From: a virus
Virus record (IMG/VR): IMGVR_UViG_3300031715_000001
Location: 1 to 64,000 of that record
Direction: 5' to 3' (one strand)
Length of the DNA: 64,000 nt
The notes below the pieces were generated by a model. It had not been told where the DNA came from and did no database searches. It saw nothing but the letters and a program-made list of their open reading frames with translations. Both the position numbers and the translations under genes were made by a program. Below are positions 1-64,000 of the stretch, piece by piece. The first letter of the stretch is position 1. Each line of letters starts with the position of its first letter.

Positions 1-2
1 CA

Positions 3-587
3 ATCGAAGAGTATCTGGCGGCCATGGTCGATACCGCCGATCTGGTTTCAGACGAGGAACAAAAGGAGTTCCTCGTTGAATTCCAGCAAGCACTGACAGT
101 GGCGGTCGACAAGCGCGATCGCGTCGGACAGTTCCACGCGCATCTGGAAATCCAAACTGCGCTGGCCAAGGCGGAGATCGATCGCCTCCAAAAGCGCAAG
201 GCCTTCTATGAGCGCGCCACCGAGAGGCTGGAGGCTTATCTGATCAAGGTGATCGAAAGCCTGGGCCAGGACGAAAAAGGCCGCTACCGAAAACTCGAAG
301 GGAAGACCGTGACCTTTCAGGTACGGCCTTGCCCGGCTTCACTCGACGTTTATGATGAAGCCTTGGTCCCGAGCCAATACAAGATCGCCGAAGTAAAACT
401 CCCGGCGCCGCTGTGGGAGGAATTGATGGAATCGATTGATCTCGATACCCGAACAAAGATTCTGGATCAGGTGAAAGCCGCCACACTGACGATCTCTGCC
501 GCGTCGGTAAAAGCTGTCCTCAATCAGAAGGAGGCGGTCCCCGGCGCGCGGCTCCTCGAAGACAAGCTATCGCTGAGGGTCTCATGA
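3..587 (+). CDS. Gp157-like phage protein, 5' end cut by the window
   Basis: The frame is open from base 3, so the ATG at 24 is probably internal and the true start lies before the window. The protein begins with acidic helices, continues with a long charged helix (roughly residues 35-85, rich in K/E/R) and ends with a globular part containing TFQVRPCPASLDV and YKIAEVK. This order matches the Siphovirus Gp157 family (Sipho_Gp157), found next to phage single-strand-DNA or recombination genes and of uncertain biochemical role. Its stop overlaps the start of the PilZ gene, which suggests translational coupling. Confidence 0.75.
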   Translation: MEEYLAAMVDTADLVSDEEQKEFLVEFQQALTVAVDKRDRVGQFHAHLEIQTALAKAEIDRLQKRKAFYERATERLEAYLIKVIESLGQDEKGRYRKLEGKTVTFQVRPCPASLDVYDEALVPSQYKIAEVKLPAPLWEELMESIDLDTRTKILDQVKAATLTISAASVKAVLNQKEAVPGARLLEDKLSLRVS

Positions 588-961
588 ACCCTCTACCCTT
601 CGATGAGCGCCGCGAAAAACAGCGCTTCTGGATCACTCTCCCATTTACCTACTCCACCGTGGGACGGTGCCGTATCTCAGGCCGGGGAAAGACGCTCAAT
701 ATCTCAAGCTCGGGCCTGTTGATCCAGACCGAAGAAACCTTTTACGCTCGCAACCTGGAGCTATGTATCGAGTGGCCCGTTCTGCTCAATGAGTCAATCG
801 GCCTGCATCTGTGCGTCCGCGCTTTCCTGATCCGAATTAATGGAAACCTGAAAGGCTTGGAGATCAGGAGCCATCACTTCAAACTACGGGGCCGGCACCG
901 GCTAACGCCGAGCGAAGTGCCGGGCCGGGCCATCGTCGGTGCCATCCGGAAAACCGCGTAG
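584..961 (+). CDS. PilZ-domain protein
   Basis: The N-terminus has the PilZ signature: an RR...R cluster (DERREKQRFWITLPF) followed about 25 residues later by GKTLNISSSGLLIQT, the equivalent of the D/NxSxxG c-di-GMP-binding motif. PilZ domains bind cyclic di-GMP, but the first Arg cluster is imperfect, so ligand binding is inferred. At 125 aa it is a single domain. It starts inside the stop of the Gp157-like gene (ATGA overlap). A PilZ protein within phage-like genes is uncommon and could modulate host signalling, or simply be host cargo. Confidence 0.7.
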   Translation: MNPLPFDERREKQRFWITLPFTYSTVGRCRISGRGKTLNISSSGLLIQTEETFYARNLELCIEWPVLLNESIGLHLCVRAFLIRINGNLKGLEIRSHHFKLRGRHRLTPSEVPGRAIVGAIRKTA

Positions 962-977
962 TCGGCATCAACCCGAG

Positions 978-1541
978 TTATTCTTCGGCTCCAGGCTTCA
1001 CAGAGGCTTGGGGCCGTCTTTGTGTCAACCCGGACGTATCCCTACTCAGCTTGTGTAAACCGGCCATCTTTCGGAACTTGGTCCGCAATACGCATACGGC
1101 GCGAAGGTAGCGCACGCGATCGAGCCTACTGACCGGAAAATCGCGCGCCGAGTTGAGATAAATTATGATGGACGCCTGCCTTCGAGCGGGTAACTCCAGA
1201 ATCTGTTTGTGGACCGCCGCGCACTGCTCCTCGCGAATGACCATGGTCTCGGCCGAGAGAATCCGGCAGTCCACGGCGTCAAGGGCATCCATCTGAATTT
1301 CCTCCGGTCTCCGGAGGGCGTGCCGCCGGCGCACCATGGTGTGAGCCGCGTTTCTCACGATCGAATGAAGCCAGGCGGACAGATTTCTCGCCTGTCCCCG
1401 ATGCCTCCAGGCCAGCAACGCCGCATCCTGAACGACGTCGTCCAGGTCGTCCGGCCTTTCGATGTAAAGACGCGCCGTCTGCCTCATCAGCGGCAGCGCG
1501 GCTTCTAACTCCATCCCGAACTTCTGATCGAACTCAGTCAT
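978..1541 (-). CDS. ECF-type sigma factor
   Basis: Residues 28-70 carry a recognisable sigma region 2: DDLDDVVQDAALLAWRH followed by LSAWLHSIVRN. The C-terminal half, where region 4 should sit, is degenerate: ELPARRQASIIIYL is followed by an unusual basic stretch instead of a clear helix-turn-helix. It probably directs RNA polymerase to a subset of promoters, or is a regulator derived from a sigma factor. Its ATG overlaps the TGA of the LuxR-type gene upstream (ATGA), so the two are probably made together. Confidence 0.7.
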   Translation of the reverse strand: MTEFDQKFGMELEAALPLMRQTARLYIERPDDLDDVVQDAALLAWRHRGQARNLSAWLHSIVRNAAHTMVRRRHALRRPEEIQMDALDAVDCRILSAETMVIREEQCAAVHKQILELPARRQASIIIYLNSARDFPVSRLDRVRYLRAVCVLRTKFRKMAGLHKLSRDTSGLTQRRPQASVKPGAEE

Positions 1542-1828
1542 GCTGGTTTTCTGACCACATCACAAGTGGCCAATATCAACTCTACGATGGAATGGACGCC
1601 GCGCTTCTCATAAATACGTGCCATCGTAGCTCTTACCACTTTCTCGTTTCGGCCCAATAATAGTGCGATCTCCGCCGGCTTCTGACCTCGGATCAGCAAC
1701 TCTTCTACTTCGCATTGGGGGGTGGATAATACTTGACCACCGCGCTCCGAGCGTAGATCTTTCGGCAGATGGAACCGCATCTTATCAATATGCTCGCTTG
1801 CCGATACCCGTACCCCAGATCGTTCCAC
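1538..1828 (-). CDS. LuxR-type helix-turn-helix regulator
   Basis: The C-terminal 60 residues form a GerE/LuxR DNA-binding domain: LSTPQCEVEELLIRGQKPAE, then IALLLGRNEKVVRATMARIY. No receiver or sensor domain is present, so it is a small stand-alone DNA-binding protein. The open frame runs back to 2041, but that part translates a family A palindrome (1871-1937) and a 9-bp tandem repeat, so I prefer the GTG at 1828; an ATG 15 codons later is also possible. Two copies of CGTGGAAC around 1820-1850 may be operator half-sites. The gene is coupled to the downstream sigma gene. Confidence 0.6.
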   Translation of the reverse strand: MERSGVRVSASEHIDKMRFHLPKDLRSERGGQVLSTPQCEVEELLIRGQKPAEIALLLGRNEKVVRATMARIYEKRGVHSIVELILATCDVVRKPA

Positions 1829-1870
1829 GTGAATCTTAATTGTTCCACGAAGAGTATGAGAAGCATTTTC

Positions 1871-1937
1871 CGTCCTGCGCCAATCTGGCATATGGCGCAG
1901 TGAAGAGCGGACGCACCACCGGGGCGATCCGTTCATT
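1871..1937 (-). repeat. Family A palindromic element, copy 1
   Basis: The stem is GCGCCA/TGGCGC, closing a loop TATGCCAGAT (read on the - strand), with 3' flank GGACGG and distal end ATGAACGGATC. It lies just upstream of the LuxR-type gene and in its transcription sense. Confidence 0.8.
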
Positions 1938-1943
1938 GGCTCC

Positions 1944-1985
1944 GATTCCCCGCATTTCCCGCATTTCCCGCATTTCCCCCGCATC
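1944..1985. repeat. Short tandem repeat, unit about 9 bp
   Basis: The unit ATTTCCCGC repeats in tandem about three times, with imperfect edges. It would encode GKCGKCGKC on the - strand if translated, but it lies upstream of the likely start of the LuxR-type gene. Confidence 0.7.
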
Positions 1986-2136
1986 CCGTGCCGCCTCCGA
2001 TCAGGCCCTTGACCATAGCCCACAACTCCGCTGTAAGTCACTCCGTTTCAATGGGTTGAAGGGCCTGCCGTGCAGCAAGGTGCACCTTCCTGCACGGGTG
2101 AAATCAAGCGTTCTGGCCTACTGTTTGCCTCACCGA

Positions 2137-2736
2137 TTACCTCGCGCGGCGGGGGACTTTCTGCACATTCTGCAAGGCCAGTCGGAGCGTCGCCTGGGGT
2201 ATTCCCATCTCCATTTCCATCGCCCGCCAGCTCAGCCCTGTGGCCCGCAGCCGCGCGGCTTCGTCTCTCCGGAAGACTCTTTTCGGCCGCCCGCAGTGCT
2301 TGCCCTGACGTTGTGCTTCGGCAACGCCGGCGCGCACGCGCTCGACAATCAGGTCCCGCTCGAACTCGGCGAAAGCGCCAAAGATGTGCATCAGGAACTT
2401 GCCCATCGGCGACTTGGTGTCGGTGTCGATGTTCTGCGAGGGCACGATAAAGCGGATCCCCGCTGAATCGAGGGTCTGGACGTTCTCGATCAAGTGCTGG
2501 AGGGACCGGCCGAAACGATCAAGCTTCCACACCAACACGACGTCGAACTTCTTCAGCCGGGCGTCCTGGAGCAGCCGGTCAAGGACGGGACGCTTGCCGC
2601 CAGCCTTACCCGAAGCCGTTTCCACGTATTCGGTGGGTTGCCACCCGGACCGCTCGATGTATCCGCGGAGTTCGGTAAGCTGAAGCCCGCAATTCTGATC
2701 TTCGGTGGAGACGCGGGCGTAGATGGCGGCGGTCAT
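2137..2736 (-). CDS. Serine recombinase (resolvase/invertase family)
   Basis: This is a full-length small serine recombinase of 199 aa. The N-terminus IYARVSTEDQ contains the catalytic Ser10 with Arg8. KLDRFGRSLQHLIENVQTL and PMGKFLMHIFGAFAEFERDL are the conserved active-site and E-helix motifs, and the C-terminal 35 residues (RLRATGLSWRAMEMEMGIPQ) form the DNA-binding helix-turn-helix. It would cut and rejoin DNA at paired sites, for dimer resolution, inversion or mobility. Directly upstream are three iterated TGACRYAATCAAG sites, plausible binding or res sites. It is not part of a visible transposon. Confidence 0.92.
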   Translation of the reverse strand: MTAAIYARVSTEDQNCGLQLTELRGYIERSGWQPTEYVETASGKAGGKRPVLDRLLQDARLKKFDVVLVWKLDRFGRSLQHLIENVQTLDSAGIRFIVPSQNIDTDTKSPMGKFLMHIFGAFAEFERDLIVERVRAGVAEAQRQGKHCGRPKRVFRRDEAARLRATGLSWRAMEMEMGIPQATLRLALQNVQKVPRRAR

Positions 2737-2746
2737 TATGTGTTTC

Positions 2747-2794
2747 TGACGTAATCAAGTATTGACACAATCAAGATACTCTGACATAATCAAG
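2747..2794. promoter_or_regulatory. Three iterated TGACRYAATCAAG sites upstream of the recombinase
   Basis: Near-identical 13-mers occur at 2747-2759, 2763-2775 and 2782-2794 (TGACGTAATCAAG, TGACACAATCAAG, TGACATAATCAAG). The first begins 11 bp upstream of the recombinase ATG. Spacings of 16 and 19 bp suggest binding on related DNA faces. They could be a recombination site or autoregulatory operators. Confidence 0.65.
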
Positions 2795-2885
2795 TTGTTC
2801 TGGGATACCGGGACAGAAGGAGCTTGCAATGGTCGAGCGGTGGAACTCCGCTCGTGGATTGTAACTTGCTGGTTCACTTGTGCTC

Positions 2886-3011
2886 ATGAAAACTAAAGCT
2901 AAATGGGGTGGCCGGCGTCAAGGCGCCGGCCGCCCATTCTCCAAGCAACCCCGCTGTAAATGTGGCGCGATGACACTGAAGCGCGCCAAGGCCCGTGCCC
3001 ACAAGTGCTAG
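2886..3011 (+). CDS. Small basic protein with GGRRxGAGRP motif and Cys pairs
   Basis: A 41-residue reading frame starts with MKTKAKWGGRRQGAGRP, the GGxRxGAGRP motif common at the N-terminus of small phage DNA-associated proteins. It ends with CKCGAMTLKRAKARAHKC, which offers three or four cysteines and a histidine for a zinc knuckle. It is very basic, so nucleic-acid binding is likely. No strong Shine-Dalgarno sequence is visible, and the call rests on composition and motif. The exact family is not recognised. Confidence 0.55.
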   Translation: MKTKAKWGGRRQGAGRPFSKQPRCKCGAMTLKRAKARAHKC

Positions 3012-3140
3012 CGACCCGCTCCGAAAGCCTCAGAGGGCGTACGACCCAGGGTCGCAACCTACGAGCCGCATCCGAGGAAAGCCTGAACGAAAAAAGATCT
3101 AAAGGGTGTACAATCTTTCGCAGGAGGGACACCGCGTCCT

Positions 3141-3356
3141 ATGCCTGGTCAACACTTCAAAGCCACACCCATTCCGCTCAACAAGATTCCGGAGCCTTTG
3201 CAGCCGGTCGCAAAAGCCTTAGCCCGCGATACCAACGCCGCCATCGTCACCGGGGATATAACAACCGAAGGATTGCACAAGTACTTCACTGCCTTGGACG
3301 AGTGGGTCACACAACAAAGGAATTCGCTACCTGAAGCCGCCGGCGCCGCAGGTTAA
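3141..3356 (+). CDS. Small hypothetical protein
   Basis: A 71-aa protein with no recognised domain; it looks like one small helical unit (VAKALARDTNAAIVTGDITT). An AGGAGGG ribosome-binding site lies about 12 bp before the ATG and a TACAAT box lies further upstream, so it is probably expressed from its own promoter. Its stop overlaps the convergent gene on the - strand by 4 bp. Confidence 0.6.
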   Translation: MPGQHFKATPIPLNKIPEPLQPVAKALARDTNAAIVTGDITTEGLHKYFTALDEWVTQQRNSLPEAAGAAG

Positions 3357-3535
3357 AGACGACTGGCTTTCGCGGCCATAGCCTTTAGCTTCTGGGTAGC
3401 TTTGACTTCATCTTCGGCATTCAAGCCCGCAATTTGTTTGCGCATGTTCTCGTTGTCGGCTTTCAATCTCGCACGTTCACGGTCTACTACGTCCCTTAAT
3501 TGAAGTAGAGGATCCCAAGCATTGGGAGTTTTCAT
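3353..3535 (-). CDS. Small coiled-coil protein
   Basis: A 60-aa protein starting at MKTPNAWDPLLQLRD, followed by a continuous charged helix (REREARLKADNEN-type heptads) typical of a short coiled coil. A TTG three codons upstream is an alternative start. It converges with the preceding + gene and is the last gene of the minus-strand membrane/lysis block. No family recognised. Confidence 0.55.
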   Translation of the reverse strand: MKTPNAWDPLLQLRDVVDRERARLKADNENMRKQIAGLNAEDEVKATQKLKAMAAKASRL

Positions 3536-3562
3536 AACCGACAAGCTTTCTTAACAGATCTT

Positions 3563-3764
3563 CCGTCCTGCGCTCTCCTGACCACAGGCATCCAGGATGG
3601 GCGGCCTCGGGTAGGGGCATCCTCAGAGCCCGATCTTGTCCGCTCACAAGTAGACCGTTCCTGGATTCCCCTGGCCGATCCTGCGGATAAGTTGGGTTAC
3701 CCGTCTTCGCTTCTGGCCGACGAGCGCGGTGAAGAGGGACGAGTAACCGACCGTTCCGTTTATT
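3563..3764 (-). repeat. Family A palindromic element, copy 2 (longest form, about 200 bp)
   Basis: The usual GCGC/GCGC outer stem is opened by a large insert holding several sub-hairpins. About 120 bp of the insert is nearly identical to copy 26 at 40411-40572. The distal end AATAAACGGA supplies the TAA stop of the holin-like gene ending at 3760. Confidence 0.85.
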
Positions 3765-4212
3765 TGCCCGGCACTGAAGGTTTTACTTCGGTCTTTCGCC
3801 GTGCTTGAGCTTCTGCCAAGGACGGCTCACCCGTCGGAACGCGCCCGGTTAGTTCTTGCAATATTCGCTCCAGTTTTGCGATGTAGGCCAAGGCTTCGGT
3901 GAGCCTGCTGTTGACCAGGATATGAATCTCGCTCTGGGTCTCTTCAATGCCCGCTAGAGCAATGTTGGTTTTACTGGTGGTGGCAACGAGGGCAATGCGT
4001 GCATCCTCGACTTTCATTGCAATCTCGGCCGCCGCGGCTGTCGATTCTTTGTGGGCGGCAATTGTCGCAGCCTCGGTTCTGTCGTGAGCCTCGCGCGCCA
4101 GCTTGGCATTGCGATTCGCAATGAAGGTATTCACCAACGTTGCGATCGGGTTGGCCGCGATCACTCCAAAAGCTGAGATGGCCGCAGCCAGCGGAACATT
4201 GTTCAAATCCAC
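3760..4212 (-). CDS. Phage membrane protein with coiled coil, possibly holin-related
   Basis: Starts with GTG immediately after the stop of the preceding gene. The N-terminus (AAAISAFGVIAANPIATLV) is a single hydrophobic segment, followed by a long Ala/Glu-rich coiled coil (HDRTEAATIAAHKESTAAAA and KVEDARIALVATT). The phrase EIHILVNSRLTEALAYIAKL resembles the IHxLVNS segment of proteins found near phage endolysins. A lysis or holin-accessory role is inferred from this and from the amidase 4 kb upstream in the same direction. Its TAA lies in the end of a family A element. Confidence 0.55.
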   Translation of the reverse strand: MDLNNVPLAAAISAFGVIAANPIATLVNTFIANRNAKLAREAHDRTEAATIAAHKESTAAAAEIAMKVEDARIALVATTSKTNIALAGIEETQSEIHILVNSRLTEALAYIAKLERILQELTGRVPTGEPSLAEAQARRKTEVKPSVPGK

Positions 4213-4371
4213 TTAAATACCACCACGGAAAAAGATGAGCAGCAGGAAGATCACCAGCACCAGGCCGATGACGCCGATCCCACCACCAGCACCCCACTGG
4301 GAGTAGCCATACCAACCGCCTCCTCCACCGAAGACCAAGAGCAGGATGATGATCAACAGAATTAATCCCAT
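4213..4371 (-). CDS. Small glycine-rich double-membrane-span protein (DUF3309-like)
   Basis: A 52-aa protein starting at MGLILLIIILLLVF, with a good AAAGGAA site 8 bp upstream. It consists of two hydrophobic spans separated by GGGGGWYGYSQWGAGGG. This layout is that of DUF3309-type small membrane proteins, whose function is unknown. The longer frame starting at 4404 lacks a ribosome site. It ends directly against the GTG of the next gene. Confidence 0.65.
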   Translation of the reverse strand: MGLILLIIILLLVFGGGGGWYGYSQWGAGGGIGVIGLVLVIFLLLIFFRGGI

Positions 4372-4373
4372 GT

Positions 4374-4655
4374 TCAGATTTCCTTTGAGTGTGTGTCCAC
4401 GCAATCGGTGGCGAGTGGCTGATCGGCCAGGAGTTTCACTGGCTGAAGTTTGTTGTTAAACGTCAATTGCTGAAGCCAGACGTCTCCGGTGAAGAGAATT
4501 TGCAGCCGTTCCAACCAAGTTGCATGCCAGCGCGAGGTGACCATACCGTCCGACCTGATTAGAGCGGGGAGTTCCTCGTACTGCGGTTGACCGGCGCCGA
4601 TGTTGCGTTCGGTTAAACCTGCGACTTCGTGGAGTACGGGCGATGCGGGTTTCAT
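4374..4655 (-). CDS. Conserved phage hypothetical protein
   Basis: A 93-aa soluble protein. Segments such as GAGQPQYEELPAL, SRWHATWLERLQILFTGDVW and LTFNNKLQPVKL fit a small phage protein type I have seen near lysis and structural genes (ALxxxxGxxxTRWxxTxxERLxxLxxGDxxLxxLTFGxxLQPxxL). The function is unknown. It overlaps the stop of the papain-like gene by 4 bp (ATGA), so they are coupled. Confidence 0.6.
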   Translation of the reverse strand: MKPASPVLHEVAGLTERNIGAGQPQYEELPALIRSDGMVTSRWHATWLERLQILFTGDVWLQQLTFNNKLQPVKLLADQPLATDCVDTHSKEI

Positions 4656-5767
4656 TCGATTATTTCCTTACTACCCTTGGCAATCAGGCTAGCGGCGCGA
4701 GTTGCGGCATTGGCTACCGCGAGCGCGATCCGCTGAGACGACGTCAAGGGAGCGCTGGTCAATTCCGAGGTAAGAGCACTTTGAGCGGCTTCGGACCGCG
4801 CGATCGCGGCGGTGACGTCCGAGACGTACTTGTTCACGTCCGTGATATATACCGTGGAACTGATCGGGGCGGCCGGTGGGACGACGACAGGCGGCGAGAC
4901 GGGAACCGGCGGGGGGACTACGACAACCGGAGGCGTGACGGTGCCACCCATGGAATTGAAATAACCGACCAGCAGCGAATACGTCCCGCTGGGAGCTTTT
5001 TGCGTGGCTTGGTTTGCCCAGTCCGGGTTTAGCACGGTGTACAATTCACCGCCCACCGAAGAGGCGCAATACTTCGCCAGCGCCGCCCACGTCATAATTC
5101 CGATCATGCCCCAGGTGCTGATGATGATTCCTACAGCGGTGTAACCGATCGCGACGACGCAATGACCATTGTTGGGGTCGGGATCGCCCGCTACGTCCCA
5201 AACAAATCCCGATTCGGAAGGGAACGGCGTGATCCAGGCGGCGGGAAGATTTAAGCCCAGTACATTGTCGCCGAACAGCCAAATTGTGCTCTTAACCTGA
5301 GCGACGTTGGTGGGATCGACCGCTAGCCATCCAGCGATCTTGTGAGAGCCGTCGGCGAGCAGCCCGTTTGCCTGCCAGTAGGTCAGGGCGGTGTCGATAT
5401 TGCAACCCTGGTCCGTAGACGGATCGGCGGGATTGAACTCGCCGCCGCTCATTCCCGTGTAGTTAAACTCTGTCTGTGTATCGGTGAAAATGATTGCGGG
5501 ACCGCCAGCATTGCCTGTAAACACGCCGTCGGCATGTTCGGTAGCGGCCGGTACACAGCAACCCAGGACATTATTGAGGTAAATCAGCAGCAGCGCAGCC
5601 ATCGCCTCAGGCGAGTAATCGATGGTCGCCGGAGCAGTCGGCAGGCTTTCGAGCGGAAGATAATCCTTGATCTTGGCGTGCGCCTCTATGATCTCGATTG
5701 GCGTCTGCTTTCTGCCAAAGAAGACACGCCTTCCGGTCAGAGGATGGATGACACTTTTTACTGGCAT
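4652..5767 (-). CDS. Papain-fold (C1-like) protein with proline-rich linker and helical tail
   Basis: Starts at ATG 5767 (MPVKSVIHPLTG); a TTG six codons earlier is possible. Residues about 66-72 (NNVLGCCVPAATE) resemble the catalytic Cys block of papain-like peptidases, H202 sits in NNGHCVVAIGYTAVG like the catalytic His block, and ISTWG (216-220) stands where papains have NSWG, so the usual Asn is not conserved. A Pro/Val linker (about 275-310) joins a helical tail, ITDVNKYVSDVTAAIARSEA. That tail resembles the whole of the next protein. It may be a structural or host-surface protein rather than an active protease. Confidence 0.65.
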   Translation of the reverse strand: MPVKSVIHPLTGRRVFFGRKQTPIEIIEAHAKIKDYLPLESLPTAPATIDYSPEAMAALLLIYLNNVLGCCVPAATEHADGVFTGNAGGPAIIFTDTQTEFNYTGMSGGEFNPADPSTDQGCNIDTALTYWQANGLLADGSHKIAGWLAVDPTNVAQVKSTIWLFGDNVLGLNLPAAWITPFPSESGFVWDVAGDPDPNNGHCVVAIGYTAVGIIISTWGMIGIMTWAALAKYCASSVGGELYTVLNPDWANQATQKAPSGTYSLLVGYFNSMGGTVTPPVVVVPPPVPVSPPVVVPPAAPISSTVYITDVNKYVSDVTAAIARSEAAQSALTSELTSAPLTSSQRIALAVANAATRAASLIAKGSKEIIE

Positions 5768-5835
5768 GATTTTCCTGTCGAGCAAAAGATCGGGCTCCTC
5801 TTTGGGGGAAAGAGGAACCCGAGGGGAAGGAAGGC

Positions 5836-6075
5836 TTATTTCTTCTTAGCGGAGCTGGCGACGTCGAAGGCGTTGACCGTGGTATCGGCTGCGTCTACGG
5901 CGGCGTCCGCGGCATTGAGGGCGGTCTGCTGGGCGGGCGTCAGGCTGGCGGCCGCAAGGGCTGCGGTCAGCGCGGTCATGGTCGCCTGGGCTCGCGCGAT
6001 CGCGGCTTGAGAATCCGTGACGTATTGATTCACGTCATTGATGAACGTGGTCGGGTTTACTGGGCTGGTTGCCAT
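5836..6075 (-). CDS. Small helical protein paralogous to the papain-like protein's tail
   Basis: A 79-aa protein, almost entirely Ala-rich helix. INDVNQYVTDSQAAIARAQA aligns with ITDVNKYVSDVTAAIARSEA of the papain-like protein just downstream, and QQTALNAADAAVDAADTTVN aligns with the 58-aa protein just upstream. It looks like a free copy of a module that has also been fused to a larger protein. Its function is unknown; its location suggests a structural or membrane-associated partner. Confidence 0.6.
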   Translation of the reverse strand: MATSPVNPTTFINDVNQYVTDSQAAIARAQATMTALTAALAAASLTPAQQTALNAADAAVDAADTTVNAFDVASSAKKK

Positions 6076-6115
6076 TGTCTTGAATTTCTCCTTGTGAGTT
6101 TTTGATTGCTTGAAA

Positions 6116-6292
6116 CTACGGTTTGGCCGTGGGGTCGAAACCCTTTACGGCCTGGTCTGCGGTCTTGACTGACGCATCAGCTTCATCCATTGCGATCTGC
6201 TGAGGGTTAGGCAAGCCTTGAAGTAGAGCGAGGAGGGATTGGTATAGAGAGGGCTCTACGTCTTTAAGGTGAAGGTCAATGTCGATTTGCAT
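6116..6292 (-). CDS. Small helical protein, third member of the ADASV family
   Basis: A 58-aa frame with an AGGAGAA site directly before the ATG. The N-terminus MQIDIDLHLKDVEPSLYQSL is new, but the C-terminus QQIAMDEADASVKTADQAVK matches the 79-aa downstream neighbour position for position (QQxAxxxADAxVxxADxxVxxFD). Together with the tail of the papain-fold protein this gives three adjacent relatives. Function unknown. Confidence 0.6.
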   Translation of the reverse strand: MQIDIDLHLKDVEPSLYQSLLALLQGLPNPQQIAMDEADASVKTADQAVKGFDPTAKP

Positions 6293-6332
6293 TTCTCCTT
6301 TCCCTTCTGAAAACTAGATTGTGGAGATTGAT

Positions 6333-6463
6333 CCGTTTCGCGCTGCCGACCACTAGCGTTCTGGATGGGTGGCCTTGTCCCGCCGGATAAGCAGGGGTAC
6401 CCGTCTTCGCCCCTGGCCAGCAGCGCGGTGAAGACGGGACGGTAACCGGGCGGTCCGTTTATT
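6333..6463 (-). repeat. Family A palindromic element, copy 3 (medium form)
   Basis: The GCGCTG...CAGCGC outer stem holds an insert with the arms GACCACTAGCGTTC, CCTTGTCCCGCCGGATAAG and ACCCGTCTTCG. The distal AATAAACGGA end provides the stop codon of the 53-aa membrane protein ending at 6459. Confidence 0.8.
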
Positions 6464-6620
6464 GGAACGCTGCGTGGATCGGAGCCCAGCCGAGCGCGGC
6501 CGTCAGGAACACCAGTCCCCAGGCGATCAACGCGCTGTTATACGGCCATACGGGATTACGGAAGTGACCGATTCCGGCGAGAATGAAAAGCACAATCGCC
6601 ACGATGAAACATGCGAGCAT
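6459..6620 (-). CDS. 53-aa small membrane protein
   Basis: The frame reads MLACFIVAIVLFILAGIGHF, then a turn (RNPVWPYNS), then a second span ALIAWGLVFLTAALGW, ending IHAAFQ. Two transmembrane helices with a short loop fit a small phage membrane protein such as a holin or antiholin. A strong AAAGGAG lies 8 bp before the ATG and directly after the stop of the preceding gene. Its TAA belongs to the end of family A copy 3. Confidence 0.7.
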   Translation of the reverse strand: MLACFIVAIVLFILAGIGHFRNPVWPYNSALIAWGLVFLTAALGWAPIHAAFQ

Positions 6621-6632
6621 GAGAGTTCTCCT

Positions 6633-6929
6633 TTACGCTTTGGGCGGGGTTGGTACGGGCGCGTTCACGCCTGTAGCCGGTTCCTGGTTGGCGGCGGCGA
6701 GCGCTTGCACAGTGGAAGGTTGTCCGTGATCGCCACCCGTTACGTTCGAATCCTTGGCGAAGAAGCCCAAGACTCCAACCACTAAGGCGAACCATACCAG
6801 GGGGTCGTTGATAATTGCGACTAGCATTGTGTGTTTCGAAGCCTGTAATACACCGAGAGCTACCGCTGCAAGACCAGAGATAGTGGTCTTCCAAGAAGCC
6901 ATACTCGGAGTTTTAATCTGAATAGTCAC
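6633..6929 (-). CDS. Holin-like membrane protein
   Basis: GTG at 6929 is preceded closely by GAAGGAA; ATG at 6902 (MASWKTTISGLAAVALGVLQ) is the alternative. The core has two hydrophobic stretches (ISGLAAVALGVLQ and PLVWFALVVGVLGFFAKDSN) followed by VTGGDHGQPSTVQALAAANQ. The FFAKDxNVTGG ending is one I associate with small phage membrane proteins near endolysins. A role in lysis timing is inferred. The frame extends upstream into family A copy 4 but that part is probably untranslated. Confidence 0.6.
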   Translation of the reverse strand: MTIQIKTPSMASWKTTISGLAAVALGVLQASKHTMLVAIINDPLVWFALVVGVLGFFAKDSNVTGGDHGQPSTVQALAAANQEPATGVNAPVPTPPKA

Positions 6930-6961
6930 ATTTCCTTCAAGATGTAATGCATCAGGATTTG

Positions 6962-7029
6962 CCGTCCTGCGCTCTCCTGTCAACGAGCGCGGAGCACAGG
7001 GAACGCATTACCGGGTGTTCCGTTTATTT
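6962..7029 (-). repeat. Family A palindromic element, copy 4
   Basis: The stem is GCGCTC/GAGCGC with loop GTTGACAGGA; the distal end is AATAAACGGAAC. It lies between the 241-aa secreted protein and the holin-like gene, in transcription sense, and abuts family C copy 1. Confidence 0.8.
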
Positions 7030-7031
7030 GT

Positions 7032-7089
7032 GGGCTCAGAGCGCGCACGGACGAACTTGATCCGTTAACGAGCGATGAGCCAAGCGTGA
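7032..7089. repeat. Family C repeat, copy 1
   Basis: Contains GAGCGCGCACGGACGAAC, then AGCGATGAGCCAAGCGTGAA. It is alignable over about 55 bp with copies at 21625 and 24645. Here it is intergenic, next to family A copy 4. Confidence 0.65.
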
Positions 7090-7107
7090 ACCTAAAAGCA
7101 AGCTGAC

Positions 7108-7833
7108 TTAGAAGCCCATCATTTCCAAACCAATCCAAGGAATGACGAGAGAAGAAGATTTAGTAGGTTCACATGCCTCAATCGTCTTCAGTGGAACAGG
7201 AGGTAAATTACCCTGCCACGTCAGCACCGGAACAGGCGACAACTTGGCACGTTTCTTACTCGCACCATTGGTGTAGGAAATGGATCCCAATACAGTCCAG
7301 ACACCGGAGAAGGAAGGTAGGCCATTCGCCATCGTTCCGTAGGGCGCCAAGGTGATCGCTGGAGGAAGGGTCGGGAGGAAGGCCGCTTCGTTCGGTTGCT
7401 GGCCGATTAGATAGCTCTTGAACGATTGAGCCGCTGTGTTGCCGAGCGATGTCGCGGCCGTGGCCCGGAGCGCGATCCTGGCCGACATGCCGATCAGTCC
7501 TCCGCCCAGCAGTGCGACCGCGAAAGGGCTGACGAAGTTCAATGCCGCGATTGCCCGGCTCTTTTTGGAATTGTTGAAGGCTTTGTCCGCTACCGCCTGG
7601 GCGCGAGCCGCATTCTCGATCTCCAATGTCGGAAACCACTGCCTGATCATGGCTTCGGTGATGATCACCATCCCTGAGGAATAATTCGTCACACCTATGT
7701 CACAGGTCGCCAGGTTTTTGATTCCGAGAACATTGGAACGAATACTCTCACACTGTGCTGTTGCGGAGACTCCTACTGATTGACCTTTCAGTACGAGAGC
7801 GGTGGTCAGCAATACGACGAAGAACTTCAGCAT
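7108..7833 (-). CDS. Secreted hypothetical protein with central hydrophobic region
   Basis: A 241-aa protein with an N-terminal signal peptide (MLKFFVVLLTTALVLKGQSV). A second hydrophobic stretch, FVSPFAVALLGGGLIGMSAR, could span the membrane. Cysteines at three positions may form disulfides after export. Nothing identifies a family. It sits between the lysis genes and the holin-like gene, so a virion-surface or membrane role is plausible but unproven. Confidence 0.55.
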   Translation of the reverse strand: MLKFFVVLLTTALVLKGQSVGVSATAQCESIRSNVLGIKNLATCDIGVTNYSSGMVIITEAMIRQWFPTLEIENAARAQAVADKAFNNSKKSRAIAALNFVSPFAVALLGGGLIGMSARIALRATAATSLGNTAAQSFKSYLIGQQPNEAAFLPTLPPAITLAPYGTMANGLPSFSGVWTVLGSISYTNGASKKRAKLSPVPVLTWQGNLPPVPLKTIEACEPTKSSSLVIPWIGLEMMGF

Positions 7834-7845
7834 GTGAAGAATGAT

Positions 7846-7912
7846 CCGTCTCGCGCTCTCCTGTCAACGAGCGCGTTGAAGACTGACGAGATCCCGGCCG
7901 TTCCGCTTATCC
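7846..7912 (-). repeat. Family A palindromic element, copy 5
   Basis: The stem is GCGCTC/GAGCGC, loop GTTGACAGGA, with 3' flank GAGACGGAT ending 12 bp before the ATG of the secreted protein at 7833. Distal end ATAAGCGGAAC. Confidence 0.8.
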
Positions 7913-8004
7913 CATGACGCCATCCCAGGAATATGAACGCTCCCTCCATGGTTTGGTCATCACCATCGGGCAGATCCATTACTTCGAGGTTGGCTTGCAT
8001 CGGA

Positions 8005-8265
8005 CTAGGCTTTCCACAATTTCTTAGCCGCTTCTCCGGCTCTTGCGAAACTCTTCGTATCGACTTCCGCTGGCTTGGTACAGGTCTGCTCGTTCGTCTC
8101 TCCGTTTGGATATGGGCAGCCTGTTAATTTTCTTATGAAGAGATTCCAGGGCCGTTCTAAGGCCATAGCCAAGGTCAGCAGTTCGTCGCCGGAGATGCTC
8201 TGTGCAGCGATTAAGGCGGGGACCGGTGCGCAGAACAGCCCGACGAATAACGCGCGTCTTGTCAT
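8005..8265 (-). CDS. Small exported protein in the lysis module
   Basis: An 86-aa protein with a basic N-terminus and hydrophobic stretch (MTRRALFVGLFCAPVPALIA) ending AAQ, a good signal-peptidase I site. The mature part has two cysteines (CPYPNGETNEQTC) and a helical C-terminus. Placed just downstream of the amidase and a 33-aa gene, it could be a spanin-like or other envelope lysis factor; sequence alone does not show this. Confidence 0.55.
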   Translation of the reverse strand: MTRRALFVGLFCAPVPALIAAQSISGDELLTLAMALERPWNLFIRKLTGCPYPNGETNEQTCTKPAEVDTKSFARAGEAAKKLWKA

Positions 8266-8274
8266 GGGCAGGTC

Positions 8275-8376
8275 TTATTTGCTCGGAGGCGGAGGTTTCG
8301 GTATGGGAACCCAGCGGTTGAGTTGGAGGTCGAACTGCTTTCCGAAGATAGTTTTCATTATCCAGGCGGTGATCAT
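8275..8376 (-). CDS. 33-aa peptide coupled to the amidase
   Basis: The frame starts inside the amidase stop (ATGA) and reads MITAWIMKTIFGKQFDLQLN, ending with a proline-rich IPKPPPPSK. The first 11 residues are amphipathic or hydrophobic, so membrane contact is possible. The overlap with the amidase supports translation. It could be a mini-holin or regulator; the assignment is only positional. Confidence 0.5.
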   Translation of the reverse strand: MITAWIMKTIFGKQFDLQLNRWVPIPKPPPPSK

Positions 8377-8918
8377 GTTCGTGAACCTTCAGGCTTCTGT
8401 GCCATCTCGACCATCAGTTCCAGCGGGCACTTCGGACCGGGACATGGTTTGTCGCTGAAAATCTCGTGATGCCCGACGATGTGCGTGCGGTCAATCGGGA
8501 TGTCCCAGCGCTGGCAGATTTCCGCGATCAGAGCGGCGCTTGCTTCGATCATCGCCTCCGGCCACTCGTCTTCCAACTGGCCTTCGTGCTCTATTCCTAT
8601 CAGGAAGTTGTTGGGATTCGTGTTGCGGAACTGGAGGAGCAACGCAAGGGTTGGCGGTTGCGGATTCAGGCGGCCGGCATGAAACGCTCGGTCCTCTTCC
8701 TTCACGTATTGATGGATCTGGCCTTCTTTGCCGACGCCGTAATGCGCACTCGAGGGTGGTTCGTCTCGCTTCTCCGGTGTGGTCAGGAACCATGTGTCTG
8801 TTCCTATCAGCGTACCCGCCATTAAGTGAATGACTATACCTTCGGGCTTGTAGTCGAGACGGCCGGAGGCGAAGTTTCCTTCTGCACAGCCGATCCAGGT
8901 TTTCGATAAGATGGGCAT
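8373..8918 (-). CDS. Peptidoglycan amidase endolysin (Amidase_2 fold)
   Basis: A 181-aa N-acetylmuramoyl-L-alanine amidase. EGIVIHLMAG holds the first zinc ligand H31; SSAHYGVGKEGQIHQYV is the typical substrate-groove motif; GIEHEGQ follows; HIVGHHEIFSDKPCPG carries the remaining ligands (H150 and Cys159). It would hydrolyse the bond between MurNAc and L-Ala. Its size matches a single-domain phage endolysin without signal peptide, so export would need a holin. It heads a run of small genes (33 aa, 86 aa) and starts close to a divergent gene at 8944. Confidence 0.9.
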   Translation of the reverse strand: MPILSKTWIGCAEGNFASGRLDYKPEGIVIHLMAGTLIGTDTWFLTTPEKRDEPPSSAHYGVGKEGQIHQYVKEEDRAFHAGRLNPQPPTLALLLQFRNTNPNNFLIGIEHEGQLEDEWPEAMIEASAALIAEICQRWDIPIDRTHIVGHHEIFSDKPCPGPKCPLELMVEMAQKPEGSRT

Positions 8919-8943
8919 CGTGGAGAATCGGCGGGGGTCTTAC

Positions 8944-9357
8944 GTGCTGATCGGCCAGACGCCGGTTCCAGAACCGGATCTACTGACCTGGGCGATGTGG
9001 ATGGAAACAGGAGACCGGCACGTTCGACATACCAGAGTCGGCCCGTATTTCGTCTCGACGATTTTCCTGGGACTCGATCACAACCATTTCCGATATCTTG
9101 ATCCTGAGAACTCCGGGCCGCCCATTCTTTTCGAAACCATGGTGTACGTCCACAATCCGCATACTGTGGAATGTTTCGGAAAAGAGATCACCTTCAACTC
9201 CGATTTCCTAGACATTCAGGAACGATGCTCAACATGGCTCGAAGCCGAAGCGCAGCATCAGCGCGTGATCGATCAAATTCGGGAAGGCTCTGACGACATC
9301 GAAGAGGTAGTTTCGGAGGGCGAACGATCCAGTGTTTCAACCAGCGAACCGTCGTAG
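8944..9357 (+). CDS. Conserved phage hypothetical protein
   Basis: GTG at 8944 follows GGCGGGGG by 7 bp and gives VLIGQTPVPEPDLLTWAMWM, which matches the usual beginning of this phage family (QTPVxEPDLxxWAxWxExxDRxV). Later motifs are VSTIFLGLDHNHF, PPILFETMVYV and CSTWLEAEAQH. The function is unknown. The longer frame from 8911 would overlap the start of the divergent amidase, so it is less likely. The acidic C-terminus looks disordered. Confidence 0.7.
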   Translation: MLIGQTPVPEPDLLTWAMWMETGDRHVRHTRVGPYFVSTIFLGLDHNHFRYLDPENSGPPILFETMVYVHNPHTVECFGKEITFNSDFLDIQERCSTWLEAEAQHQRVIDQIREGSDDIEEVVSEGERSSVSTSEPS

Positions 9358-9389
9358 AGAAGACCCTCAACCCAAAAAAGAAAAGCAGA

Positions 9390-10049
9390 TCACTTCGATA
9401 AAGGACGTGCCCATTCTCTATTGATCGGTACGCCTACGCTGCGTCCCATCATTTCAATATTGACTACCAAGCCCCACTGATCCTTGCCCTTGAACTTGCT
9501 CAATATTCCGATACGTCCAACCAGTGGTCCGCAGATAATCTCGACCTTCTGGCCGATTACAAGCGGAATCGAAGCGCAGGGTAATCCACTCGCTAGCATG
9601 GCCCTTATCGTGTCAATCTCAGCCTCGGTGACGAGCGCCGGCGCTCCCAGGCAGCTCAGAATCTTGACCACTCCGAAGGTCTGCAATATCCGGACACGTT
9701 CCTCGAAATCGAACTTGCAGAAAAGATAGCCGCGAAAGAGCGGGATGTCCAATACGACTTTGCGGTCATGCCACTTTCTCAGCTCTTTGGAGGTTGGTAA
9801 GTAGCGTTCGTAGCCTTTTGATTCCAGATCTTGAGAGACGATGGATGCATGTCTTGGATTGACCAGCAGTACTTTCCAGGGTTGGATCAGTTCATTGTGA
9901 ACGATTGGTTCGTCCGCGCCAATCTGTCGACCAGTGGCATCCGCAAATGGGCGGCCTTGTCCTGCGGATAAGCAGGGGGACCCGCCTTCGCTCGGGCCGA
10001 TGGCGCGAGGTGGAACGCCCGGTGCCCCGGCGATCCGTTCATCCGTCAA
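9390..10049 (-). CDS. NusG-like transcription elongation/antitermination factor (UpxY/RfaH type)
   Basis: From about residue 57 the sequence is an NGN domain (WKVLLVNPRHASIVSQDLES, FRGYLFCKFDF, GVVKILSCLG), followed by a KOW-like C-terminus (IGQKVEIICGPLVGRIGIL). Such NusG paralogues bind RNA polymerase and suppress termination in selected operons. The frame starts with TTG right after the stop of the preceding gene, and its first 55 codons translate family A copy 6; no ATG, GTG or TTG lies between that and the NGN domain. Either the element is translated or a rare start is used. Confidence 0.8.
   Translation of the reverse strand: MTDERIAGAPGVPPRAIGPSEGGSPCLSAGQGRPFADATGRQIGADEPIVHNELIQPWKVLLVNPRHASIVSQDLESKGYERYLPTSKELRKWHDRKVVLDIPLFRGYLFCKFDFEERVRILQTFGVVKILSCLGAPALVTEAEIDTIRAMLASGLPCASIPLVIGQKVEIICGPLVGRIGILSKFKGKDQWGLVVNIEMMGRSVGVPINREWARPLSK
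9911..10043 (-). repeat. Family A palindromic element, copy 6 (medium form, inside the NusG-like frame)
   Basis: The outer stem is GCGCCAT/ATGGCGC-like with arms ACCAGTGGCATCC, CCTTGTCCTGCGGATAAG and ACCCGCCTTCG. Distal end ATGAACGGATC. It lies in frame in the N-terminal part of the NusG-like gene. Confidence 0.8.
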
Positions 10050-10589
10050 CTACTTCTCTCGTTCCTTGGTCGTCAGATCGTGCTTGATGCCTTCGTCGAT
10101 CGAGATGGGCGCCCAGGTTGGCCCGCTTGGCCCGGCCTGCAGCACTGTCCCAGATCCACCAGGGTTCACGGCAAGATCGGATGACCCGGTGATTGCCGCT
10201 GAGGTGTTCACCGCATTCCAACTCGGAGTTATCCAGGCGCTGGAACCGTAATAACAGCCACGACTGGCGTACTGGCTGGAGTCGGGGACTAAGGCTCTGA
10301 AGTCAGCGGAGAATTGAACCTTTTCCCATCCGGGGATGTAGGCTTTTTCAACCTTGCCGTCTTTCTTGCTTGGCTTCGCGTCTTGGTCGATCGTGTACTT
10401 CTCGGCGACATAGACCTTGACGTCCTCCCATTGCTTCTTGGCATCCTGGTAGGTCTTGTAAGCCTTCGCCAAGTGGTCAGAATCCGACTTGTCGACGATC
10501 ATGATTTTGGCTTCCTGCCCGCGAGCGAGGAGCGCCGTAAATCCAACCACAACCAGGATTGTGATTCCCAACATAACGAGAGCTTTCAT
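10050..10589 (-). CDS. Membrane-anchored or secreted hypothetical protein
   Basis: Residues 1-22 (MKALVMLGITILVVVGFTAL) form a signal peptide or anchor, ending ARGQ. A charged helical middle follows (YKTYQDAKKQWEDVKVYVAE), then a Ser/Gly/Trp-rich C-terminal half (SSQYASRGCYYGSSAWITPS and GSGTVLQAGPSGPTW) resembling tail-fibre-type ends. It is directly followed by the NusG-like gene. Family not recognised. Confidence 0.55.
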   Translation of the reverse strand: MKALVMLGITILVVVGFTALLARGQEAKIMIVDKSDSDHLAKAYKTYQDAKKQWEDVKVYVAEKYTIDQDAKPSKKDGKVEKAYIPGWEKVQFSADFRALVPDSSQYASRGCYYGSSAWITPSWNAVNTSAAITGSSDLAVNPGGSGTVLQAGPSGPTWAPISIDEGIKHDLTTKEREK

Positions 10590-10630
10590 TCAGGTTTTCC
10601 TTTCATTGAAGACGCTTCTATTTCGCGATC

Positions 10631-10762
10631 AAAATAAGCGAAACACCGGGGCATGCGTCAGTGTGCTCCGCGCCCGTTCGGCATCGACCGAAGACGGGTG
10701 GCTTATCCGCTGGACAAGGCCGCCCATCCTGGATGCTAGTAGTCAGGAGAGCGCGAGACGGC
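10631..10762 (+). repeat. Family A palindromic element, copy 7 (medium form)
   Basis: Reads on the + strand from AATAAGCGAAAC through GCGCCCGTTCGGCATCGACC, CTTATCCGCTGGACAAG and GGATGCTAGTAGTCAGGAGA to GCGCGAGACGG. Opposite to the direction of the neighbouring genes. It occupies much of the 10590-10897 gap. Confidence 0.8.
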
Positions 10763-10897
10763 GAATCGTGATCGGGACATACCTCCGGTACAATCGGTAA
10801 CATTTCAGGTATTTCACTTAACTTCTGAGAGTTTGCCGTTCAATATAAGGTGTAGGTTGAGGGGGTTGAAAGTGTCGCTCGAAGTGTCGCAGTACTT

Positions 10898-11479
10898 CTA
10901 GGCGGCCGCTAACATGGATGGACCAGGCGACAGACGGATGATCCGGTCGTATTCATCGCGGAGTTTCTTGACGGCGCGTTTCTTCCGCTGTTTGAATTGC
11001 GAAGGGGAGATATTGAGATCCTTTTGGATCTGTGCATCCGTGCGATGCCCGAAAAACGATTGACGCACGATCTCCCGATTCAGTTCGGGCAGTTTTTCGA
11101 GCAGGCCGTGTAATATTCCTGCACGCTCGGCATCCGATTCCGCGCGTAACAGATCCAGCTCCTCGGTCGGCGGCGTCGCCAGATGTACGGGGAACGGAAT
11201 CACTTTTCTGATGGCGGTCGATCGTGCTTCCAGGGCGTCCGCCCGCAGGATCAGCGCTATTCCACGGGCGTAGGCTATCGGGAAGTCCGGATGTTCGATG
11301 CGGTTCTCCTGGATCGCTTCTAGAACACGCGCGTTCAATTCCTGCAGGAGATCCCTGGCCGTTTCTTTCCCGAGGGAGACGAAAAAGCGTTCGCAGTGAT
11401 TCTTGAGGGCTCCGGCCAGGGCTTTCAATGCTGCCGGCTTGTGGGCCTGAACTCCGTCGTGGATCTCGCGCTCGGTCAA
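10898..11479 (-). CDS. Sigma-70-like factor
   Basis: A 193-aa protein ending in a sigma region 4 / Sigma70_r4-type helix-turn-helix: LPELNREIVRQSFFGHRTDA, then QIQKDLNISPSQFKQRKKRA. Region 2 is weakly conserved (LLQELNARVLEAIQENR). It starts with TTG overlapping the TGA of the 49-aa upstream gene. It may be an ECF-like factor encoded with two partners (144-aa and 49-aa proteins) in one operon. Promoter targets are unknown. Confidence 0.65.
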   Translation of the reverse strand: MTEREIHDGVQAHKPAALKALAGALKNHCERFFVSLGKETARDLLQELNARVLEAIQENRIEHPDFPIAYARGIALILRADALEARSTAIRKVIPFPVHLATPPTEELDLLRAESDAERAGILHGLLEKLPELNREIVRQSFFGHRTDAQIQKDLNISPSQFKQRKKRAVKKLRDEYDRIIRLSPGPSMLAAA

Positions 11480-11625
11480 GCAGCCTTTTTGTCCGGCGCC
11501 TTCAAGTCGTGGATCTCTTTCTCTACCGCCTTGATCTTGGATTCCAAGTCCTCTTGCCGTTGGATCAGCGCGTTACGATAAGCCTGACGGTCTTTCAGCC
11601 GTTCCTTGCGTTGTCCGTCGGTCAT
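11476..11625 (-). CDS. 49-aa charged coiled-coil protein
   Basis: The frame MTDGQRKERLKDRQAYRNAL continues as a single highly charged helix and ends LKAPDKKAA. It overlaps its neighbours at both ends (TAATG upstream, TTGA downstream), strong evidence for a translated middle gene in this three-gene operon. The helix could pair with the sigma-like protein, perhaps as an anti-sigma-like partner; this is inference. Confidence 0.65.
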   Translation of the reverse strand: MTDGQRKERLKDRQAYRNALIQRQEDLESKIKAVEKEIHDLKAPDKKAA

Positions 11626-12059
11626 TACTTCACCTTGGCTACAACTTCCACCGGCCTCCAGCCTGTCTTCTCCCAGGTCAGGAACTTTTTGATTTCATCC
11701 TCGGACAAGTCGGTCTTCTTGAGCGCATCCTGGGAGATTTTGCAGATGGAGAAAAACACCGCGCGCGTGAGCCGCTTCAGAAGCTTGCCCATGTCCGCTA
11801 TCCTGGCTTCGTTGCGGCGCGGCCCCACGATTACCTTAAACTGCTCGCCTTCGATGTAGCAGGGCAGCGTAGCGGCGGCATTATCAAACTTGGCCCGGCA
11901 CTCCTTCGTCAATTCATCCTCGAGATCGATGTCGCCTTTCAACTCCGCAAGGATGGGCTTCAGTTTGGATCGAAGTGCTCCAAGGCGGTCCGCGATAGCT
12001 GGCCAATCTCCTACCGCTGGGCGGGTTGACGCAAAAACTTCGGCGGGTTTGCTGCTCAT
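11625..12059 (-). CDS. Hypothetical protein, first gene of a sigma operon
   Basis: A 144-aa helical protein (IADRLGALRSKLKPILAELK and SEDEIKKFLTWEKTGWRP). The family is not recognised. It overlaps the 49-aa gene by TAATG. A 350-bp gap upstream probably holds its promoter. Confidence 0.6.
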   Translation of the reverse strand: MSSKPAEVFASTRPAVGDWPAIADRLGALRSKLKPILAELKGDIDLEDELTKECRAKFDNAAATLPCYIEGEQFKVIVGPRRNEARIADMGKLLKRLTRAVFFSICKISQDALKKTDLSEDEIKKFLTWEKTGWRPVEVVAKVK

Positions 12060-12410
12060 GACTATAGGGTCGAAGTGAGCGAGTAAAATATTTACGTCTT
12101 TTTTTTAACCAACGGGCGGGCGGTAAAAGCGGGTAGAAGGTGGTGGGGAGCCGCGCTGCACTTAAAGATGTTTCTGGCCAGCGACCGACCCTCAGCAAGT
12201 AGGCGCAGATCGACGGACTAAATCGGCAACGGCCCTAGCAGGCTGGCCACGCACCGACTCCAGCCAAGCACCAGCCGCTATCCATTCGCTAAGCTGGCTT
12301 TCCGTTCAAACGGGCAACGGTATCAATCGACAGGCCACGTGACGCCTGCTGCCCTCCGGCTGCCCCTGCTATGGCCCTACACTTCCCGGCTGACCAGAAA
12401 CACCCGAATC
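12060..12410. other. Intergenic region, 351 bp, no gene seen
   Basis: I see no coding sequence with a ribosome site. An A/T-rich run near 12098-12111 and several GGCC/CAGC-rich inverted segments are present, but none forms a convincing terminator or known RNA. Confidence 0.5.
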
Positions 12411-12989
12411 TTAGCACGCGCTCGCTCTCATCCTCTTCAAAGCCTGGTGTGAAATCACATTCACTGTAATCGTCTTTATCCCGAGCGACCGAGCGATCTC
12501 CTGAGTTCCCTCGCCGGCCGCCAGCCGGTCCACCACCACTCTTTGCCGCGGGCTCAGCCTCAGCATCAGCCTCCGAACGATCCGGCCCCGCTCCTCTGCG
12601 ACGGCCAGCTCCTCGGGAGTGAGACAGGCCGATTGCAGCTCCTGACCGCGCCCGTTGACAGGAGGGCGCGAAACGTTAGAAAGCCCATGATGTAATAAGC
12701 TGGATCCTTCGGATATCCGTACTGGACTCAGTTCCACATGGAACTCATCTTTCCATTCAGACCTTACGAAATCTAGCATTGCTCCCCTAACCCTGTCCCT
12801 TACAAAGGGCCAGAATGGTCCGATAGAAGGTTCATAATACTCAGCTTCCAGTATCATGGCGACTATCCCTATGCCCTCTAAGTCCTTTATTTCGAAGCAG
12901 GGTGGAAGCGTCTTTTTGAGGCGCCGCGCGAGCGTGTGGATACGGCCGAGGTGCTGGATTAGAAACGTGTCCCGTTCGGCTTGGCTCGT
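12411..12989 (-). CDS. FliA/WhiG-like sigma factor with ACG in the start position and an internal palindrome
   Basis: Regions 2 and 3 are complete: DTFLIQHLGRIHTLARRLKK, DLEGIGIVAMILEAEYYEP and FVRDRVRGAMLDFVR. Region 4 is LSPRQRVVVDRLAAGEGTQE with IARSLGIKTITVN. The visible ATG at 12857 would remove half of region 2. Upstream the frame stays open to a TAA, and the only codon with a good ribosome site (TAAGGAG, 5 bp spacer) is ACG at 12989, reading T-S-Q-A-E-R-D. This suggests an ATG-to-ACG change or a rare start. Family A copy 8 lies in frame between regions 3 and 4 (NVSRPPVNGRGQ). Confidence 0.75.
   Translation of the reverse strand, partial: TSQAERDTFLIQHLGRIHTLARRLKKTLPPCFEIKDLEGIGIVAMILEAEYYEPSIGPFWPFVRDRVRGAMLDFVRSEWKDEFHVELSPVRISEGSSLLHHGLSNVSRPPVNGRGQELQSACLTPEELAVAEERGRIVRRLMLRLSPRQRVVVDRLAAGEGTQEIARSLGIKTITVNVISHQALKRMRASAC
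12640..12677 (+). repeat. Family A palindromic element, copy 8 (inside a sigma gene)
   Basis: The stem is GCGCCC/GGGCGC with loop GTTGACAGGA and flank GAAACG. It is read antisense to the gene and translated in frame as VSRPPVNGRGQ. Confidence 0.85.
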
Positions 12990-13019
12990 AAAGGCTCCTT
13001 AACGGTTCCTTCCCAAGCC

Positions 13020-13037
13020 GGTCTCAGCGGTTTATGG
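13020..13037. repeat. 18-bp direct repeat, left copy
   Basis: GGTCTCAGCGGTTTATGG; the partner at 13624-13641 differs at one base. The pair flanks the XRE gene; the right copy lies at the 3' end of tnpB. Confidence 0.7.
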
Positions 13038-13057
13038 CATCCTAGCTAGTAGAATCA

Positions 13058-13074
13058 CTAGGTTTAGACCCTAG
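13058..13074. promoter_or_regulatory. Inverted repeat, possible operator
   Basis: CTAGG and CCTAG separated by 7 bp, 27 bp upstream of the XRE regulator ATG and in the divergent gap with the sigma gene; a plausible autoregulatory site. Confidence 0.4.
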
Positions 13075-13100
13075 CCTGTGCTCAATATGGATGGATAGCA

Positions 13101-13631
13101 ATGGGAAGCGGACCGGTGCAGCGAAAGGCCCACAGCCACGCCGATAAGTATTCGACCGTGCTGAAAAACATTCTGCCGGGCCGCCTTTTGCTGCTGAGGA
13201 GGATACACTCGCTTTCCCAGAAGCAGGCCGCCCGGCGCCTAGGCATTGCGGTCTCGACGCTCAACGCAATCGAGGGTGGGCAAGCTAACGATCTCAAGTT
13301 CTCGACGCTCTGCAAGATGTCGGAGTGCTTTCGGGTCTCGATCGACTATCTCTTAGGTTTGGAACGGCAGCAGGACCTAGTCCGCGGCTTCTACGATCAG
13401 GGTGTCTTCCGGTACTACACGATCGAGATTTTCGAGGACGGCAACTCCCCGAGGAAATGCTTCTATTGCGGCTGGCCATTGAACCCTCACCGCTCGCACA
13501 GCATCCCCGAGTGCATGTTGATGATGCACCAACGGAATCAGGACTATCAGTTCATCGCGAATCGCTTTGGGTTCAGCGTGAAAGGTGTTCAGACGATCAT
13601 CGAGGAAGAGATTGGAATACTCAGGTCTTAG
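13101..13631 (+). CDS. XRE-family regulator with C-terminal zinc-binding segment
   Basis: Residues about 26-88 form a Cro/CI helix-turn-helix (SLSQKQAARRLGIAVSTLNA and IEGG, then SIDYLLGL). A second part contains C120-x2-C123 and H133/C138 (KCFYCGWPLNPHRSHSIPEC), which looks like a zinc knuckle, and then a helix ending in IGILRS. It is divergent from the sigma gene and so may regulate it. Its stop lies in the 3' end of the converging TnpB gene and in an 18-bp direct repeat. Confidence 0.75.
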   Translation: MGSGPVQRKAHSHADKYSTVLKNILPGRLLLLRRIHSLSQKQAARRLGIAVSTLNAIEGGQANDLKFSTLCKMSECFRVSIDYLLGLERQQDLVRGFYDQGVFRYYTIEIFEDGNSPRKCFYCGWPLNPHRSHSIPECMLMMHQRNQDYQFIANRFGFSVKGVQTIIEEEIGILRS

Positions 13632-13641
13632 CGGTTTATGG
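13624..13641. repeat. 18-bp direct repeat, right copy
   Basis: GGTCTTAGCGGTTTATGG, matching 13020-13037 at 17 of 18 positions. It overlaps the last codons of both the XRE gene and tnpB. Confidence 0.7.
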
Positions 13642-14812
13642 GTGGACGCACTCCCACGACTACAACTTTGTGCCTATGGGATTCGGCGGTATTAACGCAG
13701 ACTGCTTCCGAAGAAGTCTGACTGTCTGCTTCCGGCCAAAGGCGGCGACACGCCTCTAAGATCGACTTCGCGGCGTTCTGGTCCCGGTCGTGAACCTCGC
13801 CGCACTTTTCGCAGGTGATGATCGTCTCCGAGAGAGCGACATCCTGAATATGCCCGCAGCAACTCATGCGTTTGGTGGAAGGATCGAAGCGTGGCATCTG
13901 AGCGAACAGACGGCCATATTTTTCGCAAAGCCATTTCTGTTTCAACAGATAACTCGAAAATCCGAGGTCGCTGACCTTACGACCCCAAAGAGCCTTCATA
14001 CCGGAAATATTTAGGTCCTCAAAAGCCAACGCGTCAAAGCGACTCGCCAAATCATACGCCGTCTTCCAGTGAAAATGCCGGCGCTTATTGGCTAACGAAC
14101 GATGAAGCCGTGCCACATTCAGACGCGCTCTTCGGCGCGAATTGCCGCCTTTCGCTTTGCGGGAAAGGCTTCGGCTGGCACTCCTCAATTGCCTGAGAGC
14201 GTGCTTGAGCGGTTGCGGAGAAACGATTTTCTCTCCGCTGGAAAGCGTGAGGAAGTTCCTTAACCCAAAATCCGCGCCTGTGGTTTTACCAGTCTTGACG
14301 AGAGGTTCGGGTATCGGAACTTCCGCACACGAGAAGGATACGAAATATCGCCCGGTTGTGTCCCGGCTGATTGTGACGGTTTTGATCATGCCGAGCACTG
14401 CGCGCGATTGATGAAACCGGTAGAGACGCCCTTGAATACGTAATCTGCCGGGGCCAAGCAGTTTCCAACCGTTCTGCTTTAGTGTGAAACTCTTGTACTT
14501 ACGGCGGGCGCGAAAGGTCGGCGGGCGTTTGATTTCCTTTTTGAAGAAGGCATCCCATGCACGGTACATCCGGTCAGTTACGGCCTGCACGGCTTGGCAG
14601 TCCACTAGCCTCCAATGCTGAAAGCGCGTGCGGCGTAGTTTTGCGAGATGCCGCTGGAGATGACTCTGCTTGAGCGTCTTATGAAAGATCTTGTAGTAGC
14701 GCCGATGGAGTGCCACCGAGTGGTTCCAGATATGAGCGGAGACATCAATCGTGCGGCTCAAATGCTTCGTTCGCCCGGACCTCATTAACTGAAACTTGAA
14801 TGATTGCCTCAT
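13628..14812 (-). CDS. tnpB: TnpB (IS200/IS605-type RNA-guided nuclease), stand-alone
   Basis: A 394-aa TnpB with an intact RuvC-like triad: D181 in GADFGLRNF, E265 in FEDLNISGM and D344 in HDRDQNAA. The zinc-finger half after SCCGHIQDVAL reads CEKCGEVHDRD; the first pair appears as adjacent C318-C319 rather than CxxC. TnpB proteins use a transposon-end RNA to cleave DNA at the donor or target site. No tnpA lies nearby, so mobility would need a transposase in trans. It converges on the XRE gene with a 4-bp overlap; an omega-RNA would be expected over its 3' end. Confidence 0.9.
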   Translation of the reverse strand: MRQSFKFQLMRSGRTKHLSRTIDVSAHIWNHSVALHRRYYKIFHKTLKQSHLQRHLAKLRRTRFQHWRLVDCQAVQAVTDRMYRAWDAFFKKEIKRPPTFRARRKYKSFTLKQNGWKLLGPGRLRIQGRLYRFHQSRAVLGMIKTVTISRDTTGRYFVSFSCAEVPIPEPLVKTGKTTGADFGLRNFLTLSSGEKIVSPQPLKHALRQLRSASRSLSRKAKGGNSRRRARLNVARLHRSLANKRRHFHWKTAYDLASRFDALAFEDLNISGMKALWGRKVSDLGFSSYLLKQKWLCEKYGRLFAQMPRFDPSTKRMSCCGHIQDVALSETIITCEKCGEVHDRDQNAAKSILEACRRLWPEADSQTSSEAVCVNTAESHRHKVVVVGVRPPINR

Positions 14813-14903
14813 TACCGGACCATCTGGATATCTCCAGTATGCGCTGGAATGCCCGTATTTGTTAGGTCTAAACGCATGCTATTAAGTACCCGGTACGAAA
14901 CAG

Positions 14904-15890
14904 TCACAACCCGTTCGCGCTCCGAAGAATTGAAGTATTCGGAAATTCTCGGACTCTGAGATCGTGCATGACGGTTGGCCATTGATCCCAATCTCCACCT
15001 TTTTTGCCGCCGAGTTGGAGTGGAACGTATCCTTCCGGGCAGCGGCCGTGATTTCTAGCACTGAGGAGCGGCGTCGGGGTGAAGAAACGCCACGCATCCT
15101 CGCGCATGATCGGAAGTGCTCCGGCCTGCTTGAAGAAGAACGGTATTCCCTGGGCGTCGCATTGGACCTTGATCCTGCGCGCCCATGCAATATCGAAAGG
15201 CCTCGCCCCTGGTCCGCTCTCCCCGCCAACTATTACCCAGTGGATCCCCGTCAAATCTAATTCACCGATGTCCTCTAATAGCGGCTCAATCGATAGGAAG
15301 CGGATGGCGGCCGGCGTCTGGCGCAATAGGTCGATGCGGTTCTTGCGAAGAGGGTCTTCAACCGACGCACCCTCCCAGACATTCGGCAGGGGCCACTGGA
15401 ATTTCCAATCCACCCAATTAGCCTTACCCTCCCAGTTGGCGATGATGTCGATGGCGCAGTCTTCCACTTGTTCACTGAATCTCGAATCACTAAACGAATC
15501 GAGTCGCAGCTCCGGCCTCTTAGTAAGAACTTGATAGTTGTGCCAATTTGCTGCCGCCATGACCGCATACACGTCGATCTGGTCTCCGGACGAAAGTTTC
15601 TCGTGCCAGAGGTCGCTCATCGAATTCACAAAGATGTTTTTGGGATCTAACCAGTGCAGTGGATCGGCGATGCGCTTTTCCACCATTCGAACCTCCCCGG
15701 TCCAGGCCGGATGGCCATTGACGATGTGAACGAGGCCTTTGTACCCGGTGTTCTTCTGCCGCAGTGCCTGGCGTTCCGCATAGCAGTTCTTGCAACCTGG
15801 GGAAATTCGCGAGCAGCCTCGTGTTGGATTCCACGTTTTTCCACGGCTGCCATCGGCACCACGTGTCCATTCAATGTTGGTGTCGGCCAT
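14904..15890 (-). CDS. Phage Gp37/Gp68-family protein (DUF5131)
   Basis: A 328-aa protein with the family hallmarks: NIEWT near the start, then TWNPTRGCSRISPGCKNCYA with three spaced cysteines, IFVNSMSDLWHE, YQVLTKRPE, WEGASVED, RFLSIEPLLEDIGEL, WVIVGGESGPGARP and FFFKQAG. The Cys cluster and fold are radical-SAM-like, but the reaction is not known. It is widespread in phages and mobile elements. It is followed upstream by an HNH gene whose N-terminus also reads TNIEWT. Confidence 0.9.
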   Translation of the reverse strand: MADTNIEWTRGADGSRGKTWNPTRGCSRISPGCKNCYAERQALRQKNTGYKGLVHIVNGHPAWTGEVRMVEKRIADPLHWLDPKNIFVNSMSDLWHEKLSSGDQIDVYAVMAAANWHNYQVLTKRPELRLDSFSDSRFSEQVEDCAIDIIANWEGKANWVDWKFQWPLPNVWEGASVEDPLRKNRIDLLRQTPAAIRFLSIEPLLEDIGELDLTGIHWVIVGGESGPGARPFDIAWARRIKVQCDAQGIPFFFKQAGALPIMREDAWRFFTPTPLLSARNHGRCPEGYVPLQLGGKKGGDWDQWPTVMHDLRVREFPNTSILRSANGL

Positions 15891-16505
15891 TTACAGTACG
15901 TCCTCCATGCACAATTCCTCGATGATTCTATCGCTCGGGATATAACCCTTGCTTATGCATTCATCCAAAAACGCGTCCAGAGTTTTGGTGTTCTTACTGC
16001 TATTACATGGACCGCAGGCCGCGATCAGATTCCCTCGATGACTACCACCGCCGTTTTTCACGGGTATTGCGTGATCGATAGTGGTGGCTTTTCGGATTTG
16101 ACAGTATGCGCACAGACCGAAAAATGAGTCTATTACCAGTTCCCTGTTTCTTGGACTGATAGGAGATGTATTTCTATTTCTGGCGTACACTCGTGCTCGA
16201 ATCCTTTGCCCACCAGAGCCAGCGTAATATTTTCGGTACCCGATCCTAGCTGTTTCGCGCCGTTCCGCAGGCGATTTAAGACGTTGGGACGGTTTGTAAC
16301 CTCGGCAGCTTGCCGCTAGACCATCGCCCCTAGATCGATCTATAGGGAAAATCTGCCTGGAATGCCAGATCTTGCATCGAGTACACCATTTCTCCCCTAG
16401 CGCCAAATGTGCAATATAATCCCCTGGCGATATACCCAGTCGTTTGGCCGCTGTTTTCTCGTGCCACGTCGCGTCAGTCCACTCGATGTTGGTCGATTGA
16501 CTCAT
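15891..16505 (-). CDS. HNH endonuclease with Gp37/Gp68-like N-terminus
   Basis: Residues about 132-178 are an HNH nuclease: CAYCQIRKATTIDHAIPV, GNLIAACGPCNSSKN. A separate Cys pair (WCTRC) near residue 41 begins a second small zinc module. The first 14 residues (MSQSTNIEWTDATW) copy the start of Gp37/Gp68 proteins, and the adjacent gene is a Gp37/Gp68 gene. The simplest reading is a homing-type HNH gene that invaded a second Gp37-like gene, keeping its start. It is adjacent to that gene without a gap and overlaps the ASCH gene by ATGA. Confidence 0.85.
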   Translation of the reverse strand: MSQSTNIEWTDATWHEKTAAKRLGISPGDYIAHLALGEKWCTRCKIWHSRQIFPIDRSRGDGLAASCRGYKPSQRLKSPAERRETARIGYRKYYAGSGGQRIRARVYARNRNTSPISPRNRELVIDSFFGLCAYCQIRKATTIDHAIPVKNGGGSHRGNLIAACGPCNSSKNTKTLDAFLDECISKGYIPSDRIIEELCMEDVL

Positions 16506-16957
16506 GCCGTGGCCCTCCGCATTGGCGCAAGCACTCTCACCGGCGGTTCAAGCCAGCACTGCCAGTGCCCCAGGAAGGGAAGCCGACCGTCCCAGAAACT
16601 CATCATTTCCTCGAAGGATTCAAAGCCGTCGAAGATGGCTAGGCGCTCACGCTCGTCCGGTTGAAGTTCGACGAGGTCCCATCTACTTTTATGACAGCTT
16701 ATGACCGACCTTGGAACCCTGATTCGAGGCGATATCCAGACTCGGTGTCTTTTCGTCATGAAGATCGACATCAGGGCTACGCACACGGGCGCAGGGTCGA
16801 TGATCAGCAGAGCCGGTTTCACTTGACGCAATCCGTGGAAGAGATGCATAGGCTCTCCGACCTTTTGTGGAAAGCGCCGGTACGCTCGTATCGTTCCGCC
16901 CTTCGTGCCGCGCGCGATGGGGTCGATAAAGCGTCGTTGAAAATTGAACGAAGCCAC
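16502..16957 (-). CDS. ASCH-domain protein
   Basis: A 151-aa protein with ASCH features: FQRRFIDPIARGTKGGTIRA at the start, GEPMHLFHGLR in the middle and LAIFDGFESFEEMMSFW towards the end. ASCH domains resemble PUA folds and bind RNA or modified nucleosides. The region 85-115 is rich in Arg and Ile and looks divergent. It is coupled to the HNH gene. Confidence 0.8.
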   Translation of the reverse strand: MASFNFQRRFIDPIARGTKGGTIRAYRRFPQKVGEPMHLFHGLRQVKPALLIIDPAPVCVALMSIFMTKRHRVWISPRIRVPRSVISCHKSRWDLVELQPDERERLAIFDGFESFEEMMSFWDGRLPFLGHWQCWLEPPVRVLAPMRRATA

Positions 16958-16966
16958 GAAATCAAT

Positions 16967-17006
16967 CTCCCCCAGCGCTGCAACTACAGGGCAGCGCGAG
17001 ACGGAA
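16967..17006 (+). repeat. Family A palindromic element, copy 9
   Basis: The stem is GCGCTGC/GCAGCGC with loop AACTACAGG and flanks CTCCCCCA and GAGACGGAAT. It lies between two - strand genes, antisense to them. Confidence 0.85.
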
Positions 17007-17014
17007 TATCCTTG

Positions 17015-17245
17015 TCATCTTGGTACCTTCACTTCATCGAGAATTAAATGAAACCAGCGAAACACACCCGATATGGGCCAATCGTGACTATCCGCGAGGA
17101 GGTAACCCACCGCGAATCCGAAACATCCAAAGTCGATGTGCTCGAAGCCGTAAATCGTCGCGGTTGTCTGGTTGCCGTGCATGGTGCGAAATGAGGATCT
17201 GTCGTACATCTTCACCCTGTCCCCGATTTTGAAAGCAGTGGTCAT
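17015..17245 (-). CDS. Small hypothetical protein
   Basis: A 76-aa protein starting MTTAFKIGDRVKMYDRSSFR; FKIGDRVKM is typical of small KOW or SH3-like beta-barrels. It has a Trp/Phe/Tyr-rich middle. Its start overlaps the end of the HNH gene by 4 bp. Confidence 0.6.
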   Translation of the reverse strand: MTTAFKIGDRVKMYDRSSFRTMHGNQTTATIYGFEHIDFGCFGFAVGYLLADSHDWPISGVFRWFHLILDEVKVPR

Positions 17246-17556
17246 GCCGTCGCCTCCACCAGCAACGGACGTGCTCTATCTTTCCTGGCGGACCTCGTCA
17301 GATGGGCTTTCCATACCCAATCCCAGTAGTCGTGAGCCCTATGACACTTGTGGCACAGGGTAAGGAGGTTAGAATCTTCTCCGTGGGCCGGGTTTCTGTC
17401 GGCGTGCGCTACTTCTAAACGGCTCCGTTCTCCAGGTAATGAATCTGGGAGTTTACATCTCCTGCATCTGTAGCCGTCTCTCTTGAGTATTCGTGGACGT
17501 GTTACTGTCCGCCACTTATGGCCGTACAAGGGACGGAACTCAAGAGATATGGGCAT
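17242..17556 (-). CDS. Small HNH endonuclease
   Basis: A 104-aa HNH protein: RILKRDGYRCRRCKL (first Cys pair), RLEVAHADRNPAHGEDSNLL, then LCHKCHRAHD. This is a minimal phage HNH, either a homing or packaging-associated nuclease. No terminase gene is nearby, so the packaging role is not supported here. Coupled to the 76-aa gene. Confidence 0.85.
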   Translation of the reverse strand: MPISLEFRPLYGHKWRTVTRPRILKRDGYRCRRCKLPDSLPGERSRLEVAHADRNPAHGEDSNLLTLCHKCHRAHDYWDWVWKAHLTRSARKDRARPLLVEATA

Positions 17557-17919
17557 CTACAGTTTCTTCGTCGGCTTCTGTTCTTCTTCAGGCAGCGGAA
17601 ATAGAAAGGGAAGCTCGATCGACTCGCCCGATTTCAAAACGTCTACGCTGAAGTGCAGCGGATCATCGGTGTGCATGACGCAACCTGGCTGCAAGCTTCC
17701 GTCTTGTTCCCGAAAGAACTTTTCCTTCCTCTCATATCCTGGTAAACACTTACCTTCTTTTAAATGAGTTATTGAGCAGCACCAAGGTTCTGGTTCTTTT
17801 GAACATGCTATTAAGAATGTAAAAAGAGCGAGTATGAAGATCTTCCGTCTCGTGCCGCACTGTAATAGCGGCACGGAGCAAGAGGCGCTCATCCCCCGGC
17901 TGTCCGTTTGTTCGCTCAT
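17557..17919 (-). CDS. Putative lipoprotein with a palindrome-derived N-terminal extension
   Basis: The lipobox is clear: KIFILALFTFLIACSKEP, with Cys39 as the lipid anchor. The start at 17919 has a good AAGGAG site 8 bp upstream, so the first 24 residues (MSEQTDSRGMSASCSVPLLQ) are encoded by family A copy 10 and would extend the signal peptide's n-region. No start codon lies between the element and the hydrophobic core. The mature part has three more Cys and no known domain. It may be a superinfection-exclusion type lipoprotein; that is a guess from size. Confidence 0.65.
   Translation of the reverse strand: MSEQTDSRGMSASCSVPLLQCGTRRKIFILALFTFLIACSKEPEPWCCSITHLKEGKCLPGYERKEKFFREQDGSLQPGCVMHTDDPLHFSVDVLKSGESIELPFLFPLPEEEQKPTKKL
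17844..17912 (-). repeat. Family A palindromic element, copy 10 (in the lipoprotein frame)
   Basis: The stem is GTGCCGC/GCGGCAC with loop TATTACAGT; the distal end is ACAAACGGACAGCCGGGGG. It is in sense and in frame. Confidence 0.85.
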
Positions 17920-18145
17920 TCGAAAAACTCCTTAGCCGCACGAATCGGCGTATGGGCTGGAGTCATCAACCCCTTGGTTCTGAGCGTTCCTACCATATTA
18001 TTGAAATGACCGTTCACGGTATAGTTGGCGTTCGCTGCGCTTTGCTAAAATCCCGATGGATTGCGTGACAGCCTCTAAGGGGAGTGAAAAGCGCGGCGCT
18101 ATGTGAAGTTGTTTCATGGGCTGAAGCTGCGGAACTCCCATTCCG

Positions 18146-18433
18146 TCACGCTCCTGCTCTCCGCACATGAACGGATTGCTCAGGTATCGACTTCGCTACT
18201 ACGCACCCGTTTACAGGAGGGTGCGAGACGTTCGATTGCCTTACTGTCCTGAAATATTCCACCAAATCAGTCCAGCGTGAACACCTTGCGCGACACTCTG
18301 CATGTTTACAGGTTCTGATATGAGTTGTGTACTCTTTGATCGAAACACCTTCGGGGTCGAAGCCGCATTGAAATCTGAGGTCCAGTGGATGGCAAGACTG
18401 TGTCTTTGAAAGTTCGAAGATGGACTGTTTCAT
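18146..18433 (-). CDS. Small Cys/His-rich protein, C-terminus altered by a palindrome
   Basis: Up to about residue 68 it looks like a real small protein: SCHPLDLRFQCGFDPEGVS, then HIRTCKHAECRARCSRWTDL, whose Cys/His spacing could hold zinc. After that the frame translates family A copy 11 (NVSHPPVNGC) and a tail. The original C-terminus may therefore have been replaced. Start at MKQSIFELSK, 23 bp downstream of copy 12. Family unknown. Confidence 0.5.
   Translation of the reverse strand: MKQSIFELSKTQSCHPLDLRFQCGFDPEGVSIKEYTTHIRTCKHAECRARCSRWTDLVEYFRTVRQSNVSHPPVNGCVVAKSIPEQSVHVRRAGA
18199..18232 (+). repeat. Family A palindromic element, copy 11
   Basis: The stem is GCACCC/GGGTGC with loop GTTTACAGGA and flank GAGACG. 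It is antisense to the small Cys/His gene and read through in frame. Confidence 0.8.
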
Positions 18434-18455
18434 AAATCAGCTATTAGCTTTTCGA

Positions 18456-18527
18456 GCGTTTCGTGCCCTCCTGGCAACGGGCACGGAGCAACATCGTTCT
18501 ACCCCCCCGGCGCTCCGTTTGTCCGCT
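18456..18527 (-). repeat. Family A palindromic element, copy 12
   Basis: The stem is GTGCCC/GGGCAC with loop GTTGCCAGGA, flank GAAACG, and distal end ACAAACGGAGCGCCGGGG. It lies between the 156-aa gene and the Cys/His gene, in sense. Confidence 0.85.
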
Positions 18528-18541
18528 CGTCTCGATGGGCA

Positions 18542-19012
18542 TTATCTTGTCGAGCAGATACACTCGTCTTCACCACAATCTGGACAGACATCATCATCGA
18601 ATTCGCTATCGTCTTCTGAGGCTGCCGCTGCAAGCGCCATCTGCGCCTTAGACGGGGCTTCGATCAGGATCAAAGGTCTGGCCACGGTCTTCTCAAGCGC
18701 GGTTCGTGCCGCTTCTTCAGTGCAGGGATTAATCGCGTAGAGAGCGCCTGGTGCAACTAGTCGTGATCTCGCTGGACTCGCAGCGCGCTTCACCTTCGCG
18801 CCCGCCGGGGTCCAGGATCTCCCGTCTTCCCCTACGTTAACGAATGCCGGAGCGTTCAGGACATATTCGCGTTCTGGCAGCTCTGGCGTGTCAATGCGAA
18901 AGAGAACCGCTTGGCCGAAGGCTTGCGTCGTTACAAATCCGATTTCACTCCGATGACCCATCAGCTCGACGATTGCCCAGTCTTCGAAATTGGCCTGTTG
19001 TGTTTCGCTCAT
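18542..19012 (-). CDS. Hypothetical protein with acidic Cys-rich tail
   Basis: The frame is open far upstream, but the ATG at 19012 (MSETQQANFEDWAIVELMGH) overlaps the stop of the preceding gene by ATGA and is chosen. The protein has GFVTTQAFGQAVLFRIDTPE in the middle and ends with DDDVCPDCGEDECICSTR, a four-cysteine zinc-type tail. ALYAINPCTEEAARTAL is another marker. I have seen similar phage hypotheticals but know no function. Confidence 0.65.
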   Translation of the reverse strand: MSETQQANFEDWAIVELMGHRSEIGFVTTQAFGQAVLFRIDTPELPEREYVLNAPAFVNVGEDGRSWTPAGAKVKRAASPARSRLVAPGALYAINPCTEEAARTALEKTVARPLILIEAPSKAQMALAAAASEDDSEFDDDVCPDCGEDECICSTR

Positions 19013-19515
19013 GCCCGCGCCTTCCGCGCCTGGCGCTTGGCTTCCCCGGCCTGCCTGTAAGCTTCGATCAGCTCGGGCGTGGGTTTCGTTTTGACGGGCG
19101 GATCCACATAATGGCGGACGTCGATATCGATGTGCTCGACCACTTTGTAGTAATCGCCATCCGGATCCCGAAGGATTCGCGCTGGTGCTGGGTCTTTCTT
19201 GCGCCAGTGCTCCCAAATCTCTACGCGGACGTCCTTCAGAGCCCCGCAGTGCTTCAGCACCTTCCTCAGCGACAGTTTGCGGCCTTCGCGTCTGGAGAAG
19301 TTGTCCAGGTCGGAGCACAGCGCGTTGTCGATGGCGATGAAATTGATCTTGGTGATCGCTCCGTCAGGGCTTTCCTGCGCAATGTTCTGGCAGACGATTA
19401 CGCACGTGCTAACTGCTTTGACATGTCCCCGATGGAGTTGCGCTCTCTTGCCGCCCTTCTTGATGTGCCGCCATTCGACTATGTAAGATTTATCGTTCAG
19501 AAGTAGCTTCAACAT
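19009..19515 (-). CDS. Hypothetical protein
   Basis: A 168-aa protein with a beta-rich N-terminus (MLKLLLNDKSYIVEWRHIKK) and a charged C-terminal helix (TPELIEAYRQAGEAKRQARK). No recognised family. Its ribosome site GGAGGA forms the 3' edge of family A copy 13 (GACGGAGGATAG), 11 bp before the ATG. It is coupled to the downstream gene. Confidence 0.6.
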   Translation of the reverse strand: MLKLLLNDKSYIVEWRHIKKGGKRAQLHRGHVKAVSTCVIVCQNIAQESPDGAITKINFIAIDNALCSDLDNFSRREGRKLSLRKVLKHCGALKDVRVEIWEHWRKKDPAPARILRDPDGDYYKVVEHIDIDVRHYVDPPVKTKPTPELIEAYRQAGEAKRQARKARA

Positions 19516-19531
19516 TCTTGTTCACCTATCC

Positions 19532-19572
19532 TCCGTCTCGCGCTCTCCTGGCAACGGGCACGTTGGGGATTC
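19532..19572 (-). repeat. Family A palindromic element, copy 13
   Basis: Stem halves GTGCCC and GAGCGC pair with one mismatch and one G-T wobble; the loop is GTTGCCAGGA. The 3' flank GAGACGGAGGA merges with the ribosome-binding site of the next gene. Confidence 0.8.
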
Positions 19573-19594
19573 GCGCTGATTGTACCGACGTTGC

Positions 19595-19840
19595 TCATCG
19601 TCCAAGTTGTTCGAGCAGCGCCTGGAAGAATGCCTCCGGATCTTGTGAGATCTTCGCCGTCATTTCTTGCTCGTTAGCGTCCAGCATAAACAGCAGCCGT
19701 TTCAATTCATCCGCCGATGCTCCGCGTCCCGCATCGAGCAACACCGGAACTAATCCGCGGGCGTAAGCGACTATGGCGTTCTTGCTGGACTCCGACTGTT
19801 TGAGGTATCGGCCCATGGCCGCCTTTATCTCTTCGTTCAT
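19595..19840 (-). CDS. Small helical hypothetical protein
   Basis: An 81-aa all-helical protein (MNEEIKAAMGRYLKQSESSK, then EAFFQALLEQLGR). No family recognised. Its ATG overlaps the stop of the 83-aa gene. Confidence 0.6.
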   Translation of the reverse strand: MNEEIKAAMGRYLKQSESSKNAIVAYARGLVPVLLDAGRGASADELKRLLFMLDANEQEMTAKISQDPEAFFQALLEQLGR

Positions 19841-20088
19841 TTCCGATCCTTGGCCTTCGCTATCTGGTCCAACGAGTTCGTGATAAATTCCTCTGGAATC
19901 TCGAAGTTCTGCTCATAGTCCTTGCCACCCGAGGTGTACGTGAGGGTCAGACACGGTTTGCGGCCCGTTTTGATCTGATAGTCGATCTCGAGTAATTGCT
20001 CTTCGGTCAGATCCAGGGCCATATAAGCTGATTCGCCTGGCTGGATCGTCATCCCCTGTTGAAATGGCACTGGCGGTTTTTTCTCCAT
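19837..20088 (-). CDS. Small hypothetical protein
   Basis: An 83-aa protein with LTEEQLLEIDYQIKTGRKPC and LTLTYTSGGKDYEQNFEIPE; it looks like a small alpha/beta domain. Function unknown. It is the first gene after a 220-bp gap containing family D hairpin copy 1. Confidence 0.6.
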   Translation of the reverse strand: MEKKPPVPFQQGMTIQPGESAYMALDLTEEQLLEIDYQIKTGRKPCLTLTYTSGGKDYEQNFEIPEEFITNSLDQIAKAKDRK

Positions 20089-20250
20089 ATGGTGCGGAGA
20101 AAAGGACCGGGAGTGTCGATCGATGCTGAACCCATGTGTTTCTCCCGGCCCCTCTCGCTCAGATTGTGTCCTCTCCGCTTACCTCCTTTCAATTAAAAAA
20201 GATGCGCGGCCTTGGCTTTTGAAGGAGACCGCGCAATATAAACTTCATTT

Positions 20251-20310
20251 GCCGCTGCTTTCGGGAACGAAACCCGTCGGTTTCTTTCCCAAGCCCATTC
20301 TTCCCTTCTT
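20251..20310 (-). repeat. Family D hairpin, copy 1
   Basis: GGGAACGAAACC-CGTC-GGTTTCTTTCCC forms a strong stem next to the shared block GCCGCTGCTTTCG. A second copy at 21291 has a different outer stem that still pairs. It lies in the 5' region of the 83-aa gene. Confidence 0.7.
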
Positions 20311-20996
20311 TACGCGCGAAGCCTCGTAGCATTCGCCGTTTTCAAAAACAGATCCTCGTTGAGTTCCAACATCAATTTCTTGGCCAGCGCTAAGTCAGCT
20401 CCCGGTAAGTTGTTCTCTGGAATCTCATACGGCGGATGGATACAGTAGCTTTCCACTGGTCCTTTTTCATCGATGCGCTTCACGTCGCCGCGTTCGCTGA
20501 TCTGATATCGATACTTCCCGCTCTTGCCAATCACTTCGAATTGTTTTTGTTTCTCGAACTGTTCGCGTTGATTGGGGTCGAGATGCTTCAACAGCAAGTC
20601 GAGGGCGATAGCATGGATTCTCTTCGCTCGCGCCCTGGCTTCAGCCTGCAGGGTAGCAACGCGTTGGGCCTCGGCCTCGCGAGCACGCCTCTCCGCTTCG
20701 TTCTCCCGGCACACGATACCGACGTTCCACTGCTGCCATGTAACATGCGAGTCGCTGGCGGTGATGGCGGCGCTGCCCAAGGTGTTGATCTGGCCAGCGT
20801 GGCTCGCCGTCTGTTGTTGAATCCAGATCGGCCGCACATTGTAATAGACGCCCTGCGTCGTGATGTTGCTGCCAGCAGAGGTGTAGGCTTGGTTCCACGC
20901 CGGCCATGTATATTGAACGTTGGACACAAGTCCACCTACGGCGTTGGTGAACAAGCCACCGCTGAGCCCGCAAAGGACAGAGCCTTGGCTAGCCAT
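20310..20996 (-). CDS. Conserved phage hypothetical protein (GGSGxRYRI-type C-terminal domain)
   Basis: A 228-aa protein. The N-terminal half is small-residue and Trp/Tyr-rich (MASQGSVLCGLSGGLFTNAV), like a virion or exported surface. A central charged helix (REAEAQRVATLQAEARARAK) leads to a C-terminal domain found in several phage and bacterial hypotheticals: LLLKHLDPNQREQFEKQKQF, EVIGKSGKYRYQI, SYCIHPPYEIPENNLPGADL and LAKKLMLELNEDLFLK. The function is unknown. Confidence 0.65.
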   Translation of the reverse strand: MASQGSVLCGLSGGLFTNAVGGLVSNVQYTWPAWNQAYTSAGSNITTQGVYYNVRPIWIQQQTASHAGQINTLGSAAITASDSHVTWQQWNVGIVCRENEAERRAREAEAQRVATLQAEARARAKRIHAIALDLLLKHLDPNQREQFEKQKQFEVIGKSGKYRYQISERGDVKRIDEKGPVESYCIHPPYEIPENNLPGADLALAKKLMLELNEDLFLKTANATRLRA

Positions 20997-21003
20997 GGCG
21001 GAT

Positions 21004-21264
21004 CTACCCGCCTTTCATGGCCGGCGCCATGATCAATCGTTCGGCGTTCGGGTCAAACTTGTGGATGACTTCGCCCTTCTCGCCATCCTTGCCTTTGACC
21101 GAGTAAGCGGCGTAGCCTTTGGTCTTGAGTGAATCGAAGGTCGCGCGCGCCGCCGCGATCTCGTCGTTATTGTCGCGATTCCAGATGATCTTGGTATCGC
21201 CCTCCTGATTGAGCACGCACATCATCCCTTGGTTGGGAGCTAATTCAGTGGTCGTGTCTAACAT
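21004..21264 (-). CDS. Conserved phage hypothetical protein
   Basis: Start at ATG 21264 (MLDTTTELAPNQGMMCVLNQ) with AAGGAG 10 bp upstream. The rest follows a phage family pattern: GDTKIIWNRDN, AARATFDSLKTKGYAAYSV, EGEVIHKFDPNAERLIMAP and a GG end. Such proteins occur near structural or tail genes; the role is unknown. Family D copy 2 lies in its leader. Confidence 0.7.
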   Translation of the reverse strand: MLDTTTELAPNQGMMCVLNQEGDTKIIWNRDNNDEIAAARATFDSLKTKGYAAYSVKGKDGEKGEVIHKFDPNAERLIMAPAMKGG

Positions 21265-21290
21265 TCGAATGTTCTCCTTCACAAATATTC

Positions 21291-21350
21291 GCCGCTGCTT
21301 TCGCAAGACACGAAACCTTCGGTTTCTTTTCTTGCAATCTTTTCTTCCCT
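21291..21350 (-). repeat. Family D hairpin, copy 2
   Basis: The inner stem GAAACC/GGTTTC is identical to copy 1, while the outer stem changes to GCAAGA/TCTTGC, a compensatory difference. It lies 27 bp upstream of the ATG at 21264. Confidence 0.7.
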
Positions 21351-21359
21351 CAGCACGCC

Positions 21360-21686
21360 TCAATCTGTTCGCACGACATAAAAATATCGCACCGTGCCGA
21401 GGTGTTTACCTTTTCCACCGTTGCTCAGAACGCTTCGTCTCCACTTTTCTTCGTCGGCCTCCGCTACTATCAGCATTGGAGTCGGCGGCAAGATAACACC
21501 GTTAAGGCCCGTAAGCTCCATATGTCTATCAACCCCGCATTGTTCGCACGGATTACCGCAGACCGTTCCAACCTTATGTGGGCGATCAAATCCCCATACA
21601 AGATCGTCATCAGCAACAACGTCAGCACTCGGAGCGCGTACGGACGAAGCCGATCCATTTTCAACCGATGAGGAAAGCGTCGACAT
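21360..21686 (-). CDS. Hypothetical protein with a family C repeat at its N-terminus
   Basis: Start at ATG 21686 (MSTLSSSVENGSASSVRAPS), with GAGGGGGAT just upstream. The first 20 residues are nearly the same as in the 127-aa protein at 24340 (SSTEKGSASSVRAPSS) because both contain family C DNA. A four-Cys segment (VCGNPCEQCGV) follows, then a beta-rich end (KGKHLGTVRYFYVVRTD). Function unknown. Confidence 0.6.
   Translation of the reverse strand: MSTLSSSVENGSASSVRAPSADVVADDDLVWGFDRPHKVGTVCGNPCEQCGVDRHMELTGLNGVILPPTPMLIVAEADEEKWRRSVLSNGGKGKHLGTVRYFYVVRTD
21625..21684. repeat. Family C repeat, copy 2
   Basis: GGAGCGCGTACGGACGAAGC followed by CGATGAGGAAAGCGTCGAC. It is translated as the first residues of the gene at 21360-21686. 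Confidence 0.7.
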
Positions 21687-21696
21687 ATCATCCCCC

Positions 21697-22404
21697 TCAT
21701 GATCCCGGTGGTAAAGCAGCTTGCATTGCTGATAAAAGTGCTTGTACATTTACTCCTTGTGAAACAAGTGGAGATGTAATATTCACTCCAGATGAGTTAT
21801 ATGCTTGTCCAGTGGCAATGATGATCGCAATGGACTGCGCGGCCTGCCCATTAATCGACACCAACGCCTGCAAAGAATCGTTGACGTCTGGAGAAACCGG
21901 TCCTGCGAGTACAAAGGAAGGAGCTGCGGTAGGTGTGACCGGTGTAACCGCCGCCGTGAACGCAGTCTGGATCGCCTGAGAGACGCCTGAGATATTCAAT
22001 AGGGCGCTCATGGCCACGTCCGAGGCCGCTTGGAAATTGTCCTGGTAGTAGAGAATCACCCGAGCCGTGTAGGTCGAATTCGACGGCGTTGTTTGGGTAT
22101 CTCCGACGTAGCCCTGGAAGATTCGGATGTCGTCGTTGGCGTCGTACAGGCTTCCCGTCCCTCCGAGCTGATACTGAAGATAGACCAGATCGTCGGGTAA
22201 TAAGCCCAGGGCCGTCATCTCGGCTTCGGTGAAGCTTCCGCCTGGCCCTGAACCGGTACTCTGGGAATTCGTGGCGATCCCGAAGATTCCTGTCGGTTGT
22301 AAAGGTAATAGCTTGACTTGTGGAAAGAGGAAGTTCTTCACCTGATTCAGTGAACAGTTTTTGACTGCGTTGGGAGCCACTAAAGGCTCAATATTCGGAT
22401 TCAT
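21697..22404 (-). CDS. Structural-like hypothetical protein
   Basis: A 235-aa protein rich in Thr, Ser, Gly and Ala, lacking a signal peptide. Segments FTEAEMTALGLLPDDLVYLQ and DIRIFQGYVGDTQTTPSNST, then TARVILYYQDNFQAA, suggest a beta-sandwich. It resembles virion accessory proteins in composition but I recognise no family. The AAAGGAG site is 6 bp before the ATG, and family A copy 14 lies further upstream. Confidence 0.55.
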   Translation of the reverse strand: MNPNIEPLVAPNAVKNCSLNQVKNFLFPQVKLLPLQPTGIFGIATNSQSTGSGPGGSFTEAEMTALGLLPDDLVYLQYQLGGTGSLYDANDDIRIFQGYVGDTQTTPSNSTYTARVILYYQDNFQAASDVAMSALLNISGVSQAIQTAFTAAVTPVTPTAAPSFVLAGPVSPDVNDSLQALVSINGQAAQSIAIIIATGQAYNSSGVNITSPLVSQGVNVQALLSAMQAALPPGS

Positions 22405-22446
22405 TGATTACTCCTTTACTGAAACTTGTTCTCCACGGCTTTGGTT

Positions 22447-22485
22447 CGTTTCGTGCCCTCCTGACAACGGGCACGTTGGGAACTC
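22447..22485 (-). repeat. Family A palindromic element, copy 14
   Basis: The stem is GTGCCC/GGGCAC with loop GTTGTCAGGA and flanks TTCCCAAC and GAAACG. It follows the stop of the 190-aa gene almost directly. Confidence 0.85.
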
Positions 22486-22486
22486 G

Positions 22487-23059
22487 TCAGCGGAAGCTTG
22501 GCTCGTCCCAGCGCTCGACTACGAACATCTGGTCCGGCGCGGACTTAAGCCTCACGCCCAAGAACGGATCGATCTTTTCGCCCAGAGCCGCAACGTAGAA
22601 GGACACCTTATCGCCCAACTTCTCAACGATGGAATCGGCCGTCATCAATACTGGAAGTGGAACGATCTCGGGATAGAGCTGCGTCGAGAAAGATCCTGAG
22701 TCGCGGCTCCAACTATAGTCCCCGATACGGCGCCTCTCGGTGTCCTGCGTTCGAATCACATTTTGATCGCTGGCACGCAAGGGATACCAGTGCCACTCCC
22801 GTCTGGCGTCCTCCGCTTTCTTAGTCATGAAGGCTTCGACCTGGTCGAAATCGTAGATGCGCGCGCCTATTTCCTCGAGAACGGACACCAGCGCTCGCAC
22901 CCCCGTTCCAGAGATGGTGCGTACCCCTAATTTTGCCGCGAGCCTTTGGTGCTCCAGCAGTATGGAATCGTTCTCATCGTAGGTCGCGAGCGGTTTAGTT
23001 CGACGCAGACCGTCCTTAATGACTTCGCCGGTTTGGTCTTTTGATTTTGAAAATAACAT
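22487..23059 (-). CDS. Hypothetical phage protein
   Basis: ATG 23059 (MLFSKSKDQTGEVIKDGLRR) has AAGGAGAA 8 bp upstream and is preferred to 23077. The 190-aa protein contains LEEIGARIYDFDQVEAFMTK, EWHWYPLRASDQNV, IVPLPVLMTADSIVEKLGDK and FYVAALGEKIDPFLGVRL. The combination occurs in other bacterial hypotheticals but the function is unknown. Confidence 0.65.
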   Translation of the reverse strand: MLFSKSKDQTGEVIKDGLRRTKPLATYDENDSILLEHQRLAAKLGVRTISGTGVRALVSVLEEIGARIYDFDQVEAFMTKKAEDARREWHWYPLRASDQNVIRTQDTERRRIGDYSWSRDSGSFSTQLYPEIVPLPVLMTADSIVEKLGDKVSFYVAALGEKIDPFLGVRLKSAPDQMFVVERWDEPSFR

Positions 23060-23077
23060 TCGACGTTCTCCTTTCAA

Positions 23078-23144
23078 TTAAGCGAACTGCCGGGGCGTCG
23101 GCCCCTCTTCACCGCGCTGCAACTCCAGGGCAGCGCGAAACGTT
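23078..23144 (+). repeat. Family A palindromic element, copy 15
   Basis: The stem is GCGCTGC/GCAGCGC with loop AACTCCAGG; a second small stem GGGGC/GCCCC lies on the distal side. Antisense to the surrounding genes. Confidence 0.85.
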
Positions 23145-23165
23145 CCATAATTCCCTTCATAAGAT

Positions 23166-23408
23166 TTACCGATCCTCCGTATGAGCTAAAGGTCTTAGAG
23201 ATTCGGCAAGATGTTTGGCTAAGGCCTTCCGATCCGCCTCATCCAGTTTCAAATCCCGGCGGGCTGCTTCTGAGACTCCCCGCATGTATTCGTTGATAAC
23301 TTCCATGGCCTTTGATCCGCCTGCTTGCGGCCCAACGTGGTCACGTATTGCGATTACCTGCCTCTGCAGATCGTCCCAATGTGCCAGGGTTGCGAGGTCC
23401 CAGCTCAT
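23166..23408 (-). CDS. Small helical hypothetical protein
   Basis: An 80-aa helical protein (MSWDLATLAHWDDLQRQVIA, then LDEADRKALAKHLAESLRPL). Its ATG overlaps the stop of the upstream gene. No family recognised. Confidence 0.6.
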   Translation of the reverse strand: MSWDLATLAHWDDLQRQVIAIRDHVGPQAGGSKAMEVINEYMRGVSEAARRDLKLDEADRKALAKHLAESLRPLAHTEDR

Positions 23409-23890
23409 ACCATTACTTTTTCTGTAAGATCGGCATGATTATGTTTGGGTCCCTCAGACATACTTGCGGAACCCTGAGGCTGGCTCCCGCATTCTTCTGA
23501 GCGCAAGCTCGTGCGGGCCAGAGCTACCTCACCTGTTGGTTCGACCGGGGATTCACGTTCGATACTCTCGACCCAATAGGCGATCACGTTGCGGCTCAGC
23601 CTGTGCTCATTATTCAGGTGCACGATCATTTCATGCACTGTTGATGGGCACCAGAAACGGTCGCAATAAACGTTAGGGCATCTCGGTACTATGGTGGTCA
23701 GAATGGGAAAAATACGATAGACTTTGTCCCACTTGCTGCGACAGTCCCACCCCCACCCTTCGCGCGGAGCAACAGCCAGGAGCGCGGAGCCCAGAGCGCA
23801 ACTAGCGCCCGTTCGGTCAAACAAGACCCCGAACAATTGGGGTCCATTCAAAGCACCTAGCCTGATGGCCTCGCTTAATTTGAGATTCAT
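23405..23890 (-). CDS. Phage hypothetical protein with a family B repeat in its C-terminus
   Basis: The N-terminal part follows a phage family pattern: MNLKLSEAIRLGALNGPQLF, then CALGSALLAV. CPNVYCDRFWCPS and MIVHLNNEHRLSRNVIAYWV form a Cys cluster with the HLNxxHxWxxxxIAxWV motif. The last 40 residues (EVALARTSLRSEECGSQPQG) are produced by family B copy 1 read in frame. Function unknown. Confidence 0.65.
   Translation of the reverse strand: MNLKLSEAIRLGALNGPQLFGVLFDRTGASCALGSALLAVAPREGWGWDCRSKWDKVYRIFPILTTIVPRCPNVYCDRFWCPSTVHEMIVHLNNEHRLSRNVIAYWVESIERESPVEPTGEVALARTSLRSEECGSQPQGSASMSEGPKHNHADLTEKVMV
23447..23530. repeat. Family B repeat, copy 1 (with inserted hairpin)
   Basis: GTCCCTCAGACA ... 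CCCTGAGGCTGGCTC, then an inserted CCGCA...TGCGG hairpin, then CAGAGCTACCTCA. The insertion is absent from copies 2-4. Confidence 0.65.
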
Positions 23891-24174
23891 AAAGTCCTTT
23901 CTGTCTTTTCGGGTATGCCAGGGGCATCCAGGACACGCGTGGTCAAGGGTCCCAACAAAAAAGAATCTTGCATATACTTAAGGAATCCAATAGCAGCCCG
24001 TGATTTAGCTAATTCAACAATGGGCAGCTTTTTCAATTTCACTTCGATCTTTCTCAAAGCCTCTTCAGAAACCAGTTGCAGCAATACCAGACCTATCCCG
24101 CATAGTTCCAGATGATTCCCGCACAGTGAACACTTGTCGAGATGCTGTTGAAATAGGTCAGTCCGGGTAGTCAT
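23887..24174 (-). CDS. Small protein with CxxC motif
   Basis: ATG 24174 (MTTRTDLFQQHLDKCSLCGN) is preferred to the open frame from 24309. A CSLCGNHLELCG segment offers three or four zinc ligands, followed by a helical part (LLQLVSEEALRKIEVKLKKL). It overlaps the 61-aa gene by 17 bp in another frame. Function unknown. Confidence 0.6.
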   Translation of the reverse strand: MTTRTDLFQQHLDKCSLCGNHLELCGIGLVLLQLVSEEALRKIEVKLKKLPIVELAKSRAAIGFLKYMQDSFLLGPLTTRVLDAPGIPEKTERTL

Positions 24175-24343
24175 AATCGTAAGTTCTCTCTGCTGCTTTT
24201 GCTTTGGTCTTTTCCTGTGACTTCGATGCGTGGTTTTTCGTGGCGCGGGATACGGGCTTCGGTGATTCCATGGAGAGGCTCGGTTCGTAATCCTGGCTCG
24301 GCATGGCATATCGGACTGGTGAGGGCTGTACGGTGTGAGTCAT
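24158..24343 (-). CDS. 61-aa basic, Pro/Ser-rich protein
   Basis: The start overlaps the preceding stop (ATGA), which supports translation. MTHTVQPSPVRYAMPSQDYE is followed by a basic helix-poor stretch and ends TYDYDYPD. It looks disordered. Unknown function. Confidence 0.5.
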   Translation of the reverse strand: MTHTVQPSPVRYAMPSQDYEPSLSMESPKPVSRATKNHASKSQEKTKAKAAERTYDYDYPD

Positions 24344-24723
24344 TCGGCTATCACCTTGTAGAAATATCGATAGCGCTGTATGTCGATCAAGCGCTTGTAG
24401 AAATATCGATAGCGCTGTATGTCGATCAAGCGCCTGGGTTCGGGCAAGGACTTGGGATAGAAGCGTTCAATCTGAGCAATGAACTCAGAGGCAGTGGCCT
24501 CTCCCACAACGACCGTCGGATGATGGAGACGGCCCAACACATTGTTGAGACCTGGAAGCACTTGCTTGATTGAAGCCTCCTTGTGTCCGGCTACCACGAT
24601 GTGCCCCTGCTCTTCCATTACCCACTGAGCCATCTCTTCGGGACTGCTCGGAGCGCGCACGGACGAAGCCGAACCTTTCTCGGTCGATGATGCAAGCGTC
24701 AAACTATGAGCAGTATCTTTCAT
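24340..24723 (-). CDS. Hypothetical protein with family C N-terminus and a 39-bp duplication at its C-terminus
   Basis: The first residues (SSTEKGSASSVRAPSS) come from family C copy 3. The middle EEMAQWVMEEQGHIVVAGHK is a small alpha/beta unit. The C-terminus repeats RLIDIQRYRYFYK twice in tandem, produced by an exact 39-bp DNA duplication (24355-24393 and 24394-24432), which looks recent. Function unknown; coupled to the 61-aa gene. Confidence 0.6.
   Translation of the reverse strand: MKDTAHSLTLASSTEKGSASSVRAPSSPEEMAQWVMEEQGHIVVAGHKEASIKQVLPGLNNVLGRLHHPTVVVGEATASEFIAQIERFYPKSLPEPRRLIDIQRYRYFYKRLIDIQRYRYFYKVIAE
24355..24432. repeat. Exact 39-bp tandem duplication
   Basis: The unit starts CTTGTAGAAATATCGATAGC and is repeated once without change. 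It preserves the frame and adds 13 residues. Confidence 0.95.
24645..24704. repeat. Family C repeat, copy 3
   Basis: GGAGCGCGCACGGACGAAGC followed by CGATGATGCAAGCGTCAAAC. Translated as the N-terminus of the gene at 24340-24723. Confidence 0.7.
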
Positions 24724-24727
24724 GCAG

Positions 24728-25147
24728 TCATGCTCTTTTCCTCAATTTATTAACACCTGTGGAAATAACAGACTTCTTATTCGGTATGGCAGTCACATTC
24801 CTCGATCTAACAGTTAGTACCCGTTGAACAACTGAAATGAAGTACTGGAGATCATTCGTCTTCACGATCACGCCCTTAGCCGGATCAGCCGGTCGAATAG
24901 TCTCCCATCTCAGTACGTAAAGTTCATCCACGTGACTCACTCGGCCATACCAACAAAGTTGAGAGGATGCGTCCAGGCGCACACACTTCCTCGGGTGCTT
25001 CAATAGTTTCTCTATTTCCACCGTGACTAAATCAATCTGCGGTTTCATTGCCTTACTTACACTGAGACCCTTGCTCCGTCTCGTGCCCTCCTGGAGCACG
25101 GGCACGTTGGGGATCAGGTCTCGACCTATTGGCTGGTTCATGGCCAT
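24728..25147 (-). CDS. Hypothetical protein with palindrome-derived N-terminus
   Basis: ATG 25147 lies 5 bp after the previous stop with GAAAGAG upstream; in that case residues 10-27 (LIPNVPVLQEGTRRSKGL) are encoded by family A copy 16. ATG 25048 (MKPQIDLVTVEIEKLLKHPR) would exclude the element. The remainder is a small beta-rich domain (CWYGRVSHVDELYVLRWETI) with a basic end. Unknown family. Confidence 0.55.
   Translation of the reverse strand: MAMNQPIGRDLIPNVPVLQEGTRRSKGLSVSKAMKPQIDLVTVEIEKLLKHPRKCVRLDASSQLCWYGRVSHVDELYVLRWETIRPADPAKGVIVKTNDLQYFISVVQRVLTVRSRNVTAIPNKKSVISTGVNKLRKRA
25075..25114 (-). repeat. Family A palindromic element, copy 16
   Basis: The stem is GTGCCC/GGGCAC, with an 11-nt loop GTGCTCCAGGA and flanks ATCCCCAAC and GAGACGGAG. 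It is in frame in the gene at 24728. Confidence 0.85.
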
Positions 25148-25152
25148 CTCTT

Positions 25153-25581
25153 TCAGGGCCGTCCACTGCTGCGCGCCATCATTCGCTCGGTTTTCGGACC
25201 GCCGTTCAGGCGCACATTGATACCGCGTGCTATTTGCTTGCCAAGGTCGGTCAGCGAGAATAGATATTTGGTATCGTGACGGTCCCGGTCAGTCGTTAGC
25301 CGTTCCAGATCGTGCATTGCCTGATGCACCTTCACCTCATCCTTCAAAATAAAGCCCGCCTTCGCCCGCTTCCAACATTCACTGATCTTAAGTGCGGTGT
25401 CCTTTTCCTCGCTCAATTCGGTACGCCGCAAGATGCCAAGTTCCGCCAAAGCATTGCAGTGGTAATCGCCTGGCATAGGCTTGCCGGCGACCGTGAGACG
25501 AATAATCCATCGGGTCTCTTCGACCGACAGTCGGATCGGTGTCGTTTCAATTGGTGACTCGTTCTTCGTTTCGTTTTTCAC
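25153..25581 (-). CDS. Hypothetical protein, possibly winged-helix
   Basis: A 142-aa protein. IRLSVEETRWIIRLTVAGKP, ALAELGILRRTEL and a late KYLFSLTDLGKQIARGINV suggest helices with a wing, as in small regulators whose end reads LTxxG. No firm family. AAGGAG lies before the ATG. Confidence 0.55.
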   Translation of the reverse strand: MKNETKNESPIETTPIRLSVEETRWIIRLTVAGKPMPGDYHCNALAELGILRRTELSEEKDTALKISECWKRAKAGFILKDEVKVHQAMHDLERLTTDRDRHDTKYLFSLTDLGKQIARGINVRLNGGPKTERMMARSSGRP

Positions 25582-25596
25582 GGTTTGGCTCCTTCA

Positions 25597-25667
25597 CAAA
25601 TAAACGGACTACCGGGGAACCCACCCCCTCCTCACCGCGCCCGTTGACAGGAGGGCGCGAAACGGAA
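25597..25667 (+). repeat. Family A palindromic element, copy 17 (clear full-length example)
   Basis: AAATAAACGGACTACCGGGG ... CTCCTCACC, then stem GCGCCC/GGGCGC with loop GTTGACAGGA and end GAAACGGAAT. Antisense to neighbouring genes. Confidence 0.9.
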
Positions 25668-25673
25668 TAACAT

Positions 25674-25919
25674 TCACTGCTGACTTTCCGTAATTACCGG
25701 TTCATTGGTTAAATCCGAACTTTTGACTGCTCTAAACACTGGCTTCTCTATCGATTCATAAATGACTGCTTCAGTACCATCTGGTTGTGGAGTACCGTCT
25801 ACTTCTTTCCTGACCCTTATACGGCACCATTCCTTTAATAGATCGAGTCTTTCGCCGAAGCTCTGATAAGGCTTACCCGATGCTCCGTTGGTATATTGAA
25901 TTACAGCGCGGTATTTCAT
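25674..25919 (-). CDS. Small hypothetical protein
   Basis: An 81-aa protein (MKYRAVIQYTNGASGKPYQS, then WCRIRVRKEVDG) that looks like a small beta-alpha-beta fold. ATGA overlap with the methyltransferase stop. Family not recognised. Confidence 0.6.
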   Translation of the reverse strand: MKYRAVIQYTNGASGKPYQSFGERLDLLKEWCRIRVRKEVDGTPQPDGTEAVIYESIEKPVFRAVKSSDLTNEPVITESQQ

Positions 25920-27304
25920 GATTTGATCTCCAAGGTTTTGCCAAGGAGTCCCTCAGACAATCTGGAACGACCCTGAAGCTGGCTCAGAGCTACTTCATCC
26001 GTCGGCGTGCAATCGGTTTCGGTACCGAACAGCACATCCTGTCTCAGCCGCTTGATCGACATTGTGAGATACCGCTCGTTCAATTCGATCCCAATGCAAC
26101 GCCGCCCATTTTGTTTGGACACCAGGGCCGTAGTCGCCGCACCCGAGAACGGATCCAAGATCGTTCCGCCTACCGGGCAACCGGCCAGGACGCAGGGCAG
26201 GATCAGCGCGGGCGGGTATGTCGCGAAGTGGGCTTCCGGAAAGGGATACGTCGGCACGACCCAGACTGACCGCTTGTTACGGTACTCAACCACGTCCTTA
26301 ACAGCGGCACTGAATGATTCGTTTTGACGTATCCCACTTCCCGGCTCGGCGCACTTGGGATTAACGCCTGAGGGGCGCGCGAACTTCGATCCTGGTTTAT
26401 TTGTCGCGATGGTCTGACTACCAGGACCGCCATCCGCCCACTTGTGAGTGTCGCTGCGACCTCGTGCATAGCGTGCGTGTGTGTCATCGGAGGCTTGTTC
26501 CTTGATCGCATCAGCGTCGTAAAAATACCGTTCGCTCTTCGCCAGAAGAAAGATCTGCTCATGCGTTTTGGTCGGCCGATCAAGCACGCTTTCGGGAAGC
26601 GGATTGGGCTTGTGCCAGATGATCTCAGAACGAAGCCACCAGCCATCCTCCTGGAGCGCCAGAGCAGCACGCCAGGGAATACCGAGCAGGTCTTTAGGTT
26701 TTATCCCCGGCGCACCCGCCCATTTTCGGCGCACGGCTGTCCATGATGGGACGCTACCGTCAGCGCTTCGTGTATGCTTACCAGTGTTCGCTCCGCCCCC
26801 GCCCCATTTGTCCGAATTGCAGAACGTGTCACCCAAATTGAGCCATAGCGTCCCATCGTTCCGTAATACCCTCCGCACCTCGCGAAAGATCCCCACCAGG
26901 CGCTCAATGTATTCAGGGTAGGTTCGCTCCAGCCCGAGTTGCCGGTCGACGCGCTGGGCTCCGCATTTGCGGCATTCATCCTTGTAAACGGCCTGGGCGG
27001 TGAATGTCCGATCCGCCCGTTGCCCACTCGTGCCTTGCGTCCCGTGGTTGTAGACGTGATCACAATCCGGGAGTCCTCCCATCCATTCGGCCGTGCCGTA
27101 ATCCCGAAGTCCAAAATACGGAGGGCTCGTTATGCAGCAATGCACGCTCTCATCGGGCAAGCGGCGCAACACGTCCAGTGCGTCTCCGAGATAGAGGGTC
27201 ACGCCGGAATGCTCGTAGTAAGGAGCGAGTACACGTCCGTCCGCACGCTGGTCAAGTAGGTCTGAGCCAGCTTCAGGGACGCGAGAGTGTGTCTGTGGGA
27301 CCAA
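25916..27304 (-). CDS. Site-specific DNA methyltransferase (N4-cytosine/N6-adenine type)
   Basis: The order of motifs is that of a beta-class amino-methyltransferase: catalytic motif IV ITSPPYFGLRDYG at about residues 58-70, and the AdoMet motif I DPFSGAATTALVSKQNGRRC with GIELNERYL near the C-terminus. SPPY motifs fit N4-cytosine enzymes best. At 462 aa it has a sizeable target-recognition insert (KWGGGGANTGKHTRSADGS region). No cognate restriction gene is adjacent, so self-protection or anti-restriction is likely. Both ends contain family B sequence in frame (PEAGSDLLD near the start, LSQLQGRSRLSEG near the end). Confidence 0.92.
   Translation of the reverse strand: MVPQTHSRVPEAGSDLLDQRADGRVLAPYYEHSGVTLYLGDALDVLRRLPDESVHCCITSPPYFGLRDYGTAEWMGGLPDCDHVYNHGTQGTSGQRADRTFTAQAVYKDECRKCGAQRVDRQLGLERTYPEYIERLVGIFREVRRVLRNDGTLWLNLGDTFCNSDKWGGGGANTGKHTRSADGSVPSWTAVRRKWAGAPGIKPKDLLGIPWRAALALQEDGWWLRSEIIWHKPNPLPESVLDRPTKTHEQIFLLAKSERYFYDADAIKEQASDDTHARYARGRSDTHKWADGGPGSQTIATNKPGSKFARPSGVNPKCAEPGSGIRQNESFSAAVKDVVEYRNKRSVWVVPTYPFPEAHFATYPPALILPCVLAGCPVGGTILDPFSGAATTALVSKQNGRRCIGIELNERYLTMSIKRLRQDVLFGTETDCTPTDEVALSQLQGRSRLSEGLLGKTLEIKS
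25941..25998. repeat. Family B repeat, copy 2
   Basis: GGAGTCCCTCAGACAATCTG ... CCCTGAAGCTGGCTCAGAGC. It forms the C-terminal coding part of the methyltransferase. Confidence 0.75.
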
Positions 27305-27306
27305 AA
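27253..27306. repeat. Family B repeat, copy 3 (inverted)
   Basis: Reverse orientation of the unit: GGTCTGAGCCAGCTTCAGGG followed by TGTGTCTGTGGGACC. It lies in the first codons of the methyltransferase. Confidence 0.7.
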
Positions 27307-27311
27307 TATAA

Positions 27312-28802
27312 TTAGCCTTCTCTTACTTGGAATCTCCGCATAAGTTCTGTAAACGCAAGCGCTGCCTGAAGAGGTACGACCGCAAGTCCCAAGCAGCGAA
27401 GCTGATCGGTTCTTTCCTGGTCCACCACCAGGGAAAGCCCATGTGCCATGCATCGAAAGCCGGGTTCAACCGCAGGGTAGAGCCAACGCGCGTCTCGTCC
27501 AATTTCCGCCCATGCTTCAGCATCCGAGTCCTTAGCGATTCGAAACGCTCTACCGTCAACGCAGGTAAACCACGGGGTATCGCCTCCGTTAACGTGCCTT
27601 CGCTCGTGCCATGCGCCTTGTCCGGGCGGGAAAAGTCGATGGCTTGCGTCGTAAGGCTCTCCTGGTTCTGTCGGCTGGCCATTCCTTCCGGACGGGATTG
27701 GTAGCCTTGACGCGCTTCCGTCGAGGTTGGCGCTGCCCAGTTCTGTGTCTGCTCCCGAAGATTCGGCCCCATTACTCCGTTGCTGCGCGTGCTGGTATTG
27801 GCGTCCGCTGTCGCCCAATTCCGAACCTGTCCGGTCAGGCTGTCTCCCTCGGATCTCGGATGGTTCCCGCAACTCTCGGCATCCTCCGATCGCGGCGCTG
27901 ACCACTTCACTACTTCGTCCGTCAGGTTCCGGCCTCCGTGCTCCGTTCCGTACCGGCCCACCCGATCCCGATTCCCCGGAGCCATGTCGTGCGCTTGGGG
28001 CGTGCTCCAGTGCCGGGTCTGTGATTCCAGGTCGACTTGCCGCTTCCCCGTGGCCGTTGCGCCCTTCGCCTCCACGTCCTCCCTGGACATCACGCGTCCG
28101 CCGTTCGGAGCGTTCGCCGTCGCCCAAGCCTTGGTCGCGATCGCCAGCGGGACGCCCGCGCCATTGCCGTTGCAGCCCTTCTCCTTGAGCGCAGCCTGCC
28201 GCGCATACCAGCTCTCCGGGCGCTCCCCATCGTTCATCTGTGCGGCCCCGCTCGCGGGCCAGAATGAACGTCCTGTTTCTCTCCTGGGCGGCGCCCACGT
28301 CGGACGCTCGAAAAGTAATCCACTCCGCATCGAACCCGAGTTCGGAAAGCGCTCCAAGAACAAACCACAGCCCCGCTGGTAAAACCCAGCTAGGTTCTTC
28401 GTCGTCGGAGTGGGGAACAAGGATTCCTGAGACGTTCTCCACAAACACCCATCCGGGTCGAACGTCGCGAATGATCCGTGCGAACTCAAACCAGAGACCG
28501 GATGCGGTTTCCGCAGTGATTCCTTTTCGATCACCGGCCACGGATAAATCGGTGCACGGGAAACCACCGCAGATGAGGTCGATTTCACCGCGCCATTCCG
28601 ATCCATCGAAAGTGCGGACATCAGACCAGATCGGAGCGTCGTCAATTGACCCTTCCTGAATACGCGTAACCAAAAGCTCGACGGCTTTAATTTCGTTCTC
28701 CACGTAACAGACTGAGCGAACATTTGAGCCAAGCGCGATTCTGAGTCCGAGGTCCAGTCCGGCAGTACCTCCGGTGAACAGGCTGAGGGCACGTAGAGCC
28801 AC
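27312..28802 (-). CDS. C5-cytosine DNA methyltransferase (Dcm-type), overprinted
   Basis: Motif I ALSLFTGGTAGLDLGL, motif IV GGFPCTDLSVAG with the catalytic Cys, motif VI VFVENVSG, motif VIII AAQERNRTF, and a C-terminal LRCLGLAVVPLQAALAF (motif X type) are all present. The middle third is low-complexity (G/R/E/D-rich) where the target-recognition region would be, which fits selection on another frame. Starts with GTG at 28802, overlapping the ATG of the frame-shifted ORF at 28804 (ATGTG); a single AAGGAGGGG lies upstream. It ends 11 bp after that ORF. Confidence 0.88.
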   Translation of the reverse strand: MALRALSLFTGGTAGLDLGLRIALGSNVRSVCYVENEIKAVELLVTRIQEGSIDDAPIWSDVRTFDGSEWRGEIDLICGGFPCTDLSVAGDRKGITAETASGLWFEFARIIRDVRPGWVFVENVSGILVPHSDDEEPSWVLPAGLWFVLGALSELGFDAEWITFRASDVGAAQERNRTFILARERGRTDERWGAPGELVCAAGCAQGEGLQRQWRGRPAGDRDQGLGDGERSERRTRDVQGGRGGEGRNGHGEAASRPGITDPALEHAPSARHGSGESGSGGPVRNGARRPEPDGRSSEVVSAAIGGCRELREPSEIRGRQPDRTGSELGDSGRQYQHAQQRSNGAESSGADTELGSANLDGSASRLPIPSGRNGQPTEPGEPYDASHRLFPPGQGAWHERRHVNGGDTPWFTCVDGRAFRIAKDSDAEAWAEIGRDARWLYPAVEPGFRCMAHGLSLVVDQERTDQLRCLGLAVVPLQAALAFTELMRRFQVREG

Positions 28803-28804
28803 AT
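27323..28804 (-). CDS. WxTPxxxD-repeat phage protein in an overlapping frame of the Dcm gene
   Basis: A 493-codon frame that starts 2 bp before and stops 11 bp before the Dcm frame. It has features of a separate phage protein type: an N-terminal ACSPEVLPDWTSDSESRLA, WRTKLKPSSFWLRVF, FLERFPNSGSMRSGLLFERP, a set of spaced W-S/A-T/A-P-x-A repeats (HWSTPQAHD, KWSAPRSED, NWATADANT, NWAAPTSTE), and a terminal LNPAFDAWHMGFPWWWT. That ending matches the LNPxFxEWLMGFPxGWT signature. Function unknown; possibly works with the methyltransferase. The alternative is that these signatures are frame echoes of Dcm genes mis-annotated elsewhere. Confidence 0.6.
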   Translation of the reverse strand: MWLYVPSACSPEVLPDWTSDSESRLAQMFAQSVTWRTKLKPSSFWLRVFRKGQLTTLRSGLMSALSMDRNGAVKSTSSAVVSRAPIYPWPVIEKESLRKPHPVSGLSSHGSFATFDPDGCLWRTSQESLFPTPTTKNLAGFYQRGCGLFLERFPNSGSMRSGLLFERPTWAPPRRETGRSFWPASGAAQMNDGERPESWYARQAALKEKGCNGNGAGVPLAIATKAWATANAPNGGRVMSREDVEAKGATATGKRQVDLESQTRHWSTPQAHDMAPGNRDRVGRYGTEHGGRNLTDEVVKWSAPRSEDAESCGNHPRSEGDSLTGQVRNWATADANTSTRSNGVMGPNLREQTQNWAAPTSTEARQGYQSRPEGMASRQNQESLTTQAIDFSRPDKAHGTSEGTLTEAIPRGLPALTVERFESLRTRMLKHGRKLDETRVGSTLRLNPAFDAWHMGFPWWWTRKEPISFAAWDLRSYLFRQRLRLQNLCGDSK

Positions 28805-28839
28805 CTATTCGTTCCCCTCCTTCACGCCTTCAAAATATT

Positions 28840-29238
28840 TCACATGACTCCTTCAAACATCGGCTGTTGAAGCCCTTGCTTTTTTCTCTTCTCCCTCACG
28901 CCGGAGTATCCGGTATTTGCAATCGGTCGAATGTCCCTGTTCGCTTCAGGCGGAGACAATGACTGCTGAGGGTCCAAACAAAAAACAGAAGTTTCTATAA
29001 CGTGTGAAATTCCAGGACTTGGTATAGGTACATCTGTCAATCTTCGTCCTCGTGCTGATTCAACCTGGTCAATAGCTTGTTTAATAACCAATCCAGGGTA
29101 ATGTTCTGGTTCATAGCGAAAAGGTCCTGGTTCGGAATTCACAATTCCAGATACGGCAAAGTCGACAAGACGGTCAAAGGAATTTCCCCAGGCATCTCGC
29201 CAGTCATCAGTGAGTGGAGATTTGATTAGGGTTGCCAT
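28840..29238 (-). CDS. Hypothetical protein
   Basis: A 132-aa protein, N-terminus MATLIKSPLTDDWRDAWGNS, then a helix (GLVIKQAIDQVESARGRRLT) and a basic end. Its start directly follows the stop of the replication-type gene. No family recognised. Confidence 0.55.
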   Translation of the reverse strand: MATLIKSPLTDDWRDAWGNSFDRLVDFAVSGIVNSEPGPFRYEPEHYPGLVIKQAIDQVESARGRRLTDVPIPSPGISHVIETSVFCLDPQQSLSPPEANRDIRPIANTGYSGVREKRKKQGLQQPMFEGVM

Positions 29239-29239
29239 T

Positions 29240-30301
29240 TTAGGATCCCTTCAGGCGCCGCTTTTGACGCTCAGTAAACTGTTCCAACTCCGTCAGCTCC
29301 TCTGGACTGAGACTGGAGCGTTGATCGTTAGCCTTCGCTGCGGCCTCACCGACGTCACCGATAATTCGCACCACCAAGCCCCAACCTATTCGCTCCAATC
29401 TCGGGAGCCTGGTATTCAAGCGGCGCGCGCAATCCTCATAGGCGGCTGCCCCCTTGGCCTTTAACGCCAGCTTCGCTGTGTGATCGTCGCACGGCCCTAA
29501 CCGCGGCCGGCACCAGCGATTGAGGAATTCGCGCATCTCCGCCAGGGCTTTATCAGGAACCCCGGAGGGCTCAGGTTTAGATTTGATCGGGTTGTTAATG
29601 GTTGTAGTTTCTGTAGCCTGCGCGGGTGTCCTAACTGGAGTCCGGGAAGTTGCCATCGCCTTATCTTCGCCAGAAGGAGCGATTAAGATTTGCAGGTTTT
29701 CGCCCTGAAGTTTCGGCAGCACCGAAAGAGAGCTTCCGATCTTGTTATAAAAGCGGACTCTGAGATCATCCCGGAGCGCAATCGGCCGGCTCTTGGCGCC
29801 CGGGAGCAGCATGAGCGGCTCATGAGGTGCCACAGTCTGAATGGACTCGGCACGCGCCGCCGGCTTGCGGGGGAGTACACGCGCTTCGCGTTCCGATGCC
29901 GTTTCAAAATTTTCGACGCAAAGGCGATACCGATTGGTATTTCCTTGCTTTCGACACTGGATCAACTTCCGTTCTTCGAGCGCGGCAAATGCCTTCTCAA
30001 CACCGTCCTCGGTGGTATTGGTTTGCTCCGCGACCTCGCTCGCAGGGAGCTCGACAAATTCCGGATGATTCCAGGTGCCATCTTCGTTCTGGGATCCCCC
30101 ATAAGAGCCCATCGCCAGCAGCAGAAGGATATCCTTCTCCAGTCCGGCCGAACATTTGCTGATGACCACTTTCAGAAAGGGTCTGGTCATCGCCACAAAG
30201 TTGGAGCTTGGAACTTCGACCTGTCTCTTCAGGTCTTCCGGAACAGGCATGCGGCGCGATCGCGACGCTCTGTTTCGTACTGCTACTGCGGAGGCGCTCA
30301 T
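29240..30301 (-). CDS. Winged-helix replication-initiator-like protein
   Basis: Residues about 35-130 form a winged helix: FVAMTRPFLKVVISKCSAGL, then ELPASEVAEQTNTTEDGVEK and FAALEERKLIQCRKQGNTNR. This resembles the N-terminal DNA-binding domain of phage replisome organisers. A variable Pro/Thr-rich linker (about 215-250) leads to a C-terminal helical domain (ALAEMREFLNRWCRPRLGPC). It would bind an origin or regulate early genes; no helicase gene is seen nearby. A family role in replication is inferred. Confidence 0.6.
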   Translation of the reverse strand: MSASAVAVRNRASRSRRMPVPEDLKRQVEVPSSNFVAMTRPFLKVVISKCSAGLEKDILLLLAMGSYGGSQNEDGTWNHPEFVELPASEVAEQTNTTEDGVEKAFAALEERKLIQCRKQGNTNRYRLCVENFETASEREARVLPRKPAARAESIQTVAPHEPLMLLPGAKSRPIALRDDLRVRFYNKIGSSLSVLPKLQGENLQILIAPSGEDKAMATSRTPVRTPAQATETTTINNPIKSKPEPSGVPDKALAEMREFLNRWCRPRLGPCDDHTAKLALKAKGAAAYEDCARRLNTRLPRLERIGWGLVVRIIGDVGEAAAKANDQRSSLSPEELTELEQFTERQKRRLKGS

Positions 30302-30777
30302 CGGCGTATCCCATCCTCGGCGATCGCCGGCGTTTTGTAATTCGAATTGAGCACTCGAGTGAACCTTTGAAAAGCCGTGCTGGCCGTGCGCGACTAGGAA
30401 AGATACTCAGTTGAGGAGACGGGAATGAGCGTGGGAAAATAAAGACGTTTGTTTCCACACGTCTGCATCCGGCGTTTCCAGGATGCGTAACACTCCGATG
30501 CCCCGGCCAGGGCTCGGATTTTGTGCGCATTGTTTTAGGGAGACGCCGGCATGTGGAGGCGGACGGCACGCCCTTTTGACTGACCCCGTGACTGACCCCG
30601 TATCGCGACATTCCGGTATAGGCCAATGGAATGAAATAGGGGCTTTTGCTGAGGATTTAGTACATGGAGCTATACGAGGATAGGCCTGATTCGCATTAAA
30701 AGTGCGATGCTCTACCAACTGAGCTACCGGCCCAACGCTATGAAAGAAAAGCCAATTAGGTATCATACGCGTTTTGC
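30302..30777. other. Presumptive attP region, 476 bp without a credible gene
   Basis: Holds the tRNA-Lys 5' half (30691-30733) and two direct copies of ACTGACCCCGT (30579-30589, 30591-30601); a third copy and two inverted ones lie just beyond at 30790-30832. The open frame through here is a by-product of the tRNA sequence. Confidence 0.6.
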
Positions 30778-30832
30778 TCACTCGCCGCAACTGACCCCGT
30801 ATTCCGGGGTCAGGCATGGCAACTCGGGGTCA
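30579..30832. repeat. Five TGACCCCG sites flanking the tRNA half (candidate integrase arm sites)
   Basis: Direct copies at 30581-30588, 30593-30600 and 30792-30799, inverted copies at 30805-30812 and 30825-30832. The last direct and first inverted copies form a hairpin CTGACCCCG-TATTC-CGGGGTCAG. Confidence 0.6.
30691..30733 (-). tRNA. Partial tRNA-Lys(UUU): 5' half only
   Basis: Read on the - strand: acceptor 5' strand GGGCCGG, TA, D-arm GCTC-AGTTGGTA-GAGC, A, anticodon arm TCGCA-CTTTTAA-TGCGA with anticodon TTT. After this the sequence departs: no variable loop, T-arm (GGTTCGA) or acceptor 3' strand. It is therefore a tRNA fragment, best explained as the phage-borne half of an attachment site using the tRNA-Lys anticodon arm; the integrase lies about 600 bp away. 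Confidence 0.85.
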
Positions 30833-31338
30833 AACACAACACCTAAACCACGCGCCACGATCGCCAAATGATCAAACTTGCTGCGATCACTGATCGATGG
30901 CTTTTGAGCTTTTCCTTTGACCGATCCCCTGGTCTTTACCTCTATCCGCAGGATTGTATTTCCCCGGATCGCGATTAAATCGCAAGACGCACAGTGGGAA
31001 ACGGAACGAAAAACATCGTAGCCGGCATTCAGCAGATGCACTGCGGCGATCAGCTCGGATGTAGATCCGACTGTTACCTGGTTCGATTCCCGAACGGCTC
31101 TTAATTCAGCTACCGCAGTCTGCATCTCGTTGCGGACTTGCTTGCTGAACGAACCGAGGTCCAAGAGAATCTGTTTTAGTTTCTCCTCAGCGACGGCGCG
31201 ATTCTCGGAACCAGTAGATTCACAAATTACCCGCGATCCAGTTCGGTACTTAAAGTACCAAGTTTTTGTGCGACACAAGTTACCCTGCCGATCCCGATAG
31301 GGCTTTTGAAAGATAGAGCCTTCGCCCGCTTTTCTCAT
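30778..31338 (-). CDS. Integrase-arm-domain / PD-(D/E)XK nuclease fusion
   Basis: Residues 1-60 resemble the N-terminal arm-binding domain of the adjacent integrase: GEGSIFQKPYRDRQGNL, TKTWYFKYRTGSR, ESTGSENRAVAEEKL. After a helical linker, residues 90-165 carry a nuclease-type motif: E95 in STSELIAAVHLLNAGYDVF, D120 in CDLIAI and E133-x-K135 in RIEVKTR. This resembles PDDEXK_5 proteins (such as the group I intron-encoded I-SspI type). The start overlaps the integrase stop by ATGA. The pairing suggests a factor acting at the same DNA sites as the integrase. Confidence 0.75.
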   Translation of the reverse strand: MRKAGEGSIFQKPYRDRQGNLCRTKTWYFKYRTGSRVICESTGSENRAVAEEKLKQILLDLGSFSKQVRNEMQTAVAELRAVRESNQVTVGSTSELIAAVHLLNAGYDVFRSVSHCASCDLIAIRGNTILRIEVKTRGSVKGKAQKPSISDRSKFDHLAIVARGLGVVFDPELPCLTPEYGVSCGE

Positions 31339-32450
31339 TGAATTGATCCGTTCGCTGCGGCCACCGCTTCTTCTTCCTTGGCCCGCATGTGAATCTCAAG
31401 CCGGCTCGCCATCTCTTTCAGGCGCCGCTCGCTCACGATGTGATAGCGGTCGAAGACATCGCGCGTGAGATGCCCGGAGATCTCCATGGCTTCTTTCTCC
31501 GAGAAGCCGGCTTCGATCATGTTGGTGATCGCAGTCCGCCGCAAATCATGAAACAGGGACTGGGGAACTCCGGCCATCTCGCAGGCCGTCGCCCAGGATT
31601 TCTCAAAATCGTATACGCGCTTGCCTTTGCGCTGGATCAAAAACGGACAGGCGGGATTTCCAGCCGCTAATGCCATTTCGATTTCCGGTCCCATCTGTCC
31701 GTAGATGGGTAGGAACCGCGCGTGTTTATTCTTCACCGAGCGTGAAAGCAACTCGATGCGCCCGGCTTTGAGATTCACCTTGTCGCGGAGGATGCTCAAG
31801 ACCTCGCCCTTGCGTGCTCCCGTATGGTATCCGATCACCAGCGCGATCCGGGCGTAGGAGGGCAGGGCATCTCTCACACTCCGGTATTGTTCATGCTCAA
31901 GCGTTCCCTCGCGCGCATCGCCGTTAGGAAGCATATCGAATTTTGGGACGCGACCGACGAGAGGCGGATCCTGTCGTTCGCCTAGCTTCAAGGCTCTTCG
32001 AACATAGGCCAGCTCGCGGTTGATCGTGCCGTTGGCCGGCCGCGGCTTGTGCTGGCGGCGCCAGGCGATGAAACGATCGATCTCGCTCGATGTCACATTC
32101 GACGCCTTTATATTCCCGAACCAGGCGCGCAAGCCGGTTTCCTTTTCGATCATGTATTTCAGGTCGTAGGTGGTCCGCCGTTCCTTTTTGGCGTACCAGG
32201 CCAGCAACAAGTCAAACAGATCGCCCATGCGGACGCGCTCGGGCTCCCCGCCTATCTGTGTGGCGAGTCCCGCCATTTGACGGCGCAGGAACTTGATCGC
32301 TTCGTCCCGGTTCTCGGTTCCGGTAGCTACTTCCCGCCGTTCACCGTTGACGTAATATCTTGCATACCAGACTTTGGTTTTTGTGAAATCACCTTCCCGT
32401 GTTCTATAACGACGCTGTATCACTGTTCCCGAGGCTAATTTATTAGGCAT
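31335..32450 (-). CDS. int: Tyrosine integrase
   Basis: A 371-aa tyrosine recombinase. The arm-binding domain (GTVIQRRYRTREGDFTKTKV) is followed by a core-binding domain (about 74-165) and the catalytic domain: R213 in HTGARKGEVLSI, H301-x-x-R304 in FHDLRRTAITN, H327 in SGHLTRDVFDRYHI and nucleophile Y336. It would integrate the element at a tRNA-Lys-derived site. Coupled to the radical-SAM gene upstream (TAATG) and the nuclease fusion downstream (ATGA). Confidence 0.95.
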   Translation of the reverse strand: MPNKLASGTVIQRRYRTREGDFTKTKVWYARYYVNGERREVATGTENRDEAIKFLRRQMAGLATQIGGEPERVRMGDLFDLLLAWYAKKERRTTYDLKYMIEKETGLRAWFGNIKASNVTSSEIDRFIAWRRQHKPRPANGTINRELAYVRRALKLGERQDPPLVGRVPKFDMLPNGDAREGTLEHEQYRSVRDALPSYARIALVIGYHTGARKGEVLSILRDKVNLKAGRIELLSRSVKNKHARFLPIYGQMGPEIEMALAAGNPACPFLIQRKGKRVYDFEKSWATACEMAGVPQSLFHDLRRTAITNMIEAGFSEKEAMEISGHLTRDVFDRYHIVSERRLKEMASRLEIHMRAKEEEAVAAANGSIQ

Positions 32451-33358
32451 TAATTAGGCCTCAAGTTTTGTACGTCTCGCGCCAATCTGGCATATGGCGC
32501 GTTGGGGATCAGCCACCCTTCATCCCTTGTGGGCGACCGGTGAATGATCGCCGGCCTAGCCCATTTGCGTTGAAAGTTTTCCCATTCTGGACCGGGTCGG
32601 TGCTTCTCCGCGCTTTGCGTTTCCGGTTGCCAAAGCATCGCGTGTGGCGTGAAGCCGATCGCCACCATGTCGCTGAGCCTTTTCTCCGCGAGCGTGAACG
32701 TGTCCTTGGGATAGCCGATCAGCACATAACACCGTAGCCGATGCGAGCAGGCCGTAAATCCCGCTGCCAGCATCCGATCAGCAGCACTCTTCAGCGTTTC
32801 GAATGGGTCTCCGGGATCATAAGCGAAAAAACAATTCGGTCGCGGCTTCAAGTCCGCGAGTAGCCCGACCTGATAATCCTGGAGGGCTAAAGCTTCTAGG
32901 CCGCCGGTGAATTCGACACGCCGCCCTTGACGCGCCAGCATGGCGAACACCGCACGCACATGAGGTTCTGGGCAGGCGAGCAGGTTATCGTCGAGAATGT
33001 TCCAACCGTCCTGGATTTGGAGCAATCGCGGAACTGGGTCACGCTTCCAGACTGAACAAAACCAGCAACGCCTCGGGCAGCCACGAGATGTAAAAGTGTA
33101 GCCATGCTTGATGTATCGGCCAGGAACGAACTCGCGACCAGGATCGCCGTATGCAACGCCGCCAATCTTTACTGGCGCGATATGCGTCCATTGCTCCGCT
33201 AAAGTCTCCGCCTTGGGCTTGTCTAGCGTGAAGGTGACATCCAGATGAACTTCGTCGACCCCGGAGAAGGCTTCGGGGAAAAGATTCGGCGGCGGACCGT
33301 AGAAGGCCAGCGCATCATCAGGCGTCGCCTTGTTCCTTCGCGGAAACACGCGGGCCAA
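32450..33358 (-). CDS. Phage radical-SAM-type protein
   Basis: SRGCPRRCWFCSV is a CxxxCxxC cluster for a [4Fe-4S] centre; FPRRNKATPDDALAFYGPPP, GRYIKHGYTFTSRGCP, DGWNILDDNLLACPEPHVRA, VEFTGGLEALALQDYQVGLL and RCYVLIGYPKDTF match a phage family of radical-SAM-like proteins of unknown substrate. TTG at 33358 (ribosome site CGGAG, 6 bp) gives LARVFPRRNK and is preferred; the frame further upstream translates a palindrome. The C-terminus (NAPYARLARDVQ) is encoded by family A copy 18. Confidence 0.85.
   Translation of the reverse strand: MARVFPRRNKATPDDALAFYGPPPNLFPEAFSGVDEVHLDVTFTLDKPKAETLAEQWTHIAPVKIGGVAYGDPGREFVPGRYIKHGYTFTSRGCPRRCWFCSVWKRDPVPRLLQIQDGWNILDDNLLACPEPHVRAVFAMLARQGRRVEFTGGLEALALQDYQVGLLADLKPRPNCFFAYDPGDPFETLKSAADRMLAAGFTACSHRLRCYVLIGYPKDTFTLAEKRLSDMVAIGFTPHAMLWQPETQSAEKHRPGPEWENFQRKWARPAIIHRSPTRDEGWLIPNAPYARLARDVQNLRPN
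32472..32510 (-). repeat. Family A palindromic element, copy 18
   Basis: The stem is GCGCCA/TGGCGC with loop TATGCCAGAT and flanks ATCCCCAAC and GAGACGTA. It forms the end of the radical-SAM reading frame. Confidence 0.85.
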
Positions 33359-33401
33359 TTTACGCTCCGAACTTTCCAGTTGAACCAAAGCCAACGCTAG
33401 T

Positions 33402-33440
33402 CTCCCCCAGCGCCGCAACTCCAGGGCGGCGCGAAACGTA
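33402..33440 (+). repeat. Family A palindromic element, copy 19
   Basis: The stem is GCGCCGC/GCGGCGC with loop AACTCCAGG and flanks CTCCCCCA and GAAACGT. It lies between the excisionase-like gene and the radical-SAM start, antisense. Confidence 0.85.
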
Positions 33441-33467
33441 CAAAACCGTTCTTGAAATTCATTCGCA

Positions 33468-33869
33468 TCAGGAGGCCACTTTGTTTCTGGCGATCCAGTT
33501 ATCAAGATCCTGGATGTCGAGTCTGGTTACTTTAATCTTCGGTGGCTTTACGGCCCGTAATTCCTCCGAGGCGATCATGTTGTAGATTGTCGGAACGCTA
33601 AATCCGAGGTAGGTCGCCGCCTCTTCCACAGTCAACAATCTTTTGTTCGTGGCCTCGCTCATGTTGAGCGCTTTTTTTACGCCGGCTTCGGCGGCACGAG
33701 CGATGATCTCCTCGAAAGCATCGTAGAGACCTGTTGGACGCGCGTTACCTTTGGGCTGACCGTTGCGGCCGCGCTTGGTCTCTCGCACCAGCACCTCACC
33801 ATGATACTCGGGAGTCGAAGCGCCTGACGACTCGGATGACGGCGGAGCTGAACCGGAACTGCGGTCCAT
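33468..33869 (-). CDS. Excisionase-like HTH protein
   Basis: The C-terminal 60 residues form a MerR/HTH_17-type excisionase domain: KRLLTVEEAATYLGFSVPTI, then YNMIASEELRAVKPPKIKVT and DLDNWIARN. The N-terminal 75 residues are basic and polar, probably disordered. Near the integrase, a recombination directionality role (Xis) is plausible, though such domains also act as repressors. Confidence 0.75.
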   Translation of the reverse strand: MDRSSGSAPPSSESSGASTPEYHGEVLVRETKRGRNGQPKGNARPTGLYDAFEEIIARAAEAGVKKALNMSEATNKRLLTVEEAATYLGFSVPTIYNMIASEELRAVKPPKIKVTRLDIQDLDNWIARNKVAS

Positions 33870-33944
33870 GCAAGAACCTTCTTCCTACGCCCCTCCCCAG
33901 GGGAAGTTTATTTCAGCCATTGCGCGGTCTTTATGCCGCGTCTT

Positions 33945-34133
33945 CTACTTTGTCAAACACTGCAAGGCCCCGATCGGGTCCACGAAACACGTATCTTGAG
34001 AGAGCGACTGGCTTAAAAGTACAGCGATGAGACCCAGCAGAATTGCTGGTACCGACGTGATTAACCAGAGTTGAAAGTTTGAACGACGCTCCAGCCAATG
34101 CGCTAGTTTCGATGTCTTTTCCGAGAGCATCAT
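33945..34133 (-). CDS. Small membrane protein
   Basis: A 62-aa protein with one clear membrane span (LWLITSVPAILLGLIAVLLS) and a short Cys-containing tail. Its ATGATG start overlaps the stop of the upstream gene (ATGA). Confidence 0.6.
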   Translation of the reverse strand: MMLSEKTSKLAHWLERRSNFQLWLITSVPAILLGLIAVLLSQSLSQDTCFVDPIGALQCLTK

Positions 34134-34591
34134 ACAACAGCCGATTCTTCCATTTTCCCGTTTCGCGCGCTCCTGTCAACGCGCGCGTTGAAGATTGCGG
34201 GCTCTTCCCGAGCGCTCCGCTCATTATCCCGGAGTCTCAGTTCCGCCCGGACCATAGGAATCAAGCGGCAGCGGCGCTCGGCATCGTCTTTCCCTAGGGA
34301 GCCAAAGGCGCGTTCAGCTTCGCCAGCTCCTTCCAACATGCGCGCTCGACATAGATGATCGAGGAAGCGAGCAAATTCTGGATTATTCTGGTATTCTCTA
34401 ACGAAGGCGACGCCAGCGGCATAGGCCGGTCGCAAAGCGTGTGATGCGGTGCGGCTTCCGATTAAGCAGCAGCAACTATAGAAACCGAGCTTGCCATCCT
34501 GGGCGTGGGCGAGTAACGCAGCCAACCAGGAATCCGGTCCGGATCTCAGCCAGGCGCGGATAGGAATCTTGAGTTCTTGAATTCTGGTCAC
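34130..34591 (-). CDS. Hypothetical helical protein with element-derived end
   Basis: A 153-aa protein. WLAALLAHAQDGKLGFYSCC suggests a folded N-terminal helical domain; RRCRLIPMVRAELRLRDNER follows. The last 25 residues (EEPAIFNARVDRSARNGKME) are encoded by family A copy 20. ATGA overlap with the HTH gene upstream. Family unknown. Confidence 0.55.
   Translation of the reverse strand: MTRIQELKIPIRAWLRSGPDSWLAALLAHAQDGKLGFYSCCCLIGSRTASHALRPAYAAGVAFVREYQNNPEFARFLDHLCRARMLEGAGEAERAFGSLGKDDAERRCRLIPMVRAELRLRDNERSAREEPAIFNARVDRSARNGKMEESAVV
34158..34227 (-). repeat. Family A palindromic element, copy 20
   Basis: The stem is GCGCGC/GCGCGC with loop GTTGACAGGA, flank GAAACGG and distal end ATAATGAGCGGAGCGC. 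It lies in the 3' coding part of the gene at 34130. Confidence 0.85.
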
Positions 34592-35016
34592 GCCGCACCT
34601 TCCTCTTCCCGCATATCTCTGTCAAGTTTCCGGATATCATCATCCGCGCAACGAGCCGCTGGGCGATCTGCGTAATAAGGGCATCGTTGGTGCAGGTGCA
34701 GGATCGCCGCCACGCGCTCGGTCAATGTGAGATGAACTTTTCTCACGTTGCGGACTTCCGATTCCTTCACGCCGTGGCTGATCGCGATCGCCTGTTCACC
34801 GAGACCCGCTTTCAGATCCGCGAGGATGCTGTGGCGCAGCGCCTCGCTTAGTAAAGCAGTTCTCTTGTTTTGAGCGATATAGGCGGAACGGCGTCGAGGT
34901 TTTCGCGGCGCTGTGTTATTCTGCTCCGCGTGATGGTTGGCTTTTTCGGAGGGCACTGTCACTTCCGGGGCGCTTTCTAAGGGCGCTCCGGATTGATCTT
35001 TGAAATTTGCGTTCAC
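34588..35016 (-). CDS. Putative DNA-binding protein
   Basis: A 142-aa protein with a polar, basic N-terminus (RKPRRRSAYIAQNKRTALLS) and a candidate helix-turn-helix: LGEQAIAISHGVKESEVRNV. A Cys/His segment (CPYYADRPAARCADDD) follows. ATGA overlaps at both ends join it to a three-gene early operon. Regulator role inferred. Confidence 0.55.
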   Translation of the reverse strand: MNANFKDQSGAPLESAPEVTVPSEKANHHAEQNNTAPRKPRRRSAYIAQNKRTALLSEALRHSILADLKAGLGEQAIAISHGVKESEVRNVRKVHLTLTERVAAILHLHQRCPYYADRPAARCADDDIRKLDRDMREEEGAA

Positions 35017-35249
35017 GCAGCCGTTCCTTGTTCCGCCCGTTCCTGCTCTAACAGGGCGAGCGCTTCAGCGAGAGCTGCGTCGAGAATCCGCCGGGCCCGC
35101 GCCGACGCGGAACCTCTGCGACCGCGCAAAACATCAGTGACGTACATCGCGTTTGCTTCGGCCTGGGCTGCAATCCTAACCATAGAACCGCGATGTCTTT
35201 GCAGTATTTTCCTCATCTCACTTCTCGTGAGAGATTGCCTTTCAGTCAT
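35013..35249 (-). CDS. Small Cro-like HTH regulator
   Basis: A 78-aa protein: MRKILQRHRGSMVRIAAQAE followed by ANAMYVTDVLRGRRGSASAR fits a short lambda-repressor-like helix-turn-helix, with an Ala/Glu-rich C-terminal helix that could dimerise. It is the first gene leftward from the divergent 35250-35388 region, the normal place of a Cro-like or antirepressor gene. Confidence 0.65.
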   Translation of the reverse strand: MTERQSLTRSEMRKILQRHRGSMVRIAAQAEANAMYVTDVLRGRRGSASARARRILDAALAEALALLEQERAEQGTAA

Positions 35250-35388
35250 AACTTGATCTACGCTTATCTACGCCTAGACATGGAACAGTATAAGAGATTC
35301 CCTGTTTCCCTTGCAATAGGGAAATAGGGTGAGTGGCTCAGTTTTTTGGTGTCTATCTCTTATGCGCATGATTTGAAAGGGAAGATAG
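35250..35388. promoter_or_regulatory. Divergent control region with two inverted repeats
   Basis: CCCTGTTTCCC-TTGCAATA-GGGAAATAGGG (35301-35329) is an imperfect palindrome; ATAAGAG (35290-35296) and CTCTTAT (35357-35363) form a wider inverted pair. CTACGC occurs twice at about 35258-35271. It separates the Cro-like gene (-) from the ribbon-helix-helix-like gene (+), the architecture of a lysogeny switch. Confidence 0.6.
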
Positions 35389-35847
35389 GTGCCTAAAAAA
35401 TCCGCGCTCCCGCCTGGTATGGTGATGCTGAGTGCCGAGGTACCAGAGAGCCTGCGAAGGCGACTCAATGGAATTGCCGGCAATCAAGGTATCGCCGCCA
35501 AAGATATCGTCACCGAAGCGCTGGAGCAATGGCTGTCCCTGGGAGCGGAAAAAAATATTGACTCCTCTGTAACAAACGATCAGAATAAGTCGTTGATTAT
35601 TCCTCAGCAATTGTTCGGGGAATTAGCGCAACAATTAGCTAGTACTATTTCACGTTCGATTCGCGAAGTTATGCGTGAGGAGCTGAAGGCTTTTTCGACG
35701 GGACCGGGCTCGCATGAAAGTAGTAACACTGCCGCAAAAGCGCTTGCCTCAGCGGAAAAGGCTCGTATTGCAAGAGACTCTGCTCGGAATCTTGGAGTCC
35801 CAAAGTCTAGTAGACGAAGCAAAGGCTCAGGTCTTAAAAGAGCTTGA
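35389..35847 (+). CDS. Ribbon-helix-helix-like regulator
   Basis: Starts with GTG after GGGAAGATAG. Residues 10-50 (MVMLSAEVPESLRRRLNGIA then GIAAKDIVTEALEQWL) fit a ribbon-helix-helix DNA-binding domain. A second helical part (FGELAQQLASTISRSIREVM) may multimerise, and the end is basic and Ser-rich. Facing the Cro-like gene it may be the repressor of the switch. Its last third is overlapped by another frame from 35714. Confidence 0.65.
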   Translation: MPKKSALPPGMVMLSAEVPESLRRRLNGIAGNQGIAAKDIVTEALEQWLSLGAEKNIDSSVTNDQNKSLIIPQQLFGELAQQLASTISRSIREVMREELKAFSTGPGSHESSNTAAKALASAEKARIARDSARNLGVPKSSRRSKGSGLKRA

Positions 35848-35941
35848 GGCGGGCGCCGAGATCGAGCCTGGCTATCACCGCGCACGGATCAAGAAATCAA
35901 TAAAAGGCGGCAGGATAATTCGAACGCTACTTGTTCGATAA
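35714..35941 (+). CDS. Small basic protein overlapping the regulator
   Basis: A 75-aa frame, MKVVTLPQKRLPQRKRLVLQ, then a helix (LLGILESQSLVDEAKAQVLK) and a basic end (RARIKKSIKGGRIIRTLLVR). It overlaps the preceding gene by 134 bp in another frame, and has no strong ribosome site. The non-overlapping part has protein-like amphipathic character, so I keep it with modest confidence. Confidence 0.45.
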   Translation: MKVVTLPQKRLPQRKRLVLQETLLGILESQSLVDEAKAQVLKELEAGAEIEPGYHRARIKKSIKGGRIIRTLLVR

Positions 35942-36235
35942 TCCCGCACACTACCCCACGCATCCCGGTCCGCCGGCGCTCCCCGGAGGGCGAACGGCCC
36001 AGAGTCAACAGCCTACGTTCCGTAGTTGAGAAGAGCCTCGATTCCAAAAAACACCAGGACTCCAGTACTTCCGGTAACTTCAGTAACTCTAGTACCCCAA
36101 TATGGGCGACTCCAGTTCGGACTTCGAAGTTCCAGTAAGGTATTACTTCTCTCTTACTGAAAAATAAAAGCTAGCTAGCTAAGCTGAGCCTCAAAGTTCT
36201 CATGAGAAAAGAAAGGCAACGCAACGCAAGATCAG

Positions 36236-36272
36236 CTCGTCCGCACCCTCCTGTCAACGGGTGCGAGCACTC
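36236..36272 (-). repeat. Family A palindromic element, copy 21
   Basis: The stem is GCACCC/GGGTGC with loop GTTGACAGGA. Confidence 0.8.
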
Positions 36273-36330
36273 ATGTCGGGGGGCCCGTGCAGTCCGGTCA
36301 TGTGCACGCAGATCCGGGTTTTCGGGCGCG

Positions 36331-36372
36331 AGTCCCCAACGTGCCGCAACTCCAGGGCGGCACGAGACGATG
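36331..36372 (+). repeat. Family A palindromic element, copy 22
   Basis: AGTCCCCAAC, stem GTGCCGC/GCGGCAC, loop AACTCCAGG, end GAGACGATGG. It lies 57 bp before the + gene at 36429 and in its sense, facing copy 21. Confidence 0.85.
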
Positions 36373-36428
36373 GAAATCCCAAATAAACTTGCTTGCAATC
36401 GGAAATTAACAGGGGTAAAATTTATTCC

Positions 36429-36779
36429 ATGCCACGAAGACCAGCCGCCTCCGCTCAACAGCCCCAGAATAATAACCTGACCACGCCAGCGAAACGCCGC
36501 GGTCGACAGCCTGGTTGGAGAAAGAACGCAGCCGGAACGACGCTCCACACTCACTCTGGCGAGGCTACCATCGAGGAATTATTGGAACAGATCTTCCCGG
36601 CCACATTGCTGGGGATGATCACTACGCACATGGCGGACTTGATAAACCGTGGCAAACTGAACGGGTCCAAACTTGCCGATCTCGTGGCGCAGCACAAGGC
36701 GAGCGTGGAGAGCTATTTTGGGACCGTCGAACACATGGCCAAGAACGTCAAAGCCAAGGCCATGAGCGCTGCAGCCTAA
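36429..36779 (+). CDS. Small protein with AT-hook-like N-terminus
   Basis: Start at MPRRPAASAQQPQNNNLTTP. KRRGRQPGWRK is AT-hook-like and would contact DNA. A helical C-terminal domain follows (EATIEELLEQIFPATLLGMI and ADLVAQHKASVESYFGTVEH). It converges with the - gene at 36782. Function unknown, probably nucleoid or DNA-associated. Confidence 0.6.
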   Translation: MPRRPAASAQQPQNNNLTTPAKRRGRQPGWRKNAAGTTLHTHSGEATIEELLEQIFPATLLGMITTHMADLINRGKLNGSKLADLVAQHKASVESYFGTVEHMAKNVKAKAMSAAA

Positions 36780-36781
36780 GG

Positions 36782-37150
36782 TCAGGCAAGCTTCCGGTAC
36801 GTGATGGTCACGTACACGGGGACATCAGGCGGAACTTCCTGACCGGCCAACAGGTAGCGTTTCGCTTTCTGGATATCGAGTCCGTATTCAACATCCAGTA
36901 CTTCAAAACCCTGCAACCCGAATGCGTTCGCTTTCTTGGCGATCTCTCGAAACACCGTTGGAAGATTAACGATGCCGGCGGGTACGCGAACCCGCTCCTG
37001 GAATACGCCTATCCGCTCCTCGGTGTGCCAGCGATGACAATTTCCGCAGAAGAGTTGCTCGACGTCGTTCGAATTATGCGAAGTCAGTCCGCAGCGCAGG
37101 CATTTGATAGCCGATCGGCCGTCACTGGTTATTAGTTCGTAGGTCATCAT
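36782..37150 (-). CDS. Zinc-ribbon phage hypothetical protein
   Basis: MTYELITSDGRSAIKCLRCG, then LTSHNSNDVEQLFCGNCHRW gives a clean two-CxxC zinc ribbon. The pattern GRxxIKCLRCGxxSHNxxDVxxxxCGNCHRFH is one I have seen in phage hypotheticals. The C-terminal half (GLQGFEVLDVEYGLDIQKAK, then VYVTITYRK) is a separate beta-rich part. Function unknown. Confidence 0.7.
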   Translation of the reverse strand: MMTYELITSDGRSAIKCLRCGLTSHNSNDVEQLFCGNCHRWHTEERIGVFQERVRVPAGIVNLPTVFREIAKKANAFGLQGFEVLDVEYGLDIQKAKRYLLAGQEVPPDVPVYVTITYRKLA

Positions 37151-37170
37151 CGACTATTCAGAGCTTTCTT

Positions 37171-37212
37171 CCGTCTCGTGCTGAACTGAGGTTTCAGCAC
37201 GTTGGGGACTCG
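37171..37212 (-). repeat. Family A palindromic element, copy 23
   Basis: The stem is GTGCTGAA/TTCAGCAC with loop ACCTCAG and flanks GTCCCCAAC and GAGACGG. It contains the TGA stop of the Cys-rich gene at 37194. Confidence 0.85.
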
Positions 37213-37520
37213 TTCTTTTGAACGCCCGAGCGGAAATGGGCGATCTTCTCGAAACAGTATTGATGGAATTGGGCCTGCTCCATCGCTTTTCCTTCACCCC
37301 GAAATAAGATCATCGGTATGCGATCCCGGCATAGATCGCAATCATCACAGTATTCCGAATGTTCGTCCCATCTCGGGTCATCTTCTGCGACACCAATGGG
37401 AAGGTCACAGAAGGCGCAGCGGCACTCCGGATCGGTGCAGCCGGCATTCCCGCAGGAGCCTCGCTTCGACCAGCGTATAGCCGCGATGTAGGCGGGATGA
37501 ATCGTGAAACCTGCGATCAT
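37194..37520 (-). CDS. Cys-rich zinc protein
   Basis: ATG 37520 overlaps the preceding stop (ATGA). The 108-aa protein has many Cys pairs: CGNAGCTDPECRCAFCDLPI, CDDCDLCRDRIP, and a late HQYCFEK. These could hold two zinc ions. The last residues and stop (ESPTC) come from family A copy 23. Function unknown. Confidence 0.6.
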   Translation of the reverse strand: MIAGFTIHPAYIAAIRWSKRGSCGNAGCTDPECRCAFCDLPIGVAEDDPRWDEHSEYCDDCDLCRDRIPMILFRGEGKAMEQAQFHQYCFEKIAHFRSGVQKNESPTC

Positions 37521-37813
37521 CGGAGTACCGGGCGTCGCTTTGGTAGCCGGCGGATTTCTTCCTGCAAACGCGAGATCTCCGTCCACAGGGCCTCATTGCG
37601 CTTGAGCATCTCGATACCATATTCGGGGATAACGAAGAGCTCGTCGGTCAGCAGATTTGTGAGCAACAGACTTCCACAAAGTCCGCAAATGTAGGGCGCG
37701 AATTGGGGCACCGTGTTCGGTACTTTCCCCCAGGGCACCGCTGCCAGAGCATCGGGTTCGCCGTCACATTTGGGGCACGGATACATATAAACGAAGGGGC
37801 GGCCTAAACTCAC
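37517..37813 (-). CDS. Zinc-ribbon protein with coiled-coil tail
   Basis: A 98-aa protein with YPCPKCDG and YICGLCGSLL, a zinc-ribbon pair, then a helical end (EALWTEISRLQEEIRRLPKR). Coupled at both ends by ATGA. Function unknown. Confidence 0.6.
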   Translation of the reverse strand: MSLGRPFVYMYPCPKCDGEPDALAAVPWGKVPNTVPQFAPYICGLCGSLLLTNLLTDELFVIPEYGIEMLKRNEALWTEISRLQEEIRRLPKRRPVLR

Positions 37814-38061
37814 AGTAGTTCAACTTCGATCGTATCTCCCGGCGCTGTAGTCATGACCAGAGTTAATTCATCTACCCGGTCAATAACCGCCGCAATCTTC
37901 TGCTTGGCCCGCTCATCGCCTCGCCCAAAGAAATCGCTCATGATACCGAGAATGTCCTGCTTGGCGATATGGGGAACAGTGACGCGGAGACGTAGTTTCT
38001 TGTTCTGACCTGGCGCGTTCAGTATCCACGCGAAGGCAATCAACGCCAAACGTCGGGTCAT
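37810..38061 (-). CDS. Small hypothetical protein with hydrophobic N-terminus
   Basis: An 83-aa protein; MTRRLALIAFAWILNAPGQN resembles a short signal peptide. The rest (HIAKQDILGIMSDFFGRGDE then ELTLVMTTAPGDTIEVEL) looks globular. Preceded by family A copy 24. Confidence 0.5.
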   Translation of the reverse strand: MTRRLALIAFAWILNAPGQNKKLRLRVTVPHIAKQDILGIMSDFFGRGDERAKQKIAAVIDRVDELTLVMTTAPGDTIEVELL

Positions 38062-38068
38062 AGCATCC

Positions 38069-38108
38069 TCTCCCCCAGCGCGGCGACTCCAGGGCCGCGC
38101 GAAACGTT
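38069..38108 (+). repeat. Family A palindromic element, copy 24
   Basis: The stem is GCGCGGC/GCCGCGC with loop GACTCCAGG and flanks CTCCCCCA and GAAACGT. Antisense to the neighbouring genes. Confidence 0.85.
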
Positions 38109-38112
38109 CAAT

Positions 38113-38508
38113 TCATTTCCTTCTGACCGTAACCAGACAATTCATTCGACTCAGATCATGTCCCGGATACTGGTTTAATTCGCCGGCGAGTTCGTTATAG
38201 TCAGAGCAAAGACTTCGCCATTCCCGCATGGCTCTTACTGCTGTGGCATTGGATCGTTGGGTATTTGAATTCGCTTCATCGACCAGTTTACGGAAGGATC
38301 CGACAGTTGCTTCGTTGCGGGCCATTACTTCGTCAACCTGCTTGTTGAGCCCGTCGAACTTCCCGTTCAGCTCCTTGAATAGCCTGCCGTATTCAACGAC
38401 CTCGTGCGTGAGCGGCCGCACTTCAATCCAGTTGCAGAGGTTCCAGCCCATGAATAGCCAGGCTATGGAGCTTGTGAAATATCGGAAGAGACCAAACCGG
38501 GAACTCAC
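38113..38508 (-). CDS. Membrane-anchored coiled-coil protein
   Basis: A 131-aa protein: one N-terminal hydrophobic segment (FTSSIAWLFMGWNLCNWI), then a coiled coil (EYGRLFKELNGKFDGLNKQV and NEATVGSFRKLVDEANSNTQ). Cys residues near the end. Overlaps the HNH stop by ATGA. Family unknown. Confidence 0.55.
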   Translation of the reverse strand: MSSRFGLFRYFTSSIAWLFMGWNLCNWIEVRPLTHEVVEYGRLFKELNGKFDGLNKQVDEVMARNEATVGSFRKLVDEANSNTQRSNATAVRAMREWRSLCSDYNELAGELNQYPGHDLSRMNCLVTVRRK

Positions 38509-38960
38509 GAGGCCTGTCGCTCCGCCTCCCTTGTCGAACTCTCCATGGATTTCCTTCGGCGCGCCGATTCAATGTAACATTCCCGGAAGAACACCAAGGT
38601 TCGGCTGGCCGCTTGCCTAATACCAATTGCCAGTGGTCCCACGATGTACTCCTCCGATCCCAGTTGGGCGACGTACTTCCCGTTCCGAATGGATAACTGA
38701 GGCTTCTCGGTCAGCCGCGCGATCACGGCGTTCAGATCGATTCCATAGTGAGCCTCGAATTTACGCCGGCCTTTGTCCAAAGCGAATTTGTCGATTCTGT
38801 GATGCAGATGGCATAGCGGAACAACTTGAGTGTCTGACGCCTTCTGGGACGTTCCGTGTGGCCCTACATGACAAGGGTCAACCCATCGTTGGCAACCGTG
38901 TACAAGGCACGGTAATGATTTTATGAACGCGAGATGAGACTTGTTACGTGATGGCTTCAT
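38505..38960 (-). CDS. HNH-type nuclease (DUF968-like)
   Basis: FIKSLPCLVHGCQRWVDPCH followed by VGPHGTSQKASDTQVVPLCH and LHHRIDKFALDKGRRKFEAH is the arrangement of phage DUF968/NinG-like HNH nucleases. A C-terminal basic helix follows (YIESARRRKSMESSTREAER). It may process recombination intermediates. Confidence 0.8.
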   Translation of the reverse strand: MKPSRNKSHLAFIKSLPCLVHGCQRWVDPCHVGPHGTSQKASDTQVVPLCHLHHRIDKFALDKGRRKFEAHYGIDLNAVIARLTEKPQLSIRNGKYVAQLGSEEYIVGPLAIGIRQAASRTLVFFRECYIESARRRKSMESSTREAERQAS

Positions 38961-38980
38961 TTACTGTTTCGATTCTTTTT

Positions 38981-39034
38981 ACCAAGGAGTCCCTCAGACA
39001 AACTGTCACGTCCCTGAAGCTGGCTCAGAGCTAT
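38981..39034. repeat. Family B repeat, copy 4
   Basis: GGAGTCCCTCAGACAAACTG ... CCCTGAAGCTGGCTCAGAGC, about 85% like copy 2. It supplies the last residues and the TGA of the gene at 39006. Confidence 0.75.
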
Positions 39035-39293
39035 CAGGCGAGTTGCTTACAACCGGGCTCGATTCGGGATCTTCGTGGCCTGGACACCCGGTTTCATAGC
39101 TGAAGCCCTCGCATTGCCCGTAGGGCAGAACTTTCCTGCCTAACACGAGCTGATCCAGGAGCATGTCCTTGGCTTCGTCTGCGGTCAGTTTCCGTCCGTC
39201 GTCATCACGGAACATTCCATCGAACTCGCCAGAGAGCATGTGGCTCTTTAGAAACCCCCGGATATCAAGGCATATGTGTACGGTTTTGGTCAT
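39006..39293 (-). CDS. Conserved phage hypothetical protein
   Basis: A 95-aa protein of a recognisable phage pattern: VHICLDIRGFLKSHMLSGEF, DGRKLTADEAKDMLLDQLVL, GQCEGFSYETGCPGHE. The function is unknown. The end SSEPASGT is encoded by family B copy 4. Confidence 0.7.
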   Translation of the reverse strand: MTKTVHICLDIRGFLKSHMLSGEFDGMFRDDDGRKLTADEAKDMLLDQLVLGRKVLPYGQCEGFSYETGCPGHEDPESSPVVSNSPDSSEPASGT

Positions 39294-39296
39294 CGT

Positions 39297-39518
39297 TTAT
39301 TGCTCTAAGTCCCGTATTGGTTCGTCGTACTCGAAAACACCACGCACTTCGCAATCGGCGATCCGATCAAAGCCAGAATCGTCCACTGATTCCGGTGGAA
39401 GAAAGATATCGACCTCAACCCGCAAGTTTTCGGCAATCTCGCGGGCCTCGTCAGCCGTGTTCGCCTCGACCAGGATGGAACTTGTGCCACTGATATTAAG
39501 TTCAACTTCCCATTTCAT
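39297..39518 (-). CDS. Small hypothetical protein
   Basis: A 73-aa acidic protein: MKWEVELNISGTSSILVEAN, TADEAREIAENLRVEVDIF. It looks like a small beta-alpha-beta domain common in phage genomes. TAATG overlap with its upstream partner. Confidence 0.6.
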   Translation of the reverse strand: MKWEVELNISGTSSILVEANTADEAREIAENLRVEVDIFLPPESVDDSGFDRIADCEVRGVFEYDEPIRDLEQ

Positions 39519-39733
39519 TAGACCGGTCCTCCGGGATCAATCTCGGGCTCAAGACTTCGCTCGTATACCGGGACCAGGCGTGGCTTCGGGCTTGGATCGT
39601 CGTCCCATTTCACAAGCCAATCCCCCCGATACTTCGAGGGCGCGACGATGGTGCCGATGCGCTCTCTAACGATGGCTATGCCGGAGAACTTCTGCCGCAC
39701 CCGATCTCCTTGGGCGAATCGTTTCTCGCTCAT
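39518..39733 (-). CDS. Small KOW-like phage protein
   Basis: A 71-aa protein: RFAQGDRVRQKFSGIAIVRE, RIGTIVAPSKYRGDWLVKWD, then PRLVPVYERSLEP. The GDxVR...GTIV...W.VKWD pattern is a small beta-barrel (KOW/SH3-like). Function unknown. Confidence 0.65.
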   Translation of the reverse strand: MSEKRFAQGDRVRQKFSGIAIVRERIGTIVAPSKYRGDWLVKWDDDPSPKPRLVPVYERSLEPEIDPGGPV

Positions 39734-39797
39734 AAACGGATCGTCCGGTCATCGGCAGCCTCTTCACCGCGCCGTATGCCAGATCGGCGCGAGGCGA
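39731..39797 (+). repeat. Family A palindromic element, copy 25
   Basis: ATAAACGGATCGTCCGG ... CTCTTCACC, stem GCGCCG/CGGCGC with loop TATGCCAGAT, end GAGGCGAAAG. Antisense to genes. Confidence 0.8.
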
Positions 39798-39809
39798 AAG
39801 AGTGCTTCA

Positions 39810-40037
39810 TCATGATGTCACCGGCACACATGCCTCCAGCGCAACGCAGCCAGACTCGCCTTCGAGCCACACCACCGCCGTATGGCCAGAGAGCACAGAG
39901 GCTTCACTGCGCGTCTTCCGTAATCGGAACTCAGGGGCTCAAATCACTGGATGATATTCGACCATCGTTCCTACCGGATATTTCAAATTCCAGTTCTCGA
40001 CCTCGAGAATGAGCGTCTTCAGAGTGGGCTGTTTCAT
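39810..40037 (-). pseudogene. Phage hypothetical gene with in-frame TGA at codon 33
   Basis: From the ATG at 40037 (overlapping the preceding stop) the frame reads MKQPTLKTLILEVENWNLKY, then PVGTMVEYHPVI, TGA (39939-39941), and continues in the same frame APEFRLRKTRSEASVLSGHT, AVVWLEGESGCVALEACV to a stop at 39810. Both halves fit one phage family (KHPVGTxVxY ... TRSxAxVLSGHTxVVWVEGxxGCVAL). So either a nonsense mutation or TGA readthrough. A TGG or GGA in place of TGA would restore it. Confidence 0.75.
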
Positions 40038-40615
40038 AACTTCGCCTCGAGGGTGGCTTTGGCGGCGAGGCAGATGGCGAGCGGGGCGGTGGCTGCGAAC
40101 GCTTGATAGTGAGGCTCGTCGTCGTCAGTCTTTGAGAAACAAGTGTGCCAATCGTCAGTCCAGTGAGCAGCGGGCCGCTCGGTTGTAGAGGCTGCATTCA
40201 CGGTGGCATGCCAGCCCAGTTCCCTCATCCGCTCCACCACGCTCCAGGCATCAGAGATTCCAGTTGAAAATCCGGGACATAAACGGGAATTGCCTTTCTC
40301 GTCGCGCCAATGGGAATTTAGCGCAACCCACCCACCGAGCATCATCGTCCCGCGAGGCACGAACCGCCAGCCAAGGCAATGCTCAGCAATCCAGACATCC
40401 AATTCTTCGCCCGGAGCGCCGCCATCGACCGAAGACGGGTGCCCCAACTTATCCGCAGGATCGGCCAGGGGAATCCAGGAACGGTCTACTTGTGAGCGGA
40501 CAAGATCGGGCTCTGAGGATGCCCCTACCCGAGGCCGGGCATCCTTGGATGCTAGTGGTCGGGACAAAGCCGAATCTTTCCCGGCCGACGTCGTCATATC
40601 ATCTTCATGTTTCAT
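40034..40615 (-). CDS. Phage ABA-sandwich-domain protein with palindrome-derived N-terminus
   Basis: The C-terminal 115 residues fit the Phage_ABA_S domain: LDVWIAEHCLGWRFVPRGTM, PGFSTGISDAWSVVERMREL, WHTCFSK, and TAPLAICLAAKATLEA. The first 65 residues translate the long family A copy 26 (RPLASKDARPRVGASSEPDL, then PADKLGHPSSVDG). The start overlaps the TnpB stop (ATGA). The domain usually sits close to the N-terminus, so the element appears to be inserted just after the start codon. A TTG start at LDVWIAEH is the alternative. Confidence 0.7.
   Translation of the reverse strand: MKHEDDMTTSAGKDSALSRPLASKDARPRVGASSEPDLVRSQVDRSWIPLADPADKLGHPSSVDGGAPGEELDVWIAEHCLGWRFVPRGTMMLGGWVALNSHWRDEKGNSRLCPGFSTGISDAWSVVERMRELGWHATVNAASTTERPAAHWTDDWHTCFSKTDDDEPHYQAFAATAPLAICLAAKATLEAKL
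40411..40572 (+). repeat. Family A palindromic element, copy 26 (long form)
   Basis: CCATCGACCGAAGACGGGTG, CTTATCCGCAGGATCGGCC and GGCATCCTTGGATGCTAGTG mark the arms; about 120 bp matches copy 2 almost exactly. Read in frame as the N-terminus of the ABA-sandwich protein. Confidence 0.85.
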
Positions 40616-41745
40616 GGCACGATACCTCGCATCAGTTGATCAAGCGTTTGATGCTCCCAAAGCGGGATTTCTGATGTCACGCCATAGGCATGTACCTTCT
40701 CGTGGCTCCATCCGAGCCCGGAAATGAGCGCGTTACGAGCGGCGTTAACGTCCCGCTCGTGGTGAGCACCACAGGCCCCGCAGTACCATTCCCTTACCTT
40801 GAGTCCTGCTAAGCCTATTGGACCAGTTAAGGCCCCACAGGTAGAACAGGTCCTCGTGGAATTCCGATTCTCGGGGAAGATCAGTTCCGTACCGCCGATA
40901 AGGCTCTTGTACGAAAGCATGATCCTCAACCCGCCGTGGCCACTATCGCCAACGGATTTTCCAAAACGCTTCGCTATCGCCCGATGATTATCCTTGAGAA
41001 AACAGATCGTCTTGTTCTCCGCTACTAACCGGCGCGACAGCTTGTGGTTCCGATCCCTGCGGCGATTCTTGGCCCGCTCCTGTAAACGATTGGCTAGATG
41101 CCTATTCCAGCCGCGTTGGGCTTGTCCAAATCGCTTCTCGATCTTTCTGAATTCCCGCGGGTGCGATAGCTTTTCGCCGGTACTCAGCGTGACCAGATCT
41201 TTGAAGCCGGGATCAATACCGACGCTAGCTTCGGCGATCCGCCCGATAGCTTTTGGCTGAGCATCGATAAACAGACACAGATACCAGCCGGAAGCGCGTT
41301 TGACAATCCGCCCGCACTTGATTCTGCCCTCAGGAATCCATTGCTTGTGAAAGCCCACCCGTCCAATTCCCTGAATTCCGATCTTGCCGTCCTTGGGACG
41401 CCTCATCGGATCGGGGAACGGAATGGAGTTGAGCGGACGGCGCATTCCTTTAAGTCTCGGCTTGCGCGCCAACCCCTTGAAACAGCGCTGCCACGACATG
41501 TGAACGGTCGAGAGCACCCCCTGTATCGTGTGGCTGGGAATGCCCAAACGCTCACAGTGCCCTGCCAATAGATTGTGGAAGTCTCGCGCCGAAAAGTAAA
41601 TCTTATCTCGCGCGTTTAGCTCGATCTTCCGTAATCCGAAGTTCCAGACCGATCCAAGTATAGGAAGCCAGGAAGACAGAAGCTTCTCCTGTCGCCGATT
41701 CAGCCTGAGCTTGAGTTGATATTGAATCACTGTACTGACGATCAT
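40612..41745 (-). CDS. TnpB-like protein lacking the RuvC-II glutamate
   Basis: ATG 41745 (MIVSTVIQYQLKLRLNRRQE) is preferred. The TnpB frame is otherwise complete: RuvC-I GIDPGFKDLVTLSTGEKLSH, the late zinc finger CSTCGALTG...WYCGACGAHHERD with RuvC-III Asp. In the RuvC-II position, where TnpB has an E (as FEDLNI in the first TnpB), this protein reads ENKTICFLKDNHRAIAKRFG, so the Glu is replaced. It could be nuclease-dead, as TldR repressors are, or from a clade with a rearranged site. No tnpA nearby; the stop overlaps the next gene's start. Confidence 0.8.
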   Translation of the reverse strand: MIVSTVIQYQLKLRLNRRQEKLLSSWLPILGSVWNFGLRKIELNARDKIYFSARDFHNLLAGHCERLGIPSHTIQGVLSTVHMSWQRCFKGLARKPRLKGMRRPLNSIPFPDPMRRPKDGKIGIQGIGRVGFHKQWIPEGRIKCGRIVKRASGWYLCLFIDAQPKAIGRIAEASVGIDPGFKDLVTLSTGEKLSHPREFRKIEKRFGQAQRGWNRHLANRLQERAKNRRRDRNHKLSRRLVAENKTICFLKDNHRAIAKRFGKSVGDSGHGGLRIMLSYKSLIGGTELIFPENRNSTRTCSTCGALTGPIGLAGLKVREWYCGACGAHHERDVNAARNALISGLGWSHEKVHAYGVTSEIPLWEHQTLDQLMRGIVP

Positions 41746-41863
41746 GCTAACATAGCGCGGGCAAGTACGCAAGAGAAAAAGACACTCCGCGCCCGAGATT
41801 AATACTGGTGGAACTCCCCATTGACTATGGGTAGTTAGGCGGGTAAGCTAGCAGGGGAGGGGA

Positions 41864-42100
41864 ATGAAGAAGATACGGAAGAATCCGGCGGCTGTTGCGT
41901 TAGGTAAACTCGGTGCGAAAAAGGGTGGGGAAGCTCGCGCTCGAAGCTTAACCGAACAGGAGCGGCGCGAGATTGGGAAGGCGGGCGGAAAAGCGCGGGC
42001 TAAGAAGATGACCAAGCGGCAGCGCTCGGACAGCGCCCGGAAGGCGGCGGCGGCGCGGTGGGGAAAAAAAGGCCTGAATGGGAAAAGCAGTAAAGGCTAA
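41864..42100 (+). CDS. Very basic Lys/Arg/Ala-rich protein (histone-like)
   Basis: A 78-aa protein made of repeated GGxARA-type segments: KLGAKKGGEARARSLTEQER, REIGKAGGKARAKKMT, SARKAAAARWGKK. Such KGG/AARARWGK proteins are DNA-binding or disordered. AGGGGAGGGGA precedes the ATG. It heads the + strand block and overlaps the next gene by 23 bp. Confidence 0.65.
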   Translation: MKKIRKNPAAVALGKLGAKKGGEARARSLTEQERREIGKAGGKARAKKMTKRQRSDSARKAAAARWGKKGLNGKSSKG

Positions 42101-42356
42101 AACACGCGATTCGATCGAAGACCGGATGCTAAAAGCTGTGGCGAAGTATCTGGAGACAAAGGATTGGCACGTTGCGGTTGTCAGCGCCGCCCGGATTCAA
42201 GGGCCGGTGAGCGCTGGGCTTAACTACGAATTCGTGCTGCGGTTCAGCGGCAAAAAGAAAGAGCCGACGGCTGAATCCGCCCTGAAGCAAGTCGAGCAAG
42301 TCGGCGAATCCATCCACGCCATAAAGAGTGCTGCGCGCAAGCACGGATTCCTGTGA
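42078..42356 (+). CDS. Small hypothetical protein
   Basis: A 92-aa protein (MGKAVKAKTRDSIEDRMLKA, then WHVAVVSAARIQGPVSAGLN, YEFVLRFSGKKKEP). It appears globular alpha/beta. The overlap with the basic gene suggests co-expression. Unknown family. Confidence 0.55.
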   Translation: MGKAVKAKTRDSIEDRMLKAVAKYLETKDWHVAVVSAARIQGPVSAGLNYEFVLRFSGKKKEPTAESALKQVEQVGESIHAIKSAARKHGFL

Positions 42357-42361
42357 CGCGT

Positions 42362-42430
42362 ATAAAACGGAACGCCGAGGTATCGGACAATCTTCACCGC
42401 GGCATATTACAGATTGCCGCGAGACGGAGG
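42362..42430 (+). repeat. Family A palindromic element, copy 27
   Basis: AAAACGGAACGCCGAGG ... TCTTCACC, stem GCGGCA/TGCCGC with loop TATTACAGAT, end GAGACGGAGGA. In sense with the + gene, and its 3' end supplies that gene's ribosome site. Confidence 0.85.
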
Positions 42431-42440
42431 ACAAGAAAAA

Positions 42441-43148
42441 GTGACTGGCAAAAGCTTAGTGTTTTTGTGCTGTGCGATCGCGCACACACAACCACTCGTC
42501 AACTCTCTCGTAGTCCGATCGGTAACGGTGACACCCACCGAAATCAGCGCGGACCTACTCAACACATCCGGCCTAAGCATCACCGCTGGATCGATCCAGC
42601 TCACCACCACCACCGAAACGCAACAGCCCACGGTACAGAAGCTTTCGTTTGAATTGATCTGGAGCACCAATCTGGACGACTTGCGGGCGCCCTACGCAGC
42701 CAAATACCCGGCGAGTATGCAATTTGGCCCTATCCTTCCCAATGCGGTTTATCACTGGCGGCATCCCAACACCAACCCGCCCGCGAAAACCGCCGACGTA
42801 AAAGTGACCGCGGTGATCTTTTTGGGCGGCAAGGAAGAGGGCGATCCGCTGCGTACCATCCCGCTATTCGTGGCGCGCGCGCAGATGACCGGCGAATTAA
42901 CTTATTGGGCCAAGGCCATCGATTCCGTCCACACGCTGGCCCAGCTCGAAACCTTGCTCAGCCATCCGCGAACGCCGGCCGACGCGACTACGGCGGCCGT
43001 GATTCTTAGTACGCTGCGCAGCGTGCCCGCATCCGTGAGCGCTGGGGTGATGACCGAAGGAGCGGGTTTGAACTACGTCCAGGTATATCTAAAGCGAATG
43101 CTGTCCACGTTGGAAGTCGAATCGGTCCGCAAAGGAGGCCAGCAATGA
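42441..43148 (+). CDS. Exported hypothetical protein
   Basis: GTG 42441 follows GGAGGACAAGAAAAA, part of family A copy 27. The N-terminus VTGKSLVFLCCAIAHTQPLV is signal-peptide-like. The remaining 220 residues are beta-rich (SLVVRSVTVTPTEISADLLN and ELIWSTNLDDLRAPYAAKYP) followed by a helical end. No family recognised. It overlaps the next gene by 4 bp. Confidence 0.6.
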   Translation: MTGKSLVFLCCAIAHTQPLVNSLVVRSVTVTPTEISADLLNTSGLSITAGSIQLTTTTETQQPTVQKLSFELIWSTNLDDLRAPYAAKYPASMQFGPILPNAVYHWRHPNTNPPAKTADVKVTAVIFLGGKEEGDPLRTIPLFVARAQMTGELTYWAKAIDSVHTLAQLETLLSHPRTPADATTAAVILSTLRSVPASVSAGVMTEGAGLNYVQVYLKRMLSTLEVESVRKGGQQ

Positions 43149-43786
43149 ACCAGTTATTTCTTGCGTTGCTGTTCGCTCCACTCGCGGCCGCGCAGTGTCC
43201 CGGTTGGGCCATGAGCATCGGAGGGATCTTGGCCGGAACACAGTACAGCTTTTCGCAAACCGGTCCCACCGGAACTGGTATACCTTTCTCCAACTTTTAC
43301 ATCACGCGGACCTACTGGCCGGCTTGTATCTCGCTCACGGGAGCCGGGAGCACGAGCTCGCCGACTTCGCTTAACGCCAGCGGGACTTACGGCTTTGCCG
43401 GAATCTATCCGCAGTGCAATCCCATTTTCAGCGCCGTAAACAGCGGGTATGCAACCGGAATTCAATACGCACAGTATGGAGCCGTCAACGAAGGTTGGCT
43501 GGGAGTCTGTGTCGCGACGGGCATAGTTTCGGCACAGGTCAATTGCCCGACTAGCTGTCAAGCCTCATTGCCGCCACCAACTAAGCCGACAACCTGTGGG
43601 AGCGTGGGGACGCCTCCAGCGTGGTCCTGCAACCTCTGGTGCTGCGACACGTTTTACGGGCTGTGGTACTGTACCGAAGACGGAGTATGCAGCAACAACT
43701 ATTCCAAAAACAGTCCGTTCCTGGTCCGGCCGCGACGGCAGAGTGATGTCCTGGCCATTCAACTCGGGCCACCGCCAGGGAAGTAA
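43145..43786 (+). CDS. Secreted Cys-rich protein
   Basis: Signal peptide MNQLFLALLFAPLAAAQ with a classic AxA-Q site; strong AAAGGAGG site. The 196-residue mature part has at least a dozen Cys (CPGWAMS, CISLTGAG, CPTSCQ, CGSVG, CNLWCCDTFYGLWYC, CSNNYS), suggesting a disulfide-linked extracellular domain. Proline-rich segment LPPPTKPTT in the second half. Family unknown. Confidence 0.65.
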   Translation: MNQLFLALLFAPLAAAQCPGWAMSIGGILAGTQYSFSQTGPTGTGIPFSNFYITRTYWPACISLTGAGSTSSPTSLNASGTYGFAGIYPQCNPIFSAVNSGYATGIQYAQYGAVNEGWLGVCVATGIVSAQVNCPTSCQASLPPPTKPTTCGSVGTPPAWSCNLWCCDTFYGLWYCTEDGVCSNNYSKNSPFLVRPRRQSDVLAIQLGPPPGK

Positions 43787-43815
43787 AAGCAACGCCCAGT
43801 CATAAAGAACCCGCT

Positions 43816-44505
43816 ATGCTAAGAAACTTTGCGCTTCTCAATCTTCTCGCGCTGTCACTCGGCGCAACTCCGACCTATCTCGACACCGGATCAGCCAGCA
43901 TCACCTGTGTCCCGAACGGCCCTGGAGATCCAACCACCGTCCAATCCAGTGGTCCGCAGGCAGCGGCGCAGTGCCAATTGCCCAATCTCAGCCCTGGTGG
44001 TGCCGGTGTAGACGCCAATGGCCTTAACCTTTTGGGTAGTATCGGAGGTTGGGCCAGCGCAGCTTCTTTTAGTGCTAGCGGACAGTCCGTAGATACCGTC
44101 ACTGAGGGCGACAGCAGCGGAGTCGCTCAGTTCAATATCTCATTCCAATGGGGCGTGCTTTTAGATTTTGGAATTCAAGCTGACGTGGCGGCTGATTTTT
44201 ACATCAATGGGGTACCGGTTTGGAATGACAACCATTTTGTGACTGGTGATGTCTCAGTAGGCAATTTTGATATCGCCGCTGTCGATGAACCGTTCAGTCT
44301 AGGACAGCAATTCACCTTGCAGGAAGATGTTAGCATCTCTGGATCGGGGGGCGGTCCAACTGGGATAGAAGAGTACGGAAACTACATCAGCGTTGTCGGG
44401 ATATTAGAAATCAGCGATCCAATTCTTATTCCAGAGCCACGCACGGCTTTTATGGTAATAGTCGGAATCTTACTGCTGGGTATTGCGGGCAGGGACTATC
44501 TATGA
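43816..44505 (+). CDS. PEP-CTERM sorted exoprotein
   Basis: Signal peptide MLRNFALLNLLALSLGA. The C-terminus IPEPRTAFMVIVGILLLGIA then GRDYL is a PEP-CTERM signal: PEP motif, hydrophobic span and basic end (here a single Arg). Such proteins are processed by exosortase, usually encoded in the host genome. The middle is a beta-rich domain (FNISFQWGVLLDFGIQADVA). It suggests a host-like cargo gene on this replicon. Confidence 0.75.
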   Translation: MLRNFALLNLLALSLGATPTYLDTGSASITCVPNGPGDPTTVQSSGPQAAAQCQLPNLSPGGAGVDANGLNLLGSIGGWASAASFSASGQSVDTVTEGDSSGVAQFNISFQWGVLLDFGIQADVAADFYINGVPVWNDNHFVTGDVSVGNFDIAAVDEPFSLGQQFTLQEDVSISGSGGGPTGIEEYGNYISVVGILEISDPILIPEPRTAFMVIVGILLLGIAGRDYL

Positions 44506-44708
44506 ATTCAAGAACTTGGAATGACATACTGATAGCCAGAATCGGCTGGCTGTTATTAAGTATCAGCCTGATGATGCTACTGCAACCGCCCAAATCATTG
44601 AAGGTCTTACTATATTCAATGGCCTGCGCGTCTGTGGGATTCGTCTCTTGTAAAGTCGGTGAAGCGGTTGCGCGCAGATGGTCGAGTCGCAGGGAGTCAA
44701 GTATATAA
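44502..44708 (+). CDS. Small two-span membrane protein
   Basis: A 68-aa protein, ATGA overlap with the PEP-CTERM gene. Spans IARIGWLLLSISLMMLL and KVLLYSMACASVGFVSC, then a basic end. It may belong to the PEP-CTERM protein's export or anchoring. Unknown family. Confidence 0.55.
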   Translation: MNSRTWNDILIARIGWLLLSISLMMLLQPPKSLKVLLYSMACASVGFVSCKVGEAVARRWSSRRESSI

Positions 44709-44721
44709 TTACCTAACCTTT

Positions 44722-45561
44722 TCAAGTTCCCTGACAAGGTACTGCGCTCGAAGTAAATGTACCTGTTGAGTCTACACAAACATACCGTAGGCCGCTGCCG
44801 CTCTTCAGGGTTGGCATAACAATCTCCCCTGGTTGGCTGCCGCTCGCGCCAGTTTTTAGCGTACCTGGAATGCTCACATTTCCACCTGAATCCAGAACTA
44901 CGCAATTCGGACAGGAGATCACGCCGGTTGCAGGGTTGTAGACAAGCGGCGCGAGAACGCCATTAATGACCAATGGACCAATCGCTGGAACGGGCGCTGG
45001 CTGTGCGGTTCCGGATATCTCGACGCGGAGCCCGGTTGGATTGGGATTGGGCGTATAGTTCGTGACCACAAAATCAAGCGTGTTGATTCCGGCGATAAAT
45101 CCGGTCGAGATGGGGAAAGGCGTAAGGGAAAGAAAGGAATCGGAACTGGGGCCAACCGCTGTACCGTTGATCTTTATGATGATAGGGGGATCGTCGGAAG
45201 CAACCTTCACCGTAAGGGCCGCCGTGCTGATATTCAATCCGGTGAGGTCGAAAGTGGTTCGGTAGGTATATGCGCCCGCTAGGTTGCCAGATCCAGCATC
45301 CGCTCTAGGCCCAATCCATTTGGAATTTGGCCCGCTAGCCAGCCAAAGATTCGTTGCAATCGGCCAAGCGTTATTGACCACATATGCGTTCGGGCCTGGG
45401 TAGGCAGGGTCCGCGCTGGTGATCAACTTGTAATGCGCGTCCACGCTAGCGTCGGATGCCAGGACGCCAGGGGAGACCGTGCCGGTATTAAAAATTGGAA
45501 TCGCGACTGGGGTTTGGGCAAGAATGGAACAGGTTATGCCGAGGTATATTAGCATTCTCAT
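44722..45561 (-). CDS. Secreted tail-fibre-like protein
   Basis: ATG 45561 overlaps the previous stop (ATGA) and gives MRMLIYLGITCSILAQ, a signal peptide. The N-terminal domain (TYRTTFDLTGLNISTAALTV, KVASDDPPIIIKINGTAVG) is a beta-sandwich; the C-terminus GGNVSIPGTLKTGASGSQPG and YVCVDSTGTFTSSAVPC is tail-fibre-like. Last gene of the exported operon. Confidence 0.6.
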   Translation of the reverse strand: MRMLIYLGITCSILAQTPVAIPIFNTGTVSPGVLASDASVDAHYKLITSADPAYPGPNAYVVNNAWPIATNLWLASGPNSKWIGPRADAGSGNLAGAYTYRTTFDLTGLNISTAALTVKVASDDPPIIIKINGTAVGPSSDSFLSLTPFPISTGFIAGINTLDFVVTNYTPNPNPTGLRVEISGTAQPAPVPAIGPLVINGVLAPLVYNPATGVISCPNCVVLDSGGNVSIPGTLKTGASGSQPGEIVMPTLKSGSGLRYVCVDSTGTFTSSAVPCQGT

Positions 45562-48272
45562 CTGACAGTTACCCCAGAAATCGTCGCGCCAGAGAATGTA
45601 GTGTTGCCAGTCGGCGTAGGCAAAGAGAAGCCTGTCGCGCCGCAATAAACAGCCAGGTTGTCTGGTGCTCCGGAATCACTGTGGCCGCACTGCAATGTTC
45701 CGTCTGGCGAGATGGAAGTTTGGCTGACGTAGTAATCCGTGCCTGTATAGTCACCAATGACACTCACGCCGCGAGTTTTGAGTAATTCAACTACGTTTAT
45801 CGGGGTGGCCGAAGTGCCAGTAGCCATCGGCGAAAAGTCCAGAATCATCATGTCCGACTGATTCTGGTAAGGACCGTTTACGCCACTAGTTGCCATCGTA
45901 ACGTCGGGGGTGAATATTCCGGTCCCGGCAGTCCAGGTACCCCCCAACGTCCCTCCACAATTGAAGGTCGAGCCCCACTGAGCCGTAGCGCCTGAAACCG
46001 TCCCGGCGTTGTCGGTCAGCGTTAGGCTCGTGCCGCTATTTACCGTCGCCACTTTACAGAACTTTCCTGAACCCAGAGAACAGGTGGTGACGCCAGCGAT
46101 CTGAATGTAGTGGCCGGCCAGCGCACTATCAAAGGCAGGACCGCTCGTTGCGGTTAGCGCCGTACCGCCCGTTACGTTCACGCTGCCGGTCAGATTGGTA
46201 AGTCCAGCGATGGTGCATTTATTATTAACGTCCAACAGTCCAGTCACGCCAGAGAGAGTGATCGGGCTTCCGACGATCTTATTGCCGTTTGATACTGGCA
46301 GGTTTCCATTTATATAGTTAGCATCAACGGTGAGTGAGCCTGGGGTGCCGGTTGTCAGACTTCGAATGGCGTAGCCGTATACTGCGGGGGCGCTGTTACC
46401 ATTGTCAACAGTTATGATTGACAATGGAGCCGTCAAAGCTCCACCGACATGAAAGTCCTGAAGTTGGTGGTCTATCGGGAAGAGGAAGTATGCGCCACCG
46501 CCTGCCTGCACGGGCGTGAACATACTGACTGCGCCGCCCGCATCTGGATCAGAAGCGGTAACGACGCTGTATGCAGCCAAGTCTACGCCTTGAACAAAAA
46601 GCTCATGCTTGACGCCGCCTATGGAAACCTCAACCCAGCCCGCGTGCCCAGCGGAATTACAATTGGCATTCGCACAATCGGTCGCTGCATTGGAAATTTG
46701 TTTGAATAGAAATCCTTTATCGCTTGATGATGGCCTTACCGGCATCGGACCTTCATCTACAATGGTGTGCCCCGGCCCTAGCCAACTCAAGAGTTCGTCA
46801 GCGGCGCTTGTAGCGCTCGTTGCTTCCAGAATGCACCACATCTTACCACTAACACCGGAGAATCCCTGACTGCACTGAAGAATTCCTCTGATATTCGTTT
46901 GGCTGCTACTACTAGGATTAGGATTCCCTGGGCTGATCGTTGTGAGCGAGCCATAATTGTACGTAACATAAGTCCCATTCGTTACGTCTGCGATTAGGGC
47001 TATTGGGCTATTACCTGTAACATGTACGTTGTTGGTGAGTGGGAAATACTTCCCACCAACCACCATTGTGTCGTTTGAAGAGGCGAGACTATATAAGGCC
47101 GTAAAGGAGGGTCCGGTCGTTCCCACCAACAAACCTATATCCGCGTCGGAGCCGCCCGGAATCAGGACCCGATGAATTGTGGCGGAATGCGTAGTATAGA
47201 GATAGGCATCCAAGCCTGGATTGAACGCTGTATAACTTGGGTCCCAGAGCATGTCTCCATCAGTTAGGGTTGTGACAGTCAACACATCACCAGTACCATT
47301 CGTCTTGGTGATGTAAGTCGTACCACCTGGAAGGGTCTCTGTTATTACGTAATTGCCTGTCGTGCTGACGGAAGACTGAGGACCATCCGTTAGGATCACT
47401 CGAATGGCATTCGATGGGGTAACGCGATAACGAACACTCCCTGCTCCTGGGCCAAAGTTCGGGTCGGTGTCGGTGGTGGACGTACCGGGAGTCGTCGGCA
47501 GGAAACGAGTTCCACCAGGCACGGCGTTTGTAATAGTGCAAAGTTCCTCGTGTTGATAAATAGCACTCCCAACAGCACAGTTTACAGCAGCCCCGTTAGG
47601 AGTCTTCCAATTTTGAACGGACGGTGCAAAGGTCTGATAGTTGATTGTTTCCGTACAGCCCGAAGGGCACGAGCCGCTTTGAGTGATGGTGATAGTGGAC
47701 TGCGGGCAGTTTGTTCCTACTGTTGAGCATGCCGGGAAACCTGTCAGATTCGATCCGGTCCAGTAAACGTAGACCTGATTTGGGGCAGTTGTCGTTGACA
47801 CCGTGGCTGTCCCAGAGCATGAAGCCGCTGTTCCAGGGCTTGCTATAGCCGTGGTTGGACTGGAAGTATAGCCGCCGCCTCCATTGGTGATGACAAGTGC
47901 TGTCCCTCCGGCGATTGTATTTGTGCCGGTCAACGCCACTGTGGCCGCGCCGAGTTCCCCACCTCCGTTGAACAGATTCAGGACACAGGTCTGGCTGACT
48001 GAACCGACTGCCGTGATGCCGCTTGTATAAGTCCCAGCCGTTAGTGTCGAAGTGACCTGGGTGTGCATGATAGCGCACAGAGAACCACCGGTCGTGATAG
48101 TATTCGCGCATCCCGATACCGTGATCGTGCCCGAACCGCCAGTGAGGGTGATTGCGCGCGGGTAGTCCTGCGCATAGGCCGAGACGCCTTGGAAGGTCAG
48201 CGTAGTAGGGCTGATCTGTCCCAACAATGCGGAAGAAATGGCCAGCGCCAATGCTAAAAAGCCGAATTTCAT
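45558..48272 (-). CDS. Large secreted beta-rich protein, 904 aa
   Basis: Signal peptide MKFGFLALALAISSALLGQ. The mature protein is Thr/Gly/Ser-rich with repetitive beta segments (ITLTGGSGTITVSGC; ALTGTNTIAGGTALVITNGG) and ends with GNTTFSGATISGVTVR. Resembles adhesins or phage fibres. Coupled at both ends by ATGA. No catalytic domain seen. Confidence 0.6.
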   Translation of the reverse strand: MKFGFLALALAISSALLGQISPTTLTFQGVSAYAQDYPRAITLTGGSGTITVSGCANTITTGGSLCAIMHTQVTSTLTAGTYTSGITAVGSVSQTCVLNLFNGGGELGAATVALTGTNTIAGGTALVITNGGGGYTSSPTTAIASPGTAASCSGTATVSTTTAPNQVYVYWTGSNLTGFPACSTVGTNCPQSTITITQSGSCPSGCTETINYQTFAPSVQNWKTPNGAAVNCAVGSAIYQHEELCTITNAVPGGTRFLPTTPGTSTTDTDPNFGPGAGSVRYRVTPSNAIRVILTDGPQSSVSTTGNYVITETLPGGTTYITKTNGTGDVLTVTTLTDGDMLWDPSYTAFNPGLDAYLYTTHSATIHRVLIPGGSDADIGLLVGTTGPSFTALYSLASSNDTMVVGGKYFPLTNNVHVTGNSPIALIADVTNGTYVTYNYGSLTTISPGNPNPSSSSQTNIRGILQCSQGFSGVSGKMWCILEATSATSAADELLSWLGPGHTIVDEGPMPVRPSSSDKGFLFKQISNAATDCANANCNSAGHAGWVEVSIGGVKHELFVQGVDLAAYSVVTASDPDAGGAVSMFTPVQAGGGAYFLFPIDHQLQDFHVGGALTAPLSIITVDNGNSAPAVYGYAIRSLTTGTPGSLTVDANYINGNLPVSNGNKIVGSPITLSGVTGLLDVNNKCTIAGLTNLTGSVNVTGGTALTATSGPAFDSALAGHYIQIAGVTTCSLGSGKFCKVATVNSGTSLTLTDNAGTVSGATAQWGSTFNCGGTLGGTWTAGTGIFTPDVTMATSGVNGPYQNQSDMMILDFSPMATGTSATPINVVELLKTRGVSVIGDYTGTDYYVSQTSISPDGTLQCGHSDSGAPDNLAVYCGATGFSLPTPTGNTTFSGATISGVTVR

Positions 48273-49816
48273 CGCAGCGTTACTCCAGGAGTTATATTCA
48301 TGCCACTTCCTAGAATGGAAGGCAAGATCGTAGTTCCACCGCTGAACTCATAAGCCCCCGCATCCCACACACCGGTTGCCGGTCGAGAAGTGGTGGAACG
48401 AGACACGGCCTTATGATTAACCGAATCGTAGCTGGTGTAAGTTGAATCGCTCGTGCATAAACTGGCAAAGACGCCCGAGCACGAACTAGTGAAGTCTGTC
48501 CCGACCCCAACTGTTGAGTTGGTCGAAGCTACCGGTGAGTAGGCATAGGTTTCTGAAGCCGTATACTGATCGAAGCGAGGGGAACTGTCAGAGTCAGCCT
48601 GTGCCGCCGTCTGTTGCACGTTGCCACCATCGTTGATGCAACTTCCGTTCACGAAATTGCATATTGTTGGCGAGATGCAGTGAAAATTGCCGTAATGCGC
48701 CGTGCCCGTTCCCGCAGACCCGTTTTGCATACACGCTCCCGTGGCTGTTACGACGGTATTGTTGTAATAATAGAATGTGCCGTTCGTTGAAGGACCACCG
48801 ATGCTAAAGCCTTTATCGGAGTTCACCTCGTTATCGTAAAGAACATTATTGAAGGCATAGGCAACGTAGGATGGGTTGGCTGAATTGGCCAACATGAAAA
48901 TGGTGGTCCCGCCGCTACACACCGAGTGACGGACGACGTTGTTGGAAACTTGGATTACCGTACCGCTAAAGACCCCCTGCGGATAAATCATGTTGCAGTG
49001 ATCGCCCGTGGTCGAGAGGTTGTTATATTCAACTAGATTTCCGTCGATCACGTTGAAGATGCCGTTCATCCCGTCATACACGTAACGCACGATGTTGCCA
49101 TGTACGATGTTGCCGTGCAAGATTCCACCGAAACAGTAGTTGCCTCCTATGTCTGATGAGTCCGATCCGTCGATGACGTTGTACTGAAAAAGATTGCCGG
49201 TTCCTTCGCCGCCGAAGTTGCTCCAGTTCATGGTCATGGCGAATGGATCGTTTGTGCCGGAACCGCAAGAGCCACCCGTACGTGACCAGCCATGAATGTA
49301 AAGATTTTCTACCGTAATACCGTTGCCGTAAGTAGCGACGATGTTTGAACTAGACCCATCGTACTTATAGCCGGTGACCTCGATGTTGTCGAGAGTCAGG
49401 TAATTCCCCGCAAGCCAGACCACGTTACCGAGAGTGCTAGAGTTATTCCCGCAATTAGTCGCTTGGCAACTCCAAATAGGCCGCGTCCAGGATGCTCCCG
49501 TGAACCACGTTTGATCCACGCCGATGTAGATCGTGGACCCGCTGGAACCGGAGTAGGTAAGGTTCACGCCGCCTAAGTCCGTCGAACCCCACGTATCCCC
49601 TCCGTAGAGGATAAAGCGATCCCCAGGATTAGGGGAATATCCAGCAGCGTTAGATGTAGCGCCAGCCATTCCTGGAATATGCGCCCACGGAGTTGCTTTC
49701 GATTGGGCAGTTGTAGAAGAACGAGTATCGAGACCGTTTGTTTTTGAGATATAAAATGTCGCCCCAGACAATGGAAGGCATAGCAGTGCTAAGAGAGCAA
49801 ATCTCCTGTAGGTCAT
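48269..49816 (-). CDS. Secreted parallel beta-helix protein
   Basis: Signal peptide MTYRRFALLALLCLPLSGA. The 495-residue mature part has the look of a right-handed beta-helix (pectate-lyase-like): NPGDRFILYGGDTW, NYLTLDNIEVTGYKYDGSSS, NGITVENLYIHGWSRTGGSC, GNIVHGNIVRYVYDGMNGIF, NVIDGNLVEYNNLSTTGD. It may bind or cleave polysaccharide, as tailspikes do. It ends GMNITPGVTLR, like its neighbour. Confidence 0.65.
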   Translation of the reverse strand: MTYRRFALLALLCLPLSGATFYISKTNGLDTRSSTTAQSKATPWAHIPGMAGATSNAAGYSPNPGDRFILYGGDTWGSTDLGGVNLTYSGSSGSTIYIGVDQTWFTGASWTRPIWSCQATNCGNNSSTLGNVVWLAGNYLTLDNIEVTGYKYDGSSSNIVATYGNGITVENLYIHGWSRTGGSCGSGTNDPFAMTMNWSNFGGEGTGNLFQYNVIDGSDSSDIGGNYCFGGILHGNIVHGNIVRYVYDGMNGIFNVIDGNLVEYNNLSTTGDHCNMIYPQGVFSGTVIQVSNNVVRHSVCSGGTTIFMLANSANPSYVAYAFNNVLYDNEVNSDKGFSIGGPSTNGTFYYYNNTVVTATGACMQNGSAGTGTAHYGNFHCISPTICNFVNGSCINDGGNVQQTAAQADSDSSPRFDQYTASETYAYSPVASTNSTVGVGTDFTSSCSGVFASLCTSDSTYTSYDSVNHKAVSRSTTSRPATGVWDAGAYEFSGGTTILPSILGSGMNITPGVTLR

Positions 49817-51940
49817 TTAATTAAAACACGCATTCGCTGCATAGAATGTATCCCCACTTGTTCCATCAGTGACGACAGGCGTTTTAGAACCAGCCGTAGT
49901 CGTAATCAACGCAACAGACCCGTCCTGCGTGTTGCCATAAATTGTGTGGGCATAACTGAACGAATTGCCGGATGCGGGGGCCGTCGTTAAAGATCCGTTG
50001 ACGCCAAACCCAGCCAAACAGAAATCATTCGTTCCTGTCGTAGTTACCGATGGTCCTGTGCAAGTAGTCCCGCTACAAGTCCCCGCATTTGTCGCTCCGC
50101 CCGAGCCGTCCTGGGACCAACTACTCCCAGAACCCTTGGCAACTTGATAGATCGTAAGCTCCGCGTTTGTTACAGCGCCGCTAAATACGATGTGAATTTG
50201 TGATGCTGCGGTACTGGGAGCACTCACAAACCAAATAGAAGGCGTCATGTGGCCCGTGGCAGCGGTCGCCCCGGCAGCTTTTGACATGGTGCCACCCGTA
50301 ATGCAAGAACCCCCGGAAGACAAACAGACAGAGGATGTCGAAATCGCCGCGCTTCCGCTTTGCTGCGCTATCTCAACCGCCATGAGATTGTTCTGAATAG
50401 AGGCTTTAGTCAGCGCGAAATTTAGGGATGATCCACTAGTAGCTTGATCCGACTCGCCATCTATGATACCGATGCCACCAGACCCCCAAAATCCAACAAC
50501 GTCTCCTGTCCACCCTGTACTCCCCGATGCCGACAGTGTGAATGTGAATGGTGGCCCAATGGTTCCTGCCGATGGGATGCAATGCCCAAATGGATTATTC
50601 TGCCAAAGCGGTTGTGGTCCATCTATAGGCTCACCGCCGAAAGATCCAGCATCGAATTGACAGTTCGATCCCGTCCCGGAGGGAGCCGTCAACGCAATAG
50701 CGGTGTTCGTTCCCTCCGACCCAACGGCCTCTGAAATTCCCACGGATGGCAGAGGACTCCAGGTAGGCCCAGATGAAACCGCATCAAAGGCTAACGATGT
50801 AGCACCGCTGCTCCCGCTTGAGAAAGAAGCGCGACCTGCCGTAACGCTAGTGGGCGCATTGACGTACTCTCTCAACACAAACGTACAATCTTGGGACGTA
50901 GCAACGGTGAAGGTCAGGTCTCCTGGGGATGTCGCCGCCGCGTTGGCAAGATAATACTCATTGAGTCCGCCGACCGAGCCGTTAAATGTGGTAGTCCAGG
51001 TACGGCCCGCATCCGTAATCGCGGTCGGCCCAGCGCTGATACAAGAATTGGTGTCGGTAAGTAAGCTCCCGCTGGCGTTGGGAAATTGCACCTTAAAGGA
51101 TGTGGCCGATGAGCTATTCGGTTCTGAATAACCCAACATGCGGCTGACATATACTCCACTTGGGGCTGTACCGGCAGACGCAGATTTGAATGCAATGAGA
51201 AATTCCGTATAACTGGAAGATGTTCCCAGCGTTATGGTGGGGTTCTGTACCCCTGCCGAAGTAGCGACAGTCCAACCTACAGCACAATCGTCCTGTAGGT
51301 TACTAGGCCCTTGCGTCCATCCACCCGGAAAGGTGATAGATGCTTGGACTTGGCTACTGGCCGGACAAACCTGAGCCAGAACAAGATCGTTTGCCGCCGT
51401 GGTGGTTATGCTGGCGCAATTGGCGGACGTTGTTGCAGCGTGACTACAACTTGTGTCCACATCCACCGGGCTAGAGGTTGCAATGTTATAAAACTCCCAG
51501 ACTTGGGCGCTGGCGTTGCTGACGGCTGTTGTTCCGAACGTAACGTTTGTCTTGATAGCCCCAGCGGTCACATTTGGCGCATAGGCAATACCATTCCACA
51601 GGTTAGTCCCGCTTGGGTCTTGTGATCCTGAGAGCACGGTAAAAGAATTGCTCTTATCGTCTGCTGCCGTCGCCGTTACCGAAGTACTGGCATGGGCATA
51701 CTGAAACGGAACTACCCTGAGGTTCCCGCTGAGCGCCGGGTATGACGCCTGGAGACAATAGGAAAAGGTAGGACAGGCGGTCTGGCCTGTAGGGTTACTA
51801 CCCACGCTTGTGCCGGTCGTGCTATTGCTTGCGCTTGCGCTGACGAAGCCGGGAGTGGCCGGTACAACAGAATTGAAAACTGTCGGAACAAATTGACCAA
51901 AACAAGCGCCTGCTGCTAACAATACAGATAACACTCGCAT
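49817..51940 (-). CDS. Secreted beta-rich protein, 707 aa
   Basis: Signal peptide MRVLSVLLAAGACFGQ. Repeated sandwich-like segments: FQYAHASTSVTATAADDKSN, then VWEFYNIATSSPVDVDTSCS, later QIHIVFSGAVTNAELTIYQV. Two halves resemble each other (a duplicated Ser/Thr-rich domain). No enzyme motif. Stop and start of neighbours are adjacent, so it is part of the same operon. Confidence 0.6.
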   Translation of the reverse strand: MRVLSVLLAAGACFGQFVPTVFNSVVPATPGFVSASASNSTTGTSVGSNPTGQTACPTFSYCLQASYPALSGNLRVVPFQYAHASTSVTATAADDKSNSFTVLSGSQDPSGTNLWNGIAYAPNVTAGAIKTNVTFGTTAVSNASAQVWEFYNIATSSPVDVDTSCSHAATTSANCASITTTAANDLVLAQVCPASSQVQASITFPGGWTQGPSNLQDDCAVGWTVATSAGVQNPTITLGTSSSYTEFLIAFKSASAGTAPSGVYVSRMLGYSEPNSSSATSFKVQFPNASGSLLTDTNSCISAGPTAITDAGRTWTTTFNGSVGGLNEYYLANAAATSPGDLTFTVATSQDCTFVLREYVNAPTSVTAGRASFSSGSSGATSLAFDAVSSGPTWSPLPSVGISEAVGSEGTNTAIALTAPSGTGSNCQFDAGSFGGEPIDGPQPLWQNNPFGHCIPSAGTIGPPFTFTLSASGSTGWTGDVVGFWGSGGIGIIDGESDQATSGSSLNFALTKASIQNNLMAVEIAQQSGSAAISTSSVCLSSGGSCITGGTMSKAAGATAATGHMTPSIWFVSAPSTAASQIHIVFSGAVTNAELTIYQVAKGSGSSWSQDGSGGATNAGTCSGTTCTGPSVTTTGTNDFCLAGFGVNGSLTTAPASGNSFSYAHTIYGNTQDGSVALITTTAGSKTPVVTDGTSGDTFYAANACFN

Positions 51941-51942
51941 GA

Positions 51943-54900
51943 CTAGTTCGCCTGCACCACTAACAGCCTCGGAAAGGTTACATCGGCTGAGTAAAAGTTG
52001 ATATTACCTGTCGCTGTATCGGTAGCCCGCCCGACCTGTACAATCATCAATCCCCCTGCAATACAACCGCTCATTTGTGTAGCACCGAATTGAACATTCG
52101 AGCCGTTATAGAAGCCGTTCGCTACCGCGCTAGCTCCGAATGTGACGGTACTTGATGACTGCGCCGCTGAAAAGGTAGCGTCATCCGACACCGTGCCATT
52201 TCCGGCAGTAGGGCACGATACCTTCACCTGTGGGATTACGGTATGCCCGTTAGTTGTATCGGAAGCAGCCGAGAAATAAAAGCGGACGTATGGATTGGTC
52301 GCCGTATCCCAATCTTCAGGAATAGTTAGTGAGAACTGAGCAAACGTGCTGGAGGTGTCGGTAATAGTAACGAATCCGCCCTGGTTGTTTGTTCCTGCCC
52401 GGCAGCCAACGGTGCCTCCCGATCCAATTGACCAACCCGCTCCAGCCGTAGTGTTATTGCAATTAGCTGCCGGGATCTGAAGGCGTTCGGGGAAGTCTAT
52501 ATAGGTTGGTTTGGTGCTAGCACCCTGAGAAACAAATACTTGCCCGCTAGTCCCCGCAACAGAGGACTGAAAAGCACCGGTTGATGTAGTACCGCCTAAG
52601 ATAGGAGCGAAAGCCGTAACAGACGTGTCGCCAGTGCCGCCCCCTGAGACAGTAATCGTTGGTAGATCTCCGGTTGCAATAGCCCTGAATGCTGGAGCGC
52701 CTGCAGTGGCGAACAATGCATGAGTCGTTGTCGTGTCAGCCGAGATGGTAGCCTCAGCTTGCGAGCCTTGACCGATCACGACAGCGTTGTTGGTCAATGC
52801 TGCCGCACTGGTTACCTGGGTGGCCGGGTTTAAAGAAAACTGAGCGTACGTGATGGCACTTCCAGAAGATCCGATGGCCGTCACCTGGGACGTGAGAAGC
52901 CAAGAAGTGGTCCCGTTGACGGTGCCGGATTGAACAGGAATGCTTCCGGTATTGTTGACGTCGGACGGCGTATCGTAGTCTAAAGCTCGCGTGAACACGG
53001 TGCTTATGCCCGTAGTCCCCACCACGGTCACTGTGTATACGCCATTGTAAGCTGCCGTGGATAGATTCTTTAGTAGGTAACGCTGCCCGGTTCCACTAAC
53101 AGTCACGCCGTCAATGGTCGTCGTCCCGGTTGCTGTCAGGGTATACGTGTCACCGATACCACCCCCGACCTGCACGTACGTACCTGGGATATTAGCGGTA
53201 GTAGCTGCAAGTACGGCAACCGCTGGATTGACGGCTGCGATGGCATTCGATACGGCGGTGGTAACGAAAGCGTCAGTGGCGAGGTCGGTCGAATTATCAC
53301 CGGCTGTCTGGGTGGGAGCGGTGGGGGTACCGGTCAGCGCAGGACTAGCGGAAAGAACAGCCGTGGTGCCCGTTCCGGTGGTGGTGGTGGCAATGAGTTG
53401 CTTACTGCTGTTGGTTCCTAGCAAGGTGGCTGATGTTGGAATTGCAGCGCCTTCGACCTGCACCACCGTAGCAGCCACAGATCCAGAACCGGACGCCGTC
53501 ACATCGCCAGTTAATGCGCTGATACCTCCGCCCGAGGCAGCAGCCCCCGCAGGATTCATGTCAATCAGCGGAAGAGTGGTGGAGAGAGTAGCCGAAATAC
53601 CGTCTCCGAACATACCGGCAGGCAGCGTTCCGGCAACCGCCATGACGATACCAACAGTGGAACCTTGCCCGGACGTACATGAACTCGTTCCACCAGAATC
53701 CGTCACTTGGCCAGCCGTTGAGCCCGCGCAAACGGTATGGTTTAACGTCACCGCTGAGGAGGCGTTGATCGGGATCAAGCTCCCAATCTTAGCCACATGC
53801 ACAGTATTCGTAAGGACTTTTTCAGCAGCGCCTAGCCAATTCGTAGGACTAGCAGGGCAATCAGCGACAGTGTTAGCTGTGGCCGCAACAGGGCATTCCA
53901 AATTGAACTGTGTCGCTGTTGTACCTTTATCGTATGGCTGTAAGAGTATCAACGGCCCCTGCAAACCTTGTGTTGTTCCGGTGGACTCTCCGCCTTGCAA
54001 CTGCAAGCTCCCCGCTACCGAAGCCGCATTCGCCACAGCGTTGTTTCCGCCGCGCACAAGCGTGTAACCACCGACCGAAGAAGAACCGCCACCAGCCTGG
54101 CTATCCGCACCACGAAAGACACCACCTGGGAGCGTGCCATTCAGGGCTGTATCTAATCCACCATCATAAACCCCTGGATTTCCGCTATTGTTGTACATGG
54201 TGTTTCCGGGAGCCGAAAAATTGCTCGTGGTTAACTGACCCCCGAAACCACCACCCATCGAAATAACGCCGTTCCCTAGATTCACCGTTGAATAGGCCGA
54301 ATAAGCATTGGCCCCATTGCCCCAAATCATGGGCTGCGCGTTGGTTGAGTTGATGCCGAAGTTGTCGGTGGCTGTTGCGGTGAAGCCCGCAGCGGCGGGG
54401 ATTTTTAAGTTACCGGCGCTTCCATCGAAGATACCTCCTGATCCGAGGGTGATCGTAGTTCCAGAGTAGGTAAGTTGGCTAATTCCGCCGAACGCGCCCG
54501 CGTTATTATATTGAATCTGTGTGCTACTGCCTCCGGGACTTCCGCCTCCGCCGCCCGAGGGAGTAACTGCGTTATAGCAAGGATTGGGGCTACCTCCGGT
54601 CGTGTATTCGATCGCCTGGCCATTGGTTGGGGTAAACCCCGAGCACAGAGGAACTCCGTTAATTCCGGCCACGGTGGTTGCTGGGAAGGTACCAGAAACA
54701 TCTCCGGTGAACACGCCCGCATTTACCAGGTCAGCGGCTGGAACCAACCCATAGGTTATTTGCGACACGTTGCTACTGGGAGCGCCGACAAGCATGACTC
54801 CTGCGGCTGAAGGGCCGGTAGGTGACGCCTGTAAACCGTAACCTGTGAACGTTGCTACATCAGGACCTATAAAACTGAATATATTCGCTAGTATCGGCCA

Positions 54901-56679
54901 CAGGGTGGTGTTGCCGACGAGTTGGACAACCCCTGAATTAACCCCATTGTTGGCGGAAGAGACCGGGCCTGGGAAGGTTGTGGTGGCTACTCCCGTCGCG
55001 CTGCCGGTGTGGGTGAAGGCGATGGTAGAGGCGGCATCGGTTCCATTCCCCGGCTGAAATTGAAGCGAGACGCAGCCCTTGGTTGAAGCCGCCGCGTGCC
55101 ATTCGTTACCGCAGGAGAGATCTAGGGATGGACCGCTTTGGGAAGTACTGGAGGTTGCGGCGGTTGTGTTGTACCAGGCAAACGCATCTGCCAACGCTGA
55201 GGTGTAGTCAAAAACCGACGTGTCCCCGGTCATGCTAAGGGTGAGGTTTCCGGTTGGGTTGCCGATAGCGCTCCAAATTACCGAGCCCGATCCAACAGCC
55301 CCGCAGGTTAGCGTGTGGCTTGGATAGACCAGTGCATGTGCGCCGTCATTGGCACAGACGGGGATGGCTTGAGTGCTTGGGATTGCTGAGGAGGCAGTGA
55401 AATTACCGAAGATGTTGTCCGCGCCGACGCTGGCTAATCCGCCTGCCGGGAGGCCAAGCGCATTTGCTAGATTTACGCTGACTGGCGTTCCAAGTGCAGG
55501 AGCTACCAAGGTTTTACTGGAGAGGGTTTGGGGGTCGGTGGTGCCGACTATCGTACCTGTGGGCGCAGCCACCGTGGTTCCCCACGAGGTGCCTGAAACT
55601 ACAATCGGAACGCCGGAGCCGGTAGGATAGACCATCCCGCTTCCGCTCCCAAGGGCGGTCCATATATTTGTAGTAGCGCAGCCTTTGAACGTCGCCGCCA
55701 CGGTATTAAATTCGATCTGACCAGCCGCGCAACTTGCTGGGTCGGAGGCATGGTTGGGGAGTAACAGATCCACAGCGCTGAAACTCTGCAACCCTGTGGA
55801 GTACGTATTCGCTTGGTCGTTGAATACAACATCGCTGGCTAGGCGCGCTTTTGCAAGCGTCCCAGTCCACCCTGCCGTAAGGACTCCGCCAGATAGTGAA
55901 AGCGTTACATTGGTATCATTCGCGGTGGATGTGACCGTGCCTAAACAGGACCCACTGCCGAACAATGCGTGGGTGGCGTCACAAGTACCAGTCCACAGGC
56001 CAATTATGTCGCTAGCCAACGCAGACGCCGTCCCTCCAGCCCCATTACCTTTGAGTGGAGCGCTTCCGGAAGTTGCGGCCACGTAATCGGTGCCAGCAAC
56101 AGCTAATCCCGCCACACCGCTGGTAACCTTCACGATTCCCGTACCGGAGGGAGCAGGACCAGCCGGACCAGCCGGTCCAGTTGCGCCAGTCGCCCCAGGG
56201 ACTCCGGGGAGTCCCCACGTCATGGTGACAGACCCGGTGATGGAGCCTCCCGCCACCACCATCCGGATGTCGATGAGGTCATTCACGGCTGTCGTGAAAT
56301 TAGCGGTGCTGCCGCATGTGATATTTGCCGGCGCGGAAGAACTGCCATTGACAGGGCACGTCACTGTTTGCGGCAACGTGTTGTCCATAAATGTAAATGT
56401 GGCCGTGACGCCGGCACCTAGAGCGGAACTCCAGCGCGCCGCGAAATTTGAAATAGAACCAGCGATCAGTACAGGCGTTTGGACAACGGTCTCAGTCGTG
56501 TTGGCCGCGATATTGCCGCCGGCTGCCGGGAAGTAGTAAGTGCCTGCGATATAGGTGGCGGATGCAACCGCGGAACTTCCGCCGCCTCCCCCGCCGCCGC
56601 CCGTGCCGCCCGGACCATTGACGAACTGAGCCTGGACGAATGCGCACACGAATACGGCAAAGAAAAGAAGTCTTCTCAT
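51943..56679 (-). CDS. Very large tail-fibre-like secreted protein, 1578 aa
   Basis: Signal peptide MRRLLFFAVFVCAFVQAQ followed by a Gly-rich stretch (GGTGGGGGGGGSS). A short collagen-like run (GVPGATGATGPAGPAGPA) lies near residue 165. Phage fibre phrases recur: STQIQYNNAGAFGGISQLTY at about residue 720, TLSSKTLVAPALGTPVSVNL, and late ERLQIPAANCNNTTAGAGWS. It would be a trimeric fibre by analogy. A Sec signal on a tail fibre is unusual. Confidence 0.65.
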   Translation of the reverse strand: MRRLLFFAVFVCAFVQAQFVNGPGGTGGGGGGGGSSAVASATYIAGTYYFPAAGGNIAANTTETVVQTPVLIAGSISNFAARWSSALGAGVTATFTFMDNTLPQTVTCPVNGSSSAPANITCGSTANFTTAVNDLIDIRMVVAGGSITGSVTMTWGLPGVPGATGATGPAGPAGPAPSGTGIVKVTSGVAGLAVAGTDYVAATSGSAPLKGNGAGGTASALASDIIGLWTGTCDATHALFGSGSCLGTVTSTANDTNVTLSLSGGVLTAGWTGTLAKARLASDVVFNDQANTYSTGLQSFSAVDLLLPNHASDPASCAAGQIEFNTVAATFKGCATTNIWTALGSGSGMVYPTGSGVPIVVSGTSWGTTVAAPTGTIVGTTDPQTLSSKTLVAPALGTPVSVNLANALGLPAGGLASVGADNIFGNFTASSAIPSTQAIPVCANDGAHALVYPSHTLTCGAVGSGSVIWSAIGNPTGNLTLSMTGDTSVFDYTSALADAFAWYNTTAATSSTSQSGPSLDLSCGNEWHAAASTKGCVSLQFQPGNGTDAASTIAFTHTGSATGVATTTFPGPVSSANNGVNSGVVQLVGNTTLWPILANIFSFIGPDVATFTGYGLQASPTGPSAAGVMLVGAPSSNVSQITYGLVPAADLVNAGVFTGDVSGTFPATTVAGINGVPLCSGFTPTNGQAIEYTTGGSPNPCYNAVTPSGGGGGSPGGSSTQIQYNNAGAFGGISQLTYSGTTITLGSGGIFDGSAGNLKIPAAAGFTATATDNFGINSTNAQPMIWGNGANAYSAYSTVNLGNGVISMGGGFGGQLTTSNFSAPGNTMYNNSGNPGVYDGGLDTALNGTLPGGVFRGADSQAGGGSSSVGGYTLVRGGNNAVANAASVAGSLQLQGGESTGTTQGLQGPLILLQPYDKGTTATQFNLECPVAATANTVADCPASPTNWLGAAEKVLTNTVHVAKIGSLIPINASSAVTLNHTVCAGSTAGQVTDSGGTSSCTSGQGSTVGIVMAVAGTLPAGMFGDGISATLSTTLPLIDMNPAGAAASGGGISALTGDVTASGSGSVAATVVQVEGAAIPTSATLLGTNSSKQLIATTTTGTGTTAVLSASPALTGTPTAPTQTAGDNSTDLATDAFVTTAVSNAIAAVNPAVAVLAATTANIPGTYVQVGGGIGDTYTLTATGTTTIDGVTVSGTGQRYLLKNLSTAAYNGVYTVTVVGTTGISTVFTRALDYDTPSDVNNTGSIPVQSGTVNGTTSWLLTSQVTAIGSSGSAITYAQFSLNPATQVTSAAALTNNAVVIGQGSQAEATISADTTTTHALFATAGAPAFRAIATGDLPTITVSGGGTGDTSVTAFAPILGGTTSTGAFQSSVAGTSGQVFVSQGASTKPTYIDFPERLQIPAANCNNTTAGAGWSIGSGGTVGCRAGTNNQGGFVTITDTSSTFAQFSLTIPEDWDTATNPYVRFYFSAASDTTNGHTVIPQVKVSCPTAGNGTVSDDATFSAAQSSSTVTFGASAVANGFYNGSNVQFGATQMSGCIAGGLMIVQVGRATDTATGNINFYSADVTFPRLLVVQAN

Positions 56680-56748
56680 GAAGTTGGAACCTTAAAGTTG
56701 AAATTGGTGGAGAGCGGGGAGCTTTACGCTAGATCTCTAGGGCGCATA

Positions 56749-59700
56749 TTATTTGGCGGTCACTGTCCAGGCCGAGCCATCACAGTAGGCTTCGACGTGG
56801 TTTGATCCCCCGCCGGTGATTGTCGCTCCCCACGTGTTGGTCACTGAGTCGGTAACGGGCGCATGGCGCCCTTCGTTTCCGGATGCACAGGTAGCCAGAG
56901 CCGAGAATGAATTGGTTTTCGATCCGTAGGACCCGACGTCATCAAGCGACCAAGCCAGCGCTTTGGCGTTGTTCAAAATCTGGTACTGGCCCGCGCTGGC
57001 TACGCGAAAGTATTTTATGGGCGACGTGGCGCCGGTCTCCACATTTTCGAAAATCATCTCGTTGGTGTCGCTGGTTGCGTTGAAGCGGTAACGAGCCGGT
57101 GTCTCGAAGGTGGCGTATTGGGTGGCGGCCGTATAGGCGTTCAACTCAGTCGAATCAACAAGCGGAACTCCAGACGACGCCTGCACTGGCGCCCTCATGA
57201 CCAAACGTGTCGGCGGTGTCGATGTATCCAGCCTGATGCTGCGAAAGGTTCCCCCAAATTTCGGATTAATGAAGGAAACCAAGTCGGACGAGGTTTGGAC
57301 CTTGACGTCGCCGCCCAAGCCCGATGCATTATTGCTCCCGAACGTAGTGTTGCCGAACGACACGATGGCGCTGTTATCGATAAGCCCCGCGAATACGGAG
57401 CCGCTGACGGAATTGGAGAAAAAGGAATTGTCTATCTGAACGTTTCGCGCGTTGTGCGTATAGAGCGATGACGTTGAGGCGGTCCCATCGACGATCAACT
57501 GATCGAAAAACGAGAACATCGATTGCAGCGAATTGGTGTTCTCTATTTGTACGGCGACTGCCCACGCACCATAGATTCTGATCCCAAAGCCGTAGGTTGC
57601 TCCAGCAGCGGCCGCCGTGGTGGCAAGATCATGAAACGCTATCTGCCCGGTTCCCGCCGGCGGATTGATGACAACATTGTAGAAGCTGTTCTCTCCGGCG
57701 CTCCCCGTCTTGTCATGATGAACTGCGTCGCAACTGACATTGGTAATACCCAGATTGCCGAAACCGGATGCCTGCGTGAGGGCGATATTGAGGCCGTTAC
57801 AGCCGCCATAGAGAGATGCATCGGAGACGAAGTCAGGAACTCCGCCCAGGCCGCCGTAACTCGACACCACGACGTCGTCCTTTGTGGTGCTCTGGTTGTC
57901 CACCGTCAACTTGTGGAGTCCGACGCGGTCGCGTCCTATGGGGCCCGGATTTTGACTGTCGCAGGTGAACCGGAAGGCAGGATTCGGAATCGTGGCATCG
58001 TAGACCAAGACCACACCGCTTCGCGAGGTGCCGACTATTTCCACGAGGTTTAGATAGACCTCTACCCCGGCGTGCATTGTGAAGGTCCCGTCGGGAATGG
58101 TTACCGTGCCGGAGTGGCCGCCGAAGTTGGGATCCACTGGAAGAGCCCACATTGCTTCATCGATGCCGGCGGTTGCGCTCGATATCGTCCAGGAGCCGGT
58201 ATGATTATTAGCCGGCACAAAGGTGAGGGTTCCAGTGGAGGCGCCGGACGTGCACGTTCCACCGGTGATGAGCACCGCCTCGGCGGTTCCCGTCCCGGCC
58301 GAAATCCACTTGTAGTCGCGCGCGTTCGTCCCGTTCACCCCTAAAGGACAGGGAGCCATGTTGGCTGTGTTCGTAAGCCCCGCAATGAGGGTTCCTCCTG
58401 GACTTTGGGCTTGAAAGTTGTAATCAGCGGCATTATTGATGGCCAGCGTGCTGAACTGCAGTGTCGGCGTCACGATATTGGGCGCGACGCGCAAATAGTT
58501 AAGCTGCGCTCCCGTTCCCAGCCCGAGGCCGCCATTTGCGAGCTGTAATATTCCAGTCACATCCGTTGTGAGCCCGACCGGGGAATAAGCTGGAGGACCG
58601 GCCACGTTTCCGTGCAGCAAGGTGGTCGTCGTTCCTAGGGTCGAGAGCGCCGAAGTCCCCTGCGAACCGGCCCCGATGATCAGAGCGTTCAGCGTCTCCG
58701 CCGCGGCGCTCGTTACGCACGTCGGGCAGGCGATCGCGCCCGTAGCCGTGATCGGACCTCCGGTGATTGGACCGGTGGTCGTGATGCTCGTGACCGTGCC
58801 CGTTCCAGCCGTGTTAGCGACCCATTGGACACCGCCTGGTTGGGCGGAATTGGACTCCAGGACGAAGCCGTTGGTGCCCGCAACCGTGATCCCGAAGGTT
58901 CCGGTGCCGGTCCCGGTGACGATTCCGCCTTTGGCAACCCCGCTCGAATCGAAGCCGGTTCCGCCTTGCGCGGGCGTCACCGCCGCATTGGTGGTTAATA
59001 CCGTGGCGCTGGCGTTCGGGAATGCAAAGGTCTTGAGCGAAGTGGTGGGTCCTGAGACGGCGAAAAAGCCGTTGCCTGATCCACCGCTCGCGCCCGGCAG
59101 AATTCCCGCGACATCGGTGGTCAGAGTAACCGGAAGAAAAGAGCCGGTGCCTCCAGCGTTGCCGTGGTAGACCGTCGTCGTACTTCCAAGCGTCCCCAGC
59201 ACCGTCGCGTCGTTTGCACCATTGCCGATCAGCAGTTGTCCCGCAAAGAGTGGGCCGCTCGAGTTGGTAACCGTCCCCGCGCCCGCTACGGTCGCCCAGG
59301 TTCCATCGCCGCGCCAGAAAGTGATGCTCGACGCTCCCGTGCCGCCGTTCAAGTTTGAAACTGGTAGATTACCGGTCACGCCGCCATTTCCCGAGGCCGC
59401 CAGGTTGATCGCCGCCAGGCGCGCCCCTGCGACTGTTCCGCCCGAGAGATTGTTACCGTTCGTTGCGTCAATGGTCGCCGAAGGCGAAAAGCCGGTGCCG
59501 TTCGTGGTTGTGACGATCGTGGCGCAGCTTCCGGCCGCTTTCTGCACATCTCCGGTAAAAGCGGGAACTTGAGGACAGAGCAGCGAGCCGCTCAATACGG
59601 AAGCGGGCAGGCTTGTGATCCAGGCGGGATTCGAATAGCTTCCCGTCGAGACGATGAGATTCGCCGCCGGAATCGAACTGTCGATGATATTGCCGCTCGA

Positions 59701-60426
59701 ATCGAAGAACGGAATATCCCCTGTCGAAAAGACACCTGATCCGCTGGTGAGTTTCCCGCTGTTTCCATACAGCGAAGTGATGGGCACGCCTAGGATCTGA
59801 TTGGCGTTATTGATTCCGGTTCCTGAAAAGGTCAAGACACTGCTCGATCCGACCGTCAGGGTCTGGCCGGTGTTATTCACTCCGGTCAGGATGGAGGAAA
59901 AGGTGGTGGATCCGCCGCCTCCCCCTCCGCCCGCGCCCGGCGCCCAATAATTGCCGTTCCAGGTGAGCACGTTGCCGATCGAAGCGCCGGCGTTTGAGAT
60001 TTGCGCGGGTGCGATGATGCCGGTAGAAGGAGGCGGGCAACCGACTGAGGATTCGACGATGTTGAGCGAGACCGGGGAGGAGGAGACTGGGACGTACCAG
60101 TATCGTGAGCTGGCCTGCCCATTGAGCCGGTATTGGACTTGAAAACAGCCGATCGGCAACATGGCCGCGGTGGGGAACAAAGAGATGTTGACCGCACCGT
60201 TTGTGATCGAGACGGTCTCCGAGCCGGGAAAAATCACCTGCCGCGGATTGGCGTCGTTGGTGTAACGCCCCCACGAAATTACGATCGTGCCGCTTGGATG
60301 CGTATTGTTCGGCCAGGTGATGGTGTCGGAGATCTGGGTCAGCGCGGACTGCCCGAAAACATTGAGTGAAAACGCTAAAGCGATGGTAAGATACAGAATG
60401 AGCCGCGCGACGTTGACGCGCCGCAG
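56749..60426 (-). CDS. Very large tail-fibre/tailspike-like exported protein
   Basis: The hydrophobic stretch ARLILYLTIALAFSLNVFGQ marks the signal peptide, but no ATG, GTG or TTG lies close before it in this frame; CTG at 60426 is used as a boundary and the true start is unresolved (the frame is open to 60627, inside the divergent gene). The N-terminal part has ITWPNNTHPSGTIVISWGRY. Fibre phrases (GTGTVTSITTTGPITGGPIT) follow. About two-thirds along, a beta-helix-like region begins (TIPDGTFTMHAGVEVYLNLV, then RDRVGLHKLTVDNQ). First gene of the operon downstream of the + insert. Confidence 0.6.
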   Translation of the reverse strand: MRRVNVARLILYLTIALAFSLNVFGQSALTQISDTITWPNNTHPSGTIVISWGRYTNDANPRQVIFPGSETVSITNGAVNISLFPTAAMLPIGCFQVQYRLNGQASSRYWYVPVSSSPVSLNIVESSVGCPPPSTGIIAPAQISNAGASIGNVLTWNGNYWAPGAGGGGGGGSTTFSSILTGVNNTGQTLTVGSSSVLTFSGTGINNANQILGVPITSLYGNSGKLTSGSGVFSTGDIPFFDSSGNIIDSSIPAANLIVSTGSYSNPAWITSLPASVLSGSLLCPQVPAFTGDVQKAAGSCATIVTTTNGTGFSPSATIDATNGNNLSGGTVAGARLAAINLAASGNGGVTGNLPVSNLNGGTGASSITFWRGDGTWATVAGAGTVTNSSGPLFAGQLLIGNGANDATVLGTLGSTTTVYHGNAGGTGSFLPVTLTTDVAGILPGASGGSGNGFFAVSGPTTSLKTFAFPNASATVLTTNAAVTPAQGGTGFDSSGVAKGGIVTGTGTGTFGITVAGTNGFVLESNSAQPGGVQWVANTAGTGTVTSITTTGPITGGPITATGAIACPTCVTSAAAETLNALIIGAGSQGTSALSTLGTTTTLLHGNVAGPPAYSPVGLTTDVTGILQLANGGLGLGTGAQLNYLRVAPNIVTPTLQFSTLAINNAADYNFQAQSPGGTLIAGLTNTANMAPCPLGVNGTNARDYKWISAGTGTAEAVLITGGTCTSGASTGTLTFVPANNHTGSWTISSATAGIDEAMWALPVDPNFGGHSGTVTIPDGTFTMHAGVEVYLNLVEIVGTSRSGVVLVYDATIPNPAFRFTCDSQNPGPIGRDRVGLHKLTVDNQSTTKDDVVVSSYGGLGGVPDFVSDASLYGGCNGLNIALTQASGFGNLGITNVSCDAVHHDKTGSAGENSFYNVVINPPAGTGQIAFHDLATTAAAAGATYGFGIRIYGAWAVAVQIENTNSLQSMFSFFDQLIVDGTASTSSLYTHNARNVQIDNSFFSNSVSGSVFAGLIDNSAIVSFGNTTFGSNNASGLGGDVKVQTSSDLVSFINPKFGGTFRSIRLDTSTPPTRLVMRAPVQASSGVPLVDSTELNAYTAATQYATFETPARYRFNATSDTNEMIFENVETGATSPIKYFRVASAGQYQILNNAKALAWSLDDVGSYGSKTNSFSALATCASGNEGRHAPVTDSVTNTWGATITGGGSNHVEAYCDGSAWTVTAK

Positions 60427-60459
60427 CGGCTCGGCACGAGACCCATAGGAGGGGTCAAC

Positions 60460-61266
60460 ATGCAAACCAATATTACACCTGCGCTCAGTTGGCACATCCA
60501 GGATATTTCCGGGCAGACCTTTGGAGCGCTCATCGTCGAAGAATTTAGTCATGTTGGAAAGAGACATACGACCTACTGGAAATGCCGTTGCGCATGCGGG
60601 GTGGTGAGAACCATCCGTCAGGACCAATTGAAAGCGGGCCAGCCCTGCAAGGCTTGCTATGTGGGGCAGAAGAGGGAACGAGTACTAGCGAGGATGGAAA
60701 AGCGCTGCAGTGTCTGCCATCAGACGCTTCCGCTATGCGGGTTCAATAAGGACAATCAATACACGGGGCGGATCAGTTCCCGCTGCAAGGCCTGCGCCAT
60801 AGAAATGCAAATACGACAGAGGGAGAGAATAAAGGTCCTAGCCCTTCAAAGGCAAAAGCGGAGAGCGTCAGAGTCCGCGTTGGAAGAAAAACTCTGCCCG
60901 AAATGCCACAAGACCAAACCGGTTGGAGACTTTTGGAAAACTAAGCAGACCGTTCATGGGCTAACGTCCCGGTGTAAGGAGTGCCTAGTAGCAGACGATC
61001 GCGAACGAAAATTCGGTCTTACTCCAGAAGCGCTGCAGTCTATGTCGAAGTCGCAAGGGAACTGTTGTTATGTCTGTCACAGTCCTTTTTCCGGCCCTCA
61101 CACAAGAGCAATAGACCATTGTCATGAGTCTGGATTGGTTCGCGGGCTATTATGCCCACAGTGCAATCTTGGACTCGGGTGTTTTCGTGACTCGCCTGAC
61201 CGACTCCGGGCCGCCGCTCTCTATATCGAGAAATGGCTGGAGCGGCGCGCCACCCCTGCGGCGTAA
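60460..61266 (+). CDS. Endonuclease VII-like HNH protein with zinc modules
   Basis: The C-terminal 70 residues are a recombination endonuclease VII domain: CCYVCHSPFSGPHTRAIDHC, HESGLVRGLLCPQCNLGLGC and FRDSPDRLRAAALYIEKWL. N-terminally come zinc modules (WKCRCACGVVRTIRQDQLKA ... CKAC; KRCSVCHQTLPLCGF ... CKAC; KLCPKCHKTKPVGDF ... CKEC), repeated at roughly 70-residue spacing. It lies on the + strand between genes of a - operon with an AGGAGGGG site, typical of a free-standing homing endonuclease. An enzymatic role in recombination is the alternative. Confidence 0.85.
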   Translation: MQTNITPALSWHIQDISGQTFGALIVEEFSHVGKRHTTYWKCRCACGVVRTIRQDQLKAGQPCKACYVGQKRERVLARMEKRCSVCHQTLPLCGFNKDNQYTGRISSRCKACAIEMQIRQRERIKVLALQRQKRRASESALEEKLCPKCHKTKPVGDFWKTKQTVHGLTSRCKECLVADDRERKFGLTPEALQSMSKSQGNCCYVCHSPFSGPHTRAIDHCHESGLVRGLLCPQCNLGLGCFRDSPDRLRAAALYIEKWLERRATPAA

Positions 61267-61308
61267 GCTAAATGCAGGTGTTAGGGATGAACCGGGATGA
61301 TCTTGTAG

Positions 61309-61707
61309 CTATTTCTTCTCGGGCGTAGGGGGCTTATTCCACCACACGTGCGGCGTTACGGGCCGCCCCTCCGGGCCCTTTAGCAACTTTCCATCCGGGC
61401 CGAATCCGCTGACTCCGCATTCCGGGGTCTTTATCTTGTCCTTGGGGACGCCCACCGATTCACAAGCTTTCGCTACCATCGCTTGCTGATCAGCGATCAC
61501 GGGATCGATCTCATTGTGATAGTCGTCGATCTTGTAATTCTTGTTGATCAGATTGATTTGAGAGATCGTGAAGGCTAAGTGATAGGTCTCTTCGTCGGTG
61601 AAATCTCTTCCATTCGATGATTTCTCGGTTTGCTTCGGAACTACTGATTTCGGTTCCTGAGCATAAATAAGTGATGTCAAAAGTGTAAGTAAAATCAAAA
61701 GCTTCAT
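61309..61707 (-). CDS. Small exported protein
   Basis: ATG 61707 (MKLLILLTLLTSLIYAQ) with GAAAGGAAA upstream is a Sec signal with an AQ site. The mature 116 residues (RDFTDEETYHLAFTISQINL, then HVWWNKPPTPEKK) are helical and charged. Family A copy 28 overlaps the leader. Unknown function. Confidence 0.6.
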   Translation of the reverse strand: MKLLILLTLLTSLIYAQEPKSVVPKQTEKSSNGRDFTDEETYHLAFTISQINLINKNYKIDDYHNEIDPVIADQQAMVAKACESVGVPKDKIKTPECGVSGFGPDGKLLKGPEGRPVTPHVWWNKPPTPEKK

Positions 61708-61722
61708 GCTTTTTCCTTTCGT

Positions 61723-61761
61723 GCGTCTCGTGCGCTCCTGGAACCCGCGCACGTTGGGGAT
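61723..61761 (-). repeat. Family A palindromic element, copy 28
   Basis: The stem is GTGCGC/GCGCAC with loop GGGTTCCAGGA and flanks ATCCCCAAC and GAGACGC. It lies directly before the leader of the exported protein. Confidence 0.85.
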
Positions 61762-61764
61762 TAG

Positions 61765-61926
61765 TTATTTCGTATCGTCAGCAGCGCATGGAAACTGGTG
61801 CTCTGGAAACTCGGCAGGATCGCCGGGATACTCACCACCGCAGTTTTCGCAGTAGGTGACCGTCTCGTACGAGTCGGCCACGTCAGGAGGCCCACCAGCA
61901 CGCTGACTCTTCCATTTATGCTCCAT
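61765..61926 (-). CDS. Small zinc-type phage protein
   Basis: ATG 61926 (MEHKWKSQRAGGPPDVADSY) with GGGAG 9 bp upstream. ETVTYCENCGGEYPGDPAEF, PEHQFPCAADDTK carries Cys ligands, like small phage proteins with HxW...C..CG...C. The open frame extends to 62055, directly after the fibre gene's stop, and would then start with translated family A copy 29. Confidence 0.55.
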   Translation of the reverse strand: MEHKWKSQRAGGPPDVADSYETVTYCENCGGEYPGDPAEFPEHQFPCAADDTK

Positions 61927-61935
61927 CTCGCCAGT

Positions 61936-62037
61936 CTCCCACGTGCCCGTCGGCATCGAGCGAAGACGGGTCCCCGTACTTATCCGCAGGATAAGGCCGG
62001 GTATCCAGGATGCGAGTGGACGAGGGCACGAAACGCA
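61936..62037 (+). repeat. Family A palindromic element, copy 29 (medium form)
   Basis: CTCCCACGTGCCCGTCGGCA, CTTATCCGCAGGATAAG (perfect inner hairpin), GTATCCAGGATGCGAGTGGA and GGGCACGAAACG. Antisense to genes. Confidence 0.85.
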
Positions 62038-62055
62038 CGATAGCCTCAATTCCAT

Positions 62056-64000
62056 TTAACAACCACTTGAGCTAATTAAGAGCCCAAATGTGAAATTCAT
62101 AGAGCAACTTCCATTAACTACTGTCTTGCTGGCTCCCGCACCACTCGGAGTCTGGTATCCGATGTTGGTGAAGAAACCATTCACGCCGTCCATGGTGGCT
62201 TTCACATTTCCTGATGCATCCGTGGCCGCGCATTGCCCGGCTCCGCTCAATCCACCTCGCGAGCCGGCATCGCACCACACCACTAGTTCGCCGCCAGCGC
62301 TATAGCCCGAAAACGAGTAAGGCGCCGTCGCGCTGCTCACCCAATTCCCATAGGCCGCTGTGTAGGTATTTCCGCGGTGATGGTCCGCGTTGTCGATCAC
62401 GTTCGCCCCGCCGACCTGGAAGGCTCCCGAGGTGTTCGATACACTCACCGCTCCATTTCCCGTTACCCAAAAAGCGAAATTCGAGTTCGAGAATGTGAAT
62501 AAGCCACCTGTGTTGTTGGCCGTCATCTGCAGGAACTGAACACTGTTCGCGGTCCCGATCTGCTGCGGCAACGTTAAAGCTACGGTTGACCCGGAGGGTG
62601 TAACGGTGATCGCGTTCGGCTGCGCGCCATTTGTGATCGTCAGCGTACCGAGGTTGTTCCAGGCGGTCCCGTTGAAGACTTTTTCCTGAGCCGCGCCGTT
62701 ATCCCAGTACATCGCCCCTGCGGCGAAGGTGTCGCCCGTGGTCAAGGTCGGAGTTCCCGAGGAATTTCCGGTCTGGATGTAATGAGCGGCGCTGAAGCTC
62801 AAGGCCGTCATTCCGGCGTCGACCGCTTGGACGGCATCGAACCGGGTATTGGTCCCGAAGGGAAGTACTTTGAATCCGTTGTCTGATTGCACGTAGCCGC
62901 CGGCTACCGTGATGGCTTGATTCGATCCCGTTCCGTGAACGGTCAGCGTATTGATGGAATTCTGCCAGGTCAGGTTGGCGCTACCACCGAAGATTCCGGC
63001 GTTGTTGTATTGCAGGTTCGTATCGGCGCCCGCCGGTGTTCCGCCCCCTCCGCCTCCCCCGGAAAGCGCTACCCAGGCCGTTCCGTTGTAGTATTTTTCG
63101 ACACAAGGGCTTACGCTCGTATCGCAGAACATCATGCCCTGGTTCAAATTGTCGCCTGGAGTAATGGGCGCGGATCCGCCGCCCGATCCGGGAGGACCGC
63201 TCGAAAATCCGGTGGTGATGTAATTGGCGGCAGTGAAGCTCGATGCCTTCATTCCGGCGGGAGTGATGATGGAATCGTAGCGCGTGGCAAGACCGAAGGG
63301 AACTGCGAAACCCCAGTCGGAGGTTACTAGGCCGGTTTGGACCTCCAGGGCCGGGATACCGGGACCGCCGGCGTTCCCGACTACATGCAAAATCTGGTTG
63401 GTATTGTCCCACCAGAAATTGGCGCTTCCGGCGAAAGAGCCCGCGCTATTGAACTGAACGTTGGTTGTCGCGCCACCCGGCGAAGTAGCGCCGCCCGAGG
63501 CCAGATTCACCCAGGCTGAGCCGTTATAGAGTTTCTCCTGGCAGGGTGAGCTGCCGGTATCGCAATACATCGTTCCGGCGTGCGGAAAGCCAGGCTCGCT
63601 GCCCGTGGCTGGAGGCGCTCCGGACGAGGCCCCGGTTTCAATGTAGTTCAAAGCTGTGACGCTGGTTGCGAGCACCCCCGTGCCTATTGCGCTGATCGCG
63701 CTGTAGCCGGCGCTGGTTCCGTTCACCAGGAATCCGTAATCGGAGCTCACGGAGGCCTTTGAGACTACGAGGGACGCAGGCGCGAGGCCCAGGCCCGTAA
63801 AGGTCCCGGATATATGCACAACCTGATTGGTGTTGTCCCACCAGAAATTGGCGCTGCCCGCCAGCGCGCCCGCATTGTTGTACTGGACGCTGGTCGTCGG
63901 GCCGCCGGGCGTCCCCCCTCCGCCGCCTCCACCTCCACCGCCCGGAGCGAATACAAGATTGCCCGCGCCATCGGAGGTCAGCGCGCCCGCCGCGTCCTGT
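62056..64000 (-). CDS. Tail-fibre-like protein with repeated QxNxAGxxxGSAN modules (5' end outside window)
   Basis: The frame stays open to the window edge, so the N-terminus lies beyond 64000. Three modules of about 150-190 residues each begin TxxQ(Y/F)N(N/S)AGxxxGSAN followed by W(D/Q)N: TSVQYNNAGALAGSAN, TNVQFNSAGSFAGSAN, TNLQYNNAGIFGGSAN. Each ends with a Gly-rich hinge (SGGGGGGG) and a phrase such as GxMYCDTGxSPCxEKxYNGxAWV. This is a classic repeated tail-fibre shaft. The C-terminus resembles a fibre tip. Its stop is followed at once by an ATG at 62055. Confidence 0.75.
   Translation of the reverse strand, partial: QDAAGALTSDGAGNLVFAPGGGGGGGGGGTPGGPTTSVQYNNAGALAGSANFWWDNTNQVVHISGTFTGLGLAPASLVVSKASVSSDYGFLVNGTSAGYSAISAIGTGVLATSVTALNYIETGASSGAPPATGSEPGFPHAGTMYCDTGSSPCQEKLYNGSAWVNLASGGATSPGGATTNVQFNSAGSFAGSANFWWDNTNQILHVVGNAGGPGIPALEVQTGLVTSDWGFAVPFGLATRYDSIITPAGMKASSFTAANYITTGFSSGPPGSGGGSAPITPGDNLNQGMMFCDTSVSPCVEKYYNGTAWVALSGGGGGGGTPAGADTNLQYNNAGIFGGSANLTWQNSINTLTVHGTGSNQAITVAGGYVQSDNGFKVLPFGTNTRFDAVQAVDAGMTALSFSAAHYIQTGNSSGTPTLTTGDTFAAGAMYWDNGAAQEKVFNGTAWNNLGTLTITNGAQPNAITVTPSGSTVALTLPQQIGTANSVQFLQMTANNTGGLFTFSNSNFAFWVTGNGAVSVSNTSGAFQVGGANVIDNADHHRGNTYTAAYGNWVSSATAPYSFSGYSAGGELVVWCDAGSRGGLSGAGQCAATDASGNVKATMDGVNGFFTNIGYQTPSGAGASKTVVNGSCSMNFTFGLLISSSGC

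Follow-up and report, generated by a model that had tools for sequence, protein, structure and literature searches.

Two superimposed genes at a phage C5-cytosine methyltransferase locus, both kept open in many lineages

The stretch of viral DNA analysed here, 64,000 nucleotides long and called the window below, carries two genes, alpha and beta, that lie on the same strand in different frames and overlap almost completely. In many lineages both frames are kept open and residues of beta are under selection. The dual coding is real, and a frame echo is excluded as a reading of the locus. We consider it highly probable that these are two genuine, almost fully superimposed genes for two subunits of one C5-cytosine methyltransferase. 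In brief, the AdoMet-binding, catalytic core with motifs I-VIII would come from alpha, as would motif X. Beta, in the +1 frame with its start 2 nt upstream and served by the same ribosome site, would supply the small domain, a string of exchangeable WxTP modules of 26-45 aa, probably reading the DNA target, plus a motif-IX-like block. In the middle third of the DNA selection would act mainly for beta, with alpha as a linker needing only to stay open, and the shared ribosome site may keep the amounts of alpha and beta similar. We infer that both frames are translated, that the products form a heterodimer, that the modules recognise DNA and that the enzyme protects phage DNA from restriction. 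Such protection is the probable use in the phage because an N4/N6 methyltransferase gene, probably co-transcribed with the locus, lies 7 bp downstream and no cognate endonuclease was recognised among the scanned neighbours.

The initial annotation described two full-length frames of 496 and 493 aa, with starts in ATGTG behind one AAGGAGGGG and stops 11 bp apart, and our coordinates agree (Table 1). It also placed all key C5-methyltransferase motifs in one frame. Motifs I, IV, VI and VIII do lie in alpha, at aa 6-181, but the motif-IX-like block is in beta, motif X of alpha (aa 468-484) is degenerate, and the Pfam PF00145 match (1.3e-29) covers aa 4-185 only. The WxTP repeats reported for the second frame form an array of six WxTP-type modules, and the low complexity reported for the middle of alpha (aa ~187-440) indeed coincides with it. 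Overlooked at that stage were the motif-IX-like block and the apparent recognition modules of the same enzyme in the second frame, and it is because beta seems to hold these that the overlap gains a function.

Alpha matches phrog_363 (2e-49) along its whole length, C-terminal segment included, and beta matches phrog_1008 (1.5e-16), a phage family named DNA methyltransferase; the former family is of alpha type, the latter of beta type. As motif X, relatives have LGNGVVP, of the GNxVxP type; the window alpha has CLGLAVVP, and given GL for GN this copy of alpha could be altered or inactive. A Pfam search recognised nothing in beta and matched motif IX in neither protein, the PDB held no sequence relative of beta, and searches with the single window proteins gave few or no relatives. 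For beta, AlphaFold2 gave models of low quality (mean pLDDT 46 and 52), insufficient for a fold search and confident only at aa ~445-490 of the window protein. Elsewhere in the window an OrfB/TnpB-like protein is encoded inside the viral contig, and a weak nuclease match adjoins a phage integrase.

Table 1. Features of the alpha/beta locus, other window features, and third ORFs in two relatives. Positions are those of the window unless a locus is named.
Feature	Position	Strand	Remarks
Alpha gene	27312..28802	-	GTG start, 496 aa; proposed catalytic subunit
Beta gene	27323..28804	-	493 aa from an ATG, in the +1 frame relative to alpha; carries the array of WxTP modules and the motif-IX-like block
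Shine-Dalgarno-like AAGGAGGGG	28814..28822	-	Single site before the overlapping starts ATGTG of alpha and beta; seen in the sequence
Alpha motif IV, GGFPCTDLS	28542..28568	-	Family motif, with catalytic Cys
Alpha motif VI, FVENVS	28428..28445	-	
Beta SGSMRSGLLFERP	28301..28339	-	Its Gly forces GGG in alpha (143/144 relatives)
Alpha motif VIII, QERNRTFIL	28260..28286	-	
Beta array of six WxTP-type modules	27644..28261	-	Beta aa 182-387; alpha here is a low-complexity linker; based on splitting beta into modules and on their matches in other phages at different slots of the array
Beta motif-IX-like block, RLNPAFDAWHMGFPWWWT	27419..27472	-	
Alpha motif X, LRCLGLAVVPLQAALAF	27351..27401	-	Degenerate, GL for GN; phrog_1008 positions 294-323 match here
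N4/N6 DNA methyltransferase	25916..27304	-	462 aa; PF01555, 1.9e-45; next gene downstream, 7 bp past the alpha stop
PD-(D/E)XK nuclease match (weak) and phage integrase	30778..32450	-	Nuclease match 30778-31338, integrase 31335-32450
OrfB/TnpB-like protein, IS605 type	40612..41772	-	PF07282, PF01385
Third ORF with motif X, alpha frame	L246:3338-3652; L255:3515-3910		After many stops

The recognition domain of C5-methyltransferases sits between motifs VIII and IX (PMC3404938). The WxTP modules occupy this position, since in phages Saroj, Derg and Moonbeam a single ORF runs from motifs I-VIII through WxTP modules and the motif-IX-like block to motif X. Splitting 216 beta proteins gave 589 modules, and module types, defined by single-linkage clusters of which some are mixed, recur at different slots. 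The type NxPNGGR...KGxTxxGxxxVxLES, for example, is the second of six modules in the window, the third of six in L005, the first of three in L192 and the fifth of nine in L213. E. coli prophages that are about 89% alike have modules varying in number, kind and order between unchanged flanks; in four related E. coli prophage loci (L265, L271, L272 and L273) the varying modules lie in an unannotated beta frame. This pattern suggests that the WxTP modules are exchangeable target-recognition elements. They would read DNA, and beta is probably the target-recognition subunit.

We tentatively equate the beta block with motif IX by resemblance, and the proposed division, motifs I-VIII and X in alpha and IX in beta, depends on this. 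In a profile alignment RLNAAFxEWMMGWP of beta lands on RRLTPRECARLMGF of E. coli Dcm and KL3, a weak match (pairwise E 0.007, probability 5%). Pfam does not detect motif IX even in the fused one-chain proteins, and Pfam and PDB profiles gave nothing. The idea that phrog_363 represents an ordinary one-chain enzyme was dropped: in L265, the E. coli member of this family, the beta frame is open as well and contains WPTP and LNPAHSRWLMGLP. That phrog_363 matches fused proteins is for this reason no proof of motif IX.

Beta could be real and yet have a separate function, for example as a restriction inhibitor or regulator, next to an alpha made self-sufficient by an unusual motif IX, EPxxxRxADGxxxRVDRLxxxGN. 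We regard this as very unlikely. The C-terminal segment with that sequence is included in the full-length phrog_363 match, and the failure of Pfam to recognise beta also speaks for it; against it, the WxTP block of one-chain and split relatives lies exactly between VIII and X, where C5-methyltransferases have their recognition domain (PMC3404938), and no beta was found without an alpha N-half, either overlapping or directly upstream.

The geometry of the two superimposed genes recurs in hundreds of phage and prophage loci across many bacteria. Twelve phage records have motifs I-VIII in one frame and WxTP repeats with a LNPxWVEWLMGWPxGWTD-like block in the +1 frame, and motif X usually returns to the first frame. 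Beta is open for 298 codons in Acinetobacter phage ABMM1 (41% GC across the fetched stretch), and both frames are open for about 350-410 codons in marine viral contigs of 44-47% GC. The start arrangement is ATGTG in the window; most members of the other large group have ATGAATG or a variant of it. Of 80 loci, about nine (L062 and others with TTAAATGAGTTG) lack an alpha start codon in its usual position and have an intact beta ATG; alpha probably starts at a TTG just downstream. Beta starts within alpha in Paenibacillus phage Diva and in L191, and motif X lies in beta in L061 and L083. In phage Wile the half with WxTP modules, IX and X is a separate next ORF that begins inside the end of the first (gp75/gp74). 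In L029 and L094 a single frame change in the middle fuses the N-half of alpha to beta's motif-IX-like block, and in L263 one places motif X in the beta frame; these are either natural frame swaps or sequencing errors.

In six viral loci (L187, L205, L246, L251, L255 and L260) alpha ends after motif VIII, many alpha-frame stops follow in the middle, and beta is full-length. A third ORF, 85-132 aa long (Table 1 gives two examples), encodes motif X there. It has an ATG of its own, preceded in most cases by a purine-rich site, and a three-polypeptide C5-methyltransferase is possible in these loci. The middle of alpha decays where it is not needed while beta stays open, which provides a natural control for beta. 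The alpha frame full of stops between VIII and X in these loci would also fit a single polypeptide made by two programmed frameshifts, with I-VIII read in the alpha frame, a move to +1 for the modules and the IX-like block, and a return for X. All motifs would then come in canonical order, and this one-chain order exists in some phages. We nevertheless find such a polypeptide very unlikely: it leaves unexplained why the beta frame, beginning at its own start, is kept open already across motifs I-VIII and why about 70 of 79 loci have an open alpha frame across the middle, and motif X of the six exceptions comes with an ATG of its own and in most a purine-rich site ahead.

Avoidance of stops is one line of evidence for two separate genes. 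Synonymous-codon shuffles of alpha in the window gave a mean of 7.4 beta-frame stops against one observed (P about 8e-4), and this sole stop falls in beta's own end region, past the end of beta. When beta was shuffled instead (5000 shuffles), 14.3 alpha-frame stops were expected; none is present, and no shuffle reached zero. The third frame of the window is at chance level, with 20 stops versus 20.5 expected.

A scan of viral contigs with a beta alignment returned more than 550 relatives, of which 80 loci were kept. Both frames are stop-free across the matched stretch in 76 of these 80, and 75 viral loci found with beta contain no beta-frame stop against 337 expected and, given beta, no alpha-frame stop against 698. 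It should be noted that this first set was chosen by beta, which introduces ascertainment. The stop test was repeated with alpha-only queries and is then free of ASCERTAINMENT. The N-domain of alpha served as query, beta-frame stops were counted in codons 2-156 of the genome loci, and expectations came from synonymous shuffles. The 80 bacterial genome loci picked by alpha alone, from Proteobacteria, Chloroflexi, Verrucomicrobia, Planctomycetes and others, hold no beta-frame stop versus 164 expected, and 79 viral loci of the window's own group, picked in the same way, hold two versus 152. In the control, 193 neighbouring genes, 1220 stops were counted in the same frame versus 1279 expected, and none of the genes is stop-free. 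The initial annotation had taken stops freely entering the second frame of close relatives as the sign that would speak against dual coding; across about 230 loci they do not enter freely, with a clean control in the neighbouring genes.

Selection on the amino acids of beta can be read from four-fold degenerate codons of alpha, whose third base is the second base of a beta codon. Among 144 compared loci, A275 of alpha is GCC in 137/137, which sets the Pro of MGWP in beta; G136 is GGG in 143/144, G273 is GGG in 128/131, V68 is GTT in 124/129 and A10 is GCT in 125/131. Several bases are used at most other four-fold alpha sites. Divergence by codon position points the same way: alpha position 3 varies in motifs I-VIII and X, and alpha position 1, equal to beta position 3, varies in the middle and in the motif-IX-like block. 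The same switch of the variable position, from the N-terminal to the middle part, is seen between the window and seven relatives.

An OLGenie-like count over 59 disjoint pairs, the kind of codon-level check proposed in the initial annotation, yielded dN/dS values for alpha of 0.20 (N part), 1.01 (middle) and 0.54 (IX-like block), and for beta of 0.55, 0.53 and 0.29, respectively. In the N part (motifs I-VIII) the beta value of 0.551 is only slightly lower than that of a conservative codon-shuffle null, 0.574 +- 0.008. The same null fails on the missing beta stops of this part (0 seen versus 56). Most of the beta signal in the motif I-VIII region is stop avoidance together with specific sites, and since the stricter null reproduces most of the average signal there, we do not use dN/dS as the main argument. 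In the middle alpha is free of amino-acid constraint and beta is constrained. We suggest that alpha looks low-complexity there because it serves as a linker needing no more than an open frame, the selection being mainly on beta.

That alpha alone is translated, the second frame being open and similar owing to alpha conservation and GC-rich DNA, is so improbable as to be negligible: the window has about 60% GC, and some of the similarity of beta across motifs I-VIII does reflect residues conserved in alpha, but the near absence of beta stops in loci picked by alpha alone (0/164 and 2/152) has no counterpart in neighbouring genes, four-fold alpha codons are frozen, dN/dS in the middle is 1.0 for alpha and 0.53 for beta, and phage genomes at 41-47% GC hold beta open for about 230-390 codons. 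These phages and the neighbouring-gene control rule out a pure GC effect.

The initial annotation had left the choice between real dual coding and a widely mis-annotated frame echo. The dual coding and the mis-annotation stand and the echo does not: records usually annotate one frame only, and sometimes beta alone. The beta frame is the one annotated as Alfacinha1 gp46 and as a Pseudomonas phage protein, and E. coli, Salmonella phage and Acinetobacter plasmid records carry alpha only. The E. coli prophage locus L271 is annotated as two 'incomplete' pseudogenes, and both frames run through it. Diva gp50 is annotated as 'g49 internal gene'.

A broader statement has, in our judgement, slightly better than even chances, namely that a common family of phage and prophage C5-methyltransferases is a nested two-gene enzyme, three-gene in some phages, in which the overlapped frame encodes the recognition subunit as a recombining array of DNA-reading modules, each about 30-45 aa long, so that module shuffling changes methylation specificity within a gene that has to remain open in two frames. 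If true, this is a long and very widespread instance of dual coding among phages and bacteria, and its independent natural copies, which number in the hundreds, would serve to study two proteins evolving on one DNA. Many annotated 'DNA cytosine methyltransferase' genes would then lack their recognition subunit in the databases, some intact copies would be mislabelled as pseudogenes, and the methylated sequence should be predicted from beta, not alpha. Swappable modules could make it possible to decipher a code that links modules to DNA targets. In the literature on overlapping methyltransferase genes in phages we found no paper describing a conserved dual-coding gene or module swapping.

Several known enzymes resemble parts of the proposed one. 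M.EcoHK31I and, like it, M.EaeI are two-polypeptide C5-methyltransferases, and the small subunit of M.EcoHK31I is encoded in an alternative frame inside the large-subunit gene. The large subunit of M.EcoHK31I carries motifs I-VIII and X and the small subunit motif IX, and its predicted recognition domain was placed in the large subunit (PMC3404938). Compared by these described features, the window locus would be similar in having I-VIII and a degenerate X in alpha and, if the resemblance holds, motif IX in beta, and the second subunit is likewise encoded in another, overlapping frame. It differs in that the variable array is in beta and not in the large subunit, where the alpha middle has a dN/dS of 1.01, and in that beta equals alpha in length, begins and stops together with it and contains repeated modules. 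M.AquI, also a C5-methyltransferase, consists of two polypeptides divided at the variable region (PMC3404938). It has both IX and X in the small subunit, whereas the window has X in alpha and almost fully overlapping genes. Wile gp75/gp74 looks to be of the M.AquI kind, and its second polypeptide, like those of L061 and L083, has both IX and X. In Diva (gp49/gp50) annotators noticed the internal gene, but beta starts inside alpha there, unlike in the window. The multi-specific phage C5-methyltransferases of the SPR/phi3T type have several recognition modules between motifs VIII and IX, all in one frame. Judged by this architecture, the window locus is like them in its multiple putative recognition modules and unlike them in using more than a single frame.
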